DNA of 64,000 nt from Prochlorococcus sp. AG-347-K10 (GTDB lineage: Bacteria; Cyanobacteriota; Cyanobacteriia; PCC-6307; Cyanobiaceae): assembly GCA_003278955.1 (NCBI GenBank), contig QCCB01000003.1, positions 24,379-88,378 of the forward strand. Direction: 5' to 3'. The notes under the pieces were generated by a model, which was not told the DNA's origin, made no database searches, and saw only the letters and a program-made list of their open reading frames with translations. Both the position numbers and the translations under genes were made by a program. Numbering within the stretch: the first letter of the stretch is position 1; every line of letters begins with the position of its first letter. Shown here one piece after another: positions 1 to 64,000 of the stretch.

Positions 1-1026
1 GCTATTAGATCTATGGGAGATAAATCTACAGCTAAAGAAACTATGGAAGCAGTTGGAGTTCCAACAGTACCTGGTAGTAAAGGCTTGTTATCAAATGTTG
101 ATGAGGCTTATAAATTGGCAGATGATATTGGCTATCCGGTAATTATTAAAGCCACTGCTGGAGGAGGTGGAAGAGGTATGCGGTTGGTTGAAAACTCTGA
201 TAATCTAGAAAAAATGTTTAAAGCAGCTCAAGGCGAAGCAGAAGCAGCTTTTGGTAATGATGGTTTATATATGGAGAAATTTATAAAGAAGCCAAGACAT
301 GTAGAAATTCAAATTTTGGCCGACAGGGCGGGTAATGTTGTTCACTTAGGAGAGCGAGATTGTTCAGTTCAAAGAAGACATCAGAAGCTATTAGAGGAGT
401 CTCCTAGTCCTGCAATTAATACTGAGCTAAGAAAAAAAATGGGGAACGCAGCTATTGCTGCTGCAAAAAGTATCGGCTACGAAGGGGCGGGGACAGTTGA
501 ATTTTTAGTTGATTATGATGATAATTTTTATTTTATGGAGATGAATACTAGGATTCAAGTTGAACATCCTGTTACTGAAATGGTTACAGGAGTTGATTTA
601 ATAGCTGAGCAAATTAAAATCGCAAGCGGAGCAAACTTGGAATTTAATCAGGATGATATCCATTTAAACGGTCATGCCATTGAATGTAGAATCAATGCAG
701 AGGATCCTTCTCACAATTTCCGACCATCACCTGGAAAAATAACTGGGTGGCTTCCTCCAGGTGGCCCTGGTGTAAGGGTGGATAGTCATGTGTATACAGG
801 CTATGAAATACCTCCTTTCTATGACTCATTAATTGGTAAATTAATAGTCTGGGGAAAAGATCGTAATACTGCAATTAAACGTATGAATAGGGCTTTAAAT
901 GAATGTGCGGTCACTGGTATTCCTACAACAATTAACTTTCATCTAACTTTACTGAATAAATCTAAATTTAAGCAGGGTAAGATTCATACTAAATATGTAG
1001 AAGAAGAATTATTGCCAAATTACTGA
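1..1026 (+). CDS. accC: Acetyl-CoA carboxylase biotin carboxylase subunit, 5' truncated by window edge
   Basis: Frame is open to base 1 ([15 protein letters not shown]); [11 protein letters not shown]-grasp loop, [21 protein letters not shown]. Confidence 0.95.
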
Positions 1027-1043
1027 GAAATAATTACTTATTT

Positions 1044-1349
1044 CTATGAAATATGTGTATGTAATGCAAGTTTTATAAGTCCTTGCTGACCGACTAAAAT
1101 TTCTCTTAAAAAGCTTATAACTCCGATCCAAATTACGGGTCCAACATCAACACCTCCAATAGGAGGAATTAGTTTTCTTGTTAAATTAAGAATAGAGCTT
1201 GATGGTATTGAAATTAATAACCATAAACCTTTACTTAAATCAATTTTTGGGTACCAAGTAAGTATTAATCTTATTAGAAAAACTATAGTTAGATATGAAA
1301 GAGAAATTCCTAAACAAATATCTAAAATTTGAAGAGAGTTTACAAGCAA
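1044..1349 (-). CDS. YggT family membrane protein
   Basis: 101 aa, hydrophobic, YggT-like pattern (RLILTWYPKIDLSKG...LIPPIGGVDVGPVI). Confidence 0.75.
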   Translation of the reverse strand: MLVNSLQILDICLGISLSYLTIVFLIRLILTWYPKIDLSKGLWLLISIPSSSILNLTRKLIPPIGGVDVGPVIWIGVISFLREILVGQQGLIKLALHTHIS

Positions 1350-1438
1350 GAAATCACAATTATTTAACTCATCTTAATAAATAACCCATTGAAACGTATT
1401 TAATTCGTATTATAAATTGAGAATTTAATATTTAAAAA

Positions 1439-1624
1439 GTGTTTCAAATTTCAAATTTATTACTAGCCGCAGATTTTTCTGCTGAAGTTGCAAATAATTC
1501 AGCAGTTGGAATGATAGGTAGTTTTATTGCGGCTGCCTTACTTATCGTTATTCCAGCCACTGCATTTTTGATTTTTGTTAGCCAGAAAGATTCCCTCGAT
1601 CGTACTTCTACCGGAAGACGCTAG
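1439..1624 (+). CDS. psbX: Photosystem II protein PsbX
   Basis: 61 aa, GTG start; single [30 protein letters not shown] is PsbX-like. Confidence 0.85.
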
Positions 1625-1702
1625 TTTTTGTAGAAGTTTTAAGTACACTATATATAGGGGATATAAGTAACCCTTTAAAAAATAAATTTTTGGAGAAAGA
1701 AT

Positions 1703-2632
1703 GTGGTCAATGCTAGTCTCAATTGGGCCAGTATTGTTGGTATAGTTCTCGCGGTATGTGGAGGAGGCCTTTATTTCTTAAGGTCCTTTAAGCCTGCCTT
1801 GGCGAGGGATTATGATGTTTTCTTCGCAGCAATTGGACTTTTGTGTGGAGGAATATTATTTTTTCAAGGCTGGAGGTTAGATCCTATCCTTCAGTTTGGT
1901 CAGTTTTTACTTGCAGGAACTACAGTTTTTTTCGCATATGAAAGTGTGCGATTGAGGGGAGTTGCTACTGATCAAGCTAGAAGATCATCTTATTTTGATG
2001 ATGATCCTATTTCTGATGGTCCCAGAAATTCTAGAGGCCGATTTAATGACGATTATGATAGGTTTGAAGAATCTGAAAGACCATCCAGAAGATTTAAACC
2101 TCAAGAAGATGAATTTGAAGAAGATTATATGGAAGGGAGATCTCGTAGGAGGAATGTTTCAAGAGCGATACCCTCTGCTGCAGCAAGTAGAAGTAGGCCA
2201 TCTACAAGAGAAATAAGTCAGTTTGAAAATGACGAACCCATAAGAGAGAGAAGAAAGACTTCTGAAGATAGAAATATTAAACAACCAGAAATAAATAACT
2301 TTGGTGAAAGAAGAAATTTATCTCGTGATGAAGTTAAAACAGGGTCTAGACCCAGAATGAATCGTACAGTTTCTAAACAAGATAATATCTCTGCTCCTAG
2401 TGATTCTTCTCCATTAAGAAAGAAACCTACTAGATCCTCTATTAGGCAGCAAACTTCAACAACTCAAGTAGAAGATGCTTCATTTAAAGATGCTAATCAA
2501 GCCAAAAAACCACGTGAGACTCGTAGAGTGAGCTCTTCAGTTAGATCAAGTTCAAAAAATCAAAATAGTAGATATAACGTTGGAACAAACAAGAAGAAAC
2601 CAAGAGATAACAGTTCTAGATTTGATGATTAA
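1703..2632 (+). CDS. Ycf66 family protein with long charged disordered C-terminus
   Basis: N-terminal Ycf66-like membrane segments (NWASIVGIVLAVCGGGLYFLRSFKPALARDYDVFFAAIGLLCGGILFFQGWRLDPILQFGQ), then Arg/Ser-rich tail. Confidence 0.8.
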   Translation: MVNASLNWASIVGIVLAVCGGGLYFLRSFKPALARDYDVFFAAIGLLCGGILFFQGWRLDPILQFGQFLLAGTTVFFAYESVRLRGVATDQARRSSYFDDDPISDGPRNSRGRFNDDYDRFEESERPSRRFKPQEDEFEEDYMEGRSRRRNVSRAIPSAAASRSRPSTREISQFENDEPIRERRKTSEDRNIKQPEINNFGERRNLSRDEVKTGSRPRMNRTVSKQDNISAPSDSSPLRKKPTRSSIRQQTSTTQVEDASFKDANQAKKPRETRRVSSSVRSSSKNQNSRYNVGTNKKKPRDNSSRFDD

Positions 2633-2908
2633 TTATAAGATTCCTGCCCATTTTAAAAACGATTGTTTACTAAATAATTCAATCAATACTATTGCAAGGA
2701 AGCCAATCATTGCAAATCTTCCATTAGTTATTTCAGAATAACTACTCCATCCAAATTTATATTCATCTTTAATTTCTATAGTTATTTCATCTAATTTATT
2801 GTCTTCAATTTGTTCATTGATCTGATTCGGATCTTTTTGCTCTTCTATAAAACTCTCATTCTCAAAATTAGTGACTTCTGAGTTAGTTTGTTCTTCTTTT
2901 GAATTCAT
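2633..2908 (-). CDS. hli: High-light-inducible / chlorophyll a-b binding-like protein (Hli) with acidic N-terminal extension
   Basis: C-terminal EITNGRFAMIGFLAIVLIELFSKQSFLKWAGIL matches the Hli motif. Confidence 0.8.
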   Translation of the reverse strand: MNSKEEQTNSEVTNFENESFIEEQKDPNQINEQIEDNKLDEITIEIKDEYKFGWSSYSEITNGRFAMIGFLAIVLIELFSKQSFLKWAGIL

Positions 2909-2916
2909 TTTTTTTG

Positions 2917-4899
2917 TTAATCCTTAAAATTATACTTATCCGAAGTCAATAATTTCCAGTCTCCTTGTCCATTTAATTCTAAAATATTTTCGTGAAAATC
3001 TTTTAAGCTAGGTCTATGTCCAACACTTATTAAAGAAAGTTCTCGTTCCTTTAGTAGACTATATAGTTTTTTTTCAGTGTTAATATCTAAAGCACTTGTT
3101 GCTTCATCAAGTACTGCAAATCTTGGAGAATTTAGTAACAGTCTTGCAAAAGCTAATCTTTGTTGCTCGCCTAGGGAAAGAATTCGTGGCCAATCTTGTT
3201 TGATATCAAGATTAGGATACCGATCCACTAAGGTTTTTAAATTTACTTCATGTAGTACAGAAGTAAGATGTTCATCACTAAATTTCTTAACTTCTGTGGG
3301 ATAACATAATTGTTCTCTTAAAGAACCCAGTAACATATATGGTTTTTGAGGTATGAATAATAATTCCCCAATTTTTGGTTTTTTAATTACTCCTTGATCG
3401 GGTTCCCATAAACCACTAATCATTCTTAGTAAAGATGTTTTTCCGCACCCAGATGGTCCTACAACCAAAAGTGATTGATTAGTGTCGATGCTTAAATTTA
3501 AATTTTTAATGATTGTTTTATTTGATCCTGGTGGGCAAAGGTCAGCATTATTAATAAGAATTGAGGGGTAATCTGAAATAACATTTTGATTGTTTGTTGG
3601 GTTGGTTTGACTAATGGATTCAACTTTTGATTGGAATCCTTCTAATCTGCCAATGCCAGCAGTAAATTTTGCAAGTTCTTCGATTTGATTAACAATAAAA
3701 AATAACGAACCTTCAACCATTCCAAATGCAAAGCTTGCCTGAATAAAGCGTCCATAATCAATATCACCTCTAAAGTAAGGGATTGCCATTATTAGATATG
3801 GAAAGAAATTTCCAGCATAATTAATGGATCTTCTCATGACGTCTATTATTACTCTCCAAATAATCAGTAAATTAAAGTTTCTCACCACTTCTCCTAATCG
3901 CCTTTCAGTTTCACTTCGCTCAGGATTCTCCCCAGAGTAAAAGGCTATTGATTCAGCATTATCTCTAATATGAACTAAGCCATATCGAAAATCTGCTTCA
4001 TATCTGAGTTGGTCAAAGTCAATCTTTACAAGATTTTTTCCAGCAATTAAAAGGATAGAAGTTGCAAATGCAGCGTAACCGAATAAAGAAAAAGTAAGTG
4101 TTGTACTAATACTCCATAAAATAAGAATATTAAGTGAAAATGTTAGTAGGGCATCAAAAATACCTAATGTGAAAGAAAGACTTTGACCGGTAAAAGCTCG
4201 AGTATCATCTGTTATTCTTTGATCAGGATTATCTACATCGGTTTGTTCTTCATCATTGGGATTTAATTGGTAATAGGCTTTATTAGTCATATAATCTTTG
4301 ACTAAACTTTTTGAAAGCCATTCTCTCCAAATTATTCCTAATTTATATGTAAAAAATATTTGGGAAACACGTATAGGTAGAGCCACAGCGAAACAACAAG
4401 CGTAAATCCCTAATATCCGATAAAACCCATCTTCTTGTTTTTCTACTAAAGCATTTGTTAAATCTCTTGCTATGAAACCAATACCTGCGTTTATTCCGTT
4501 TACAGCTAAAAGCATTAATACAATTATCGCAAGGAATAACCAATGTAACCATCTTCGGTTTTTTAATTGACGTCTCAAGCTAAAAAAGCTGCCTGATCCA
4601 ATTAGAAATAAGGCAGAGAAAAGCAATCCCCAGCTACCAGCCCAAATCGAATTGACAGTACTTACCACACCTCCAAAATACTTTTCAAGAAATATTGGTT
4701 GAAGGTTTTCAAAAAAACTTATTATGCCTGTAAGACCAACAAGTACTACTCCACCAACACAAAATAAAAGAGAAATCAAAAGCCATATGAATTGAAGTCC
4801 ATTGCATTGATCTATTGGAAGAAAAAATGGCTGAGATAGCTTCCTTAATTTTTGTAGTTGGTATAATATTTTGGATTTATTATTAACTACTTTATTCAT
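2917..4899 (-). CDS. ABC transporter, fused permease and ATPase (SbmA/BacA-like, ABCD-type)
   Basis: 660 aa; TM region then Walker A GPSGCGKTS, signature LSLGEQQRLAFAR, Walker B FAVLDEATSALD. Confidence 0.85.
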   Translation of the reverse strand: MNKVVNNKSKILYQLQKLRKLSQPFFLPIDQCNGLQFIWLLISLLFCVGGVVLVGLTGIISFFENLQPIFLEKYFGGVVSTVNSIWAGSWGLLFSALFLIGSGSFFSLRRQLKNRRWLHWLFLAIIVLMLLAVNGINAGIGFIARDLTNALVEKQEDGFYRILGIYACCFAVALPIRVSQIFFTYKLGIIWREWLSKSLVKDYMTNKAYYQLNPNDEEQTDVDNPDQRITDDTRAFTGQSLSFTLGIFDALLTFSLNILILWSISTTLTFSLFGYAAFATSILLIAGKNLVKIDFDQLRYEADFRYGLVHIRDNAESIAFYSGENPERSETERRLGEVVRNFNLLIIWRVIIDVMRRSINYAGNFFPYLIMAIPYFRGDIDYGRFIQASFAFGMVEGSLFFIVNQIEELAKFTAGIGRLEGFQSKVESISQTNPTNNQNVISDYPSILINNADLCPPGSNKTIIKNLNLSIDTNQSLLVVGPSGCGKTSLLRMISGLWEPDQGVIKKPKIGELLFIPQKPYMLLGSLREQLCYPTEVKKFSDEHLTSVLHEVNLKTLVDRYPNLDIKQDWPRILSLGEQQRLAFARLLLNSPRFAVLDEATSALDINTEKKLYSLLKERELSLISVGHRPSLKDFHENILELNGQGDWKLLTSDKYNFKD

Positions 4900-4941
4900 T
4901 ACTCGACTAGTTTTATAGAATAAATTATAACTTTTAGCAGT

Positions 4942-5220
4942 CTATTGACCAAAGCCAATAAATGAAAGTGCCCAGTCAGGTAAATTTAAATAATTTAGGA
5001 TTGTTGTATCAAATTCATGAACTTTTGGAAAACATTTATCTAACACCCACCATAAGAGAAAAGGTAGATTAAATAAAATTTGTAATTGCCATTTATAAGT
5101 TAAAACGTTCCATATTTTTATTAATTTAGTTTTGAGAGAATCGTCTAGATCTTCCCAATTTTTTGAGACTAAATTGAATAAATTTTTGGATTTTGTATTT
5201 AAGGAATCTGGTGTATTCAT
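4942..5220 (-). CDS. Conserved hypothetical protein
   Basis: 92-aa ORF in a non-overlapping slot in line with neighbours. Confidence 0.5.
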   Translation of the reverse strand: MNTPDSLNTKSKNLFNLVSKNWEDLDDSLKTKLIKIWNVLTYKWQLQILFNLPFLLWWVLDKCFPKVHEFDTTILNYLNLPDWALSFIGFGQ

Positions 5221-5266
5221 TATGTTTTTATTTATTTATAACCCATAAACTTTTCTTTCGAGAGTT

Positions 5267-5608
5267 TTAACCTGGGGGCCAATTCATTTTTCTTCCAGAT
5301 AAAAAATGAATATGTAAATGAAAAACTGTTTGTCCCGATTCTGCTCCAGTATTAATTACTGTTCTCCAATTAGTTAAATTTTTTGATTTAGCTATTTTGC
5401 TACCAACAAAAAGTAAATGCCCTAACAAATTTGCATCCTCTTCAATACAATATAGTAGGCTGATAATTGGCTTTTTTGGAATCACTAAAAAATGAACTGG
5501 TGCTTGCGCTTGGATATCGTTAAAAGCAATACATAACTCATCTTCATAAAGCTTATCGCAGGGTATTTCTTCATTAATTATTTTTTGAAATATTGTAGTT
5601 TCAGTCAT
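5267..5608 (-). CDS. HIT family (HINT-like) hydrolase
   Basis: FQKIINEEIPCDKLYEDE ... GQTVFHLHIHFLSGR HIT motif. Confidence 0.9.
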   Translation of the reverse strand: MTETTIFQKIINEEIPCDKLYEDELCIAFNDIQAQAPVHFLVIPKKPIISLLYCIEEDANLLGHLLFVGSKIAKSKNLTNWRTVINTGAESGQTVFHLHIHFLSGRKMNWPPG

Positions 5609-5612
5609 TAGA

Positions 5613-6218
5613 TTAATTAATAGAAATTACATCTTCTTCGTTAAACCCTTCCTTTATAAGTTCTTTGTTTAAATCATCTTTTGATGTAACTCTATCAACA
5701 AATAGTATTCCGTTTAAATGATCCATTTCATGTTGAATACACCTCGCTAGAAGTCCATCGGCTTTCATTTTACGTGGTCTACCCATTTCATCCCTAAATT
5801 TTAATTTAATAGTTGATGGTCTTACTACATTCAAATAGACGCCAGGTATACTCAAACAGCCTTCTTCGTATGAATTAAGAGTTGTTCCAAAGTCTGTAAT
5901 TTCTGGATTGATTAATATTAAAGGTTCTGCTGCTGAATCTTCAAAATTTACATCTATCACAAGAAGCTCCTTGTTGATACCAATTTGAGGTGCGGCAAGT
6001 CCAATTCCTTTAGCTGCATACATGCTTTGAAGCATTTCTCTAGCAAGTTTTCTAATCGATTCGTCAACTTTAGTGATTCTTATGGAATTTTTTCTCAATA
6101 CATCATCACCAAGTTTATAAATGTCTAGAGATGGCTTACCTGTTTGTTCTTTTGCAATTTTTTCTGAGCTTCCACTTGTTCTTGACTTTTTTGCAAGTTG
6201 TGAAAAATGGTTTGCCAC
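5613..6218 (-). CDS. def: Peptide deformylase
   Basis: GIGLAAPQIG, EGCLSIPG, CIQHEMDHLNGILFVDR motifs. Confidence 0.95.
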   Translation of the reverse strand: MANHFSQLAKKSRTSGSSEKIAKEQTGKPSLDIYKLGDDVLRKNSIRITKVDESIRKLAREMLQSMYAAKGIGLAAPQIGINKELLVIDVNFEDSAAEPLILINPEITDFGTTLNSYEEGCLSIPGVYLNVVRPSTIKLKFRDEMGRPRKMKADGLLARCIQHEMDHLNGILFVDRVTSKDDLNKELIKEGFNEEDVISIN

Positions 6219-6291
6219 GTTAAAAAGTTTTTAATTAAGAGTTTAGCTATAAAAATACTAGCACTTTAATTTACTTTCTTTATATTTTTAA

Positions 6292-8217
6292 ATGAGTAAT
6301 GATGATAAGTTAAAAGTTAGGCAAACTGAATTTAAAAAAAATGCTTACAAAGAATTAACTATTATTAGGGATACCATTTTTTGGATTGATGTTGATGGTG
6401 AAGGTCAAAATGAGAATGCTATTTTTGCAAGACCATTTAATGATAAAGGGGCGTTTCCTCAGAAATTAACAAGTAATAAGCATAACATTAAAAATAATTT
6501 TCATGGATATGGTGGTAAATCATATAAATGTATAAACTTTAAAAATAATTTTTATTTAATATGGATAGATCAGATTACTAAGGCATTATGGTTTCAAATT
6601 TTTAAAGAGGCAGCGTCAAATTATAGAAGTCAAAATATGTATCTCGATTCAGTTCAAGAACCTAGACAACTATCTAAATCAATTGATGGAAATTTCGATT
6701 CTTCATTTGTCATTTCTGAAAAAAATTTTTTGTATGGAATTTGCGAGATAAATAATAGAGATTATTTATTTTCTTTAAATTTAAAAAAAACTAAACAAGA
6801 TATTCATCGAATTAAAAAATTTAAAAATTTTGCTGGAGAATTATCTTCTAATACTTCTGCTAGATTACTTTCTTGGATAGAGTGGGATTCTCCATATATG
6901 CCCTGGGACAAAAATGATCTGTTTTTTGCTCAAATAGATCTAGATGGAGAGTTACAAAAAATAAAAAAATTCTCAAATAAGCTTATAAATGCGGAAAAAA
7001 ACGTTTCTTTTTTTCAACCCTATTGGATAAGTGAAACACTTTTAGTATGTTCTGAAGATAGTTCTGGATGGTGGAATTTGTTATTTTTAGATATTAATGA
7101 AATTGAGAATATTTTTATTAAGAAAAGAGTAGAGAGAAATTTGCTTGAATATGGAGCACCACAATGGGTCTCCGGAATAACATTTTTTTCAGGGACTATA
7201 AAAAATTTATTTTGCCTAGCAAAAAAAGAAAATAATTTAATAGTGGAACAATATAAAGATCTTAAATTTGTTAAGGAATTTTCTACTCCTTTTACTTCAA
7301 TAAGTGATTTCAGTGTTTTTCGAAAAAAAGTTCTTTTAAAAGGTTATGGATCCGATTTTTTGGGAATTGTATTTGAAATTGATTTTGAAAAAAAATTTTT
7401 ATCAAATTTTTCTGAGCAGATATTTGTTGATCAGATAAAAGACTGTTCAAAACCTGAAACATTTTGGTTTAAAGGTTTTGATGATCAATCTACTCATTCT
7501 TTTCTTTATAAGCCGCTTGTTGAAAATTTCAGAAAGCCACCGCTCCTTGTTAGAGCTCATAGCGGACCAACTTCATTTTTTGATGGATCATATAATTCCG
7601 AAGTTCAATATTGGACGACGAAGGGATTTTTTGTTGCTGAAGTTAATTATGGAGGATCATCAGGATTTGGCAAAGCATATAGAGAGAGGTTGAATTATAA
7701 ATGGGGCATTGTTGATTCTTATGATTGCAAAGCACTAGCTCTTGAATTGATTAAATCAAATCAAGTTGACAGTGAAAAAGTAGTAATTTTTGGGAATAGT
7801 GCTGGTGGGTTAACTGCCTTGAATTGTTTATTATATGGGTCTATTTTTACAGCAGCAATTTGTAAATATCCTGTTATTGATTTGAATGATATGCATTACA
7901 ACACTCATAGGTTTGAAAAAGATTATTTAAATTCTTTGGTAGGAAATTATGAAAAAAACTATGATGACTATATAAATAGATCACCGATAAACCATATAAA
8001 CAAAATAAAAAAACCTATCTTATTGTTTCATGGAAAAAAAGATACAGTTATTTCTTATAAACAAACTTTAAAAATTAAAGAAATTTTGATTCAGAAAAAT
8101 AAATATTCAGAAGTTATTCTTTTTGATAATGAAGGGCATGGTTTTAGAAATATTGAAAATAAAGAAGTGGTAATGCAAAAATCTCAGGAATTTTTAAAAA
8201 ATGCTTTGAAAATTTAA
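6292..8217 (+). CDS. S9 family peptidase (prolyl oligopeptidase-like)
   Basis: C-terminal alpha/beta hydrolase with GNSAGG nucleophile elbow, HGKKDTVI and EGHGF. Confidence 0.88.
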   Translation: MSNDDKLKVRQTEFKKNAYKELTIIRDTIFWIDVDGEGQNENAIFARPFNDKGAFPQKLTSNKHNIKNNFHGYGGKSYKCINFKNNFYLIWIDQITKALWFQIFKEAASNYRSQNMYLDSVQEPRQLSKSIDGNFDSSFVISEKNFLYGICEINNRDYLFSLNLKKTKQDIHRIKKFKNFAGELSSNTSARLLSWIEWDSPYMPWDKNDLFFAQIDLDGELQKIKKFSNKLINAEKNVSFFQPYWISETLLVCSEDSSGWWNLLFLDINEIENIFIKKRVERNLLEYGAPQWVSGITFFSGTIKNLFCLAKKENNLIVEQYKDLKFVKEFSTPFTSISDFSVFRKKVLLKGYGSDFLGIVFEIDFEKKFLSNFSEQIFVDQIKDCSKPETFWFKGFDDQSTHSFLYKPLVENFRKPPLLVRAHSGPTSFFDGSYNSEVQYWTTKGFFVAEVNYGGSSGFGKAYRERLNYKWGIVDSYDCKALALELIKSNQVDSEKVVIFGNSAGGLTALNCLLYGSIFTAAICKYPVIDLNDMHYNTHRFEKDYLNSLVGNYEKNYDDYINRSPINHINKIKKPILLFHGKKDTVISYKQTLKIKEILIQKNKYSEVILFDNEGHGFRNIENKEVVMQKSQEFLKNALKI

Positions 8218-9467
8218 GAATTGATTTTTAGAAAATCAATAGTATCTTTTAATTTTTCTATAAACATATCAATTTCCTCCTTATTGGTTGTGAAATTCAT
8301 GCTGATTCTAGCTGTTGATTTAATTCCAATGTATCTGTGAAGAGGTTGACAGCAATGGTGACCACTTCTGATGCAAATTCCTTTTGAATCAAGAATTTCA
8401 GCAATATCATTTGAATGTATATTTTGTATATAAAAGGTGGCAAGAGAGGCTCTGTGTGGATCTATCTCCGGCGATGGACCTATGATTTCAATATTTTCTA
8501 TTTGGTTTAATTTGTCAAATAAATATTTAGTAATATTCTTTTCGTATTCATGAATTTCATTCAATCCAATATTACTAATATAATTAATTGCTTCTGCAAG
8601 ACCTATTGCTTCTGCAATGGCTGGAGTTCCAGCTTCAAATTTATGTGGTAGCTCTGCCCAAGTACTTGTCTCTTCAAAAACATCTTGAATCATTTCGCCA
8701 CCTCCAAAGAGAGGAGGAATTTTTTCTAGGATTTCCTTTCTTGACCAGAGGAAACCAATACCTGTAGGACCGCATAGTTTATGTCCTGATCCAGCTAAAA
8801 AATCTATATTAAGATCTATCACATCCAGTTTTTGATGAGCCAAACTTTGGCATGCATCTATTAATACTAAAGAACCTTTTTGTTTAGCTAATTTAGTGAT
8901 TTCTTTGATTGGATTACAGCAACCTAGAGTATTACTAACATGTACCAGGCTAACAAGTTTAGTTCTAGATGTTAGTTTTGATTTAAAGTCGTCTATATCT
9001 AATTTCCCATCTTTATCTATACCTATAAATTTTAATTTGCATTTATTTTTTGCTGCAACCATTTGCCATGGAACTATATTGCTATGATGCTCCATTATTG
9101 ATAAGAGAATTTCATCGTTTTCTTTTAATGAATATTCGCCCCATGATCTAGCTACTAGATTGATTGCCTCAGTAGCATTTCTTGTGAAAATAATTTCTTT
9201 TGCCGAATTCGCTTCTATGTATTTGCTAATTAAATATCTCGCATTTTCAAATTCTTCTGTTGCTTTAGCACTTAATTGATGTGCCCCTCTATGTACATTG
9301 GCATTAAAGTTTTTGTAATATTCATCAATTTTTTTTAAGACTTGTATAGGTTTTTGTGTGGTCGCAGCATGGTCTAAATAAATAATTTGATCATTACCTT
9401 TTAAGTTCTTATTTAAAAGAGGAAAGTCTTTCTTCGTGATTTCAGGGAAATTTTGAATCGTTTCCAT
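8214..9467 (-). CDS. sufS: Cysteine desulfurase SufS
   Basis: AGSGHKLCGPTGIGFLW (PLP lysine), RSGHHCCQPLH catalytic Cys; next to sufD. Confidence 0.95.
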   Translation of the reverse strand: METIQNFPEITKKDFPLLNKNLKGNDQIIYLDHAATTQKPIQVLKKIDEYYKNFNANVHRGAHQLSAKATEEFENARYLISKYIEANSAKEIIFTRNATEAINLVARSWGEYSLKENDEILLSIMEHHSNIVPWQMVAAKNKCKLKFIGIDKDGKLDIDDFKSKLTSRTKLVSLVHVSNTLGCCNPIKEITKLAKQKGSLVLIDACQSLAHQKLDVIDLNIDFLAGSGHKLCGPTGIGFLWSRKEILEKIPPLFGGGEMIQDVFEETSTWAELPHKFEAGTPAIAEAIGLAEAINYISNIGLNEIHEYEKNITKYLFDKLNQIENIEIIGPSPEIDPHRASLATFYIQNIHSNDIAEILDSKGICIRSGHHCCQPLHRYIGIKSTARISMNFTTNKEEIDMFIEKLKDTIDFLKINS

Positions 9468-10684
9468 TAATTCTCATTTAAAAGTTTATCAAGCAAATCC
9501 CATCTATCTTTTGAAATGGGAATAAATGAAATTATTTCTTGAAAGTAAGAACTTAATTGTAGTTTACTTGCTTCTGCTAATGTGACCCCTCTTGTTCGCA
9601 TATAAAAAAGTTCTTCTTCATTGAGTTGCGAAATTGTAGCTCCATGTTTGCATTTGACATCATCAGCAATTATTTCTAATTGAGGTTTGGTATCTATTTG
9701 TGCGAGATTTGACAAAAGTAAATTTCTGCTTAATTGGGAAGCATCAGTTCTCTGGGCAATTTTTGGAACTATTATCGAACCTTCAAATATTGCATGTGAT
9801 CTATCATCAGCAAGTGATTTATTAATTTGATCTAGAAATCCATCTGGGCCATTAAATTCTATTTTTGTATAGGTTGAAATTTGCTCATCTTTTTTTGTTA
9901 TTTGCATTCCTTTGATATTTGTCTTAGCGTTTCCCGCAGATTGTTTAATATTGATTTCAAATCTCGCATAATTGAATTTGAAATGTAAAGATCCTAAATT
10001 GTATGTACTATTTTTTTGTTGAATTACATTGAGAGAATTTAATAGATTGGATCTGTTTTCACCATAAGAAACAACACCATGATTTACATAACTATTTTCT
10101 TTCAAGCAAAAGAAAGTTGTTTGAGATAATGAAGAGTTTTCTTTGCCAAGATTAACTTGTAATAATTCAACATCACAATTCTTTTCTAAAAATATTACGA
10201 GGGTTTTTGCGCTTAGAGAATTACTTGATGCATGACTAAAAATTTCAATAGGAGGAATTTTTGATCCATTTATTTTTAATCCCAAAATATTATTTTTACA
10301 ACTTAAAGACAGATTTAGTAGTTCACTCCAATTTTCGTTTTGCTTAAAAAAAGATATTTGTTCCTTGATATAATTTTGTAATTCATCTTCACTTAATTGC
10401 TGTATTGAATAATTTTTCTCTATTAATTTAATTTGGCAATTCTCACCAATTATTAATCTAATAGTACTTTGAGAATTTTTCGGATATGGAATATCAAATT
10501 TTGAATCTTTTTCATTAATTGAGTAATCTAAAAAGTTTGACAATTTTGATTTATTTGAAAGTCTCCATAGTTCACTTTTAGGATTAGGGAGAGGGCTTGA
10601 TTGTAATTTATGAAGACAGATTTTTTGTATTTCTGTTTGGTTGTCATTCGATTTATTAGTTTTTATTTTTTCAATAATTTCCAT
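9467..10684 (-). CDS. sufD: Fe-S cluster assembly protein SufD
   Basis: DVKCKHGATISQLNEEELFYMRTRGV SufD/SufB C-terminal motif; operon position. Confidence 0.93.
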   Translation of the reverse strand: MEIIEKIKTNKSNDNQTEIQKICLHKLQSSPLPNPKSELWRLSNKSKLSNFLDYSINEKDSKFDIPYPKNSQSTIRLIIGENCQIKLIEKNYSIQQLSEDELQNYIKEQISFFKQNENWSELLNLSLSCKNNILGLKINGSKIPPIEIFSHASSNSLSAKTLVIFLEKNCDVELLQVNLGKENSSLSQTTFFCLKENSYVNHGVVSYGENRSNLLNSLNVIQQKNSTYNLGSLHFKFNYARFEINIKQSAGNAKTNIKGMQITKKDEQISTYTKIEFNGPDGFLDQINKSLADDRSHAIFEGSIIVPKIAQRTDASQLSRNLLLSNLAQIDTKPQLEIIADDVKCKHGATISQLNEEELFYMRTRGVTLAEASKLQLSSYFQEIISFIPISKDRWDLLDKLLNEN

Positions 10685-10688
10685 TTTT

Positions 10689-11474
10689 TTAGGTCTTTTT
10701 TATAAAGTTATCAGTCCATTCATAACCTTTTTCCTCAAGCTCTAGAGCAAGATCACTCTCACCAGTTTTTATTATTTGTCCGTCTGACATAACATGGACA
10801 TAATTTGGTTTAATTTCATCTAATAATCTTTGATAGTGGGTAATAAGTATAATTCCAGTCTGTGCATTAGATATTTTTTTAATTCCTGATGCCACTATTC
10901 TTAGAGCATCGATATCTAGACCAGAATCGGTCTCATCTAATATCGCTATCTTGGGCTCAAGTAAAGCCATTTGCAAAATCTCATTTCTTTTTTTTTCACC
11001 TCCGGAAAAGCCTTGATTAACACTCCTTGATAGGAATGCGTGATCCATTTTCACAATTTCTAATTTTTCTTTAACTAATTCTTCAAAATCAAAAGTATCC
11101 AATTCTTCTTTGTTGAGGAATTTCCTTCTAGCATTAGTTGAAACTCTCAGAAACTCAAGATTACTTACACCTGGAATCTCAATTGGATATTGAAAACCAA
11201 GAAAAATTCCTGATTGAGATCTTTCTTCAGGTTCTAGAGAGTTGATGTTTTCACCTAAAAATTTAATGTCGCCATTTGTAATATTATACGACGGGTGTCC
11301 TGCAATGATTTTCGAAAGAGTACTTTTGCCACATCCATTTCTTCCCATAATGGCATGGATTTCTCCGGGATAAACAGACAGTGAAACCCCTTTTAAAATT
11401 GGAAGATTATCAGTAGATGCAGAGAGATTTTCAACTTCTAAAATTGGATCTGATTCTTTCATTTTATTTTGCAT
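10689..11474 (-). CDS. sufC: Fe-S cluster assembly ATPase SufC
   Basis: [56 protein letters not shown]. Confidence 0.96.
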
Positions 11475-11495
11475 TTCAGTTTAGAAATTGATTAA

Positions 11496-12938
11496 TTAAC
11501 CTACTGATCCCTCTAGTTTAAGTGCCAGTAACTTATCCGCTTCAGCAGCAAATTCCATAGGTAATTGATTAAATACATCTCTGCAAAAACCGCTGACCAT
11601 CATAGATACTGCCTCCTCAAATTCTATACCTCTGCTTTGGAGATAAAAAAGTTGGTCTTCTGAGATTCTACATGTGCTTGCTTCATGCTCAATTTCAGAA
11701 TTGGGTTGTTGAGATTTGATGTAAGGGAATGTATTTGCAGAAGCTTGATCCCCTATTAACATTGAATCACATTGACTGTAATTTCTTGATCCTGTAGCTT
11801 TTGTTCCCATTTTGACAAGACCTCTGTAGCTATTTTTTGAGTTACCTGCACTAATACCTTTGCTAACAATAGTTGATTTGGTCTTAGGGCCAATATGGAT
11901 CATTTTTGTGCCAGTATCTGCTTGCTGAAGATTATTGGTGAGAGCCACTGAATAAAATTCTCCTACAGATTCTTCCCCTAATAGAAGACAGCTAGGATAT
12001 TTCCATGTAATTGCAGACCCTGTTTCAACTTGAGACCAGCTAATTTTACTTCTCTTACCTAAACATTTTCCTCTCTTGGTGACAAAATTAAAAATTCCAC
12101 CAACACCTTCTTCATCACCAGCGTACCAATTTTGCACTGTTGAATATTTTATTGAGGCGTCGTCTAATGCTACAAGCTCTACAACTGCTGCATGAAGGGT
12201 ATTTGTATCAAACATTGGAGCTGTACAACCTTCTAGATAACTTACAGAACTTGATTCTTCAGCAATGATTAGTGTTCTTTCGAATTGTCCTGAATCTCCA
12301 CTATTAATTCTGAAGTAGGAAGATAGATCCATAGGGCAGGTAACACCTTTTGGGATATAAACAAAAGAACCATCACTAAAAACTGCAGAATTTAGTGCTG
12401 CAAAATAATTATCACTAGCGGGAACTACTGTACCTAAATATTTTTCAATCAAATCCGCGTGATTTTTTACTGCTTCACTAATTGAGCAAAATATAACTCC
12501 ATGTTCAGCAAGTTCTTCTCTAAATGTTGTGGCTATAGAAACACTATCAAAGACAGCATCTACTGCTACATTTGTGAGTTTTTTTTGCTCCGTGAGGGGG
12601 ATTCCTAATTTGTCAAAAGTCTCAAGAAGTTTGGGATCAACTTCATCTAAGCTAGAAATTTTTTCTTTTTGCTTTGGAGCAGAGTAATAAATAATATCTT
12701 GATAATCAATTTTTTTATATCCTAATGCTGCCCAATTTGGTTCTTTCATTTTTTGCCATTTTTTAAAGGCTTTTAATCTAAAATCAAGAAGAAATTCTGG
12801 CTCTTCTTTTTTCTGTGAAATTAATTTTATGATATCTTCATTTAATCCCTTTTCTATTTTTTCAGTTTCAATATCAGTAACGAAACCATATTTGTAAGGC
12901 TCTTTTACTACATCTTTAACTAAATTTTCGTTGACCAT
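11496..12938 (-). CDS. sufB: Fe-S cluster assembly scaffold SufB
   Basis: 480 aa with SufB motifs ([48 protein letters not shown]). Confidence 0.96.
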
Positions 12939-13033
12939 GTTATCAAAAATAACTTATTACAATTAGCTTTATATACTTTAACGAAAGATACCCCCAATAT
13001 TGAGTTTTTTTCCTTTATTAAAACTAAAAATTA

Positions 13034-13387
13034 ATGTCTAATCATCTTGATCACTTGTCTAACCCATTAAACATAGAAACTATTCAAGAAATTGAAAATC
13101 TTGATCTACCTATAATGCAGAAACATCATTTAAGAATACTCGCTCATTGTCTTCAGATTGTAAAAATTATCAATGTAGATAATAGTTTGGAATATCAAAA
13201 CAAAAACCCCCTCAGAGAATGGTGTGATAATCAATCCAAAAAATTTGATGATAAAAAATTTAGTGATCTTTTTTATGAGCAGATAGAAACTACTTCGAAA
13301 AAATTAATTATTTTTTCAAAAAAAATAGGTAAAAGCATTGAGGATTTAGAGATAGATGATTTAATACTTCTAGTTGAACAAAGTTGA
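13034..13387 (+). CDS. Hypothetical protein divergent from the suf operon
   Basis: 117-aa ORF, divergent from sufB; no recognised domain. Confidence 0.6.
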   Translation: MSNHLDHLSNPLNIETIQEIENLDLPIMQKHHLRILAHCLQIVKIINVDNSLEYQNKNPLREWCDNQSKKFDDKKFSDLFYEQIETTSKKLIIFSKKIGKSIEDLEIDDLILLVEQS

Positions 13388-13674
13388 ACCCCCCTTTTTT
13401 AACTGATCCCGAAGAAAAAATATATATTTGTTGAGTCGTTAACAAATTCAGGTAATAAAATTTAAAAAAAAAGAAAATTAATTTACATTTGAAAAAGATC
13501 TGAAAATCAATTAATTTCTTTTATACCAACTGTTTTGACGAGAAATATTAATTTTGTGAATTTTTTAGTAGTCAGAGGATCCTGACGACATGCCAAAAAG
13601 ACACACAATTCCTCCAAAAAAAGAACATACTGATCCCAAGCAAAAACGGAGAATTTAAAGTGGCTGATGGGATC

Positions 13675-14760
13675 ATGAATAAAGATCAACTACTCTCACT
13701 AACCCTCAGACAATTGCGTCAAGAAGCAAGTAAATTATCGGTTCCGCTGTACAGTCGTAAAACAAAAGCTGTTTTAGTTGATTTAATACTTAAATATCAA
13801 GAAAAATCTACAAAAAAAACATACACTATACCTCCTGAGTCAAAATCTGATGAAACTTTTGATTCCAATGCTTTCAATAGTAGCGAAGAAGTTAAAACAA
13901 ATGTAGTATTCCTGCCCCGTGATCCAGATTGGGCTTATGTTTTTTGGCAAATTTCTGATGCAGATAGAGAAAAAGCACAATCTTTGGGAGCTAATAAATT
14001 ATGTTTAAGATTATTTGATGCATCTGGTTCTGAAGGAAGCAACTTGAATCAAGGAACACTAAGGGAAATAGCAGTTGATAGTTACAGCACTGAGTGGTAC
14101 TTGCCAATCCCACTTGCAGATAGGGATTATAAAGTTGAATTAGGTTACAAATATGGTTTTAACTGGATGTCATTAGCATTCTCTTCGATAAGCCATGTAC
14201 CTGGTTCACATCCCTCTGAACAAATTCTTGATAAATTTGTACCTTTTAATTTAGATTCCACTCCAGAGCCAATCCCAGATATATCTAATCCTGTTGTTTC
14301 AGAACAAAGTGGTATGCATGAAAGGTTATACCAAGCAGCAACTAATATTTCTCTAAGAAGAAAAGTTGGTTCTGAAGAATTCATGGAAAATGTAAATTCA
14401 ACAAATCTCAATGATAATTTTACAGACTCAGGTGCTGGTAAATGGTCATCAGGTTTAAATGATTCTGGAAGCGGAATTGTTAAAAATAGATCTTTTTGGC
14501 TCGTTGCCGATGCTGAATTAATAGTTTATGGAGCTACAGAGCCTTCTGCAAAACTGACAATAGGTGGAGAAGATGTACCTCTTGCTGCAGATGGTACTTT
14601 TAGAGTTCAAGTTCCATTTAGAGATGGGATTCAAAAATATGATATTAAAGCTGTTGATGTATCTGGTGAGCAAGAAAAAAGTATATCAATGAAATTTGAT
14701 AGAACCACACCACTTGACGACACTAATGAGAAAGATAATGCTGAGACTGAATGGTTTTAA
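13675..14760 (+). CDS. DUF4912 domain-containing protein with SAP/Rho-N-like N-terminus
   Basis: LLSLTLRQLRQEASKLSVPLYSRKTKAVLVDLIL then FLPRDPDWAYVFWQIS; ORF track opens at GTG 13660, ATG 13675 looks likelier. Confidence 0.75.
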   Translation: MNKDQLLSLTLRQLRQEASKLSVPLYSRKTKAVLVDLILKYQEKSTKKTYTIPPESKSDETFDSNAFNSSEEVKTNVVFLPRDPDWAYVFWQISDADREKAQSLGANKLCLRLFDASGSEGSNLNQGTLREIAVDSYSTEWYLPIPLADRDYKVELGYKYGFNWMSLAFSSISHVPGSHPSEQILDKFVPFNLDSTPEPIPDISNPVVSEQSGMHERLYQAATNISLRRKVGSEEFMENVNSTNLNDNFTDSGAGKWSSGLNDSGSGIVKNRSFWLVADAELIVYGATEPSAKLTIGGEDVPLAADGTFRVQVPFRDGIQKYDIKAVDVSGEQEKSISMKFDRTTPLDDTNEKDNAETEWF

Positions 14761-14772
14761 TAAATTAAATTG

Positions 14773-14943
14773 ATGCTAAAAAAAATTGTAGCTTTTACTC
14801 CATTGTTTGGTGCATTAACGTTTCCACTAATAGTTCCAATTACAATTTCTAAATTTGGTGTTAACTATGGAATTGTTAGTGCATTATTAATTTCTTCATT
14901 ATGGTTTATCGCTATGTTAAGAACTTCCGAAATGCCTCATTAA
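14773..14943 (+). CDS. Small membrane protein (hypothetical)
   Basis: Read by hand: 56 aa MLKKIVAFTPLFGALTFPLIVPITISKFGVNYGIVSALLISSLWFIAMLRTSEMPH; not in ORF track. Confidence 0.6.
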   Translation: MLKKIVAFTPLFGALTFPLIVPITISKFGVNYGIVSALLISSLWFIAMLRTSEMPH

Positions 14944-14957
14944 TTTAGTTAGATTTT

Positions 14958-16613
14958 TTGAAGTTTCTTAAAAATATGACTCAAGTAAGTGTAATTAATA
15001 TCAGTTCTCCTTTTCTAGATCAAAAACCAGGCACTTCTGGTTTAAGAAAAAGTACTTTAAAGTTTCAGGAAGAACATTATCTAGAAGTTTTTATTGAAGC
15101 AATCTTACAATCATTGGAAGATTTAAGAGGTTCAACATTAGTAGTTGGAGGTGATGGAAGATATGGCAATATTGAAGCAATAAAAAAAATTGTCAAAATA
15201 TGCATTGCTCATAAAGTTCAAAAGGTGATTGTTCCAAAATACGGTTTATTATCTACTCCTGCGACATCACATTTAATTAGAAAAGAAAAAGCTATTGGTG
15301 GGATTATTCTTTCTGCAAGCCATAATCCTGGTGGGATTGATGGTGACTTTGGAGTGAAATTGAATATCTCTAATGGTGGCCCAGCTCCTGAGATAATTAC
15401 TAATAAGATTTTTAAGGTTTCACAATTACTAACTAGTTATAAAATCTGTAAAATTCAATTACCTGATTTTAGTGAATATGGAACTTATCCTCACGGTGAA
15501 ACTACCTTAGAAATTATCGATGGATTAACAGATTATTCTAATTTGATGGAGAAAATTTTTGATTTTGATCAAATTAGTGATTTTTTAAAAAAAGACTTCT
15601 CGTTAATCTTTGATGCAATGAATGCGGTTACAGGCCCATATGCAAAAAATATTTTTGTTGAAAGAATGGGTCTTGCTCCTGATTGTGTCATGAATGGTAA
15701 CCCCTTAAAAGATTTTGGAGGTTTACATCCTGATCCTAATCTTACTTACGCATCCCACTTGGCTGATTTGTTATTAAATAAAAAATCTTATAGTTTTGGT
15801 GCTGCATGCGATGGAGATGGAGACAGGAATATGATTTTAGGAAGTGGATGTTTTGTAAATCCTAGTGATAGCCTTGCAGTTATCACTGCTAACTCAAAAT
15901 GTGTGCCTGGTTATAAAGATGGTATTACAGGTGTAGCACGATCCATGCCAACCAGCTCAGCGGTTGATAATGTTGCTCGAACATTAAATATACCTTGTTT
16001 TGAGACACCTACTGGATGGAAGTTTTTTGGAAATCTTTTAGATTCTAATTTAATTACTTTATGTGGAGAAGAAAGTTTTGGAACAGGTAGTAATCATGTG
16101 AGAGAGAAAGATGGACTATGGGCAGTTTTGTATTGGTTACAAGTTTTAGCTGAGAAAAAATGTTCTGTAAGTGATTTGATGCAGAATCATTGGAAACATT
16201 TTGGTAGGAATTATTATTCAAGACATGATTATGAAGCAATTCCTTCGAATATTGCTAATCAAATCTTTGGTAATCTAACTTCGATGCTCGAAAATTTAAA
16301 AGGAAATAGTTTTGCTGGCCATTTAGTTAAAGTTGCAGATAACTTTTCATATTTAGATCCCGTTGATAATTCCACAAGTGAAAATCAAGGTTTAAGATTG
16401 GTTCTTGATGATAATTCTCGTGTAATTGTGCGCCTTTCTGGAACTGGAACTAAGGGTGCAACATTAAGACTTTATTTTGAGAAATTTTTTAATCCTCAAA
16501 AGAATCTTTCTTTAAATCCTCAGATCGCTTTGAAACCTTTAATAAATGATTTAGATGCTTTATTAAACATTTCAAAACTTACTCAAATGGAAACTCCTAC
16601 AGTAATTACATAG
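14958..16613 (+). CDS. pgm: Phosphoglucomutase (alpha-D-glucose phosphate-specific)
   Basis: LSASHNPGG phosphoserine loop, DGDGDRNM metal loop, CGEESFGTGSNH, RLSGTGTKGATLRLY. Confidence 0.93.
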   Translation: MKFLKNMTQVSVINISSPFLDQKPGTSGLRKSTLKFQEEHYLEVFIEAILQSLEDLRGSTLVVGGDGRYGNIEAIKKIVKICIAHKVQKVIVPKYGLLSTPATSHLIRKEKAIGGIILSASHNPGGIDGDFGVKLNISNGGPAPEIITNKIFKVSQLLTSYKICKIQLPDFSEYGTYPHGETTLEIIDGLTDYSNLMEKIFDFDQISDFLKKDFSLIFDAMNAVTGPYAKNIFVERMGLAPDCVMNGNPLKDFGGLHPDPNLTYASHLADLLLNKKSYSFGAACDGDGDRNMILGSGCFVNPSDSLAVITANSKCVPGYKDGITGVARSMPTSSAVDNVARTLNIPCFETPTGWKFFGNLLDSNLITLCGEESFGTGSNHVREKDGLWAVLYWLQVLAEKKCSVSDLMQNHWKHFGRNYYSRHDYEAIPSNIANQIFGNLTSMLENLKGNSFAGHLVKVADNFSYLDPVDNSTSENQGLRLVLDDNSRVIVRLSGTGTKGATLRLYFEKFFNPQKNLSLNPQIALKPLINDLDALLNISKLTQMETPTVIT

Positions 16614-16646
16614 AATTGAAAGTAATGATTTTTTGATTTTATCTAT

Positions 16647-17936
16647 ATGTATTCAGAAAATTTATTTACTAATTATTCTCAAATAGAAAATAATGCACCT
16701 TTGGCAGATCAATTAAGACCAAAGAATTTGCAAGATTTTTTTGGTCAACAACCAATCTTGAATGAAAATTCGCTTTTGAGAAGTGCAATATTAAACGATA
16801 AGATTAGTAATTTTATTTTTTTTGGACCTCCTGGTGTTGGGAAAACTACTCTAATTGAAATTATTTCCTTTAATACGCGTTCAAAATTAATTAAGTTAAA
16901 TGCAGTACTATCAAGTGTTAAAGAATTAAGAAATGAAATCGCTAATGCAAAAGATAGATTAATAAATTCAAAAAGAAAAACAATTTTATTTATCGATGAG
17001 GTTCATAGATTTACATCAGTTCAGCAAGATGCTTTATTACCTTCAATAGAAAATGGAACTATAACTTTTATTGGTGCTACAACTGAAAATCCTTTCTTTG
17101 CTGTTAACAAAGCGCTTGTTAGTAGGTCTCGTATTTTTAGATTACTGCCTTTATCAGAAAATGATTTGCAGAAAATAATACAAAAAGTCATAACTCACTA
17201 TTCTAAAAAAAAAGATTCAAAAAAGGTTTATTTAACTCAAGACGCTATAAGTCATTTAATTAAATTTTCTGGTGGTGATGCAAGAACATTAATAAATGCG
17301 CTAGAGATTGCCATAGAAGCAACTGCTGAAAATGATGCTAAAGAAATCAAGATTAATCTCTCAATAGCAGAGGATGCAATTCAAAAGAAAAATATTGTTT
17401 ACGATAAAAATGGTCAAAATCATTACGATGTAATAAGTGCTTTTATAAAGTCGATAAGAGGTTCTGATCCAGATGCAACCTTATTCTGGCTTGCGAATAT
17501 GCTGGAGGCCGGTGAAGATCCTAATTTTATTTTTAGAAGACTACTCATATCTGCCAGTGAAGATATTGGAATAGCTGATCCTAATGCCATAGTAGTTGTA
17601 CAATCCTGTTGTGATGCTTTTGATAGAGTTGGTTTTCCAGAAGGATTATATTTTTTAACTCAGGCTTCTTTATATTTAGCTATGTCTCCAAAAAGTAATA
17701 GTACGAAAAGTATTTTTAAAGCAATTGAAACAATCAAATCTACCAATGCTTTTGATGTTCCATTTCATTTGAAAAATAATTCTAATACTTATGTCAATCC
17801 TCATAATTTTCCAGGTAATTGGGTTGCACAAGAATATCTTCCTAAATCTTTAAAAGGTTTAAAAATATGGAAGCCTAATAATCATGGATGGGAGAAAATG
17901 AGATATGAAGAACTGCTTAGAAAAAAAGAAAACTAA
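16647..17936 (+). CDS. rarA: Replication-associated recombination ATPase RarA/MgsA
   Basis: ADQLRPKNLQDFFGQQ, GPPGVGKTTL, FIDEVHRF, GATTENPFF. Confidence 0.92.
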   Translation: MYSENLFTNYSQIENNAPLADQLRPKNLQDFFGQQPILNENSLLRSAILNDKISNFIFFGPPGVGKTTLIEIISFNTRSKLIKLNAVLSSVKELRNEIANAKDRLINSKRKTILFIDEVHRFTSVQQDALLPSIENGTITFIGATTENPFFAVNKALVSRSRIFRLLPLSENDLQKIIQKVITHYSKKKDSKKVYLTQDAISHLIKFSGGDARTLINALEIAIEATAENDAKEIKINLSIAEDAIQKKNIVYDKNGQNHYDVISAFIKSIRGSDPDATLFWLANMLEAGEDPNFIFRRLLISASEDIGIADPNAIVVVQSCCDAFDRVGFPEGLYFLTQASLYLAMSPKSNSTKSIFKAIETIKSTNAFDVPFHLKNNSNTYVNPHNFPGNWVAQEYLPKSLKGLKIWKPNNHGWEKMRYEELLRKKEN

Positions 17937-18589
17937 AAATTTTTTGAACAACAAATAATCTCAGTGTTAAAATAATTTTTCTCTTTGTAGGCTAAAGCAA
18001 TAGTCCAGTTATGGAAGTTAATCTGCGAATAATTTAAATGTATGTCTTTTTTTTTATGAATCAACTCTTTTGGCTTTTCAAAATATTGCCAATGGTTTAT
18101 GTCTTTAGCTAATTTTCCATGATCCCATTTAATAGCCGCTTCAACTGCACACCATTGATTTAATATCATGTTTTTTGTCAAATAATTATTATGAATTGAT
18201 TTATTGGTATGAAAAAAATATTTTTCTGCAAATTTTACATGGTTAAAATCTCTATCTGTTCTCTCAATATCAATCCCTATTTTGTTTTTATGCCAGACTA
18301 TAGTAAGGGCATCTTTACAATGACTTAAACTTATATTTCCCATGCCATAGGGTAAGCTTGGAGGCTCTCCAGGATCAGCCTTAATCGGAATTTCTAGGGG
18401 ATCCAGATCAAAAAGTGTTGAAAGTGATTTTCGTAAATAAGCTCTTGTTTCTAAATAAATCTTTGATCTTGAACTTGATAGATTGTTTGCAGTTTTGATT
18501 TCTTCTAATGTTGCAATATCTTTCACACCTTTAATCTCATAAAACCAAATTTTTGGTATTTTATATTTATACTCATTTAAAAATTTCAA
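17933..18589 (-). CDS. 4'-phosphopantetheinyl transferase superfamily protein (HetI/Sfp-like)
   Basis: NISLSHCKDALTIVWHKNKIGIDIERTDR ... WCAVEAAIKW; TTG start inferred. Confidence 0.85.
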   Translation of the reverse strand: MKFLNEYKYKIPKIWFYEIKGVKDIATLEEIKTANNLSSSRSKIYLETRAYLRKSLSTLFDLDPLEIPIKADPGEPPSLPYGMGNISLSHCKDALTIVWHKNKIGIDIERTDRDFNHVKFAEKYFFHTNKSIHNNYLTKNMILNQWCAVEAAIKWDHGKLAKDINHWQYFEKPKELIHKKKDIHLNYSQINFHNWTIALAYKEKNYFNTEIICCSKNF

Positions 18590-19056
18590 TGGCTCTTAAG
18601 GTTGGTGACAAAGCACCAGAATTTAAATTAAAAGATTCTTTTGAAAAAGAAGTTTCTCTTAGTGATTTTAAAGGTAAAAGAATAATACTATATTTTTATC
18701 CAAAAGATAATACTCCAGGATGTACTAAAGAAGCCTGCAATTTTAAAGAAAATTGGGATTTACTACAAAAAAATAATATTGTTGTACTTGGTATCAGTAA
18801 AGATAATGCCATTTCTCATCAGAAGTTTATAGAAAAATTTAATTTACCCTTTATTCTTTTAACTGATTCCGAACCTTTTCAAGTTTCCACTGATTACGAT
18901 AGCTATGGACTGAAGAAATTTATGGGTAAAGAATATATGGGAATGATGAGAAATACATTTTTGATTGGTGCTGATGGTAGTATCGAAAAAATTTACTTAA
19001 AAGTAAAAGCAGCAATAATGGCTGATCATATAATTGCAGACCTAGGATTACAATAA
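18589..19056 (+). CDS. bcp: Thioredoxin-dependent peroxiredoxin (Bcp/PrxQ)
   Basis: MALKVGDKAPEFKL start; YFYPKDNTPGCTKEACNF peroxidatic motif. Confidence 0.93.
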   Translation: MALKVGDKAPEFKLKDSFEKEVSLSDFKGKRIILYFYPKDNTPGCTKEACNFKENWDLLQKNNIVVLGISKDNAISHQKFIEKFNLPFILLTDSEPFQVSTDYDSYGLKKFMGKEYMGMMRNTFLIGADGSIEKIYLKVKAAIMADHIIADLGLQ

Positions 19057-19731
19057 CTTTTCGCGAGATAGGTGATGAATGATCATTCCCTCCATAACTA
19101 AATTTGGGGCATTAACAATATTTTTTTTCTTAGTTTTTAGAATTTCTGTAAGGAATTGAGAGTCTCCTCCACAAGTTATCAAGATATCCTTTTCAGGATT
19201 AAATAAACTATTAATAAATCCACTTAAAGAGTTGGTTACCCCTTTTAAAATTGCTTCTTCTGTATTAATTAAAAAATCATTGGTTGGAATATCAAAATTT
19301 TTGGGAATTTTTAGATTTTTTGTTCTTTGTTGCATTGATTTTAATTGTGTTAGAAAACCTGGAATAAGTTGACCACCGAGAATGGATCCATTTGGATTTA
19401 ATTTTGTTATGGATAATATTGTGCCAAAATCTGCAATTAGCAAATCTTTGTTTAAAGGGTTTTCAATAATTTTTAAAGCTGCAAGACAGGCAAGAGCTCT
19501 ATCAACCCCAAAAAAATCAGGGAGATTTGATAACTGAATATCTTTAGTTTTTATTTCATTGTTTTTTTTTAGAATAAACTTTGGAGATTTCCCTACTGAA
19601 GCCCAAATTATTTTATTCATATTGATATTTTCTGGAGGCGAATCATTTTTGTTTGTGTGAAAAAATTTATAATCACTTTCTACATATTCTGCCCAATGCA
19701 GTCTACTATTACCAACTAATAAAAAAATCAT
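19048..19731 (-). CDS. coaX: Type III pantothenate kinase
   Basis: VGNSRLHWA, GVDRALACLAA, IADFGTILSIT, GGQLIPGF. Confidence 0.85.
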   Translation of the reverse strand: MIFLLVGNSRLHWAEYVESDYKFFHTNKNDSPPENINMNKIIWASVGKSPKFILKKNNEIKTKDIQLSNLPDFFGVDRALACLAALKIIENPLNKDLLIADFGTILSITKLNPNGSILGGQLIPGFLTQLKSMQQRTKNLKIPKNFDIPTNDFLINTEEAILKGVTNSLSGFINSLFNPEKDILITCGGDSQFLTEILKTKKKNIVNAPNLVMEGMIIHHLSREKLL

Positions 19732-20459
19732 ATTTGATAATCATTAACATGAATTCCACATTCTTGTTTTATGCCTCCAAATCTTGTAGCTCTGCCTTTG
19801 ATGTCAATACCATCTGGGGAACTGGAGTGCCAATCACCTACAGTGGAATAACCTTTAATAAAAAGTGGATGGGCAGGTAAATTATTATCTTTCATATAAT
19901 AAAAAATATCTTTATTTGTCCAATTTAATAAAGGTCTTAAAGAAAGTCTTTGACGAATTAAGTCAAGGAATTGCATTTTATTTCTATCTTCTGTTTGGCT
20001 TGATCTAATACCGCTAGCCCAGCATTTAATATTATATTTTTCTAGAGCATTTTCTAGAGGTTTTATCTTTCTTAATTCATGATATTTATCTAAATCATTG
20101 GCTTTATTTGTTTCCCAAAGTTTTCCATATAATGCCTCCATTCTAGCTGGGGAAAGTTCACTTTGTAGAACTATTATTTCTAAAGATAAATCTTCAATAA
20201 GCTTTTGGGCGTAATGATATGTTTCTTCAGGTAAGTAACCTGTATCTATCCAGAAGATTTTGATTTTTTTTTGCAAACCTGATTGACTTAGCATATTTAG
20301 AAGAACGGATGACTGTATTCCAAAACTTGTTGTAATTGCAAATTGATTACCAAACTTTTCATGGCCCCATATAAGCATTTCTTGAGCTTTCAAATCTAAA
20401 AGCTGTTGATTATATTTCTTTAAATTATGTTTTAGATTTTTGTGAATTTTTTCAATCAT
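19728..20459 (-). CDS. cysH: Phosphoadenylyl-sulfate reductase
   Basis: ITTSFGIQSSVLL, IDTGYLPEETYHYA, WASGIRSSQTEDR, ECGIHV. Confidence 0.92.
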   Translation of the reverse strand: MIEKIHKNLKHNLKKYNQQLLDLKAQEMLIWGHEKFGNQFAITTSFGIQSSVLLNMLSQSGLQKKIKIFWIDTGYLPEETYHYAQKLIEDLSLEIIVLQSELSPARMEALYGKLWETNKANDLDKYHELRKIKPLENALEKYNIKCWASGIRSSQTEDRNKMQFLDLIRQRLSLRPLLNWTNKDIFYYMKDNNLPAHPLFIKGYSTVGDWHSSSPDGIDIKGRATRFGGIKQECGIHVNDYQI

Positions 20460-20552
20460 TCTTCCAGTGGATTATGAGTTAATGTTATCTCGCTCAATTT
20501 GAAAATTATTCGTATAGTTTAATAATACATTTATGCATAACAATATTTACTA

Positions 20553-21743
20553 ATGAAATCAATACAAAAACCAATAGTAATAGTTGGAGCAGGTTTTGCT
20601 GGCATGACTGTTGCTCTGAATTTAAAGAATATTAATCCTTCATTACCGATTCTTGTAGTAGATTCTGAGTCAAACTTTATATTTAAACCTTTGATGTATG
20701 AAATTTTAAGTAAAGAAATAAGAATGTGGGAAGCCACTCCTAAGTTTGCAAAAATTTTTTCTGATGCAGGTATAACTTTTTTAAAAAATTCTTTAACAAA
20801 GATTTCTTTTAAAGAAAATAGTCTTGAATTTAGTGATAAATTAAAAATTAATTATAAATACCTTATCCTCTGTACAGGATCAGTCCCAAATCAATTTTCA
20901 ATAAAAGGTGTTGATGAAAACTGTTATTTTTTTAATAATTTAGAAGATTTTAAAAAATTAAATTATGCTTTAAAAAACCTTCAAAAAGAATATAATAAAA
21001 AGTTATTTATAGTTGGTGGCGGTCCTTCTGGAATTGAATTAGCTTGCAAAATTGATGACATATATAAAAAGAAATTTGATATTTATCTTATTGAGAAATC
21101 TAATGAAATTCTTGGTAAAAACAAGATTTTTAATCGAGAAGAAGCAGAGAAGTCACTAGAAAAAAGAAAAATAAATGTTTTGTTAAATTCTATTGTTAAT
21201 CAAGTGTCTGAAACTGCAATTTCTATCTCTAATGAAACTGGAATTAATACTTTTGATAAGGATATTGTAATTTGGACTGCAGGAGTTAAACCTAATTTGT
21301 CTTATTTGGAAACTGATGAAATAACAAAAAAATTTGGACGAATTTTAGTTAATAAAAATTTGCAAATAGATAACTATAATAACTGTTTTGCGCTTGGCGA
21401 TATTGCACTTATTGAAGGAATGGAGGATTTACCAATAACTGCTCAGGTTGCTATGCAAGAAGGAAGTCATTTGGCTAGCAATTTAGAACTTTTAATACAA
21501 GGAAAGGATCCTTTACCTTTTGAATTTCAAGACAATGGCGAAATGATTAGCTTAGGAATTGGTGAAGCTTCAATTTCTGGCCTCGGTGTTACTTTATCTG
21601 GGAAGTTGGCTTTCGAGGCAAGAAGACTTATATATGCTTCCAAGTTGCCTGATATTAAGGAAAGCCTCAAATCTGCATCTTCATGGATATTCCAAAAAAA
21701 ATCTATTTTTAAAAAGTTTGTTAAAAAAGATAATTCTAATTAA
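20553..21743 (+). CDS. Type II NADH dehydrogenase (FAD/NAD(P)-dependent oxidoreductase)
   Basis: IVIVGAGFAGMTVAL, FIVGGGPSGIELACKI, NNCFALGDIA. Confidence 0.88.
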   Translation: MKSIQKPIVIVGAGFAGMTVALNLKNINPSLPILVVDSESNFIFKPLMYEILSKEIRMWEATPKFAKIFSDAGITFLKNSLTKISFKENSLEFSDKLKINYKYLILCTGSVPNQFSIKGVDENCYFFNNLEDFKKLNYALKNLQKEYNKKLFIVGGGPSGIELACKIDDIYKKKFDIYLIEKSNEILGKNKIFNREEAEKSLEKRKINVLLNSIVNQVSETAISISNETGINTFDKDIVIWTAGVKPNLSYLETDEITKKFGRILVNKNLQIDNYNNCFALGDIALIEGMEDLPITAQVAMQEGSHLASNLELLIQGKDPLPFEFQDNGEMISLGIGEASISGLGVTLSGKLAFEARRLIYASKLPDIKESLKSASSWIFQKKSIFKKFVKKDNSN

Positions 21744-21791
21744 ACTTTTTTGAAATATTTTTTTGGGTATATTGAGTTAAATAAGTTTCAT

Positions 21792-23600
21792 ATGAATTTA
21801 ATTACAGTAGTTACTAATAATTTTGATGCGTTTATAACGGTAGTTGTTTTAATAATGTCAATAATTTTGTTTATTAAAAATACTATTGCGCCAGAATTGA
21901 CTGGTTTGTTATGTGTTGGAATATTTATAGCAACAGGGGTTCTTTCTCCTGAAAAAGCTTTAGCTGGATTTGGTAGCCCATCCTTAATTACCCTTATGGG
22001 TTTATTTGCAGTTTCCTCTGCATTATTTAAAAGTGGTGCCTTAGACAGAGTAAGAGAATTGATTTCTTCTGAAAGTATTAAAACGCCAAGAAAATTAATT
22101 TCTTTGATAGCTTTTTTGATAGCTCCCATATCTGGAATTGTACCTAATACTCCAGTAGTGGCATCTTTATTACCTTTGATTGAAGGTTGGTGCGAGCGGA
22201 GAAATATATCTCCATCAAAAGTTTTACTACCTCTTTCTTTTGCTACTTTACTAGGTGGAACTCTGACATTGTTAGGTAGCTCAGTAAATCTTCTTGTAAG
22301 TGATATTAGTCAACAATTAGGTTATGGAGCTTTGGAATTATTTAGTTTGACTTCAATCGGAATTCCTGTGTGGCTAATAGGTATAACCTATATGATTTTA
22401 GTTTCTGAAATGCTTTTGCCAGATAGAGGTATGAATAAGGATTTTATTAGAAATGGAGACATGAATATTTACTTTACTGAAGTTACTGTTCCCTCTGCAT
22501 CAGAATTAGTTGGGCAATCTGTTAGAAATAGTCGATTACAAAGGCGATTTGATGTTGATGTTCTTGAATTGCAACGAAATGGAAAAGTTATTCTTCCTCC
22601 TTTGGCTGATAGAAAGATTGAACCTAATGATAGATTAATCATCCGTGTTACAAGGGCAGACTTATTTAGACTGCAGCAGGAACATACCATTCTGTTAGGA
22701 GAGAAAAGAAGATCTTATGGAGTGGCTGATGTTTTCTCAGATGATGAAGGTACTAAAACCTTTGAAGCCCTTTTGCCAGCTGGTTCTACTCTAGCTGGAG
22801 CAAGTTTGAGAGAATTAAGATTTAGGCAGCGTCATAATGCAACAGTTTTAGCACTTAGAAGAGGCCAACAAACTGTTCAAGAGAGATTAGGCCAAGCTGT
22901 TTTAAGGGCTGGAGATGTTTTATTATTGCAAGCACCTTTAGATTCTATAAGAGGTTTGCAAGCTAGTAATGATTTGCTTATTTTAGATCAATTTGAAGAT
23001 GATTTACCTTTCTTGATAAAAAAACCTATATCGATTGGTATTGCAATAGCTATGTTAGTTATACCTTCGGTTTCTAATATTCCATTAGTAGGTTCAGTCC
23101 TTTTAGCAGTAATAGCAATGGTTGCTTGTGGATGTTTAAGACCTGCAGAGATACAAAAATCAATTAGGTTAGATGTCATTTTATTATTGGGATCTTTATC
23201 ATGTTTTAGTGTAGCTATGCAGGTCACAGGATTAGCAGATTTAATTGCAGTAAATCTAAATTTTGCCCTCAATGGAATGCCTCTTTATTTTGCCCTAGTC
23301 GTAATTTTTGTATCTACAGTTATTCTTACACAATTTATTAGTAATGCTGCTTCGGTTGCTTTGATTTTGCCTGTTGCTATTGAATTCTCAAATGTTTTAG
23401 AAATTTCACCAAGAGCTTTAATAATGCTTGTTTTATTCGGTGCAAGTCAATCTTTCTTGACTCCAATGGGTTATCAAACAAATTTAATGGTTTATGGTCC
23501 TGGAAGATATAGATTTTTTGATATCGCAAAATACGGAGCTGGATTAACACTCATAATGTCATTTACGGTGCCAGCATTGATAATTTTAAATTACGGGTAA
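21792..23600 (+). CDS. SLC13-family permease with two cytosolic TrkA-C (RCK_C) domains
   Basis: Multi-TM with SNAASVALILPVAIE; two RCK_C-like segments (ELVGQSVRNSRL..., STLAGASLRELRF...); start set at MNLITVV. Confidence 0.87.
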   Translation: MNLITVVTNNFDAFITVVVLIMSIILFIKNTIAPELTGLLCVGIFIATGVLSPEKALAGFGSPSLITLMGLFAVSSALFKSGALDRVRELISSESIKTPRKLISLIAFLIAPISGIVPNTPVVASLLPLIEGWCERRNISPSKVLLPLSFATLLGGTLTLLGSSVNLLVSDISQQLGYGALELFSLTSIGIPVWLIGITYMILVSEMLLPDRGMNKDFIRNGDMNIYFTEVTVPSASELVGQSVRNSRLQRRFDVDVLELQRNGKVILPPLADRKIEPNDRLIIRVTRADLFRLQQEHTILLGEKRRSYGVADVFSDDEGTKTFEALLPAGSTLAGASLRELRFRQRHNATVLALRRGQQTVQERLGQAVLRAGDVLLLQAPLDSIRGLQASNDLLILDQFEDDLPFLIKKPISIGIAIAMLVIPSVSNIPLVGSVLLAVIAMVACGCLRPAEIQKSIRLDVILLLGSLSCFSVAMQVTGLADLIAVNLNFALNGMPLYFALVVIFVSTVILTQFISNAASVALILPVAIEFSNVLEISPRALIMLVLFGASQSFLTPMGYQTNLMVYGPGRYRFFDIAKYGAGLTLIMSFTVPALIILNYG

Positions 23601-23604
23601 TATC

Positions 23605-25008
23605 GTGAAATTCACAAGTAAGGTTTATAAGTTAAAAGATGCTTACAAAAAGTTATCTGTTCCTCAATTTACTATTGTTACAGGATTGTTTGTTATTTGC
23701 CTTGGAACTTTAATTTTGAGTTCTCCATTATGTTCATCTTCAAAGGTTGGTTTGTGGGAAGCATTTTTTACATCAACTTCTGCTATAACCGTAACTGGCT
23801 TAACCATAATAGATATTGGTGTTGATTTAAATTTCTTTGGCCAAGTTTTCTTAGCCTTTATGCTTTTATCAGGTGGTCTAGGATTAATGGCTATTACAAC
23901 ATTTTTACAAGGGTTTGTTGTAAAGGGGACAAAGCTAAGAACTAGATTAGACAAAGGAAAGACTCTAGATGAATTTGGAGTTGGAGGAATTGGTCGAACT
24001 TTTCAAAGCATTGCTATTACTGCGATTAGTATCATATCCTTAGGTGCAATTGTTTTATATTTTTTTGGATTTGTAGATATTCAAAATAATTGGGAAAGAC
24101 TATGGTCCTCGATTTTTCACAGTATATCTGCATATAACAATGCAGGATTTTCTTTAATGTCAAATAGTCTTCAAGACTATAGAACAAATTATTTGGTGAA
24201 TAGTGTTTTTGTTTTTCTCATTGTTATGGGTGGATTGGGCTGGAGGGTTATTGATGATATTTGGAGTAATAAAAAAAATCTTTCTTATAAAAAATTAAGC
24301 CTTCATTCCAGACTAGTTATTAGGACAAGTTTGTCTCTAATATTGTTCGGATCATTAGGATTCTTTATCACTGAATCATTGCTTAATAGTCAATTTTTTA
24401 ATGATTTGAATGTGTTTGAACGGTTATTGTCATCAATCTTTGAGACAGTAAGTGCAAGAACTGCAGGCTTTACAAATTATCCAATCTCCTTGAACTCTAT
24501 ATCAGATACTGGCATATTGTTATTAATGACTTTGATGTTTATTGGAGCAAGTACCGGAGGTACTGGTGGAGGCATAAAAACAACCACATTTATTGCTTTA
24601 ATGGCTGCGACAAGATCAACCTTAAGGGGTCAGAAAGATGTAATTATTAGTAATAGATTAATTTCAGATAAAGTTATTCTGAAGGCAGTTGGAATTACAG
24701 TTGGATCTTTACTTTTTGTTCTTTTAATGGCAATGTTGCTAAGTACCACAAATACATTTGTTAAGAAAGAATCTTTCACATTCCTAGAAATTCTGTTCAC
24801 CTGCATATCTGCATTTGCAACTGTTGGTTTTGATATCGGTCTAACTGCTAAATTAAATCATTTTGGCCAATTTATTCTTATTGTCGGAATGTTTGTAGGC
24901 AGACTTGGTATCCTTTTGCTTTTAAGTGCACTTTGGCAAGCTCTTTATAAGAGTAGAATAGATAGACAAAAGAGAATTGGCTATCCTAGGGCTGATCTTT
25001 ATGTTTAG
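23605..25008 (+). CDS. K+ transporter membrane subunit (TrkH/KtrB family)
   Basis: P-loop-like segments TSTSAITVTGLTIID, FHSISAYNNAGFSL, FETVSARTAGFTNYPIS, GASTGGTGGGIKTTTF. Confidence 0.92.
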   Translation: MKFTSKVYKLKDAYKKLSVPQFTIVTGLFVICLGTLILSSPLCSSSKVGLWEAFFTSTSAITVTGLTIIDIGVDLNFFGQVFLAFMLLSGGLGLMAITTFLQGFVVKGTKLRTRLDKGKTLDEFGVGGIGRTFQSIAITAISIISLGAIVLYFFGFVDIQNNWERLWSSIFHSISAYNNAGFSLMSNSLQDYRTNYLVNSVFVFLIVMGGLGWRVIDDIWSNKKNLSYKKLSLHSRLVIRTSLSLILFGSLGFFITESLLNSQFFNDLNVFERLLSSIFETVSARTAGFTNYPISLNSISDTGILLLMTLMFIGASTGGTGGGIKTTTFIALMAATRSTLRGQKDVIISNRLISDKVILKAVGITVGSLLFVLLMAMLLSTTNTFVKKESFTFLEILFTCISAFATVGFDIGLTAKLNHFGQFILIVGMFVGRLGILLLLSALWQALYKSRIDRQKRIGYPRADLYV

Positions 25009-25026
25009 GATTGACTGAGTTTTATT

Positions 25027-25731
25027 ATGGCTGATTGGTGGCAGTGGTCTCAAAAGAAAGAAAAAGAAGCACTCACTTTTGCAGTTGTTGGCGTTGGAAG
25101 ATTTGGAACTGCTGTTTGTAGAGAACTTATAAGTAATGGTGCAGATGTTTTGGCTGCAGATTATTCGGAAAAAGCTATTGATGATTTGAGACAATTGGAA
25201 CCTTCTATAGAAGCTAGAGTTGTAGATTGCACTGACGAGGAGTCTATGAAGGAATCTGGAATACTTGAAATGAATACTGTTGTAGTAGGTATAAGTGAAC
25301 CCATTGAAGCAAGTATAACTACGACACTTATTGCTAAAGATAGTGAAGGTAGCAAAGTGAAAAGAGTAATAGCAAGGGCTACGAGTGACTTGCACGAAAA
25401 AATGTTAAAAAGGGTGGGTGCAGACAAAGTTGTCTTCCCTTCCAGAATGCAAGGTGAGAGATTAGGTTTAGAACTAGTTAGACCAAATTTAATTGAAAGA
25501 TTGGAACTCGACAACCAAACTGGTATAGATGAAATAACTGTTCCAGAGGAATTTATCGGAAGATCTTTGAGAGATTTGAATTTGAGAAAAAATTATTTAG
25601 TTAATGTTCTTGCAGCGGGACCTGCTGAGGAGTTAACAGTTAATCCCCCAGCAAAATATATCTTGGAAAGAGGAAATATTTTGGTAGTAATGGGAAAAAC
25701 TGTAGATTTACAGAAATTGCCTCAGAATTAA
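25027..25731 (+). CDS. K+ channel/transporter NAD-binding subunit (TrkA/KtrA family)
   Basis: AVVGVGRFGTAVCRELISNGADVLAADYSE RCK-N motif plus C-terminal TrkA-C; adjacent to TrkH/KtrB. Confidence 0.9.
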   Translation: MADWWQWSQKKEKEALTFAVVGVGRFGTAVCRELISNGADVLAADYSEKAIDDLRQLEPSIEARVVDCTDEESMKESGILEMNTVVVGISEPIEASITTTLIAKDSEGSKVKRVIARATSDLHEKMLKRVGADKVVFPSRMQGERLGLELVRPNLIERLELDNQTGIDEITVPEEFIGRSLRDLNLRKNYLVNVLAAGPAEELTVNPPAKYILERGNILVVMGKTVDLQKLPQN

Positions 25732-25737
25732 ATATTT

Positions 25738-26040
25738 TTAATCAGATTTTTTATAATATCTAATCCTTTGAGGAGCTCTTTTTAATCTTTTGACGCTTTG
25801 TTTTTCAAGTTCGTCTCTGAATTTATCGGTATTTAAATTATTTTCTGAGAAAAATGTTTTACCCTCTTTCTTAAAGTATTTTTTTATACCCTCTTGTATT
25901 AACACTTTTGCCATATTACTAACTGTCCTAGATTCATTATTGGCCAAAAAAGTTAATTGCTCACATATTAATTCTGGAAGAACTACTTGAATTCTGGGGG
26001 ATTTAGGCTTCCCATTAGTTGAGTTTTGCCGGGTAGCCAT
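25738..26040 (-). CDS. Ribbon-helix-helix (CopG-like) DNA-binding protein
   Basis: PRIQVVLPELICEQLTFLANNESRTVSNMAKVLIQEGIKKYF has an RHH pattern. Confidence 0.65.
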   Translation of the reverse strand: MATRQNSTNGKPKSPRIQVVLPELICEQLTFLANNESRTVSNMAKVLIQEGIKKYFKKEGKTFFSENNLNTDKFRDELEKQSVKRLKRAPQRIRYYKKSD

Positions 26041-26070
26041 GAGTCAAAGTTGATAACTGTTACTTATAAG

Positions 26071-26107
26071 TATACACAGTTAGTCAAGGATACTATCTTT
26101 GTGTATA
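26071..26107. promoter_or_regulatory. Inverted repeat TATACACA-(21 nt)-TGTGTATA between RHH gene and divergent ORF
   Basis: Perfect 8-bp half-sites at 26071-26078 and 26100-26107. Confidence 0.4.
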
Positions 26108-26158
26108 TTATTAGTAAGGAAGTTTATGTCCGTATCAATTAATTGTTTTTATTGCACC

Positions 26159-26497
26159 ATGAAAAATTCAAGAAAACTTGATTCCCCTAAAAGGTCGATA
26201 ATTGATAAAAAGAAAAAAAGATTAGTTAATTCTGATTCTCATGACAATGAAAATAGTGATGTTTTGGTATCAGCTGTAATTAGTCCGTATTTGTTAACTC
26301 ATCTTCACCATATCCTTCAGCAGTCTGAGTACTATGCTCAAAAAGATGGTAGAAAATCTCACGCAGCTAACTTTGCGAAATTAAGAAAAGTTTTGTGTTT
26401 AGACGCAAGAAGTATGGCAGATGCCTCTGCAAAAGAAATAAAAGATGCTGATAATGATTTATCTTTTAATCAATATAATGAACAAAATGTAGCTTGA
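26159..26497 (+). CDS. Hypothetical protein
   Basis: Internal ATG (MKNSRKLDSPK) preferred over the 26099 start; divergent to the RHH gene. Confidence 0.55.
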   Translation: MKNSRKLDSPKRSIIDKKKKRLVNSDSHDNENSDVLVSAVISPYLLTHLHHILQQSEYYAQKDGRKSHAANFAKLRKVLCLDARSMADASAKEIKDADNDLSFNQYNEQNVA

Positions 26498-26531
26498 AGT
26501 AATAATCTATTAATAAATAGATTTTTAAAAC

Positions 26532-26762
26532 ATGTCCAGTAATGCTGAAAAGCTCTATAAGTTAATAGCCAACGATTCCAAAAAGAAACAAAGTTTGTTT
26601 ATGACAGCCTTAACAAATCCCAAAAAAGCATTAGATAAAATATGCGATATTGGCGACGAATTCAATATTTCTGTGACTAAAGAAGAGGTTATTGAATATT
26701 TGAGTACTATTGATGATGATGCCACTAAAATGTGGTTAATCAAGGCTCGAGGAGGTCTTTAG
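26532..26762 (+). CDS. Small Nif11-like protein
   Basis: 76 aa MSSNAEKLYKLIANDSKKKQSLFMTALTNPKKALDKICDIGDEFNISVTKEEVIEYL...ARGGL; helical Nif11-type spacing. Confidence 0.5.
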   Translation: MSSNAEKLYKLIANDSKKKQSLFMTALTNPKKALDKICDIGDEFNISVTKEEVIEYLSTIDDDATKMWLIKARGGL

Positions 26763-26916
26763 AGAAAGGTTTCGAATAATTATTATTTTGATCAATAAGA
26801 GGTTTATTCCTTTTGTTATAGCCGCCTCCTCCAGCTAAAGTCCAGAAAAACCAGTAACTTGGAATTGCAAGAGCCGCGGCTATGAAAATCACTACAATTT
26901 GTTCTATTCTTTTCAT
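26740..26916 (-). CDS. Small single-TM hypothetical protein with GGGG motif
   Basis: Read by hand: 58 aa MKRIEQIVVIFIAAALAIPSYWFFWTLAGGGGYNKRNKPLIDQNNNYSKPFSKDLLEP. Confidence 0.55.
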   Translation of the reverse strand: MKRIEQIVVIFIAAALAIPSYWFFWTLAGGGGYNKRNKPLIDQNNNYSKPFSKDLLEP

Positions 26917-26988
26917 GATTTAATTTTATTCTACAAAATATTTTTTAGTAAATAAGCCACAAATTTTGTAAATTCTATTTTTAAAACA

Positions 26989-28617
26989 GTGATTAGATTT
27001 GAAGGTGTAAGCAAAATTTATTCTACAGATGTTGTTTTAAAAAATATTAATTGGGAAATTAAGAAGGGAGAAAAAGTTGGCTTAGTTGGTTCTAATGGTG
27101 CAGGTAAATCAACCCAATTTAAGATTTTAATTGGAGAGGAAGAGCAAACAAGTGGAACAATCATTAAGGAGGGTAATCCTAAAATTGCACATTTAAAGCA
27201 GGAATTTGATTGTAATTTGAATTCTTCAGTGAGACAAGAATTAGAAAGTTCTTTTAAAGATATACAACTTGTTGCCATTAAACTTTTAGAAATTGAGAAT
27301 GCAATGAAATCGTTGGATGTAAAAAAAAATTCCGATGAACTTGAAATATTTGTAAATAAACTCGCAAAATATCAATCAAAATTTGAAGCTTTAGGTGGTT
27401 ATAAAATGCAATCTGAAGTAGAAAAAATATTACCAAAATTAGGCTTTTCTATAGAAGATGCTGATAAATTAGTTGGCAACTTTTCAGGTGGTTGGCAGAT
27501 GAAAGTAGCACTTGGAAAAATAATCTTACAAAAACCTGATTTACTTTTACTTGATGAACCAACTAATCATTTAGATTTAGACACTATTTTCTGGCTGGAA
27601 GAATATCTATCTTCGCTTAAGATTGCAGTTATAATAATTAGTCATGATAGATATTTCTTAGATAAATTATGTAAAAAAATAATTTTTGTAGATAGAGGAA
27701 TATCTGAAATATATAATGGGAACTATTCTTTTTTTGTTGAACAAAAATTTTTAAATGATAAATCACAAAATAAGGCATATCAATTGCAACAAAAAGAAAT
27801 TGAGTTACAGAAGAGGTATATAGATAGATTTAGAGCTAGTGCAACTAGAAGTTCTCAAGCAAAGAGTAGAGAAAAACAATTAAAAAAGATTTCTAAAATT
27901 GAGGCTCCCATAGCAAAATCAAAAAGTCCTATTTTTAATTTTCCAGAGTGTCCTCGCTCAGGAAAATTAGTTCTAAATATAAAAAATTTGTCTCATAGTT
28001 TTGAAGATAAAATTCTTTTTTTAGATATTAATTTAAAGATTTCTTCAGGGGAAAAAATTGCAATATTGGGACCTAATGGTTGTGGAAAATCTACATTGCT
28101 TAAAATTATTATGAAAAAAATATCTCCTGAAATTGGAGAAATTAATCTTGGTAAACACAATGTAATTACAAGCTACTATGAACAGAATCAAGCTGAAGCA
28201 CTCTCACTTGACGAAAGGGTTATTGATTTAATATGTAATAAGTCTCCAGAGTGGTCCCAAAAAAAAGTAAGAACATTTTTAGGAGGTTTTGGCTTTCAAA
28301 ATGAAACTGTTTTTAAATATGTACAACAACTTAGTGGGGGAGAAAAGGCAAGATTAGCATTGGCGCTCATGATTATTAATCCTAGTAATTTTCTTCTTTT
28401 GGACGAGCCAACTAATCATTTAGATCTGCAATCTAAGGAAAACTTAGAATTAGCAATTAAAAATTATAAAGGTTCATTATTAATAATTTCTCATGATCGA
28501 TATTTTATTTCAAAGGTTGTAAATAGAATTGTCGAGATTAAAGATTCAAAGTTATTTTCATATGCTGGTAATTACGAATATTTTTTAAAAAAAACTCAAA
28601 GCCATAAAATAATTTAA
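26989..28617 (+). CDS. ABC-F family ATP-binding protein
   Basis: Two ABC domains without TM: GSNGAGKST/NFSGGWQMKVAL and [31 protein letters not shown] twice. Confidence 0.93.
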   Translation: MIRFEGVSKIYSTDVVLKNINWEIKKGEKVGLVGSNGAGKSTQFKILIGEEEQTSGTIIKEGNPKIAHLKQEFDCNLNSSVRQELESSFKDIQLVAIKLLEIENAMKSLDVKKNSDELEIFVNKLAKYQSKFEALGGYKMQSEVEKILPKLGFSIEDADKLVGNFSGGWQMKVALGKIILQKPDLLLLDEPTNHLDLDTIFWLEEYLSSLKIAVIIISHDRYFLDKLCKKIIFVDRGISEIYNGNYSFFVEQKFLNDKSQNKAYQLQQKEIELQKRYIDRFRASATRSSQAKSREKQLKKISKIEAPIAKSKSPIFNFPECPRSGKLVLNIKNLSHSFEDKILFLDINLKISSGEKIAILGPNGCGKSTLLKIIMKKISPEIGEINLGKHNVITSYYEQNQAEALSLDERVIDLICNKSPEWSQKKVRTFLGGFGFQNETVFKYVQQLSGGEKARLALALMIINPSNFLLLDEPTNHLDLQSKENLELAIKNYKGSLLIISHDRYFISKVVNRIVEIKDSKLFSYAGNYEYFLKKTQSHKII

Positions 28618-28728
28618 ATACTTTTAATAAAATTTACATTTGGCTAAGTAAGATCACTCATTTATATTTACATAGTGCACCGTCTTTGATTAATCTTAAA
28701 AATACAAGAATAAATCTTAATAATTTAA

Positions 28729-28872
28729 ATGAAAAATTACGATTATCAAGAAAAACATTTTCAAATTTCTGATCCTATTGAAAGTTATTTTGAATGCATT
28801 ACTACCTGCGAAATAAGCGATGGTAGATGTATTTCTAGGTGTGTGGAAATACTGAAAAAGAATGACAGTTAA
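28729..28872 (+). CDS. Small Cys-rich protein (hypothetical)
   Basis: Read by hand: 47 aa MKNYDYQEKHFQISDPIESYFECITTCEISDGRCISRCVEILKKNDS, CX3C-X6-CX3C. Confidence 0.6.
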   Translation: MKNYDYQEKHFQISDPIESYFECITTCEISDGRCISRCVEILKKNDS

Positions 28873-28877
28873 ATCTT

Positions 28878-29999
28878 TTAGTTATTTTGTAGATTAGTTA
28901 TATCTGTTGGTACTACGTTTATTTTAAGAAATTTATTTCTTCGCTTTAATAATATATTAACTTGTTTATTGATACCATTTTTGCTTATTTGGTTTATGAC
29001 ATCTGATGCTGTTTGAATATCTTTATTGCCTACTTTTATTAAAATATCATCAATCTTGATTCCACTCTTTTCAGCTGGACTGTTTGGCACTATATATCCA
29101 ACTTTTACGACACTATCTTCTATCTCAGAATTACTTTCTTCTATTAGGCTAATTCCAATCATAGGATGTATTACTTTTCCATTTTTTATAAGTTGATATG
29201 CAATTTCCTTAGCTTTATTAATTGGAATTGCGAAACTTAAACCTGCTCCGGGACCAGATCTTATTAAGGTATTAATACCAATTACTTCTCCATCGCTATT
29301 CAATAGTGGCCCTCCAGAATTGCCAGGATTAATAGCAGCGTCTGTTTGTATTAATTCAAGTTTTTTATCATATATTCCTAATTGAGTGACGTTTCTATTT
29401 AGATTGCTAATAATTCCAAGCGTAACTGTATTTTCGAGCCCGAATGGATTTCCAACTGCTATAGCCCAATCACCAACTTTAATCTTTGACGAATCTCCAA
29501 ATTTTGCTTTTGGCCAGGGTCCTTGACCTTCAATTTTTAGTACAGCTAAATCAGTAAAAAAGTCTTGTCCTATAAGTTTTGCGTTTAATTTTTTGCCATT
29601 TGTTAAACCAACAATCACCTTATCTGATCCATTCACTACATGAGCATTTGTCATTACAAGTCCATCTGCAAATATAAATCCACTGCCTTGGTTTTGCTCT
29701 ATCCTTGGTGGATTTTTATTAGGCAAATCTAATCCAAAAAATCTTTCAAAATATGGGTCTATGAATAGTTGAGAATTTCTTGGAAAATTTCTTTTTTTAA
29801 CATATCTTTGAGTATCTATTGTCACCACAGCTGCACCTGTTCTTTCTACAGCTTTAGTTATGAAAGATTTGTTTGAATATATGTCAAATGCATTAATTTT
29901 TGGTTTGTTTAATGGTTGTGATTTTACTGTTGAATAATAAGTAATGCCCACTGGAATTAATGTGGCGAGTATTAAAAGCTTTTGAATGTATCTTTTCAA
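28878..29999 (-). CDS. HtrA/Deg-family serine protease with PDZ domain
   Basis: TNAHVV, TDLAVLKI, NPGNSGGPLL catalytic triad; C-terminal PDZ. Confidence 0.93.
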   Translation of the reverse strand: MKRYIQKLLILATLIPVGITYYSTVKSQPLNKPKINAFDIYSNKSFITKAVERTGAAVVTIDTQRYVKKRNFPRNSQLFIDPYFERFFGLDLPNKNPPRIEQNQGSGFIFADGLVMTNAHVVNGSDKVIVGLTNGKKLNAKLIGQDFFTDLAVLKIEGQGPWPKAKFGDSSKIKVGDWAIAVGNPFGLENTVTLGIISNLNRNVTQLGIYDKKLELIQTDAAINPGNSGGPLLNSDGEVIGINTLIRSGPGAGLSFAIPINKAKEIAYQLIKNGKVIHPMIGISLIEESNSEIEDSVVKVGYIVPNSPAEKSGIKIDDILIKVGNKDIQTASDVINQISKNGINKQVNILLKRRNKFLKINVVPTDITNLQNN

Positions 30000-30171
30000 T
30001 TTTGATTTTCTTATGTTCTTCGAGAGATTTAGTACACCATATTGGTGTAATATAAATATAACTACAAAATAAATTAATTTAATCTAGAGAATAATTAAAT
30101 AACTTAAAATAGCTAAATTTCTTTTTTTCGGGCTATGATATTAAAAACTAATATATTAATTTATAAGCCTG

Positions 30172-30435
30172 ATGTCTATTCTATTTCCAATCATATATTC
30201 TGCAGCTTTAACCTATTTAGTTTGGAAAGCTTTTAAAGTGATGTCTAATGGATGGGGCATATCGGACAATAAAAGTAAACGTTTCGGTACTTCCAGTTTT
30301 AAACAAAAAAAGTACACAATACATCCAGAACTTCTAGATAAATCAGGAAATATAACTGAAGAGGAGCTATTAACAGTAAGATTTTCGAATGACAATGACT
30401 CTTCATTAGAAGAAAAAGGTTCAACAACTGATTAA
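30172..30435 (+). CDS. DUF2973-like membrane protein
   Basis: N-terminal TM, HPELLDKSGNITEEELLTVRF motif. Confidence 0.6.
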   Translation: MSILFPIIYSAALTYLVWKAFKVMSNGWGISDNKSKRFGTSSFKQKKYTIHPELLDKSGNITEEELLTVRFSNDNDSSLEEKGSTTD

Positions 30436-30459
30436 TCAAATTACATTTAAGGCAAAAAA

Positions 30460-30843
30460 TTGGAATTAAGAACAAAAATCGTCTCAGCGGTAATTAGATC
30501 TCTAAAGTTACCACCAAGATTTCGTTTAAAAATGGTTAAAGAAGATCCAGTTAGACTTGAATTAAGTCTTACTCCCTCTTACGGTAAAAATCCAGTTATT
30601 GTAGGTTTGGTTGAATCTTTAGACTTAGTCGCTCGCAGAGATAGGGAAGGTAGATTACCAAGAGATCTACAAGGGACTTGGGACTGGACTGTAAGGCATG
30701 GGAAAGTTAGCACTGGAGGTTGGAACCCTATGCTAAAAGAAGCACTTCAAACAATGTTTGATACAGGATTGCCAGCCATTGTATATGAGGAATTAACTGG
30801 AGACGAGTATCGACCTGTTGATGGTGTTAGACATGTTAAATAA
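30460..30843 (+). CDS. Conserved cyanobacterial hypothetical protein
   Basis: 127-aa ORF, TTG start, well-formed globular composition. Confidence 0.65.
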   Translation: MELRTKIVSAVIRSLKLPPRFRLKMVKEDPVRLELSLTPSYGKNPVIVGLVESLDLVARRDREGRLPRDLQGTWDWTVRHGKVSTGGWNPMLKEALQTMFDTGLPAIVYEELTGDEYRPVDGVRHVK

Positions 30844-30911
30844 ATAATTTATTATCTTCATAAATTCTTCCTTAAAACGTTAAAATATACAAATAGTCAA
30901 TTTAGTAAATT

Positions 30912-31058
30912 ATGAATAATGAAAATCAACCAAGATTTGGATTCGTAAATTTTGCTGAGACCTGGAATGGTCGTATGGCAATGATGGGTATTTTGATTGG
31001 TCTTGGTACTGAAATAATCACTGGACAAAGTATTCTTCGACAAATTGGAATAGGTTAG
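30912..31058 (+). CDS. hli: High-light-inducible protein
   Basis: Read by hand: 48 aa MNNENQPRFGFVNFAETWNGRMAMMGILIGLGTEIITGQSILRQIGIG; ExxNGRMAMMG motif. Confidence 0.88.
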   Translation: MNNENQPRFGFVNFAETWNGRMAMMGILIGLGTEIITGQSILRQIGIG

Positions 31059-31062
31059 TATC

Positions 31063-31404
31063 TTACTTTACTTCTTCTGCTTTCACTTCTATAGTACTTT
31101 CACTAGGCTTTATATCAAATTGATTGTAATTGCTTATATTTTCTAGATTTGCCCCGCAATTCATGCAAGTTTCGCTAAAACCTAGGGAAATTGCACCACA
31201 ACTATTACATGTATTAATTTTTGATTTGTAAGTATTAAAACCTATAAAGATTAAAATTACTAATAGTAGAGGAATTAAAAATAATAGTAATAGGATATTA
31301 CCGAGAAAGCTTATGAAAAAGTTTATCCCAAAAATTGGAATAACTATAAGTATTATTAATAAGTAAGTAAGAAAAGTTTTATTAATTTTAAGAAAATAAT
31401 TCAT
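31063..31404 (-). CDS. Membrane protein with C-terminal zinc-ribbon
   Basis: Two TM segments then CNSCGAISLGFSETCMNCGA. Confidence 0.6.
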   Translation of the reverse strand: MNYFLKINKTFLTYLLIILIVIPIFGINFFISFLGNILLLLFLIPLLLVILIFIGFNTYKSKINTCNSCGAISLGFSETCMNCGANLENISNYNQFDIKPSESTIEVKAEEVK

Positions 31405-31415
31405 CTGAGTTATTT

Positions 31416-32345
31416 TTATTTATAATTTCTTTTTTTATTTAATAAAGTCATACTAGCAATAACTACGCTCCAGCACTGTCCAAAATATAAAATTACACCT
31501 AATAGCCATACCCACAAAGTAAGTACAAGAAAACCTCCAATAAATCCATATGCTTGAAATCTGACACCAAGGGAGAGAATACTTTTACTTACCGCTAGGT
31601 TCAAAGTGGTTAGGCCAATTCCGATAAGAAAAGATCCAGGTAAAAGTGGTTTCAAAGGTACTTTTCTACTGGGTAATAGGGCTTGTAATAAAAGAGCCAT
31701 TAAAGAAAATCCGATTAATGGTATTGCAAACTGACCAACTTGTAAAAGCGGTAGCTTTAATAATAAATCAGAAATAAGGTTATTAGATTTTGAAATATTT
31801 TCTAAAACGTTACTTGGGATCATCCTAAGATTTGCACTAATCTGATCTAGCACCATTAAAAAGCCAATAAAGAATACTATTAAAAAGGCTTCAACTCTAT
31901 TTCTGAGAAACCTTGAAGCTTGCACTCTCCAAGCAGAATTTACTTTTTTTGAAGGAATTTCGTCTTCCCAAAGCCTATCAGAACCTCTTTGAAGAGATAG
32001 ATATGCATTTCCTGCTGTAAAAAGCAAAAACATAGCCCCAAGAATACCTGCCCCAAAACCTTGATCTATCAAATTAAATAATGTTGTCTCTACTAACTCA
32101 ACTACTGAAGGAGGTAAAAGCTGAGCAGCAATAGCAATTATTTGTTGATCTAATCCTTCTTGTTTGCCTAAGAACCATGAAGCTATTGAAAGAGAAATTA
32201 GAAGAATAGGAAAAAATGATTGAAGTGTGTAGTATGCAAATGCAGCGCTTAAATCAACACAATCAGACTTGCTCCATCGCTCGCAAGCTCCCCATAAACT
32301 TTTCAGTATCCATGTTGAACTTCGCTGCATATTAATTTTTTTCAA
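31416..32345 (-). CDS. YihY/BrkB family inner membrane protein
   Basis: DLSAAFAYYTLQSFFPILLISLSI and multi-TM layout. Confidence 0.88.
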   Translation of the reverse strand: MKKINMQRSSTWILKSLWGACERWSKSDCVDLSAAFAYYTLQSFFPILLISLSIASWFLGKQEGLDQQIIAIAAQLLPPSVVELVETTLFNLIDQGFGAGILGAMFLLFTAGNAYLSLQRGSDRLWEDEIPSKKVNSAWRVQASRFLRNRVEAFLIVFFIGFLMVLDQISANLRMIPSNVLENISKSNNLISDLLLKLPLLQVGQFAIPLIGFSLMALLLQALLPSRKVPLKPLLPGSFLIGIGLTTLNLAVSKSILSLGVRFQAYGFIGGFLVLTLWVWLLGVILYFGQCWSVVIASMTLLNKKRNYK

Positions 32346-32421
32346 ATATTTTGTTTATTTACTTGTTTTTTATTGTATCTGATTAAGAAATTTTTCAAGC
32401 AATTGTTTATTTACCATGCAA

Positions 32422-33222
32422 CTATTTTTCTAATAATAAATTCCCCCATGGTTTTAAAATTTCAACTTTTTCTATAGATCTACAAGCAATTAATGGGAAA
32501 TTAACATCACTCAAGTCTTCACCTGAATCTAAATTTAAAGGATCTGTTTCTAACCACTCTATAGAACAATTGAGTTCTTCTAATAACAGCCAGGCTGCTG
32601 CAATATCCCATATTTTAGGGGTTGATTCTATTGCTCCGAAAGTTTGTCCCATCGCTACACTCGTAAGATTTAAACTCGATACACCTAAGAGTCTGATTTT
32701 GCCAGGAAATACTGATTTTGGTTTTTTTTGTAAAATTTTTATTGATCTACTACATAAAGAAATGCATTCACTTCGATGATTATTTTGACTAGGATCTATT
32801 TTCTGGTTATTTAACCAAACCCCTTTACCTTTAATAGATACAAATTTTTTTTTCAATGTAGGAATTACTAAAAAAGAAGATTGCGGTTTACCATCAACAA
32901 ACCTTGCGACCGATATAGACCAATAAGGAATACCTGCAGCAAAATTTGTCGTACCATCGAGGGGATCGACCACCCAATAAGCTTTTGAGTTTGGAATTAA
33001 CTTTTGCCCTTCTTCACTAAGGACGCCCTCACCTGGAGCTATTGAAGCCAAGCCATCTACGATTGTTTTGTCACTCCATAAATCACAACTTGTTAATAAT
33101 GATCCATCTGCTTTATTGCTGGCACTAATATTTCCAAAATCTTTTTTTTGACGTTTACTAACTAATTCAAATAAAGAATCTAATTCACTTAGTTGCTTAT
33201 TAGTTAAATTTGGTGGATTCAT
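32422..33222 (-). CDS. Inositol monophosphatase family protein
   Basis: VVDPLDGTTNFAAGIPYWSISVA; WDIAAAWLLLEE. Confidence 0.9.
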   Translation of the reverse strand: MNPPNLTNKQLSELDSLFELVSKRQKKDFGNISASNKADGSLLTSCDLWSDKTIVDGLASIAPGEGVLSEEGQKLIPNSKAYWVVDPLDGTTNFAAGIPYWSISVARFVDGKPQSSFLVIPTLKKKFVSIKGKGVWLNNQKIDPSQNNHRSECISLCSRSIKILQKKPKSVFPGKIRLLGVSSLNLTSVAMGQTFGAIESTPKIWDIAAAWLLLEELNCSIEWLETDPLNLDSGEDLSDVNFPLIACRSIEKVEILKPWGNLLLEK

Positions 33223-34652
33223 CTTTGTATATTACAAATAGATTCTGTATCTTTAATTTTAGTATTATTATTACCCAAACAATTTTTACTTATATCAAGA
33301 AAAGTTAATCTTTCTAATTCATCTAAATTTAAATTGTAATTATATATTGCATTAATGTTTTTTGATTTCGCATTACTTAGTTCACTTTGCCTAACAAGAA
33401 CATCTTTTAAAGTTGATATTCCAACATCGTATCTAAGTCTGGAAAGCCTTACAGACTCTTTGCTAGATTTAATTTCTTTAAGAGAGGAAATTATTTTCTC
33501 TTCACTTAATTTAAGATTTAAGTAGGCTTTACTAATACTTGTGGTCAAAACATTTTTTAGATTTTCATAATTATATTTTTCAGCTTCTGCATTTTCTATT
33601 TTTGATTTGTAAGAGTTCTTATTTTGTCCACCATCAAAAATATTCCATGCAAAATTTAGACTTATGGTATTTGTGTAATTTGATCCAGATTTTTCAGAGT
33701 CGATATTAGTTGTTAGAGATTCACCTTTAGAAAATGTACTTGATAATGTATTGCTGATGTAGATCTTTGGCTTATTTTGAGCTAAAAAACTATTTGCTTG
33801 GCTATTTTTGATTGATTTTTGAAGAATAAGGTTTTTTAAAGAAAGATTTTTATCTAAACCTTCATTAATATTTTTATTCAATCTATGATTCCAAAACCCT
33901 ATTAGATTTTGCTCATTACTACTTTCAAAATTTTCCTTAATATTAAGTATCTCTTTAAGGGATATTTTATTAATTTCATGTTCTATTTTTTTTTCATTGA
34001 GAGATTGTTTATCTCGAGATAATTGCGCTTCTGCTTCAAGAACTTCAAATTTTGTACCAATTCCAGCTTCTAACTTTGTTTGAGCATTATCTAGACTTGT
34101 TATTGATAAATCAAGTGTAAATTTCTTGTTTTTGATATCTTGATATGACTTTTGGTATTTGTGATACCTCCTTCTTGCTTCTTGAATTAAATCTTTTTTC
34201 TTAATTTCATAGTTATTTTTTGCAATTTTGTAATTTTCTTTGGCAATTTTTATTTCTGATCCCCTAAGTGGGTCAATTAAATCCAATTTAATATTAAGAG
34301 ACGGATTAGCCGTAAATTGTGATGTTTTTAAAGTCTGTGAATTACTGCTGTAATTTTTACCTGCGACATATTTTGGTAACCCAATTGCTTGAAAATCTAA
34401 GGATGGGTATCTTTGAGCAATTTGACTGGAAAGATTAAATCTTGCAGAGTTTACTAATTTTTGTGATGATTTTAATTCTGGATTATTTAGGATAATTTTT
34501 TCTATTTCTTGATAATCAATAAAAGTAATATTTGATTTTTCTTCTAAAATATTATCAATATAATTTTTTGTTTCGCTAGAAAGTCCACTAATAGAGTTGA
34601 TACTTAGAGTAAGGGGCAATAATAAGAATGGATTTATTACTCTTCTAAGCAT
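33219..34652 (-). CDS. TolC family outer membrane protein
   Basis: Signal-like N-terminus; paired coiled-coil repeats; LEAGIGTKFEVLEAEAQLS, RYDVGISTLKDVLVRQSEL. Confidence 0.85.
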   Translation of the reverse strand: MLRRVINPFLLLPLTLSINSISGLSSETKNYIDNILEEKSNITFIDYQEIEKIILNNPELKSSQKLVNSARFNLSSQIAQRYPSLDFQAIGLPKYVAGKNYSSNSQTLKTSQFTANPSLNIKLDLIDPLRGSEIKIAKENYKIAKNNYEIKKKDLIQEARRRYHKYQKSYQDIKNKKFTLDLSITSLDNAQTKLEAGIGTKFEVLEAEAQLSRDKQSLNEKKIEHEINKISLKEILNIKENFESSNEQNLIGFWNHRLNKNINEGLDKNLSLKNLILQKSIKNSQANSFLAQNKPKIYISNTLSSTFSKGESLTTNIDSEKSGSNYTNTISLNFAWNIFDGGQNKNSYKSKIENAEAEKYNYENLKNVLTTSISKAYLNLKLSEEKIISSLKEIKSSKESVRLSRLRYDVGISTLKDVLVRQSELSNAKSKNINAIYNYNLNLDELERLTFLDISKNCLGNNNTKIKDTESICNIQR

Positions 34653-34677
34653 GTTTTATAGTATCGAGGATATTCGA

Positions 34678-36057
34678 TTAACCAATCAGAGTATTAATAA
34701 TATCATTTGAATCAGCAAGAACGTGAATTTTGGTATTTAATTGATTTTCAACTTCTTTAATATTTTTATCATCTAAAAATAAATCAGTATTAAGTTTTAA
34801 CATTATAGATGGAATGTAAATAGCTTCTCCTAAATCCTTATTTTTCAGCCCGTAAATTAGATCTTCACCAGTAAGAAGACCCGTAACAATTTGATCTTGA
34901 CCCCAATATATACTTGGCAAACCATATAAGTTGATTTTTAAACCATCAATTAAGTTTAATTTCGTAACTGTAGGAATTAGGGCTTCATAAACTAATTTAC
35001 CAACAATCCAACTAACTTTTTTTGGCTGTTTTATTTTTTTTGGCAGGTTGTTAGAGTTCTCACGTAATATCTTTAGAAAGTTTCTAATTGATCCTACTCC
35101 ATTAGATTCTTGTGGCATATTTTCGTAGGTTTTATAACTAGGTAAATTTATACCAGCTATTAAATACCATTCGTCTGCTAGCCAACAAAAACGAGTTCCA
35201 AGAGTATTTTGTAGAGAGGCTTGAATTCTTTCCACCTGTTTAATCGTTTTTATTGCGTATTCTGGGCTTATTGATTTCAATCCATCATTTTCAGGTCTAA
35301 ACTTTGTAAGTCCTACGGGAACTATTGCAACTGATAGTACTGTCTGAGAAGTTTTTTTGTAGAACTCAGCAAGTTCCAAAATTGATTTTTCAAGAATATC
35401 CCCATCATTTATTTCTGGACAAACAACAATTTGAGCATGTATTTGAATAGAGTTTTTTTCAAACCATGAAATTTGATCGAGTATCACTCCTGCTTTTTTA
35501 TTTTTTAATAATTTTTCTCTTGTAGCGGGATCAGTAGCATGAACTGAAATAAAAAGTGGGGATAGTTTCTGCAAAGCAATTCTTTCCCAGTCTTCTTTTT
35601 TTAAATTCGTAAGAGTTAGATAAGAGCCATAGAGGAAACTTAATCTATAATCATCATCTTTTATGTAGAGGCTTTTTCTTTTGCCACTTGGCTGTTGATC
35701 AATAAAACAAAATGGACATCTATTATTGCATTGCTTGATTGAATCAAATAATGCATCTTTAAAGTTAATACCTAAATTAACGTCTTGATCTTTTTCAATA
35801 CTTATATTGTGAATTTTATGATTTTTATCTAAAACTGATATGTCTAAAATTTCTTCACTAATGAGAATCTGATAATCAATTAAATCTCTTGGTTTTTTTC
35901 CATTAATACTAATAATTGAATCACCTGATTCAAATCCTATTTCTTGAGCGATGGAATTGGCTTCAATACTTTCAATTTCTGCAGGGTTTATTTTATAAGT
36001 AATATTAGGAACCAAAAGATCAATGGGATCTTCCGTGTAATTAATTTCTTGCCACAC
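34678..36057 (-). CDS. Radical SAM protein with N-terminal PDZ-like domain (DUF512/TIGR03279-like)
   Basis: CNNRCPFCFIDQQPSGKRKSLYIKDDDYRLSFLYGSYLTLTN. Confidence 0.88.
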   Translation of the reverse strand: MWQEINYTEDPIDLLVPNITYKINPAEIESIEANSIAQEIGFESGDSIISINGKKPRDLIDYQILISEEILDISVLDKNHKIHNISIEKDQDVNLGINFKDALFDSIKQCNNRCPFCFIDQQPSGKRKSLYIKDDDYRLSFLYGSYLTLTNLKKEDWERIALQKLSPLFISVHATDPATREKLLKNKKAGVILDQISWFEKNSIQIHAQIVVCPEINDGDILEKSILELAEFYKKTSQTVLSVAIVPVGLTKFRPENDGLKSISPEYAIKTIKQVERIQASLQNTLGTRFCWLADEWYLIAGINLPSYKTYENMPQESNGVGSIRNFLKILRENSNNLPKKIKQPKKVSWIVGKLVYEALIPTVTKLNLIDGLKINLYGLPSIYWGQDQIVTGLLTGEDLIYGLKNKDLGEAIYIPSIMLKLNTDLFLDDKNIKEVENQLNTKIHVLADSNDIINTLIG

Positions 36058-36234
36058 AATTTAAGGCCAAATACTCTTATTTATATTTATTCTAAACTTA
36101 TATATGACTCAAAGTGTATTAAATACTTTTAAAACCGCAATATAGGTTTCAAATTATGGGCCTTTTATTTATTAAAATATGACATTCGCAGTTTTCTAAA
36201 ACACGATTTAGATTAATTAAAATAGACTTTTTCA

Positions 36235-37002
36235 TTGAAAGAATTAATTACAAAAAATTTAGAAGTAAAAGATAAATTCAACTATGAATCCCATAAGACA
36301 GTTGATTCATACAAAAAGAGTTTTTTATCAAATCCTTTATCTTTAAGATTGTGGTCTTCTTTTTTTGTAATTTTACCTATTTTTGTTCAAGCCCCTTGGG
36401 TTAGATTAGAACCAATAAGTGCTCTTTGTTTTACTTTTGTTATTGTCTTAGTGGCAATTGTTTTGAATCAGAAAGGATCAAATAAGTGGTTTATTGTCAG
36501 TTCATTATTACTTGGTATATCAGGTAGTTGGCTTGGTGGATGTTTGTTCTGGGGTTGGTTAAGCCCTTTTCCTATCCTACACATACCTGTTGAAGCTGTA
36601 GTTCTCCCATTAGCTTTAATTGGATTTGGTACTAATTGGAAAATAGGTTCTAGTTTCTATATCTCTTCTTTATTTGGAACCGCAGTCACCGACATTACAA
36701 TATTTTTAATCGGAATCATGGATCAATGGAAGCACGTAATTACTGCAGATCCTGAAAATGCACCCATTATTCTTCAAAAAACTTCAGAGAGTCTTATTCA
36801 AATAAAATCATTATCTATTATCGTTTGTGTTGCTCTTATACTTTGGTTTATTTCAAAAGAAATTTTAGATTCTGGCACAATCAATACTACTAGTGGTACA
36901 GCACTCTTGGTTTCTGGTTACGTAATTCAAACCACATTAATTGTTGATGGTATTTTTATTGTTTTAGCAATTCTGCAACCAACTTTTAGTGGATTGGTTT
37001 AA
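36235..37002 (+). CDS. DUF3120-like membrane protein
   Basis: Multi-TM 255 aa cyanobacterial-type; TTG start. Confidence 0.6.
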   Translation: MKELITKNLEVKDKFNYESHKTVDSYKKSFLSNPLSLRLWSSFFVILPIFVQAPWVRLEPISALCFTFVIVLVAIVLNQKGSNKWFIVSSLLLGISGSWLGGCLFWGWLSPFPILHIPVEAVVLPLALIGFGTNWKIGSSFYISSLFGTAVTDITIFLIGIMDQWKHVITADPENAPIILQKTSESLIQIKSLSIIVCVALILWFISKEILDSGTINTTSGTALLVSGYVIQTTLIVDGIFIVLAILQPTFSGLV

Positions 37003-38669
37003 TGTTAAGGCCTCCATTTTCGCAAGAACCGATACCAATAAATAATTGGGATGTAATCGTTATAGGCGCTGGAGCTGCTGGCCTTATGGCTTGTCTTGAA
37101 TTACCCTCAAATTTAAAAGTGCTTCTTTTAAATAGAAATACTAGTAAGGTATCTTCCAGTAGATGGGCTCAAGGAGGTATCGCATCTGTTGTTAGACAAG
37201 ATGATTCATTTGATCTTCATGCTGATGATACTTTAAAAGCAGGTGATGGACTATGTGATTTTCAAGCTGTAGAAATGCTAGTTAAAGAAGCTCCAGGTTG
37301 TGTAGAAAGGTTGCAGAATTTAGGGATGATTTTTGATCAAAGTTCTGATCAACTAGCTACTACCTTGGAAGCAGCCCATTCACGAAGAAGAGTCTTACAT
37401 GTTAAAGATCGTACTGGACGAGCATTAGTTGAAGTTCTAGAAGATCATATTGAGAATCAAAAAAATATTCTTCACTGCAGGGGTGTAAGAGTAACTGAAC
37501 TTCTAATTGAAAATAAAGAATGTAGAGGAGTACAGGTTCTTGATGGAGCAAATTTATATTGGATTAAATCTAGAGCTGTTGTTTTGGCTACAGGGGGGGG
37601 GGGGCACTTATTTACAAATACAACAAATCCTGCTCAATCCTCTGGTGAAGGGATTGCTCTTGCATGGAAAGCAGGAGCTGCTATCGAAGATTTAGAGTTC
37701 GTACAATTTCATCCAACAGCTTTAAAATTTTATGGTGCACCTTGCTTTTTAATATCTGAGGCACTTAGAGGAGAAGGAGCGATTTTAGTTGATAAAAATG
37801 GTGAAAGTCCAGTTAAAAATCTTGAAAATGGTGATCTATCTACTAGAGATCAAGTGAGTAGAGCAATTATGAAAAATATGCATGATAATAATGTAGACCA
37901 TGTTGGCTTAGATCTTCGGTATATTGACCCAGAAAAAATTGTAGAGCGCTTTCCCACGATCTTAAGTCGATGTCAAGATTATGGCGTTAACCCTTTAAAT
38001 GCGGTTATTCCTGTAGCTCCTGCAGCTCATTATTGGATGGGAGGTGTTAAAACTGATCTAAATGCATCTTCAACAAGAAAAGGATTATATGCCGTTGGAG
38101 AAGTTGCTTCTACAGGTGTGCATGGTGCTAATAGACTGGCAAGTAATTCACTGATGGAGTGCCTTGTTTTCGCAAGAAAAATGTCTTCAATTGTTTTGAA
38201 TGACCTTTCTAAATTTGAAAAATTTGGTAGATCATTTCAAGAGTTTGATATTGAAGATCCTAAAGAAGATCAAATTTCTATAATTGCTGAAAAAATTGAT
38301 GAACTAAGAAAACTATGTTGGTTAAATTTAGGTGTTTCTCGAAATAAGGTAAATATGAGTAAATTTTTAAATTACATTCAAGATGATATAGATAAATTAA
38401 ATAAAAATGATTTACTAAATAGTCTTGAAAAAATAAAATTTGATCAAAAAATAAAACTTAGTGAACGCAATAGAAGAGCATTAAATCTTTTACTTGATTT
38501 AAAGAATAGACAAATAACCACCATAACTTTATTAAAAGCTTGTCTATTTAGAGAGGAAAGTAGAGGAGGGCATTATAGAGACGATTTCCCTAATAAAGAT
38601 AAAAATTGGGAATGCCATACTAGACAACAATTAGATCATAAAATTCAAAAAAGATTTATTAAAAATTAA
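37002..38669 (+). CDS. nadB: L-aspartate oxidase
   Basis: VIVIGAGAAGLMACLEL, SSRWAQGGIASV, ATGGGGHLFTNTTNP, HPTAL, GEVASTGVHGANRLASNSLMEC. Confidence 0.95.
   Translation: MLRPPFSQEPIPINNWDVIVIGAGAAGLMACLELPSNLKVLLLNRNTSKVSSSRWAQGGIASVVRQDDSFDLHADDTLKAGDGLCDFQAVEMLVKEAPGCVERLQNLGMIFDQSSDQLATTLEAAHSRRRVLHVKDRTGRALVEVLEDHIENQKNILHCRGVRVTELLIENKECRGVQVLDGANLYWIKSRAVVLATGGGGHLFTNTTNPAQSSGEGIALAWKAGAAIEDLEFVQFHPTALKFYGAPCFLISEALRGEGAILVDKNGESPVKNLENGDLSTRDQVSRAIMKNMHDNNVDHVGLDLRYIDPEKIVERFPTILSRCQDYGVNPLNAVIPVAPAAHYWMGGVKTDLNASSTRKGLYAVGEVASTGVHGANRLASNSLMECLVFARKMSSIVLNDLSKFEKFGRSFQEFDIEDPKEDQISIIAEKIDELRKLCWLNLGVSRNKVNMSKFLNYIQDDIDKLNKNDLLNSLEKIKFDQKIKLSERNRRALNLLLDLKNRQITTITLLKACLFREESRGGHYRDDFPNKDKNWECHTRQQLDHKIQKRFIKN
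37593..37604 (+). repeat. 12-nt poly-G homopolymer inside nadB
   Basis: aca-GGGGGGGGGGGG-cac encodes TGGGGH. Confidence 0.9.
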
Positions 38670-39594
38670 GATCTCCCTGATAGTCGGTTTTTGTTGCTAG
38701 TTCATTTAAGTCACGCGTACCACTAATAATTTCTCCATTTATTTCCCAAGAAGGAAATCCACTGATTCCTTTAGTTTGGCATAGCTCATACGCATTATCT
38801 TTACCATCTTTAGCACACTCAACTACTTTTAATTCTTTAACTGCTTCTTTACCAAATAATTGTTTCTGATCGTGGCAATGAGGACACCAGTATGCACTAT
38901 ACATAACAATATTGTTTTCACTTAAAAATTTTGCAAACTTTACCTTCTGGGGAGAGCTTGAAGTGGTAATTATTGGCGAAACATTTTCAGTGGGATTTGC
39001 AACATCAATAGCATTAGAGGGGTCAACGTTTGTTGCCCAAATTAGCCCCCCCAGCAGTACACTTATAGCTACAATGAAACCTCTAAAAATCATAGGTTCT
39101 CTACTTTCGAACTTTGCTCCAATCATAGAAATTATAAAGATAGAAAACGATAAAATTGCTGAAAGTATACAAAAAAAGCAATATGCTTGAATCTTGAAAA
39201 ACATTATATTTATCAATAAAAAGCTAAATGTTGATGACGCACAAGAAATTAGAAATACTAACCACCATAAAAACTTATTTAGTTTTTCTTTTGGGGAAAT
39301 TAAATTAAGTGAGAGTATTATTGTGATACCTAATATTGATAAATATGTTATAAATCCAGCTAATGAGAGAGGTATATCAATTTGATTATTTTCAAATAAA
39401 GTACCCCAAGGACTATTTAAAACCGTTTCACAACCATTTTGTATCCCTGGGCATGAAAGCGAATTAAATAATCCCCAGTTTTTTAAAGTAATCGAACCTG
39501 TATCAACTATGCCTACAGTGCTAAGAATTGCGATTATGATTTTTGGCCATTTCAAATCTTTTTTATTTCTTCTGTTTAAAGTCTTAAGGGCCAT
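38659..39594 (-). CDS. Vitamin K epoxide reductase (VKOR) domain fused to thioredoxin-like domain
   Basis: CFFCILSAILSF VKOR CXXC; YWCPHCHDQKQLFGKEA Trx CXXC. Confidence 0.9.
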   Translation of the reverse strand: MALKTLNRRNKKDLKWPKIIIAILSTVGIVDTGSITLKNWGLFNSLSCPGIQNGCETVLNSPWGTLFENNQIDIPLSLAGFITYLSILGITIILSLNLISPKEKLNKFLWWLVFLISCASSTFSFLLINIMFFKIQAYCFFCILSAILSFSIFIISMIGAKFESREPMIFRGFIVAISVLLGGLIWATNVDPSNAIDVANPTENVSPIITTSSSPQKVKFAKFLSENNIVMYSAYWCPHCHDQKQLFGKEAVKELKVVECAKDGKDNAYELCQTKGISGFPSWEINGEIISGTRDLNELATKTDYQGDLNF

Positions 39595-39718
39595 ACAAAA
39601 AGAAAGTTTGTTATTTACATTATCTATCCTAATATTATCTTGGCATGAGAGTTATATACGAAATGCTTTTTAAATCTTTTAATTCTTATTTTTCAAGTTG
39701 TGAAACAAAATAGTCTCA

Positions 39719-41065
39719 ATGTATAAAGAAAAAAAACTATCTAAGATTGCATTCAGTCATGTTGGTTGTGAGAAAAATCTTGTGGATACTGAACATATGC
39801 AAGGCTTATTAGATAAAGAGGGTTATGTAGTTGACAGTAATATAAATGAAGCGAATGTCGTTGTTGTAAATACTTGCAGTTTTATTGAAACAGCTAGAGA
39901 AGAATCTATTAGAAAAATTCTAGAATATACAAGCCAAGGAAAGGAAGTAATAGTTGCAGGCTGTATGGCTCAGCATTTTAAAGATGAGCTTATAAAAGAA
40001 ATCCCTGAAATAAAAGGTTTGGTTGGGACAGGAGATTATCAAAAGATAGCCAAGGTTTTAGACAGAGTAGAAAAAGGGGAAATCGTTAATGAAGTTTCAA
40101 AAATACCTGAATTTATTGCAGATGAGGAAATGCCTCGTTTTGTAGATAAAAACAAATTTGTTGCTTATCTTCGTATTGCTGAAGGCTGTAACTATAATTG
40201 CGCTTTTTGTATTATTCCTAAATTGAGAGGTCCCCAAAGAAGTAGAACAATAGAATCTATAGTTTCAGAAGCTAAAAGTCTTGCAAAGCATGGGATACAA
40301 GAAATCATATTAATTAGTCAAATAACAACTAATTATGGTCAAGATATTTATGGAAAACCATCATTAGCCAAACTTTTGAATGAGCTTTCTAAAGTTCCAA
40401 TTCCTTGGATCAGGATACATTATGCTTATCCAACGGGTTTAACTGATGAAGTTATTAGAGCTTTCAAAGATTCAGAGAATATAGTGCCTTACTTTGATTT
40501 ACCACTTCAGCATAGTCATCCAGATGTGTTGAGGAGTATGAATAGACCTTGGCAGGCTTCTTTGAATGAATCAATTTTGGAGAAAATTAGAAAAGAAATT
40601 CCATCTGCTGTATTAAGAACAAGTCTCATTGTTGGTTTCCCAGGAGAAAAAAAAGAACATTTTGAACATCTTCTGGAATTTTTGTATAGGCACAAATTTG
40701 ATCATGTAGGAGTGTTTATTTTTTCTCCTGAGGACGGAACTGCAGCTTTTAATTTGCCAAATAGAGTATTCCCAGAGGTTGCAGAGGCAAGAAAAGATAA
40801 TGTCATTTCAGTTCAACAAAATATCTCTAAAGATAAAAATCAGGCATATGTTGGTTCAAAAATGAAAGTTTTGGTAGAAAAAATATCAGATAATTACGAA
40901 TTAATAGGTCGATCCTACAATTTTGCGCCTGAAATTGACGGAAATGTGATTTTATCTATTAATACTAAAAATAATTTGAAAAATTATATTGGTAAATTTG
41001 TTGAAGCAAATATTTCTTTTGCGGATGAATATGATTTGTATGGAGAGATTATTAAAATTTTGTAG
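39719..41065 (+). CDS. rimO: Ribosomal protein S12 methylthiotransferase RimO
   Basis: [37 protein letters not shown]-terminal TRAM. Confidence 0.95.
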
Positions 41066-41068
41066 TTT

Positions 41069-41161
41069 TTAAATTAATTTCACTGCTCTTAAGAGCTTAT
41101 CTAATGCGAAAGCAGCTCCAAAACCAAAACCAATAAATGCAATATAGAAAATGATGTTCAT
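41069..41161 (-). CDS. Single-TM small protein, possibly a cytochrome b6f small subunit (PetL-like)
   Basis: Read by hand: 30 aa MNIIFYIAFIGFGFGAAFALDKLLRAVKLI; resembles the LRAVKLI end of PetL. Confidence 0.5.
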   Translation of the reverse strand: MNIIFYIAFIGFGFGAAFALDKLLRAVKLI

Positions 41162-41225
41162 TAATTTTTTTAATTTTATTTAATTTAACATCAGATGAAA
41201 AGATTAGATTTTTTAGTTTAATTTC

Positions 41226-41612
41226 TTAATCTTGGATATATTCTAATTTTTTGTATAAACATTCTTCTGCTTTTTGTAGTTCCCGGCCTAAATATAGAGC
41301 ATGATCGAATCTGGTTATTAAGTCATTTCTTTCTTCAGTAATCAATATTCCAAGTTGTTTCGCACTAATACCTTTAAAAACTTCATTACTAACTCTTTTA
41401 TTTTGAGAGTCGCATTTAATTGGTTCATTTGTTTCTGGGTCAAGAGCATAGCCTTCTTCATCGATGTTATTTAAAAAGTGTTCTAAAATTATTTTATTTT
41501 CTTCTAAATCTACTTTTATAATAAAATAACCATTTGGATCTAAATCTATATATCGGTTGGATAGATTATTATCAATCTTTATTTTTTCATCTAAACTTTT
41601 ATTAGAATTCAT
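41226..41612 (-). CDS. DUF4346-like conserved cyanobacterial protein
   Basis: RYIDLDPNGYFIIKVDLEENKIILEHFLNNIDEEGYALDPETNEPI. Confidence 0.6.
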   Translation of the reverse strand: MNSNKSLDEKIKIDNNLSNRYIDLDPNGYFIIKVDLEENKIILEHFLNNIDEEGYALDPETNEPIKCDSQNKRVSNEVFKGISAKQLGILITEERNDLITRFDHALYLGRELQKAEECLYKKLEYIQD

Positions 41613-41672
41613 TATTAGAAGTTAATAAGAACTATATTACTAATATAATCTTTAGAAAAGTCAAATAATTTT

Positions 41673-42827
41673 TTATTTAAAGGGTATAGAATTATTCTCA
41701 AATTCAATTTCCGTCTCGGTTTGTTTATTAACTTCATTTAGCCAAGGATAAATTATATTTTCCATATTTTTGTCAAACCACTTATGCAAGCTAATGGTGC
41801 TTTTTGCAAAAAACCCTCTCCGCCTTTTATGTTTACCACCCGCTCCAGGATCAAAAAAATGGATACTATTTTTTATTGCCCATTCAATTGGCTGGTAATA
41901 GCATAATTCAAAATGTAAATTAGATATGTCTTCTTGACTACCCCAATATCTACCCCATAATTTGTTTTTATTTTTAACGCACATCGACATAGCAAAAATA
42001 TCATTTGAATCATTTTTTGATGCGCCAAAAAGTAAAATATTTTTTTTATTAGCAACAATTTTTTCAAAAAATGTAGATGTTAGATATTTACTTCCCCAAA
42101 CACCCCACCTAGAACAATGCTGTTCATAAAAATTATGCATTTTTTTGAGGATTTCTTGGTTGATATCATTTTCATTAAAAATTTCTACTTTTACATCTTG
42201 TTTAGTAATTGATTTCCTCTCTTTTTTGATATTTTTTCTCTGATTAGAGTTGAATCTAGAAAGAAAATCATCAAACGTTTTTTCTCCATTACTCCTCCAT
42301 TCACTGCTGGAATTTATCCATTTATGGTATCCCAATGATTTAAGATGGTTGCCCCAGCTTTCGTCAATATATAAAAAATTACAACTTAAAATTTTGTTTG
42401 TAATCGCAAAGCTTTCGATATGGTTTATGAGTAAATTTGTAATTTCTTTCTTATCTTCATTTTTTTTATAAAGAAATTGATATCCATTTACAGGACTATA
42501 AGGACTCATTCCAATTAATTTAGGGTAATAATTTAAATTCAGCTCTTGAGCCAATTTTGCAAATGATTGATCAAAAATGAATTCTCCATAGCTATGATTT
42601 TTTAAAAAAAGTGGAGCAATTCCTAATATTTCTTGATTTTTATAAGCAACAAAATATAAAGGTTGCCAACCAGTTTCTCTTGAGACACTTTTTGATATTT
42701 CAAGGTTTTTAAGCCAAGTCCATTCATAGAATGGATTATTGATTTCATTTGTTAATTCATTCCAAATCTCCTTGGAGATTTCCTTAATTGACAATTTGAC
42801 TTCAACTTTCTGTATTTTTTGATTCAT
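41673..42827 (-). CDS. FemAB/GNAT-like N-acyltransferase (COG3146/DUF482-like)
   Basis: RFNSNQRKNIKKERK, FYEQHCSRWGVWGSKYLT, FDPGAGGKHKRRRGF. Confidence 0.8.
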   Translation of the reverse strand: MNQKIQKVEVKLSIKEISKEIWNELTNEINNPFYEWTWLKNLEISKSVSRETGWQPLYFVAYKNQEILGIAPLFLKNHSYGEFIFDQSFAKLAQELNLNYYPKLIGMSPYSPVNGYQFLYKKNEDKKEITNLLINHIESFAITNKILSCNFLYIDESWGNHLKSLGYHKWINSSSEWRSNGEKTFDDFLSRFNSNQRKNIKKERKSITKQDVKVEIFNENDINQEILKKMHNFYEQHCSRWGVWGSKYLTSTFFEKIVANKKNILLFGASKNDSNDIFAMSMCVKNKNKLWGRYWGSQEDISNLHFELCYYQPIEWAIKNSIHFFDPGAGGKHKRRRGFFAKSTISLHKWFDKNMENIIYPWLNEVNKQTETEIEFENNSIPFK

Positions 42828-42844
42828 TTATTATTGAATTTATT

Positions 42845-43495
42845 TCAAATTTTTTTGTAATGAATATGGATTTCATTATTCATTAAATTTTTAATTGATT
42901 TTATTTCCCATAATTTTTTGAGATTAAAAATCTCATTTGTTTCTTCTGGAGGGATCCATGTATATTTACCTCCGATAATTTGTGGAATTATTGTAATTTT
43001 TATATCTGTTATTAGATCCTCTTTTATAAATGAATTTATAAGTTTTGCACCTCCTAAAAGAGCTAGATCATTTATCCCTTGTTTTTTAAGTGAAATTAAA
43101 GTTTTACTCCATGAATCTTCGAAAAAGAGTTGTTTCTCGAAGTCATTATTCGACGAATTATCAACTTTACTTGAGCTTATTAGCCATCTTCTAATTGGTT
43201 GACGAAAGTATTCCCAATTACTGTTAAATTTTTTGCTATTTGAAGCAACTATAGAAATTGGTTGTTTTTTTGATATTGTTACTTCGTCATTACCATTGAG
43301 ATTTTTAATTAGGAAAGTTGATTGATGAGCTATTAAAGTACCTAAACCAAAAATGGTGGCGTCAACCATAGATAAGTTTTGATTTAACATTTTTTTATCT
43401 TCTTCGCTTCCAAGATGCGATTCTCCACCTCCAGGAAATGAAATTCTCCCATCAAGACTAGATGCTATAACAATTATTACTCTTGGAATACTCAA
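42845..43495 (-). CDS. RibD C-terminal / dihydrofolate-reductase-like protein
   Basis: IVIASSLDGRISFPGGGESHLGSEED ... ALLGGAKLINSFIKEDLITDIKITIIPQIIGG. Confidence 0.82.
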   Translation of the reverse strand: MSIPRVIIVIASSLDGRISFPGGGESHLGSEEDKKMLNQNLSMVDATIFGLGTLIAHQSTFLIKNLNGNDEVTISKKQPISIVASNSKKFNSNWEYFRQPIRRWLISSSKVDNSSNNDFEKQLFFEDSWSKTLISLKKQGINDLALLGGAKLINSFIKEDLITDIKITIIPQIIGGKYTWIPPEETNEIFNLKKLWEIKSIKNLMNNEIHIHYKKI

Positions 43496-44418
43496 GTTTG
43501 TGAGACTAAACTATTTTCAAGTTTCAACTTCAATGAATTGGTTAGCTTTTGATCAACATAAATTTCTGCAGCATTATTTGGGCTCTCTTGGAGTCTTATT
43601 TTGTGTAATGTTGCACCAAGTTCATGTATTGGATTTTTAAGAATATCCGAAATATATAAAGCTATATTTTCGGCAGTTGGAACACAATTCTGGAAAAATT
43701 CAATGTCTTTATTTAGAAAAGTATGATCTAGTTGTTCAACAACCAAATCATTAATTATCTCCTGGAGCGCAGATAAGTCGCAAACCATTCCCGTTCTTTT
43801 ATCAATGTCTCCTTTTACAGTTATATCGACAAGATAGTTATGGCCATGTCCATTAACTCTGGCACATTTACCATAGATTTTTTTATTTTCATCAAAGGAA
43901 ATCTCTGCTTTTGCAAGTCTATGAGCGGCTGCAAAATGAGTTTGTATTGTTAAAAATGCTTCCATGTTTTTTCCAAAATAATCTGCCCATAAATTTGGGT
44001 TTTCATAAAGCCTTAAACTTGTAAGAGGTAAATCATCCTTTAGACGACTCCAAATAACCTTTACTAATGCTTCAGTTGTGGGAAGTATACCCTCTTGATT
44101 ATTAACATTAAATTCAGGCCAGACATCATTTAGAAAACGAAAATCTAATTGTCCAGTAACCTTATCTTTAATAGAGTGTTTTACATCAGAGAGATTAAGT
44201 ACCATTCCATCAGAGTCTAGTTCTCCACCCATTGAAACAATAAGTTCGTAATTATGACCATGACCTGGTGCAATACTGCAATTTCCAAAAAGAGATAAAT
44301 TTTCTTTTGGGGTTTTTTCAGGAAGCCAATAACGGTGACTAGAACTAAAGCAGGCACGTCGAGTTATGACGCATTCACGTCCTTTTCCATGTAATGGTTT
44401 GGATTGTGTAGAAGTCAT
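43492..44418 (-). CDS. Tandem 6-pyruvoyl-tetrahydropterin / 6-carboxytetrahydropterin synthase protein
   Basis: Two PTPS modules: FSSSHRYW/GHGHNYEL/LDFRFLN and FAAAHRLA/GHGHNYLV/LDHTFLN. Confidence 0.85.
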   Translation of the reverse strand: MTSTQSKPLHGKGRECVITRRACFSSSHRYWLPEKTPKENLSLFGNCSIAPGHGHNYELIVSMGGELDSDGMVLNLSDVKHSIKDKVTGQLDFRFLNDVWPEFNVNNQEGILPTTEALVKVIWSRLKDDLPLTSLRLYENPNLWADYFGKNMEAFLTIQTHFAAAHRLAKAEISFDENKKIYGKCARVNGHGHNYLVDITVKGDIDKRTGMVCDLSALQEIINDLVVEQLDHTFLNKDIEFFQNCVPTAENIALYISDILKNPIHELGATLHKIRLQESPNNAAEIYVDQKLTNSLKLKLENSLVSQT

Positions 44419-44468
44419 ACCTTTCTGCGATAATACTATCTTAAGGTTTTAAATACGCTTTTGTCTTT

Positions 44469-45026
44469 ATGGAACAATCCATTATCAAAAAAATAGTTCA
44501 TATTTTAAAGGGCAGAAGTATATTTTTAATAGGAATGATGGGTTCTGGTAAGTCACAAACTGGTTTGAAGCTGGCTGAATTATTGAAGTATAAATACATT
44601 GATTTAGATTCATTAATAGAGAAGTTGGCAAAAAAATCTATCAATCAAATTTTTAATGATGATGGAGAAGATAATTTTCGTGAATTAGAAGCAAATTGCC
44701 TTAAAGAAACTATCAAAATTCCTTCATTAGTAATCTCAACTGGGGGAGGAATAGTTACCAAATCGGAAAACTGGGGAGTATTAAGACAGGGAATAATCGC
44801 TTGGATAGATCTTGACAAAGATATAGCAATTGAAAGATTGAAAAATGAAATTGAAAATAGGCCACTTCTTCAGGGAAGGAATCTCAATGATTTATATATG
44901 AGCATTTTTCAATCTAGAGAAAATTTGTATTCTCAAGCAGATCTAAGAATTAAAGTAAAAAGTGAAAATATTGATGAAGTCGCTATGAAAATAATTAATG
45001 CAATTCATAAAGAAATAACTAGTTAA
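44469..45026 (+). CDS. aroK: Shikimate kinase
   Basis: GMMGSGKSQTG, FRELEANCL, STGGGIV, RPLLQG. Confidence 0.93.
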   Translation: MEQSIIKKIVHILKGRSIFLIGMMGSGKSQTGLKLAELLKYKYIDLDSLIEKLAKKSINQIFNDDGEDNFRELEANCLKETIKIPSLVISTGGGIVTKSENWGVLRQGIIAWIDLDKDIAIERLKNEIENRPLLQGRNLNDLYMSIFQSRENLYSQADLRIKVKSENIDEVAMKIINAIHKEITS

Positions 45027-45280
45027 TCTGGTTCAATTCTTACTGCAAACCATTTGATAACGTATCCTAATTTTATTTCTAATTCATAAGTGCTTTCCAA
45101 TAATTCTTCAAAAAATTCCTGATCAGGATCTTCTATATTTTGATATATTGACAGTGTTTCTGTCTTACTCAGCCAATTCTTTAACTATAAAATTGCTTCT
45201 TGCTTTGAAACAATTTTTTCTTTTGAATCTGGCTCAAATAATACATAATGATCTGATGCTCTTATTAGTGGATTTGACAT
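45023..45280 (-). pseudogene. crr7: CRR7-like (chlororespiratory reduction 7, NDH-1 accessory) reading frame with one in-frame TAG
   Basis: Read by hand: MSNPLIRASDHYVLFEPDSKEKIVSKQEAIL*LKNWLSKTETLSIYQNIEDPDQEFFEELLESTYELEIKLGYVIKWFAVRIEPD; TAG at 45187..45185, frame otherwise intact. Confidence 0.65.
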
Positions 45281-45281
45281 A

Positions 45282-45989
45282 ATGAAAATTTTTCTTGGAT
45301 TAATTCTTTGCTTGATTTTTCAAGGAATTTTTTTAGAAAGTTCTTTTGCTCAAGTAGATTCTAACGTACGTGAGTTTTTGGAAAATCGCGTAAATCAATG
45401 GCCAGAATTATATTTGCCAAATTTTAAATTATCTGAAACTTCTAAGGATTTAGTTTATCCTAAATGGTTCGAGGGGAATTGGCTTGTTACTTCTCAAGAT
45501 ATAATTAATGACTCAGAAGAGCCAGTTATTTATAAAGTAAATTTCTTTAAGAATGATTCAGATTTAATTATTGGTAATCGTGCAAAAAATTCTGAATCTA
45601 TTGGAAAAGCAATATTTGGTGATACCTTAATCAAGGTTGTAAATGATCCTCAATCTATTAATAATCAAATTACTTATTTAAAAGATGATTTTTATATCGA
45701 TTCAAGAATTACAGGGAGAAATCAGATCCAAGATGATGATATTTTTTTCGCAGATGAGCTGGTTATACAAACAGCGCATAAGCCAGGCGCTTCAAGGATT
45801 AATCAGGTAGAGACTATTAGTAAATTTCAAAAATGTTCCGAAGAAAAATTGCAAGTTGATAATTCAATGAAACCATCAATTTGTGGAGTGCAATATGTTG
45901 CTTCTTATGGTTCAAAAGTTGGTGATCCTTCTATTCATGCTATAAAAACAAATAAATATAAATTGACGTTTGAATTTATTGAGAGTTAG
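45282..45989 (+). CDS. Exported hypothetical protein
   Basis: 235 aa with signal peptide MKIFLGLILCLIFQGIFLESSFAQ. Confidence 0.7.
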   Translation: MKIFLGLILCLIFQGIFLESSFAQVDSNVREFLENRVNQWPELYLPNFKLSETSKDLVYPKWFEGNWLVTSQDIINDSEEPVIYKVNFFKNDSDLIIGNRAKNSESIGKAIFGDTLIKVVNDPQSINNQITYLKDDFYIDSRITGRNQIQDDDIFFADELVIQTAHKPGASRINQVETISKFQKCSEEKLQVDNSMKPSICGVQYVASYGSKVGDPSIHAIKTNKYKLTFEFIES

Positions 45990-46701
45990 CACTAAAAAGA
46001 TATTCTTCTAAGTTGTTCCTCCACATAAAAAGATTTTCTAAATAAGGGTTATTTATGTATTCTTGGCTTCCCTCTCCTGAAAGAATTGGTCCTGCAGACT
46101 TTGGAAATTTAAGAAGGGATAATTGAGCAGCAATTGAAATATCTGCAATTGATAAACTATTTCCAACTAAATATTTTTTGTTGATCAAGGATTTTGATAA
46201 AGCTTCCAGTAATTTTTGGAGTTCTAAATTATCTTTAGAAGACAAAACTACATTAGAAATTTTACTAAGATTTTTAAAAGGTAATTTATCAACAATACTT
46301 TTAACTGAAGAAGGTATTTCATCTGGAAGTAATGCAGTTCTCAGCTGTGGATTTTCTATCGCAGATTTTATTAAAGCTTTTCTGCAAGTTGTAGCCATTG
46401 TAGTATCTGCCCAGTCTTCAATTAGTTTGCATTGTGCAAATAATATTGGGTCCTCAGGAAAGAGTGGATTGTTATCATTTTTTTTATCTATATATTGGCA
46501 AATAGTTGAAGAGTCATTAATAACTTGATCATTGCTATCGACTATTACAGGCACTTGTTTTTGACCTGATAATTTAAAGATTTCAAATTGGCCTATTCCA
46601 GGTGTTACTTCCTCAACTCGATATTGTAGTTTTTTTGCATGAAGAGCCATTCTTGTTTTTAAACAAAAAGCACTATGCCTAAATTGATATAATGTAATCA
46701 T
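45976..46701 (-). CDS. Glutathione S-transferase family protein
   Basis: N-terminal Trx fold TLYQFRHSAFCLKTRMAL, KQVPVIVDSNDQVINDSSTICQYID, C-terminal helical domain. Confidence 0.87.
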   Translation of the reverse strand: MITLYQFRHSAFCLKTRMALHAKKLQYRVEEVTPGIGQFEIFKLSGQKQVPVIVDSNDQVINDSSTICQYIDKKNDNNPLFPEDPILFAQCKLIEDWADTTMATTCRKALIKSAIENPQLRTALLPDEIPSSVKSIVDKLPFKNLSKISNVVLSSKDNLELQKLLEALSKSLINKKYLVGNSLSIADISIAAQLSLLKFPKSAGPILSGEGSQEYINNPYLENLFMWRNNLEEYLFSANSQ

Positions 46702-46755
46702 GCTGTTAAATGTTTGTTAAAACTTAGCTAAAAAAGTAATCTATTTGTGGAGCTG

Positions 46756-46965
46756 ATGGGCGAATTTTTCTCTAATGTTGCAAGATATCCAAAATATTTG
46801 ATATCCATCATTGTTGGGGGACTTGTTGCTTTGCTTGAACCTTTTTTCAAGAATAGATCAAATCCCCTTACAATAGTAGGTTTGATATCTTCTGTCTTAA
46901 GTGCTTTCATAACTGTTTATTTTGTCTTGCAAGCGATGACAAACCCAATAAATTTACAACCATAA
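46756..46965 (+). CDS. DUF751 family membrane protein
   Basis: MGEFFSNVARYPKYLISIIVGGLVALLEPFFKNRSNPLT. Confidence 0.7.
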   Translation: MGEFFSNVARYPKYLISIIVGGLVALLEPFFKNRSNPLTIVGLISSVLSAFITVYFVLQAMTNPINLQP

Positions 46966-47357
46966 TGCCAAATAATTACCGTCTTGCAAAAGTTTCTTCT
47001 CTTTTGAAGAAAGAAATAACCCTTATTTTGCAGAATGATTTGGAAAATGATCTTATTAGAGATCATTTCGTCAATATTTCTAAGATTGATTTATCAGGTG
47101 ATTTGCAACACTGTAAGATTTATATAACTTCAACTGCTCAAGAGAAAGTGAGGAGAGAAATTCTAGCAAACTTGAATGCTGCCAAAAGCTTTATAAGGCA
47201 TAGTTTAGGAAAAAGAATAGAGATGAGAAGAGTGCCAGAAATAATTTTTAAAGACGATGTTATTCTCGATAAAGGATTATCAGTCCTGAAACTTCTCGAT
47301 GAATTAAACAATAAAAATAAAAATCATAATATTGAGGATAAGGATGCCAATAGTTGA
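46965..47357 (+). CDS. rbfA: 30S ribosome-binding factor RbfA
   Basis: LKKEITLILQNDLEND, IYITSTAQEKV, FIRHSLGKRIEMRRVPEIIFKDD. Confidence 0.92.
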   Translation: MPNNYRLAKVSSLLKKEITLILQNDLENDLIRDHFVNISKIDLSGDLQHCKIYITSTAQEKVRREILANLNAAKSFIRHSLGKRIEMRRVPEIIFKDDVILDKGLSVLKLLDELNNKNKNHNIEDKDANS

Positions 47358-48141
47358 TTTACCTCTTGATCAAAGAAATATAATTATTACTCGATCAAAA
47401 GAAGGGATATTAGATATAAAAAAGATATTTACAAGTAAGGGCGCTAATGTATTTGATTTGCCTGCAATATCTATTGGTGATCCTGATGATTTGAATCCTC
47501 TAGACGAAGCATTAAATCAAATAAATGATTTTCATTGGATTATTTTTTCCAGTAGTAATGGGATTAAATTTGTGGATAAAAGACTTAGATACTTTAATAG
47601 TTCATTAAAAGAATGTTCTAAAAAAACAAAAATCGCAGTAGTCGGAGAAAAAACTTCAAAAACACTTGATGATTTTGGAATTAAGGCTGATTTCATACCT
47701 CCAGAATTCGTTGCTGAAAGTTTAATTGATAATTTCCCAGTATCTGGTTATGGACTTCGAATCTTTGTACCAAGAGTTCAAACAGGTGGTAGGGATCTAA
47801 TTGCAGATCAATTCAGAAAGGCTGGTTCCCGTGTATTTGAGGTTGCTGCATATGAAACTAGATGTCCTGACTCAATTCCGGAAGAAACAATTGATATTAT
47901 TTCTAATCGAAAAGTAGATGCAATTATTTTCTCAAGCGGTAAAACCGTAGTAAATACTGCTTTTTTACTAGAAAAAAAACTTGGTAAACAATGGTTAGAA
48001 TATTTCAATCAGATTAAGTTGTTAACTATTGGACCTCAGACAACAAAAATATGTAACAAGATTTTTGGAAGAGTTGATAGTCAAGCACAAAAATATACTT
48101 TTGAAGGACTGCTAGATCTGGCAATTAATATTTTTAGTTAG
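47344..48141 (+). CDS. hemD: Uroporphyrinogen-III synthase
   Basis: DFHWIIFSSSNGIKFV, FIPPEFVAESLI, VDAIIFSSGKTVVNTAF, LLTIGPQTTK; ATG at 47344 inside the rbfA end. Confidence 0.87.
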   Translation: MPIVDLPLDQRNIIITRSKEGILDIKKIFTSKGANVFDLPAISIGDPDDLNPLDEALNQINDFHWIIFSSSNGIKFVDKRLRYFNSSLKECSKKTKIAVVGEKTSKTLDDFGIKADFIPPEFVAESLIDNFPVSGYGLRIFVPRVQTGGRDLIADQFRKAGSRVFEVAAYETRCPDSIPEETIDIISNRKVDAIIFSSGKTVVNTAFLLEKKLGKQWLEYFNQIKLLTIGPQTTKICNKIFGRVDSQAQKYTFEGLLDLAINIFS

Positions 48142-48607
48142 AAAAATTTTTGGAATAGTTCTTTTCAACTAAATCTTTGAACCTATCAATATTGGCCTGT
48201 AATTCGTTTGTAACCATTTTGCCTAAGATATTTTCTTCCATAAAACGCGCAATCATTTTAGGTAGCTCATAAGTTATTGCTAAATTTACCGTTGTGATTT
48301 GATCAGTTTTACTTTCGAAAGATACTGATCCCTCAGTTGGTAAACCTCCTATAGATTTCCATTTAAGTTTGCTTTTTTCGACCCTTTCTGTAATTTGAGC
48401 TTTCCATTTAAACCTAAAGCCATTTGCCGCCAAGGTCCATTCTGTTAAATCTGGTAATGTATTAGTCTCTTCATCAACTGTTTTTACAGATTCAATCCAG
48501 CTCATCCAAAGTGACATTGAGTCTAAATCGCTCCATGTATCCCAAACATTTTCAATAGGCGCGTTAACAACTGTTATTACGTCATGTTTTAGCCAAGTAC
48601 CCATCAA
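48134..48607 (-). CDS. SRPBCC (START-like, polyketide cyclase/dehydrase) family protein
   Basis: VVNAPIENVWDTWSDLDSMSLWMSWIESVK; adjacent to zds. Confidence 0.82.
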   Translation of the reverse strand: MMGTWLKHDVITVVNAPIENVWDTWSDLDSMSLWMSWIESVKTVDEETNTLPDLTEWTLAANGFRFKWKAQITERVEKSKLKWKSIGGLPTEGSVSFESKTDQITTVNLAITYELPKMIARFMEENILGKMVTNELQANIDRFKDLVEKNYSKNFSN

Positions 48608-50062
48608 TTAACTAACTGCAAGATTCTTTGCTAATTCTGCTTTCTTCTCTAAAATTGCAGCAGCAGCCAAATGACCACTCATTGTAGCTCCCTCCATAGA
48701 ATCTATGTAATCTTGTTTTGTATAACTACCAGCCATGAAGAAATTAGATATAGATGTTTTTTGATTAGGTCTGAAAGGTTCCATACCGGGAGCTTCTCTA
48801 TAAAGTGATTGTGGAATTTGTACTACATTACTCCAAAGTAATTTAAGGTTTTTTGAGGATGGGAATAGACTGCGAACCTCTTTATCTATTTCTTTTGTAA
48901 TTCTTTCTGTAGATCTTCCCATCCATCTATCGCCAGGAGTTAAAACACATTGGAGAAGTGACCCCATGTCTTTTTTTCTATAGTCTGCTGGACTTGCTAG
49001 TGCTAAATCAGCAAAACAACTGAAAGAGGCATCAGCAGAATAAAGAAGATTATCTAGTCCAATTGGTTCGTTTCCAGTATTATCTTTTTGTAATTCAGTA
49101 ACCCAACCGTCATATCTTAATTGGATTGTGGCAACAGCTACAGCTCTAAGTTTTTTTAAACCTTCAAATTCTTTAAATTGATACCATTCTTTTGGAATTA
49201 ACTTTTTTATTCCAGGAACATCACAGGCAGCTAGAAATTTATCTGCAAACACTTGCTTAATTCCTTCAGGAGAAGATATTTTTAATTGATGCACAGAATA
49301 GGAGGAAGATTCCTTGTTATAAATGATTTTTTCTACCTTATGGTTAAGGTGTATTTTCGCTCCTTTTTTTGTGATGTAGTCGACAATAGGTTGAGTTAAC
49401 CATTTATGTGGAGAACCTTTTAAAAGATTCAGTTTTGAGGCTTCTGTTTTAGAAGCAAACATCATGAAAATAGTTAGCATGCATCTTGCTGAAATATCTT
49501 TGCAATTAATAAAACCTAAAGCATATGCGATAGGATCCCACATTCTTTCTAAGCTTTTTTCACTTCCACCATGGTTTAAAAACCATTCTTTAAAACTAAT
49601 TTTATCTAGATCTCTGATTATTTTCATTGCGCCTTCATAGTCTATCAATCCTCTAACTATTGGGCTTGTCCCTAAAGCTAAGGCATTTCTGAACTTATCT
49701 ACCCAAGTAAGTTGTTCGGTGGTGAAAAAAGCTTTAAGTCCATTAAATGGAGCACCTAAGGGGAATCTGAAGTCTAAAGATTTTAAATTACCACCATTAT
49801 TGATAAATAGATGAGTATGATCTTTCGGGAGTAAATTGTCTAGAGCTCCCACTTTTTTCATTAATTTAAAAAGATTTGCATAATTGTAAAAAAATACATG
49901 TAATCCCATTTCTATGTGGTTGCCATCTTTATCTTCCCAACTTCCTACTTTACCTCCCCAAAATGACCTGCTTTCGTAAATTTCTACATCGTGACCTTCA
50001 TCAACTAAATTGACTGCAGCTGTAAGACCAGCTAATCCAGAACCAACTATTGCAATTTTCAC
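48608..50062 (-). CDS. zds: 9,9'-di-cis-zeta-carotene desaturase
   Basis: [62 protein letters not shown]. Confidence 0.94.
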
Positions 50063-50161
50063 TTTTTCTTAAAATTATAACAAATCAAGTTTGGATAACG
50101 TTTGTTCAATGCATCCTATCGATTAAGTTTTTATATTATAAATAGTAGGAATCCCTTGTTT

Positions 50162-50554
50162 ATGGAAAATGTAGAAATTAAACAGGAAATTAAAAATTCT
50201 GATGATGGCAAAGGTATCTTAATTACGAATGATGCTATAGAACAAATTTCAAATTTATTGAACGGCCAAAGTGATAAAAAAGCACTAAGGGTAGGAGTAA
50301 GATCAGGCGGTTGTAGTGGAATGAGTTATACGATGGATTTTATAGGAACTAATGAAATAAATCCCGATGATAAAGTTTATGATTATTCATTAAAAGCTGA
50401 TCAAAGCTTTCAAGTAGTTTGTGATCCAAAAAGTCTTCTATATATTTATGGAATGCAGTTAGATTTTAGTAAGGAATTAATTGGGGGTGGCTTTAATTTT
50501 GTAAATCCCAATGCCTCTCAAACTTGCGGTTGTGGAAGCTCTTTTGCAGTTTAA
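50162..50554 (+). CDS. HesB/IscA family Fe-S cluster assembly accessory protein
   Basis: LRVGVRSGGCSGMSYTMDF ... NASQTCGCGSSFAV conserved cysteines. Confidence 0.92.
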   Translation: MENVEIKQEIKNSDDGKGILITNDAIEQISNLLNGQSDKKALRVGVRSGGCSGMSYTMDFIGTNEINPDDKVYDYSLKADQSFQVVCDPKSLLYIYGMQLDFSKELIGGGFNFVNPNASQTCGCGSSFAV

Positions 50555-50560
50555 TAAGTA

Positions 50561-50989
50561 ATGAATAACGAAATTAATCCCATCGAAGAGGATTTTAATG
50601 CAGCCCTATCTAGATATAAAGCAGGGCAAGATTTAATTCCAATCGTTCAAGATTTTCAAAAAATTATACAGCAAATTCCAAATCATTTTGCTGCCTGGAC
50701 TTGTTTATCATGGCTTCAATTACTTTTGAAAAATAATGAAGAAGCTTTGTCAGCTTCCAGACAAGCTGTTCGATTAAATCAGCAAGATCCACAAGCAAGA
50801 ATGAATTTGTCTTTAGCTCTTTTGGCTACCAATAATAAAGGTGTTAGGGATCATATTGAGTTAATAAAAAAAATGTCTATGATGATGCCAGATGTGAAAA
50901 GTGAATTGAAAGAATCTGTTGAAGATGGATTAAGTAGATATCCAGATTGGCCTGAGTTAACCAAAGTAAAAAAATGGTTGGAATTTTAA
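50561..50989 (+). CDS. TPR-repeat protein
   Basis: TPR-like helices, AAWTCLSWLQLLLKNNEEALSASRQAVRLNQQDPQARMNLSLAL. Confidence 0.75.
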   Translation: MNNEINPIEEDFNAALSRYKAGQDLIPIVQDFQKIIQQIPNHFAAWTCLSWLQLLLKNNEEALSASRQAVRLNQQDPQARMNLSLALLATNNKGVRDHIELIKKMSMMMPDVKSELKESVEDGLSRYPDWPELTKVKKWLEF

Positions 50990-50990
50990 A

Positions 50991-52193
50991 TTGTTTAAAA
51001 TTTTAATATTAAGTAATGGGCATGGAGAAGATTTATCTGGCAGTCTAATAGCTAAGCAATTCGTAAAAATTGGTTATTCTGTTCACGCTTTGCCAATTGT
51101 TGGTAAAGGAAACCATTACGAAAAAGAAAAAATTAAGATTATAGGTAAAACTAAAGAATTTAGAACTGGGGGAATTGGCTATAATTCTTTTAAGGGAAGA
51201 ATTACTGAGATATTAGGCGGAGAAATATTTTATCTTCTAAAAAGATTATATTTAACTTTTAAAATAAGAAAAAAATATGATTATTTTTTTGTAGTTGGAG
51301 ATATTGTGCCAGTTTTTTTTGCATGGATTTGTAAGAAAGATTTTTTTACATATCTAGTTGCTTATTCCAGCCATTATGAAGGGAAGTTAAAATTACCATG
51401 GCCTTCTAAATTTTTTTTGCTCTCACAAAAAGCAAAAAAAATATATACGAGAGACTCCCTTACAGCTAATGATTTAACATTTCAATTAAAAAAGAAAGTC
51501 TCTTTTTTAGGCAATCCATTTATGGATAAATTTTTTCCTAGAAACAGAGAATTAAATAAGGCTGAATTTAGTATTGGATTATTTCCAGGAAGTAGATTCC
51601 CTGAGATTTTAGATAATTTCGTGTTGATTTTAGAGGTATTAGAGGCATTGTCAGATTTAAGATATTTTCAAAAAATTCAGTTTAATTTTGCAATAGTTAA
51701 TGCTATATCTTCATTAAAAATAAAGGAGCTTTTTCAAAAAAGGGGATGGTTTAAAATAGAAAATATAAAAGATAATAATCTCTTGAAATTTCAATATAAA
51801 TTTTTAGAAGTGAATATATATTGGAATAATTTTGACAAAATATTATTGAAAAGTAGATGCTGTATCAGCATGGCAGGAACAGCTGCAGAGCAAGCGATTG
51901 GATTAGGAAAACCAGTTATTCAGATTGAAGGTAAAGGTCCACAATTTACAAAAACTTTTGCAGAAGCGCAAAGACGTTTGCTTGGAAAATATGTTTTTTG
52001 TGCCAGTAATTATAAAGATAAGAATGATCAAATCAATCAGACAATAAAATTGCTCATAAAAATAATATATCTTATTCAGATAAATAAGAAGTTTATTATT
52101 TCATGTAATGAAAATGCCAAAAAAAGACTGGGTGAAAACAAAGCTTCTCTTAAAATGGTTGATGACGTCAATATTGTTATAAAAAATGACTAA
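50991..52193 (+). CDS. Lipid-A-disaccharide synthase-related glycosyltransferase-like protein (TIGR03492-like)
   Basis: ILILSNGHGEDLSGSLIAKQ, GLFPGSRFPEI, CISMAGTAAEQAIGLGKPVIQIEGKGPQFT. Confidence 0.83.
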   Translation: MFKILILSNGHGEDLSGSLIAKQFVKIGYSVHALPIVGKGNHYEKEKIKIIGKTKEFRTGGIGYNSFKGRITEILGGEIFYLLKRLYLTFKIRKKYDYFFVVGDIVPVFFAWICKKDFFTYLVAYSSHYEGKLKLPWPSKFFLLSQKAKKIYTRDSLTANDLTFQLKKKVSFLGNPFMDKFFPRNRELNKAEFSIGLFPGSRFPEILDNFVLILEVLEALSDLRYFQKIQFNFAIVNAISSLKIKELFQKRGWFKIENIKDNNLLKFQYKFLEVNIYWNNFDKILLKSRCCISMAGTAAEQAIGLGKPVIQIEGKGPQFTKTFAEAQRRLLGKYVFCASNYKDKNDQINQTIKLLIKIIYLIQINKKFIISCNENAKKRLGENKASLKMVDDVNIVIKND

Positions 52194-52455
52194 GGAGAAT
52201 AATCAAAATAAGTTAAAAAAAATTATTGATAATTTGTTATTAATAAATTTATTTACAGTCATTTTTTTTGCAATATTTTTTATTTTTGCAATCATTATGC
52301 AAATAAATGGCATATTTATTTTTATTAATTTGATTCAAATAGTTTGGAATCCTCTTGTAGTTCCATTGATAACAATTCTTATTATTAGTACTTTAGTAAA
52401 TGGTATTAATTCTTGGTGGAGGCGTAAATTGCTTTCTCAAGAAGAGGATATTTAA
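52186..52455 (+). CDS. Small membrane protein (hypothetical)
   Basis: 89 aa, two TM segments, overlaps upstream gene by 8 nt. Confidence 0.55.
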   Translation: MTKENNQNKLKKIIDNLLLINLFTVIFFAIFFIFAIIMQINGIFIFINLIQIVWNPLVVPLITILIISTLVNGINSWWRRKLLSQEEDI

Positions 52456-53332
52456 AAGTATAATTTTTGAGTTTACTGCTAATTACTTTTTGCCCTTCTA
52501 AGACAACTTTTGCTCCATCTCCTAACAATATTTTTAAAACCGCTCCAGGCACTGGAAGTAAATTTGGTCTATTCAGACATTTGCCTAAAGTCTTAGAAAA
52601 GTCTCTCATTAATACTGGATTTGGTGCGACAGCATTAAATACGCCCGAATACTTTTTATCAACTAATGCTTGAGTAATTAATGCACATAAATCAGTTCTA
52701 TGAATCCAACTCATCCATTGCTTACCATCTCCAATTGGTCCACCTAATCCAACTTTAAATATAGGGAGCATTTTTCCTAATGCTCCGCCATCTGCCTCTA
52801 GAACAATACCAATTCTAAAAATAACTAACCTTGAGAAAAATGGTTTTTCAGCAGCGACCGCTTCCCATTTTTTGCAAAGAATAGCTAAAAAGTCTTTTCC
52901 TTCAATACTATTTTCAGTGAATTCACCAGACAAACTTGTACCGTAATAACCTATTGCTGATCCATTTATGATGACTTTTGGGTTGATTTTGAAATTTTGA
53001 AGGGTCTTCATCATAAATTTCGTGGTGTTAATGCGACTATTTTCAATCTTTTGTTTTTGTTCAGAAGTCCATTTTTTTTCTGCTATTGGTTCCCCCATCA
53101 AGTTAATAATTCCATCTGCCTCTCTTAAAATATTTAGAAGATTCTCGTTATTCCAGTTTTTTTCTTTTGATAAATCGATTTGAAAAAATTTAAACTTATT
53201 GAAATCTAAATTAATCTTTAATTTACTTATGGGTTTTCTACTTACAATGTATATTTCGTGATTTTTATTGAGTAGTGTGGGTATTAATTCTTTACCAACA
53301 AATCCAGTACAGCCAAGTAGTAAAAGACGCAT
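52406..53332 (-). CDS. TIGR01777 family NAD-dependent epimerase/dehydratase
   Basis: LLLGCTGFVGKELIPTLLNKNHEIYIVSRKP, NGSAIGYYG, PFFSRLVIFRIGIVL. Confidence 0.9.
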   Translation of the reverse strand: MRLLLLGCTGFVGKELIPTLLNKNHEIYIVSRKPISKLKINLDFNKFKFFQIDLSKEKNWNNENLLNILREADGIINLMGEPIAEKKWTSEQKQKIENSRINTTKFMMKTLQNFKINPKVIINGSAIGYYGTSLSGEFTENSIEGKDFLAILCKKWEAVAAEKPFFSRLVIFRIGIVLEADGGALGKMLPIFKVGLGGPIGDGKQWMSWIHRTDLCALITQALVDKKYSGVFNAVAPNPVLMRDFSKTLGKCLNRPNLLPVPGAVLKILLGDGAKVVLEGQKVISSKLKNYTFKYPLLEKAIYASTKN

Positions 53333-53467
53333 AACATATAGATGTTTATCACTTAAGGCTATTAAATTTTTTAGACAATTGTAATTATTATTCCGTTATA
53401 AATTTTTTTTAATATTTTGCAAACAAGTTTTTGTATAATAAATGTCAAATGACTTTTTTAATTCATT

Positions 53468-53704
53468 ATGACAGATTCTATTCAAAAGCAACCTCTCAAG
53501 AAAGGAAGCTTAGTTTTTGTCGATAGAGAAAGTTATATAAAAAGCATCGAGGCGTTAGCCAGTGATAATGATCTGCCTAATTATGTCTTTGAAGGTCCTG
53601 GAGAGATTCTTTTACTCAAAGACGAATATGCTCAGGTTCGGTGGCGTAGACCTGTTCCAGATGTTTGGTTGAAATTAGATCAACTTAAAGAATATAGTCA
53701 ATAA
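53468..53704 (+). CDS. ndhO: NAD(P)H-quinone oxidoreductase subunit O
   Basis: KKGSLVFVDRESYIKSIEALASDNDLPNYVFEGPGEILLLKDEYAQVRWRRPVPDVWLKLDQL. Confidence 0.92.
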   Translation: MTDSIQKQPLKKGSLVFVDRESYIKSIEALASDNDLPNYVFEGPGEILLLKDEYAQVRWRRPVPDVWLKLDQLKEYSQ

Positions 53705-53714
53705 AATTCTATAT

Positions 53715-54392
53715 CTAAAAGTTTTTATTTTTTTTCTCTCTAGACATCTTTAATTGGATTATTTTTGCTTCTTTGATCATTTCTTTACCATCAAATAAGT
53801 AATTATCAACGTACCCTTGTGTATATCTATCAAATTCTGATAGTGCATCTTTAACTTGAGAAAAACAATGATAAAGATCGAGGCCTAAAGCTGAAATAGA
53901 CTTTGGAACTATTTTTTTGTTATAAATTTTTTCAACTCGTTCTATTTTCTTTTGTGAAAGATTTATGTAACTGCAAAAATTTTCCATTAGTTGCTCATCA
54001 TATGGATCTGCAGATAGTTCTTTTATTTCGTTCTTCAAAGGTTTAATTATTTGACTAATTAATCTATTTATCGGAGTGTAAATATCTTTAATCCATGTTT
54101 CAACTTCTTTGTCTTTAATTGACGAATTATATTTTTTTGAGTTAAATTTCTCTTCCCAATTTTCATTTAATGAATCAAATGATGAACTGGAAGAATAAAG
54201 ACTTCTATCATATTGTTTTTTTTTAATAGGATCACTTAGAATTTCCCAGGCATTTTGTATTGCAAGAAATCGTTCTTTCTTTCCGCCTGCATCAGGATGA
54301 TGTTGCTTAACTAAAGAACGATATGAGGATTTAATTTCACTTTTGGTTGCATTTTTTTTGAGGCCTAATTCTTCATATAAATTTTTTTCCAT
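53715..54392 (-). CDS. DnaJ-domain protein
   Basis: LYEELGLKKNATKSEIKSSYRSLVKQHHPDAGG J-domain with HPD. Confidence 0.9.
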   Translation of the reverse strand: MEKNLYEELGLKKNATKSEIKSSYRSLVKQHHPDAGGKKERFLAIQNAWEILSDPIKKKQYDRSLYSSSSSFDSLNENWEEKFNSKKYNSSIKDKEVETWIKDIYTPINRLISQIIKPLKNEIKELSADPYDEQLMENFCSYINLSQKKIERVEKIYNKKIVPKSISALGLDLYHCFSQVKDALSEFDRYTQGYVDNYLFDGKEMIKEAKIIQLKMSREKKNKNF

Positions 54393-54408
54393 TTTTAAAA
54401 ATTATGAA

Positions 54409-55398
54409 TTAAAGATAACCATCTTTTCTGGCTAGAATTGAGGAATTCGATTCAAACATTGCTGTTGATAGATATCTTTCACCAAAACTTGGAAGAATAA
54501 CTATCAATCTTTTATCAATTAGTTCTTCCCTTTTACCAATTTTAATAGTTGCTGCTAAAGCGGCACCACTGCTTATGCCAGATAAAAGACCTTCCAATCG
54601 AGCTAATAAACGTCCATAATAAAATGCTTCATCATCTTCTATTTTTATAATTTCATCAATTAATTTAGTATTAAGTACTTTTGGCACGAAACCTGCTCCA
54701 ATTCCTTGAATCGAATGAGATCCTGCTTTTTCTCCTGATATGACAGCACTTTTTTTGGGCTCTACAGCATAAATTTTGCAATTTGGATTTACTTTTTTTA
54801 AAAAACGTGCGCAACCAGTAATTGTACCTCCTGTGCCTACTCCTGTAATTAGTCCATCTAAATTGTTATTGGATTGAGCCCATATTTCTTGAGCCGTTGT
54901 TCTTTCATGAATATCTGGATTAGCAAAGTTTTCAAATTGATTAAATTGATAGCTGTTAGTAATGCTTGTAGACAACTCATTAGCTAAATCTAAAGCTCCT
55001 TTCATTCCTTCTCTTCCTGGCGTTAGCTGTAATTCAGCTCCATATGCTCTCAACATTGCCCTTCTTTCAATACTCATTGTATCTGGCATAGTCAATATCA
55101 ATTTATAGCCTTTCGCTGCAGCCACCATTGCTAATGCGATTCCAGTATTTCCACTTGTTGCTTCAATTAACGTTGTTTTATCTGGAGTTATCAATCCTTC
55201 TTCTTCAGCTTTACATAACATTGAATAAGCGATGCGATCTTTAACTGACGCTGATGGATTGAAACTTTCTAGTTTGGCTATTATTTCGGCATGACAATTA
55301 AAATACTTTCTGATTCGATTTAATTGAACTAACGGGGTATTTCCAACTAGAGAAGTTATATCATTTGCGATTTCCATGAAATGATTATTAAATTGCAA
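54409..55398 (-). CDS. cysK: Cysteine synthase
   Basis: ESFNPSASVKDRIAYSM, EATSGNTGIALA, GVGTGGTITG, GISSGAALAA. Confidence 0.94.
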   Translation of the reverse strand: MQFNNHFMEIANDITSLVGNTPLVQLNRIRKYFNCHAEIIAKLESFNPSASVKDRIAYSMLCKAEEEGLITPDKTTLIEATSGNTGIALAMVAAAKGYKLILTMPDTMSIERRAMLRAYGAELQLTPGREGMKGALDLANELSTSITNSYQFNQFENFANPDIHERTTAQEIWAQSNNNLDGLITGVGTGGTITGCARFLKKVNPNCKIYAVEPKKSAVISGEKAGSHSIQGIGAGFVPKVLNTKLIDEIIKIEDDEAFYYGRLLARLEGLLSGISSGAALAATIKIGKREELIDKRLIVILPSFGERYLSTAMFESNSSILARKDGYL

Positions 55399-55530
55399 AT
55401 TTAAATTTTCTTTTTATATAGTAATTGTATTAACAGATCTTTTATATAATATTCTCAAAAGAATTTAATTAATCATAACTTTCTGCATAAAAATATTTAT
55501 TATTATAAAAGTTAGTCCTCTATAATTATT

Positions 55531-55806
55531 ATGTTTTCTGTTGAATTAGGTCTGAGATATTCACCTTTTCCACTTTCAATTCAGAAGAAAGAATTTGAAG
55601 AAGTCAAACGAATTTATAATGAAATAAAAAGTTTAATGAATGAAAACTCAGAATCCTCAAACTTGGTTGAATTAAGGTGTGATAAGGTCCAAGATAAATT
55701 AATTGCTGTAAGAGCTAAAGAAATCATTTCTGTTCAAATATATGAAAAATCATCAGTAGCAGGAGGAGCTAAAAGACCAGGATTTTCTCTCAATATAGAT
55801 TCATAG
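55531..55806 (+). CDS. Conserved hypothetical protein
   Basis: 91-aa ORF with its own intergenic start region. Confidence 0.65.
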   Translation: MFSVELGLRYSPFPLSIQKKEFEEVKRIYNEIKSLMNENSESSNLVELRCDKVQDKLIAVRAKEIISVQIYEKSSVAGGAKRPGFSLNIDS

Positions 55807-55811
55807 AATTA

Positions 55812-56486
55812 ATGCGAGATTCTCTTGAAAACGAAATTCCTCATATTCTTTTCAAAGATGTCTCATTTTCATATCCTGGAAAACATGAAAATTTAATTTT
55901 TAAATGTAATTTCTCAATAAAAAAACCAGGATTCTGGATGATCGTCGGTAAAAACGGGAGTGGAAAAAGCACCCTTTTAAAATTAATTAATGGCATAATT
56001 AAACCCAGAAATGGAATCATTAATTCAAAAGCAGATATAGGTATGGTATTTCAAAACCCTGATCACCAAATATTGATGCCAAATTGTAGGAGCGAACTCC
56101 TTTTAAACATTAACCAAAATATAAGTGATGATGAAGTTAACAAAAAAATCGAATATGTGCTTGATCAGGTGGGATTGACTGGTTTTGAAAAAAGGCCAGT
56201 ACATACCTTAAGCGGTGGGCAAAAACAACGCTTAACAATTGCATGCGTTCTTATTAGTAATAGAAATTTTATTCTTTTAGATGAGCCTACAGCGTTACTT
56301 GATCAAAGTAGTCAATTAAAAGTTTTAAAAACTATTAAAAATCTCACAAGTGATCATAAAAAACCTTTATCCGCTTTATGGATAACTCACCGTTATGAAG
56401 AATTAATTTACGCTGATTCAGTCGCAGAGTTGAAAAATGGTTTTTTATCTAGCTGGCAAGAACCATCAAAATTTCAATATAATTAA
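55812..56486 (+). CDS. ABC transporter ATP-binding protein (ECF/CbiO-like)
   Basis: GKNGSGKSTLLKLINGI, MVFQNPDHQI, LSGGQKQRLTIACVLISNRNFILLDEPTALLD. Confidence 0.9.
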   Translation: MRDSLENEIPHILFKDVSFSYPGKHENLIFKCNFSIKKPGFWMIVGKNGSGKSTLLKLINGIIKPRNGIINSKADIGMVFQNPDHQILMPNCRSELLLNINQNISDDEVNKKIEYVLDQVGLTGFEKRPVHTLSGGQKQRLTIACVLISNRNFILLDEPTALLDQSSQLKVLKTIKNLTSDHKKPLSALWITHRYEELIYADSVAELKNGFLSSWQEPSKFQYN

Positions 56487-56535
56487 ACTTTTTACTTGTC
56501 ATAAGGCACTTTAAAGAGTTAAATTCACATTATAT

Positions 56536-56607
<72 letters not shown>

Positions 56608-56625
56608 TTCAATAACTAATTCAGT

Positions 56626-56656
56626 AGACTTCAGATTTTGCATTTGAGGTCTTTTT
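56626..56656 (+). terminator. Probable intrinsic terminator downstream of tRNA-Asn
   Basis: AGACTTCA ... TGAGGTCT 8-bp stem (one G-T pair) followed by TTTT. Confidence 0.5.
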
Positions 56657-56732
56657 AATGCCTGATTGGGTTGATTTTAAGATGGTTTCTGGATCAATTA
56701 AATCAATCTTATATTAAGTAAGTTTTAAATTT

Positions 56733-57707
56733 TTAATTTAAATTTAAACAATTTAACTTCAAATATAAAGAGACTACTTTTTCTTTTAATCCTGCATTAA
56801 TATTGCCTTTAATATCTTTTTTTGATTCTTTAAATTCAAAATTATAACATTCTTTTATTTTTACAATTTCTTGAATCTGGTACCAGTAATCTTCCGATGA
56901 ACAAAGTTTTTCATAGGATATAAAATGGACGTTTCTCTTGTTTTTTAAAGCTTGAAAAGCATCTCTATAGGTAAGGTACCACTGTTCAATCCAATGATTT
57001 ATTTCTAAATCTTTATGAAAATTTAGATTATGATTATTAATAGGAATATAATTTGGACCAAATTCTGTATGTCCAATCCATTGCATATATTTTGATATAA
57101 ATTTATCGTCTCCAGCATCTTTTATAAATTTTTTATGTTGAGTCAGTAAAGAGTACGCATGCTGTATTGGTTCTCTAAAAGGAATAAGTATCTTTGATTG
57201 AGTAAAAATTGATGAAATGAGTTCAACCCTTTTTATATTTTGATTATTTTTACTAAGATATCTCCCTTTTTTGTACTTATGAATAATATTTCCTATATAA
57301 ATTCTAAACTTATCTTCTAATTCTTCATACTCTTCTTCAGCAAAAGTTTTCCAAAATACTTCCTCAAATGCTTCTGGTGAATCTGTAGACACCTTAATTC
57401 CATCTTTATGTGCTCTTTCCTTAAACTCTAAATTTTTCTTATTAAAGGATATTTTAGACCAAAGGTTAGGAGCTAAGACAAATGGCATATCAGAATAAGA
57501 GAGAGATGCAAAAATATTTGATTTATAAAGTGCATTTAATAGTATTGTTGTCCCTGCGCGTGCAAGTCCTGTTATAAAGATATGGTTTTCAGTTTCACTC
57601 AACGGCGATATATTTTTGCTTTCAAAATCAAAAGTCACTTCTCGCATAAATTGCGATGAAAGTGCAAATTTATGTAACTTTTGTTCCAACCAAGAATAAT
57701 TATTCAT
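56733..57707 (-). CDS. Sulfotransferase family protein
   Basis: HIFITGLARAGTTILLNALYKS PAPS-binding-type loop; ILIPFREPIQHAYSLLTQHKKF. Confidence 0.82.
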   Translation of the reverse strand: MNNYSWLEQKLHKFALSSQFMREVTFDFESKNISPLSETENHIFITGLARAGTTILLNALYKSNIFASLSYSDMPFVLAPNLWSKISFNKKNLEFKERAHKDGIKVSTDSPEAFEEVFWKTFAEEEYEELEDKFRIYIGNIIHKYKKGRYLSKNNQNIKRVELISSIFTQSKILIPFREPIQHAYSLLTQHKKFIKDAGDDKFISKYMQWIGHTEFGPNYIPINNHNLNFHKDLEINHWIEQWYLTYRDAFQALKNKRNVHFISYEKLCSSEDYWYQIQEIVKIKECYNFEFKESKKDIKGNINAGLKEKVVSLYLKLNCLNLN

Positions 57708-58060
57708 CTAAAAATAAGTTTTCTGATGAAGGCATAACTAAATGTAAACAATATAGATTCAATTATCCCCTTTATCGAAAATGTGAACTCAAAGAAACCA
57801 TCTAAAACCTTATCTGCAATAACAAAAATAAAAATAATCAAAATAAATATTAATAACATTTGCAATGAAATGGTCATCATCCGAATGGAATATTTAGGGA
57901 TAATATATTCTTTCCTATGATCACTAATATTTTTATTATAAATGATATTAATTGCTTTCTTGCTAACTTTAACTAGCGAATTGATTAAAGAGATATAATT
58001 AGACTTGATAAATATTTCAGCAGACAAAAAACAAATAAATAAAAGAATCAGATGGTTCAC
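57704..58060 (-). CDS. Small membrane protein (hypothetical)
   Basis: 118 aa with two or more TM segments; start/stop overlap on both sides. Confidence 0.6.
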   Translation of the reverse strand: MNHLILLFICFLSAEIFIKSNYISLINSLVKVSKKAINIIYNKNISDHRKEYIIPKYSIRMMTISLQMLLIFILIIFIFVIADKVLDGFFEFTFSIKGIIESILFTFSYAFIRKLIFR

Positions 58061-58287
58061 TTTCTTTGATTAATATTATTCTTATTTTTAGATAATCTAT
58101 TTTTCTTTTTCTTATTTTTAAATGCTCTTTTGATTGGATAATAAAGAATACCCCATAATCCTAGAAAGAATGCTGCAATGATTCCAAAAATTGCTGCGAT
58201 AACTCCACCTCCCATCCCAGGTCCTATATATGCGAAAAATGGAGATATGTTAACGAGGATTATAGAAATAAAAATAGATTCAGTCAT
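58057..58287 (-). CDS. Small membrane protein with YIGPGMGGG motif
   Basis: 76 aa, FAYIGPGMGGGVIAAIFGIIAAFFLGLWGILYYPIKRAFKNKKKKNR. Confidence 0.65.
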   Translation of the reverse strand: MTESIFISIILVNISPFFAYIGPGMGGGVIAAIFGIIAAFFLGLWGILYYPIKRAFKNKKKKNRLSKNKNNINQRK

Positions 58288-59641
58288 TACATTTGTATTT
58301 TGAATTTAAGAAGTTCTTAACTATTGTAATATCTTGTGCACTATGCAATATTCTTGACCAACCAAGACGATAAACTTTACCATCAGCAGCACGATTATAG
58401 TGTTGCCACCTTAATGTTCCATCAGAGTTAAAATAAATTGTTCTAGCACGATTAGATTCTTCTAAAAACAGATCTCCATTAGATAAAATTTCACTTCTAC
58501 CTTCTGTATGAGTTGAAATGTTGTTATCTATTAAAGAATTTTTCAAATAAGAAGAAAATTCTTTAGTTTTAAAATTATAAATATTAACTTCATTGTTACC
58601 ATCAATTTTAATACCCTTGTAAGTTCTAAGCATTTTATTGTTAAAAACAGCTATTCTATTTTTATCCAATATGTCAACATCATGTTGACTCAAAAAAGGA
58701 CCATTTATTGTTTTAATTATTTTGTTAGTAGATGGTCGATAAAGAATAATTAAAGATAAATCTCTAAGAGATAAGAAAACATCGCCTTTTTTCCAAAACG
58801 GTCCATCAAAATCAACTGGTTGTATATCATTCAAATGAATAGGATCATTTTTTTGTTTTCCTTGACCAAATAACAGATATCTAAATCCATTATCAATCAA
58901 TATTTGAGAAACTGATTTTTGAAATAATATTGTTCCATTTGGTGATAATTTAACAATACCATCATCTCTATATCCGCCATCTTGAGGGATAACTCTTTTT
59001 ACTAAATCTCCAGGAATTGATTGAGGATAAATATGGTTAGGTGCCCATAAATTTCCATCAATATCTTTTTCTATAGAATGATGGAACAGGTCACTTGTGT
59101 TTTGAAATAATAAATTAGAGCAAGAATCAATCTTACGAATTGGTGCGTCCTGATCCAGAAATACCAAACCCCTATCATTTAGTAAAATAGGATGACTTAA
59201 CAAACTACGAGAATTATTTTTATCTCTATTCAAATATTTAAACTCATCAACTTTTTGAATCTGATTATTAAATCTATTTAGGTTTGGATTCCATTTATGT
59301 AAAACCTGAAATGTTGTTAAGTCTACAAGTTCAACTACAGCTGTTTTTAGATTCCCATCATATCTAGATAGTAAAAGATAGGATTCTTTATTATTTGGAG
59401 TGCCATTAAATCCATTTAAAGTAGGATAAAAATCACCAATTAAAAGATTATTTTTAAACATAATTTTTATATTTTTTGGTATTTCTGCTAAAAATAATGC
59501 TGTCTGTGAAAGTTTTCCTCCTTTTACTGTTCCTACTAATTCTTGTCTTACTAATATTCCAAAAATAGTAGTTAAAGGGAAAAACAATATTATTACTAAA
59601 TAAAGTATCCAAATTTCAATTTTCTTAAACATTAACTTCAT
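58280..59641 (-). CDS. Arylsulfotransferase (ASST)-like protein
   Basis: 453 aa, N-terminal TM anchor; DGNLWAPNHIYPQSIPGD, SQHDVDILDKNRIAVFNNK, SNRARTIYFNSDGTLRWQHYNRAADGKVYRLGWSRIL. Confidence 0.65.
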   Translation of the reverse strand: MKLMFKKIEIWILYLVIILFFPLTTIFGILVRQELVGTVKGGKLSQTALFLAEIPKNIKIMFKNNLLIGDFYPTLNGFNGTPNNKESYLLLSRYDGNLKTAVVELVDLTTFQVLHKWNPNLNRFNNQIQKVDEFKYLNRDKNNSRSLLSHPILLNDRGLVFLDQDAPIRKIDSCSNLLFQNTSDLFHHSIEKDIDGNLWAPNHIYPQSIPGDLVKRVIPQDGGYRDDGIVKLSPNGTILFQKSVSQILIDNGFRYLLFGQGKQKNDPIHLNDIQPVDFDGPFWKKGDVFLSLRDLSLIILYRPSTNKIIKTINGPFLSQHDVDILDKNRIAVFNNKMLRTYKGIKIDGNNEVNIYNFKTKEFSSYLKNSLIDNNISTHTEGRSEILSNGDLFLEESNRARTIYFNSDGTLRWQHYNRAADGKVYRLGWSRILHSAQDITIVKNFLNSKYKCND

Positions 59642-59706
59642 CGAATACTAAAAAAAATTATAAATTTTAAAGTTTATTTGTATTTTTTTTTAAATTAAGT
59701 TTGAAA

Positions 59707-59835
59707 TCAATAGAAATAATTTTTATTTTTTTTCACAATCGTAATCGCTAGTTTCAAGCCGACATAACCTAAACCTAAAATTGCAACCTTACAGCTTTCT
59801 ATTTTGGGTAAATCATTATCATTGTTAATAGCCAT
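59707..59835 (-). pseudogene. Truncated N-terminal fragment of a UDP-sugar dehydrogenase (TviB/WecC-like)
   Basis: Read by hand: 42 aa MAINNDNDLPKIESCKVAILGLGYVGLKLAITIVKKNKNYFY; GLGYVGL Rossmann start then stop. Confidence 0.7.
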
Positions 59836-60850
59836 AATATTCTTTATACCAATCAATAAATTTTTTAATACCAGTTTCTATGGAAACAAAAGATTTTGGA
59901 CCAATGATTTCCTCAAGCAAATGAGTATCAGCTTTTGTATTGGGTACATCCCCTTTATGCATTTTTAGATATTTCTTTTTTGCTTTTTTACCAAGATTTT
60001 GCTCAATTAAATTAATTAGATCAGACAAAACATAAGACTTTGAATTGCCAATATTTAAAATTCTGAAAGGAGCCCAACTAGAAGAAGGGTCAATTTGAGC
60101 TCTATCGTATTTTTTGTTATGACACGGTATATCTTCTAAAATACTTTTTACTCCCTCTACTATGTCATCAATATATGTAAAAGATCTACTCATATTACCA
60201 TTATTGAAAATCTCAATTTCTGAGTTATTGATAATTGCTTTTGTAAATAAATAAATAGCCATATCTGGCCTTCCCCAAGGTCCATATACTGTGAAAAATC
60301 TTAAGCCAGTTGTAGGTAATCCATAAAGATGACTATATGAATGTGCTAACAATTCATTAGATCGTTTTGTAACGGCATATAAATTTAGAGGATGATCAAC
60401 ATTTTCGGTCTCTTTGAAAAGTTTACTTGTATTACCTCCGTACACAGAACTACTGCTTGCATAAATAAAGTTTTTCGTATTAAATTCTTTTGCATTATCA
60501 ATAATGTTAAAAAATCCAGTAAAATTAGTTTCAACATATTCATCAGGATTTTCAATAGAGTATCTAACTCCTGCTTGTGCTGCAAGATTTATTACTATTT
60601 CCGGCCTATACTTAGAAAATAGATTTTTTATTAAATTCTTATCTTTTATATCACCATTTATTATAGTAAAATCCAGCGAATTTTCTTTAGTTAATTTTTC
60701 AATTAATTCAATTCTACTTTTTTTTAAATTTGTATCATAATAATCTGAAAAATTATCGATACCAATAACTGAATACCCCTCTAAAACAAGTTCTTTAGAT
60801 AAATGAAAACCTATAAAGCCAGCTGCACCTGTAATAAGAATATTTTTCAT
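59825..60850 (-). CDS. NAD-dependent epimerase (UDP-glucuronate/UDP-glucose 4-epimerase type)
   Basis: ILITGAAGFIGFHLSKELVLEGYSVIGIDNFSDYYD, YASSSSVYGGN, LYAVTKRSNELLAHSYSHLYGLPTTGLRFFTVYGPWGRPDMA. Confidence 0.92.
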   Translation of the reverse strand: MKNILITGAAGFIGFHLSKELVLEGYSVIGIDNFSDYYDTNLKKSRIELIEKLTKENSLDFTIINGDIKDKNLIKNLFSKYRPEIVINLAAQAGVRYSIENPDEYVETNFTGFFNIIDNAKEFNTKNFIYASSSSVYGGNTSKLFKETENVDHPLNLYAVTKRSNELLAHSYSHLYGLPTTGLRFFTVYGPWGRPDMAIYLFTKAIINNSEIEIFNNGNMSRSFTYIDDIVEGVKSILEDIPCHNKKYDRAQIDPSSSWAPFRILNIGNSKSYVLSDLINLIEQNLGKKAKKKYLKMHKGDVPNTKADTHLLEEIIGPKSFVSIETGIKKFIDWYKEYYGY

Positions 60851-60965
60851 ATATAAATATAATTTCCAAATAACACTTTTTTAGTATAATTTAAAGTCTG
60901 TACTTAAAAGTATATTTATAAATTCAAAATTCTAAAATATATGAAATAAGTTTTAACTTCTTAGA

Positions 60966-62828
60966 TCATATTTTTCTAAAGTGAATTAAATTAGCAGAAA
61001 TTTCACTAACTAAAATAAAACTCTTTTCAATTATTAAATCTTGGAGCATAGATTTACTTAAAATATCATCTCTATTAATTCCAAACCTAGAAATCATTAT
61101 TATGATATCAGTATAATTTTCGAATTCATTTAAGATTGATTCCTGCAAATTTTTAGTTGCAGTCGAGATTACATTTGTCGAGATCAAGAAGTTTCTTGTA
61201 CTTGAAAGCTTAGCTTTTTGAAGAGGAAATAGTCCATGATATAAGGTTAATTTTAAATCTTTATTAAAAACAACCTTGCAATGTTTAGCTAAAAATGAAA
61301 AATATTCAAAATTTGTTTTATTATTTTCAACTGAGTAGACCTCAAACTTAAATAAGGATAAGAGTAAAGATAATGATCCTAAACCCGGACCAATTTCTGT
61401 TATGGAAACTGAATTTAATTTGGGAATAGATAATAAATACTTTAAAATATCAATATCATATTTGGAAAAAAAAACGTTATTATTAATTCTTTTTTTGAAA
61501 TAATTAGTTAGTTTTTCTATTTTTAATTGTTTTGTCTTAAAAAATAAGTCAATAATATACTGATTATATAAATCTAGATCTTCAATTATTGGTGAATTAT
61601 TATATCTACTCAGTAGTTTCTTCTTACTTATTTTTGATGGTTTTATTTGAGATTTGATATTGATATTTTGCTCAATATTATATTTTTTAAATAACTGAAA
61701 ATTATCATCTATAAATTCTAATTTTGTAAGATAAGTTTCTAAGTTTTTATCAATTTTATATAAATCTCTAATAACTTCATTCACTGTTTTATATTCAAGT
61801 TCAATTGCATTCTTTATACAAAATTCTTGAAGAATATTGTGAAGTTCAATTACTTTATTATGCTCATGAGGAAAACACTCATAATATTGTTGATCAAATG
61901 AATGCGAATGTGTTTTTATGAATAAAATATTATTCAATTTATAACCTTTTTGTAACCATCTTTTGATCCTTGTTTTAGGGTAAAAAAAAGTAAAATCTTT
62001 TATTTTGCTTCTATAATCCAAAGAGCAATCTGCATAAGACAAAGCTTGATTCCATATTAGAAATCTTCTCCTATCTTTAATTTTAGGAATTCTATTTATT
62101 TTTGTTGGATCTGAATTAATAGAGTCATATGATCTTTCTTTCCTAATTGGAATGATTGTAAAAGGTTCCTTTAATTCAGGGTCACATTTATATCGGCCAG
62201 CAGGAAAGGTAAAATCCCCGATTATATTATTCTGCATCAATATGGATATTTCATCTTCGATATTGCAGACAGATTTATCACTAGCATTTAAAGCCCAACA
62301 ACCATGAATAAAACAATAATTATTTATTTTTTGTTCAATTTCTAAATCGAGTCTTTTTCGTAAAATCTTTAAAAATAGTTTTAATCTTTTAGAATCATTT
62401 TTTGATTTTGGAAACTTATAATAACTACTATTTGTAAAATGTTCATGATGAATATGTAGGTGGAATTCATGCAAAGTATCCTTACTTAGCAAATTCATGA
62501 CAGGTTTTATTAGAGCTAAATCAAAATTTGTATAATATTCATTTGAAAAGAAAAATTCTTCTCCATCTACTTTATATCTATTTTCTTTTAAATTTATAGG
62601 TTTATTTGAATAATTTATTGGGATTTTATAAAATAATGATAGATTTTTTGAATGATCATATTTGCTAGTTGAGGTTTTAAATTTTTTCAATAAATTTAAT
62701 GTGTAATTTAAAGAATCTGAATCAGATCCTTTCCATGGCTCAAAATGATCAGTATGAAAAACTACGATTTTAGAGATATCTCTTTCTTTGATAATGTCTT
62801 TTAAATCTGAAAAATATGGATTAATCAT
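60966..62828 (-). CDS. Unusual two-part protein: His/Asp-rich deacetylase-like N-terminus and SAM-methyltransferase-like C-terminus
   Basis: 620 aa; VVFHTDHFEPW, EFHLHIHHEHF, FIHGCWALN, FPAGRYKCD, KTHSHSFDQ; C-terminal ITEIGPGLGSLSLLLSLFKFEVYSVENN. Confidence 0.5.
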   Translation of the reverse strand: MINPYFSDLKDIIKERDISKIVVFHTDHFEPWKGSDSDSLNYTLNLLKKFKTSTSKYDHSKNLSLFYKIPINYSNKPINLKENRYKVDGEEFFFSNEYYTNFDLALIKPVMNLLSKDTLHEFHLHIHHEHFTNSSYYKFPKSKNDSKRLKLFLKILRKRLDLEIEQKINNYCFIHGCWALNASDKSVCNIEDEISILMQNNIIGDFTFPAGRYKCDPELKEPFTIIPIRKERSYDSINSDPTKINRIPKIKDRRRFLIWNQALSYADCSLDYRSKIKDFTFFYPKTRIKRWLQKGYKLNNILFIKTHSHSFDQQYYECFPHEHNKVIELHNILQEFCIKNAIELEYKTVNEVIRDLYKIDKNLETYLTKLEFIDDNFQLFKKYNIEQNINIKSQIKPSKISKKKLLSRYNNSPIIEDLDLYNQYIIDLFFKTKQLKIEKLTNYFKKRINNNVFFSKYDIDILKYLLSIPKLNSVSITEIGPGLGSLSLLLSLFKFEVYSVENNKTNFEYFSFLAKHCKVVFNKDLKLTLYHGLFPLQKAKLSSTRNFLISTNVISTATKNLQESILNEFENYTDIIIMISRFGINRDDILSKSMLQDLIIEKSFILVSEISANLIHFRKI

Positions 62829-63047
62829 TTATATTGTGTAATAAATTTTACTGCAGTTTACTTGAATTGAATTTATATAATTATATATAATTAACTTTTT
62901 AGATTGAAAAGTTTCCTAATAATGAAATCATTAATAGTTATAATAATTTAATATTAAAACTAATTTAAATATATCTAAAAATTTTTCTATAAATTAAAGG
63001 ATCTATATATTGAACTTATTTATTATCCCAAAATTCTCTATAAGGCA

Positions 63048-64000
63048 ATGAAAAAAATATTTATTCACTTGAGGAGTGGTATAACAGACGCACTTGATAG
63101 GTTTAATCAAGCTAGTATTTTGTATTTAGATAAAAATTTCATAATTGGTATTTATGTTTCAAATGTATTCTTAGATAGAAATAGCATAAGCAAAGATTAT
63201 TTTAATAAGTTATTTTGTATTGAAAAAAATCTAGTAATCTTCGAAGATGAATTGGATGAAGAAAATAAATTATATTTTGAAATTAATACATTAGAAGATC
63301 TTAAACAAAGTTACTCTATTGAAGAGTCTGAAAAGAAAATAATTATTTTATTTAAACGTAATAACATTTTATTTAAACGTGATAAATTGATACCTCATCA
63401 ATGGGCAGATGTAAATCATAATTATTCTAGCTATACCAAAAATATTCTTAAAAACTCCTTTTTTAAAAAAAATATCAACCTAAAAACAAGAAACAATAAA
63501 AAAGTGTTATTTTTACAATATCGACTAGGTGATATCACTTTAATACCTTGTAATTTGTTAATAAATCTATTTAATATTGAAGAAAAATATCGAAATTATT
63601 TTCTTGGTTCAAGGTTTAAACCTATTTATAAAGATTATTTATTAACTTCAATTGATGATAAAAATTTAGATTTTGATGTTAAAAGGTTATTGAGAGCTTC
63701 TATTAATAAATTTGTTCCTCCTTCTACATATATAAAATTTTTAGACAATAACATTAGTAATTATGATCGAATAATACTCTCCTCAGATGGATTAAGACTT
63801 GCAAGTAAACAAGTAAAAAATACTTTTAATCTTAAGGAATCTATTGATTATATTGAAAATCAACTTCAAAATTATTTCTTAGGATATTTAAAAAAAAGAT
63901 GCTCTAAATCCATTATAGGAGAATCACAGAATTCAATTTTACCTTCTATTAAAGCTTGCGCAAAATCTTCTTATTGGCAAATGGGAGGTGGTAATTTTCC
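63048..64000 (+). CDS. Hypothetical protein, 3' truncated by window edge (possible polysaccharide-related)
   Basis: Read by hand: MKKIFIHLRSGITDALDRFNQASILYLDKNFIIGIYVSN...KKVLFLQYRLGDITLIPCN...SYWQMGGGNF, open to window end. Confidence 0.65.
   Translation, partial: MKKIFIHLRSGITDALDRFNQASILYLDKNFIIGIYVSNVFLDRNSISKDYFNKLFCIEKNLVIFEDELDEENKLYFEINTLEDLKQSYSIEESEKKIIILFKRNNILFKRDKLIPHQWADVNHNYSSYTKNILKNSFFKKNINLKTRNNKKVLFLQYRLGDITLIPCNLLINLFNIEEKYRNYFLGSRFKPIYKDYLLTSIDDKNLDFDVKRLLRASINKFVPPSTYIKFLDNNISNYDRIILSSDGLRLASKQVKNTFNLKESIDYIENQLQNYFLGYLKKRCSKSIIGESQNSILPSIKACAKSSYWQMGGGNF
63345..63386 (+). repeat. Tandem 21-bp duplication inside terminal ORF (ILFKRNN/ILFKRDK)
   Basis: attttatttaaacgtaataac followed directly by attttatttaaacgtgataaa, in frame. 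Confidence 0.8.

Follow-up and report, generated by a model that had tools for sequence, protein, structure and literature searches.

Within the window, a stretch of 64,000 nucleotides of Prochlorococcus DNA, four genes lie head to tail on the minus strand between positions 56733 and 59641. An earlier note on this DNA had described them as co-oriented, with overlaps of 4-8 nt, and as probably translationally coupled. We confirmed all four reading frames, their coordinates and strand, and overlaps of 8 nt (58280-58287), 4 nt (58057-58060) and 4 nt (57704-57707), so that probable translational coupling holds up. In the order of transcription, the genes encode a candidate arylsulfate sulfotransferase (ASST), a small membrane protein with a YIGPG motif, a 118-aa membrane protein and a candidate PAPS-type sulfotransferase (ST). 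The window is part of a 1.3-Mb draft genome, and its end coincides with the end of the contig. The cassette is flanked by a nucleotide-sugar epimerase gene and, at its 3' end, by a tRNA-Asn (56535-56608, plus strand), where the G+C content begins a fall that runs across the stretch; the tRNA is a possible island edge.

Other features of the neighbourhood deserve a mention. A cut-down reading frame at 59690-59850, beginning MAINNDNDLPKIESCKVAILGLGYVGLKLA..., is likely the remnant of a nucleotide-sugar dehydrogenase gene, a seemingly intact version of which lies close by in a related cassette locus (L002). The 620-aa protein encoded at 60966-62828 had no match in a Pfam search; its C-terminal part weakly resembled an rRNA dimethyltransferase profile (E 0.013), and it might be an envelope-glycan enzyme. 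Finally, an open frame of at least 317 aa (63048-63998) runs into the contig end, and it also went without a Pfam match.

The four gene products

The first gene (58280-59641; this and all other cassette positions are on the minus strand) encodes a protein of 453 aa that matched the Pfam family Arylsulfotran_2 (PF14269, E 3e-43, 148.7 bits for a cut-off of 27). The cassette ASST of another genome (G125) also scored above the cut-off of PF05935. An AF2 model based on 47 sequences (mean pLDDT 93.5) showed an N-terminal TM helix, residues 10-36, followed by a beta-propeller. When the model was compared with the PDB by Foldseek, the best matches were Cpz4 (9kf4, E 2.6e-10) and EcAST (3ets, E 4e-10), a distant likeness with a TM-score of about 0.5 and 10-12% identity. 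Alignment to EcAST by MAFFT brought five of six active-site residues into register: His187 (59081-59083) with His252, His269 and Asn271 (58829-58837) with His356 and Asn358, Arg293 (58763-58765) with Arg374, and His320 (58682-58684), the putative catalytic residue, with His436. This last correspondence was also found in a weak hhalign match. His269, Asn271 and His320 did not vary among the 47 cassette ASSTs and were shared by almost all of 15 divergent relatives, while His187 and Arg293 were each conserved in 44/47. EcAST Thr501 fell on Glu380 of the window ASST, not on a Thr, and a near-invariant Thr377 lies nearby. In EcAST, transient sulfation takes place on His436 (PMC13426309). Altogether, the profile, the modelled fold and the aligned residues support the identification of gene 1 as an ASST of beta-propeller fold, with enzyme activity predicted, in line with the membrane-anchored propeller proposed in the earlier note.

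On which side of the membrane does the propeller lie? The window ASST has two cysteines only, Cys174 (59120-59122) and, towards the C-terminus, Cys451 (58289-58291). Both were present in 41 of the 47 ASSTs, both were missing from six, and in no case was one found alone. Since the six include one from a Pelagibacter and two others besides a group from Bacteroidota, the pair was lost jointly on more than one occasion. From this paired presence and absence we infer a Cys174-Cys451 disulfide and hence a location outside the cytoplasm. The positive-inside rule was rejected as a guide, as the charges around the TM helix were ambiguous (1.8 K/R before, 2.3 after), and the assignment therefore depends on the paired cysteines and on the homology to EcAST, which is periplasmic.

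Gene 4 (56733-57707, 324 aa) matched Sulfotransfer_3 (PF13469, E 4e-10, 40.9 bits for a cut-off of 27), and the best solved relatives of its profile were the tyrosylprotein sulfotransferases TPST1/2 (E 3e-7). Both PAPS-binding motifs could be predicted. R50 and G52 of the 5'-phosphosulfate-binding motif, GLARAGTT (57546-57569), were invariant in 43/43 sequences, as were R178 and S186 of the 3'-phosphate-binding motif (57150-57176), which aligned with the R...S of TPST1. Judging from its sequence, gene 4 is well supported as a PAPS-type sulfotransferase, with PAPS binding predicted and the enzyme predicted to face the cytoplasm. An APS kinase is encoded in the window's own genome, and in Bacteroidota APS kinase genes were found near the cassette. 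The earlier note's reading turned on a sulfotransferase and an ASST fold, and these are now backed by the sequence profile and by the predicted fold, respectively.

The two small membrane proteins, also anticipated by the earlier note, had no family match above the cut-off among the curated families of Pfam. The N-terminus of the gene 2 product (58057-58287, 76 aa) resembles a signal peptide; the protein has a single TM helix, and its C-terminus is basic. In its Y-I-G-P-G motif (58216-58230), Y20, G22, P23 and G24 were invariant in 39 family members. The motif region is uncharged, seven K/R follow the TM helix, and 37/39 members have small residues at the -3/-1 sites ahead of the Tyr; the charge pattern and the small residues together lead us to predict that the motif lies outside. 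Similar AY-x-[GD]-PG membrane segments were noticed elsewhere: at the N-terminus of a phosphodiesterase-family protein (L128:3-1737), at that of proteins like CDP-glycerol transferases (L129:385-1740, by Pfam; L132:373-1671, by similarity), and standing alone. AY-x-[GD]-PG is possibly a general, seemingly unnamed membrane-anchor motif of envelope enzymes. Because such segments occur in unrelated enzymes, we take the YIGPG protein as an anchor or scaffold rather than as a sulfate carrier.

Gene 3 (57704-58060) encodes the 118-aa protein, whose AF2 model (pLDDT 96.4) has helices at residues 2-19, 22-41, 47-85 and 96-117. The protein has three TM helices, and its basic helical hairpin is predicted to be cytoplasmic. 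In its family, residues 20-62 carry 8 K/R on average and the C-terminus 2.7 K/R in 7 residues. Given these basic stretches, both regions are predicted to be cytoplasmic, which would put the ST on that side as well. The topology had prompted us to consider an Oxa1/EMC3-like insertase, but the fold search lent no support, with nothing in the PDB at E <= 0.001 and MsbA as the best match (E 0.7).

Conservation, variants and spread of the cassette

The earlier note had left it to other genomes to tell whether the gene order was peculiar to this one. We scanned a sequence collection with an ASST profile, took the best 80 of 300 relatives, and ran profiles built from 27-28 seed loci over all ORFs of the sampled loci. 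In this sample, 59 loci had both enzymes, and 48 of them displayed exactly the same consecutive and co-directed order, ASST > YIGPG > 118 aa > ST; in the others, mostly, one gene was inverted, moved or undetected. The cassette is therefore not unique to the window genome. It occurs in at least four phyla, Cyanobacteriota, Pseudomonadota, Bacteroidota and Nitrospinota, and an identical order in so many loci rules out chance linkage. We then looked at co-diversification in 58 loci (57 sampled loci and the window), all of which had the YIGPG gene and 51 of which had a detectable 118-aa gene. Pairwise distances were correlated (Mantel r 0.84 for ASST-ST, 0.79 for YIGPG-ST and 0.57-0.69 for the other pairs), and none of 2000 permutations reached the observed values.

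As the sampled loci had been picked through the ASST, extra searches were made from the other genes in evenly drawn genomes. Among 289 genomes of Alphaproteobacteria, the ST was found in 11, YIGPG (threshold E<1e-4) in 13 and both in 10. The ASST was found in 14 of these genomes, with the ST alongside in 9/14, leaving 5/14 that have ASST homologues without the ST. Among 185 genomes of Gammaproteobacteria, the ST was found in eight, YIGPG in nine and both in seven; the eighth ST sits at a contig end. Fisher tests of ST/YIGPG co-occurrence gave 3e-15 in the first class and 2e-10 in the second, values that, like another of 3e-12, overstate independence because related genomes share ancestry. Even with this caveat, the co-occurrence pattern recurs in distant classes. 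Thus, that the four genes form a real conserved unit is, in our judgement, close to certain.

Variants of the cassette were also encountered. In six loci (L032, L049, L053, L062, L069 and L087) the 118-aa protein and the ST form a single ORF, L049 being from Actibacterium, and L117 has another fused form, of 488 aa. In the divergent cassettes of L110-L112 and L118, a YIGPG gene and a divergent ST enclose the gene of a different membrane protein, of ~240 aa, in the third place; of these loci, L110-L112 also have the ASST. The plan of the cassette thus outlives the swap of one of its parts. The ~240-aa protein (L104:2505-3230, L111:4499-5221, L112:4780-5502 and L118:869-1633) has a conserved HKRxxWNxxxGNPxGYLP-like stretch; a Pfam search gave no match, and DUF106, considered as its identity, was rejected on that ground. 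In Mariprofundus the ASST of the sampled locus is apparently alone, yet a complete cassette lies elsewhere in the genome (L097). In a Prochlorococcus relative (L005:868-3805), the ASST and the ST have both diverged; a small protein with YGGPG is encoded on the other strand, and the 118-aa gene is lacking. Finally, in four loci of proteobacterial MAGs, mostly Alphaproteobacteria (L036, L037, L043 and L044), ASST genes come in tandem pairs and the sampled stretch contains no ST; this is a distinct setting for the enzyme family.

The nearest relatives of the window cassette by sequence are from Prochlorococcus. In a tree of concatenated ASST and ST, the cyanobacterial cassettes formed one clade, nested in a clade with SAR86, SAR116, SUP05 and other Proteobacteria (SH-aLRT 99 for each, in a quick tree computed without bootstrap). 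Close matches were found in 4 of 119 genomes, the window's own included. This patchy presence, together with the nested position, fits transfer among ocean bacteria. Viral contigs contained no relatives, and we rejected spread by phages or other viruses on this basis. The cassette is found in the most abundant groups of open-ocean bacteria (Prochlorococcus, SAR11, SAR86, SAR116) and also in bacteria with larger genomes, such as Sphingomonas, Acetobacter and Mucilaginibacter. Culturable carriers include P. marinus MIT 9314, Synechococcus UW105, Sphingomonas leidyi and Komagataeibacter europaeus.

The genomic setting was less uniform. The cassette of several Prochlorococcus has alanine racemase/prfA on one side and cobalamin genes on the other, and glycan genes do not adjoin it; one of these is the cultured MIT 9314, where the flanks are alr/prfA and cbiG. 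Among the 25 commonest neighbour families in each of two samples, there was no consistent family pointing to an acceptor, and neither a type III PKS nor any other gene for making a carrier was seen. The neighbours being so diverse, the acceptor is not readable from context. The earlier note had suggested a module for the sulfation or export of a surface glycan or small molecule in a streamlined cyanobacterium. In so specific a form this is not supported, given the Prochlorococcus copies without adjoining glycan genes and the larger-genome hosts; a surface glycan is nevertheless a possible acceptor.

A possible sulfuryl relay and its alternatives

PAPS is made inside the cell, in the cytoplasm, and ASSTs use aryl sulfates instead of PAPS. 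How bacteria might sulfate molecules beyond the cytoplasm is a largely open question, and for most bacterial ASSTs the natural donors and roles are unknown (PMC13426309). With an apparently outward-facing ASST nearly always paired with an apparently inward-facing PAPS enzyme, the simplest account is a relay by way of an aryl sulfate. We thus propose, with about an even chance of being right, that the cassette is a two-step, membrane-crossing sulfation unit, in which sulfuryl groups would pass from the ST to an aryl-sulfate carrier, then to the ASST and eventually to an acceptor in the envelope. The ST, tethered by the three-helix protein of gene 3, would use PAPS to sulfate a phenolic or quinol-like carrier at the cytoplasmic face of the inner membrane. 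The charged carrier would cross the membrane or turn over in it. On the outer side, the membrane-anchored propeller would take the sulfuryl group onto His320 and hand it to the acceptor, leaving the spent carrier open to recharging. The YIGPG protein might act as a membrane scaffold joining the two enzymes, or provide the carrier path. In this scheme, the membrane sides, the feeding of one enzyme by the other, the carrier (for example a quinol sulfate), the acceptor and the part played by gene 2 are what we infer; the support that we observed comprises the linkage of four genes in many lineages, their co-diversification, the fusions of genes 3 and 4, the ASST fold and active-site residues, the PAPS motifs and the paired cysteines. 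Counted against the relay were the lack of any carrier-making gene seen with the cassette, the distant likeness of the ASST fold, the mismatch at Thr501, the ambiguous TM charges and the ASSTs without an ST in 5/14 genomes.

A different possibility was that the two enzymes modify one envelope product independently of each other. In the cytoplasm, the ST would sulfate a precursor, either a glycan or a lipid, while outside the ASST would add or remove further sulfate with environmental aryl sulfates, so that their linkage would reflect the shared product alone. Indeed, some cassettes adjoin genes for epimerases, glycosyltransferases, an O-antigen ligase or polysaccharide export, the window copy has its nucleotide-sugar epimerase, and aryl sulfates suit EcAST as donors (PMC13426309). 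Many cassettes, however, stand alone amid housekeeping genes (as in L022, between alr/prfA and cbiG), and the near-obligate linkage of both enzymes and YIGPG across distant phyla suggests mutual dependence. Free aryl sulfates would also seem to be scarce in the open ocean, and on the whole we regard this explanation as unlikely. In a reverse system, the cassette would serve at the cell surface to scavenge or detoxify phenols or aryl sulfates, in keeping with the ability of EcAST to shuttle sulfuryl groups between small phenols (PMC13426309). We consider this very improbable, as a linked PAPS-dependent ST with invariant motifs and adjacent APS kinase genes point to the spending of activated sulfate.

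Two further explanations concern the enzymes themselves. The low identity to proven ASSTs (10-12%) could mean that gene 1 encodes a non-catalytic propeller scaffold and that the ST acts alone. Yet a scaffold would have no need of His269, Asn271 and His320, kept in 47/47 ASSTs and in nearly all of the 15 divergent relatives, or of His187 and Arg293, kept in 44/47, and there is accordingly little to recommend this view. It is also conceivable that the ST charges a protein tyrosine, for instance the invariant Tyr of YIGPG, and that tyrosine-O-sulfate is the ASST donor, given that the closest solved structures to the ST are tyrosylprotein sulfotransferases and that ASSTs handle tyrosine-containing peptides (PMC13426309). 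That Tyr would, however, be on the outer side, away from PAPS, and the AY-x-[GD]-PG segments in unrelated contexts (L128, L129, L132, or alone) show that such a Tyr need not be a sulfate site, which weakens its candidacy as carrier and makes this the slimmest of the chances weighed here.

Extending the relay reading, one may imagine a general cycle of sulfate carriage in the envelope, in which a recyclable, membrane-soluble aryl sulfate such as a quinol sulfate ferries sulfuryl groups from PAPS over the inner membrane, a dedicated periplasmic ASST spends it, and the unit moves between phyla. The role of the carrier would then resemble that of undecaprenyl phosphate for sugars. We put this forward tentatively, as a generalization with clearly less than even prospects. 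An ASST that is nearly always accompanied by a PAPS enzyme of its own and by two membrane proteins offers a concrete and testable answer to the question of extracytoplasmic sulfation and, if the answer is true, hints at unseen sulfated envelope chemistry in the open ocean.

Comparison with known systems

The earlier note could name no described system of such composition, and a literature search conducted largely outside subscription journals likewise found no description of the cassette, though an earlier mention is possible.

Among sulfating systems of cyanobacteria, the xss/synechan system of Synechocystis (PMC8205485) acts on an envelope product, as we propose for the cassette, but it has two sulfotransferases inside a Wzx/Wzy polysaccharide cluster, and the term 'arylsulf' is absent from the paper describing it. 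The cassette ST shares its 5'-phosphosulfate- and 3'-phosphate-binding motifs with the tyrosylprotein sulfotransferases and Sulfotransfer_3 enzymes; it differs in being bacterial, predicted to be membrane-bound through gene 3, and paired with an ASST. E. coli AssT (EcAST, PDB 3ELQ/3ETS) has the beta-propeller and the residues His252, His356, Asn358, Arg374 and His436 in common with the window ASST. It is periplasmic and encoded in an operon with a dedicated Dsb pair, DsbL/DsbI, to be compared with the paired cysteines of the cassette ASST. Unlike the latter, EcAST has an extra N-terminal beta-sandwich domain and no linked PAPS-dependent ST, and it receives its donors from outside.

The sole two-step precedent that our search found is caprazamycin biosynthesis in Streptomyces, wherein the PAPS-dependent ST Cpz8 makes a phenolic sulfate that the ASST Cpz4 then uses (PMC4257720). 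There as here, the two enzymes are genetically linked, they act in series as we propose for the cassette, and Cpz4 structures (9kf4/9kf6) are the best fold matches of the window ASST. The caprazamycin system has a type III PKS pyrone carrier and an antibiotic acceptor, whereas no PKS was seen among the commonest neighbour families of the cassette, and no antibiotic cluster goes with it. Since no carrier-making gene was seen alongside it, we do not class the cassette as caprazamycin-type but only as one proposed to work like it. In contrast to Cpz8 and Cpz4, both of its enzymes are predicted to be tied to the membrane through small proteins, and its range extends over four phyla or more.
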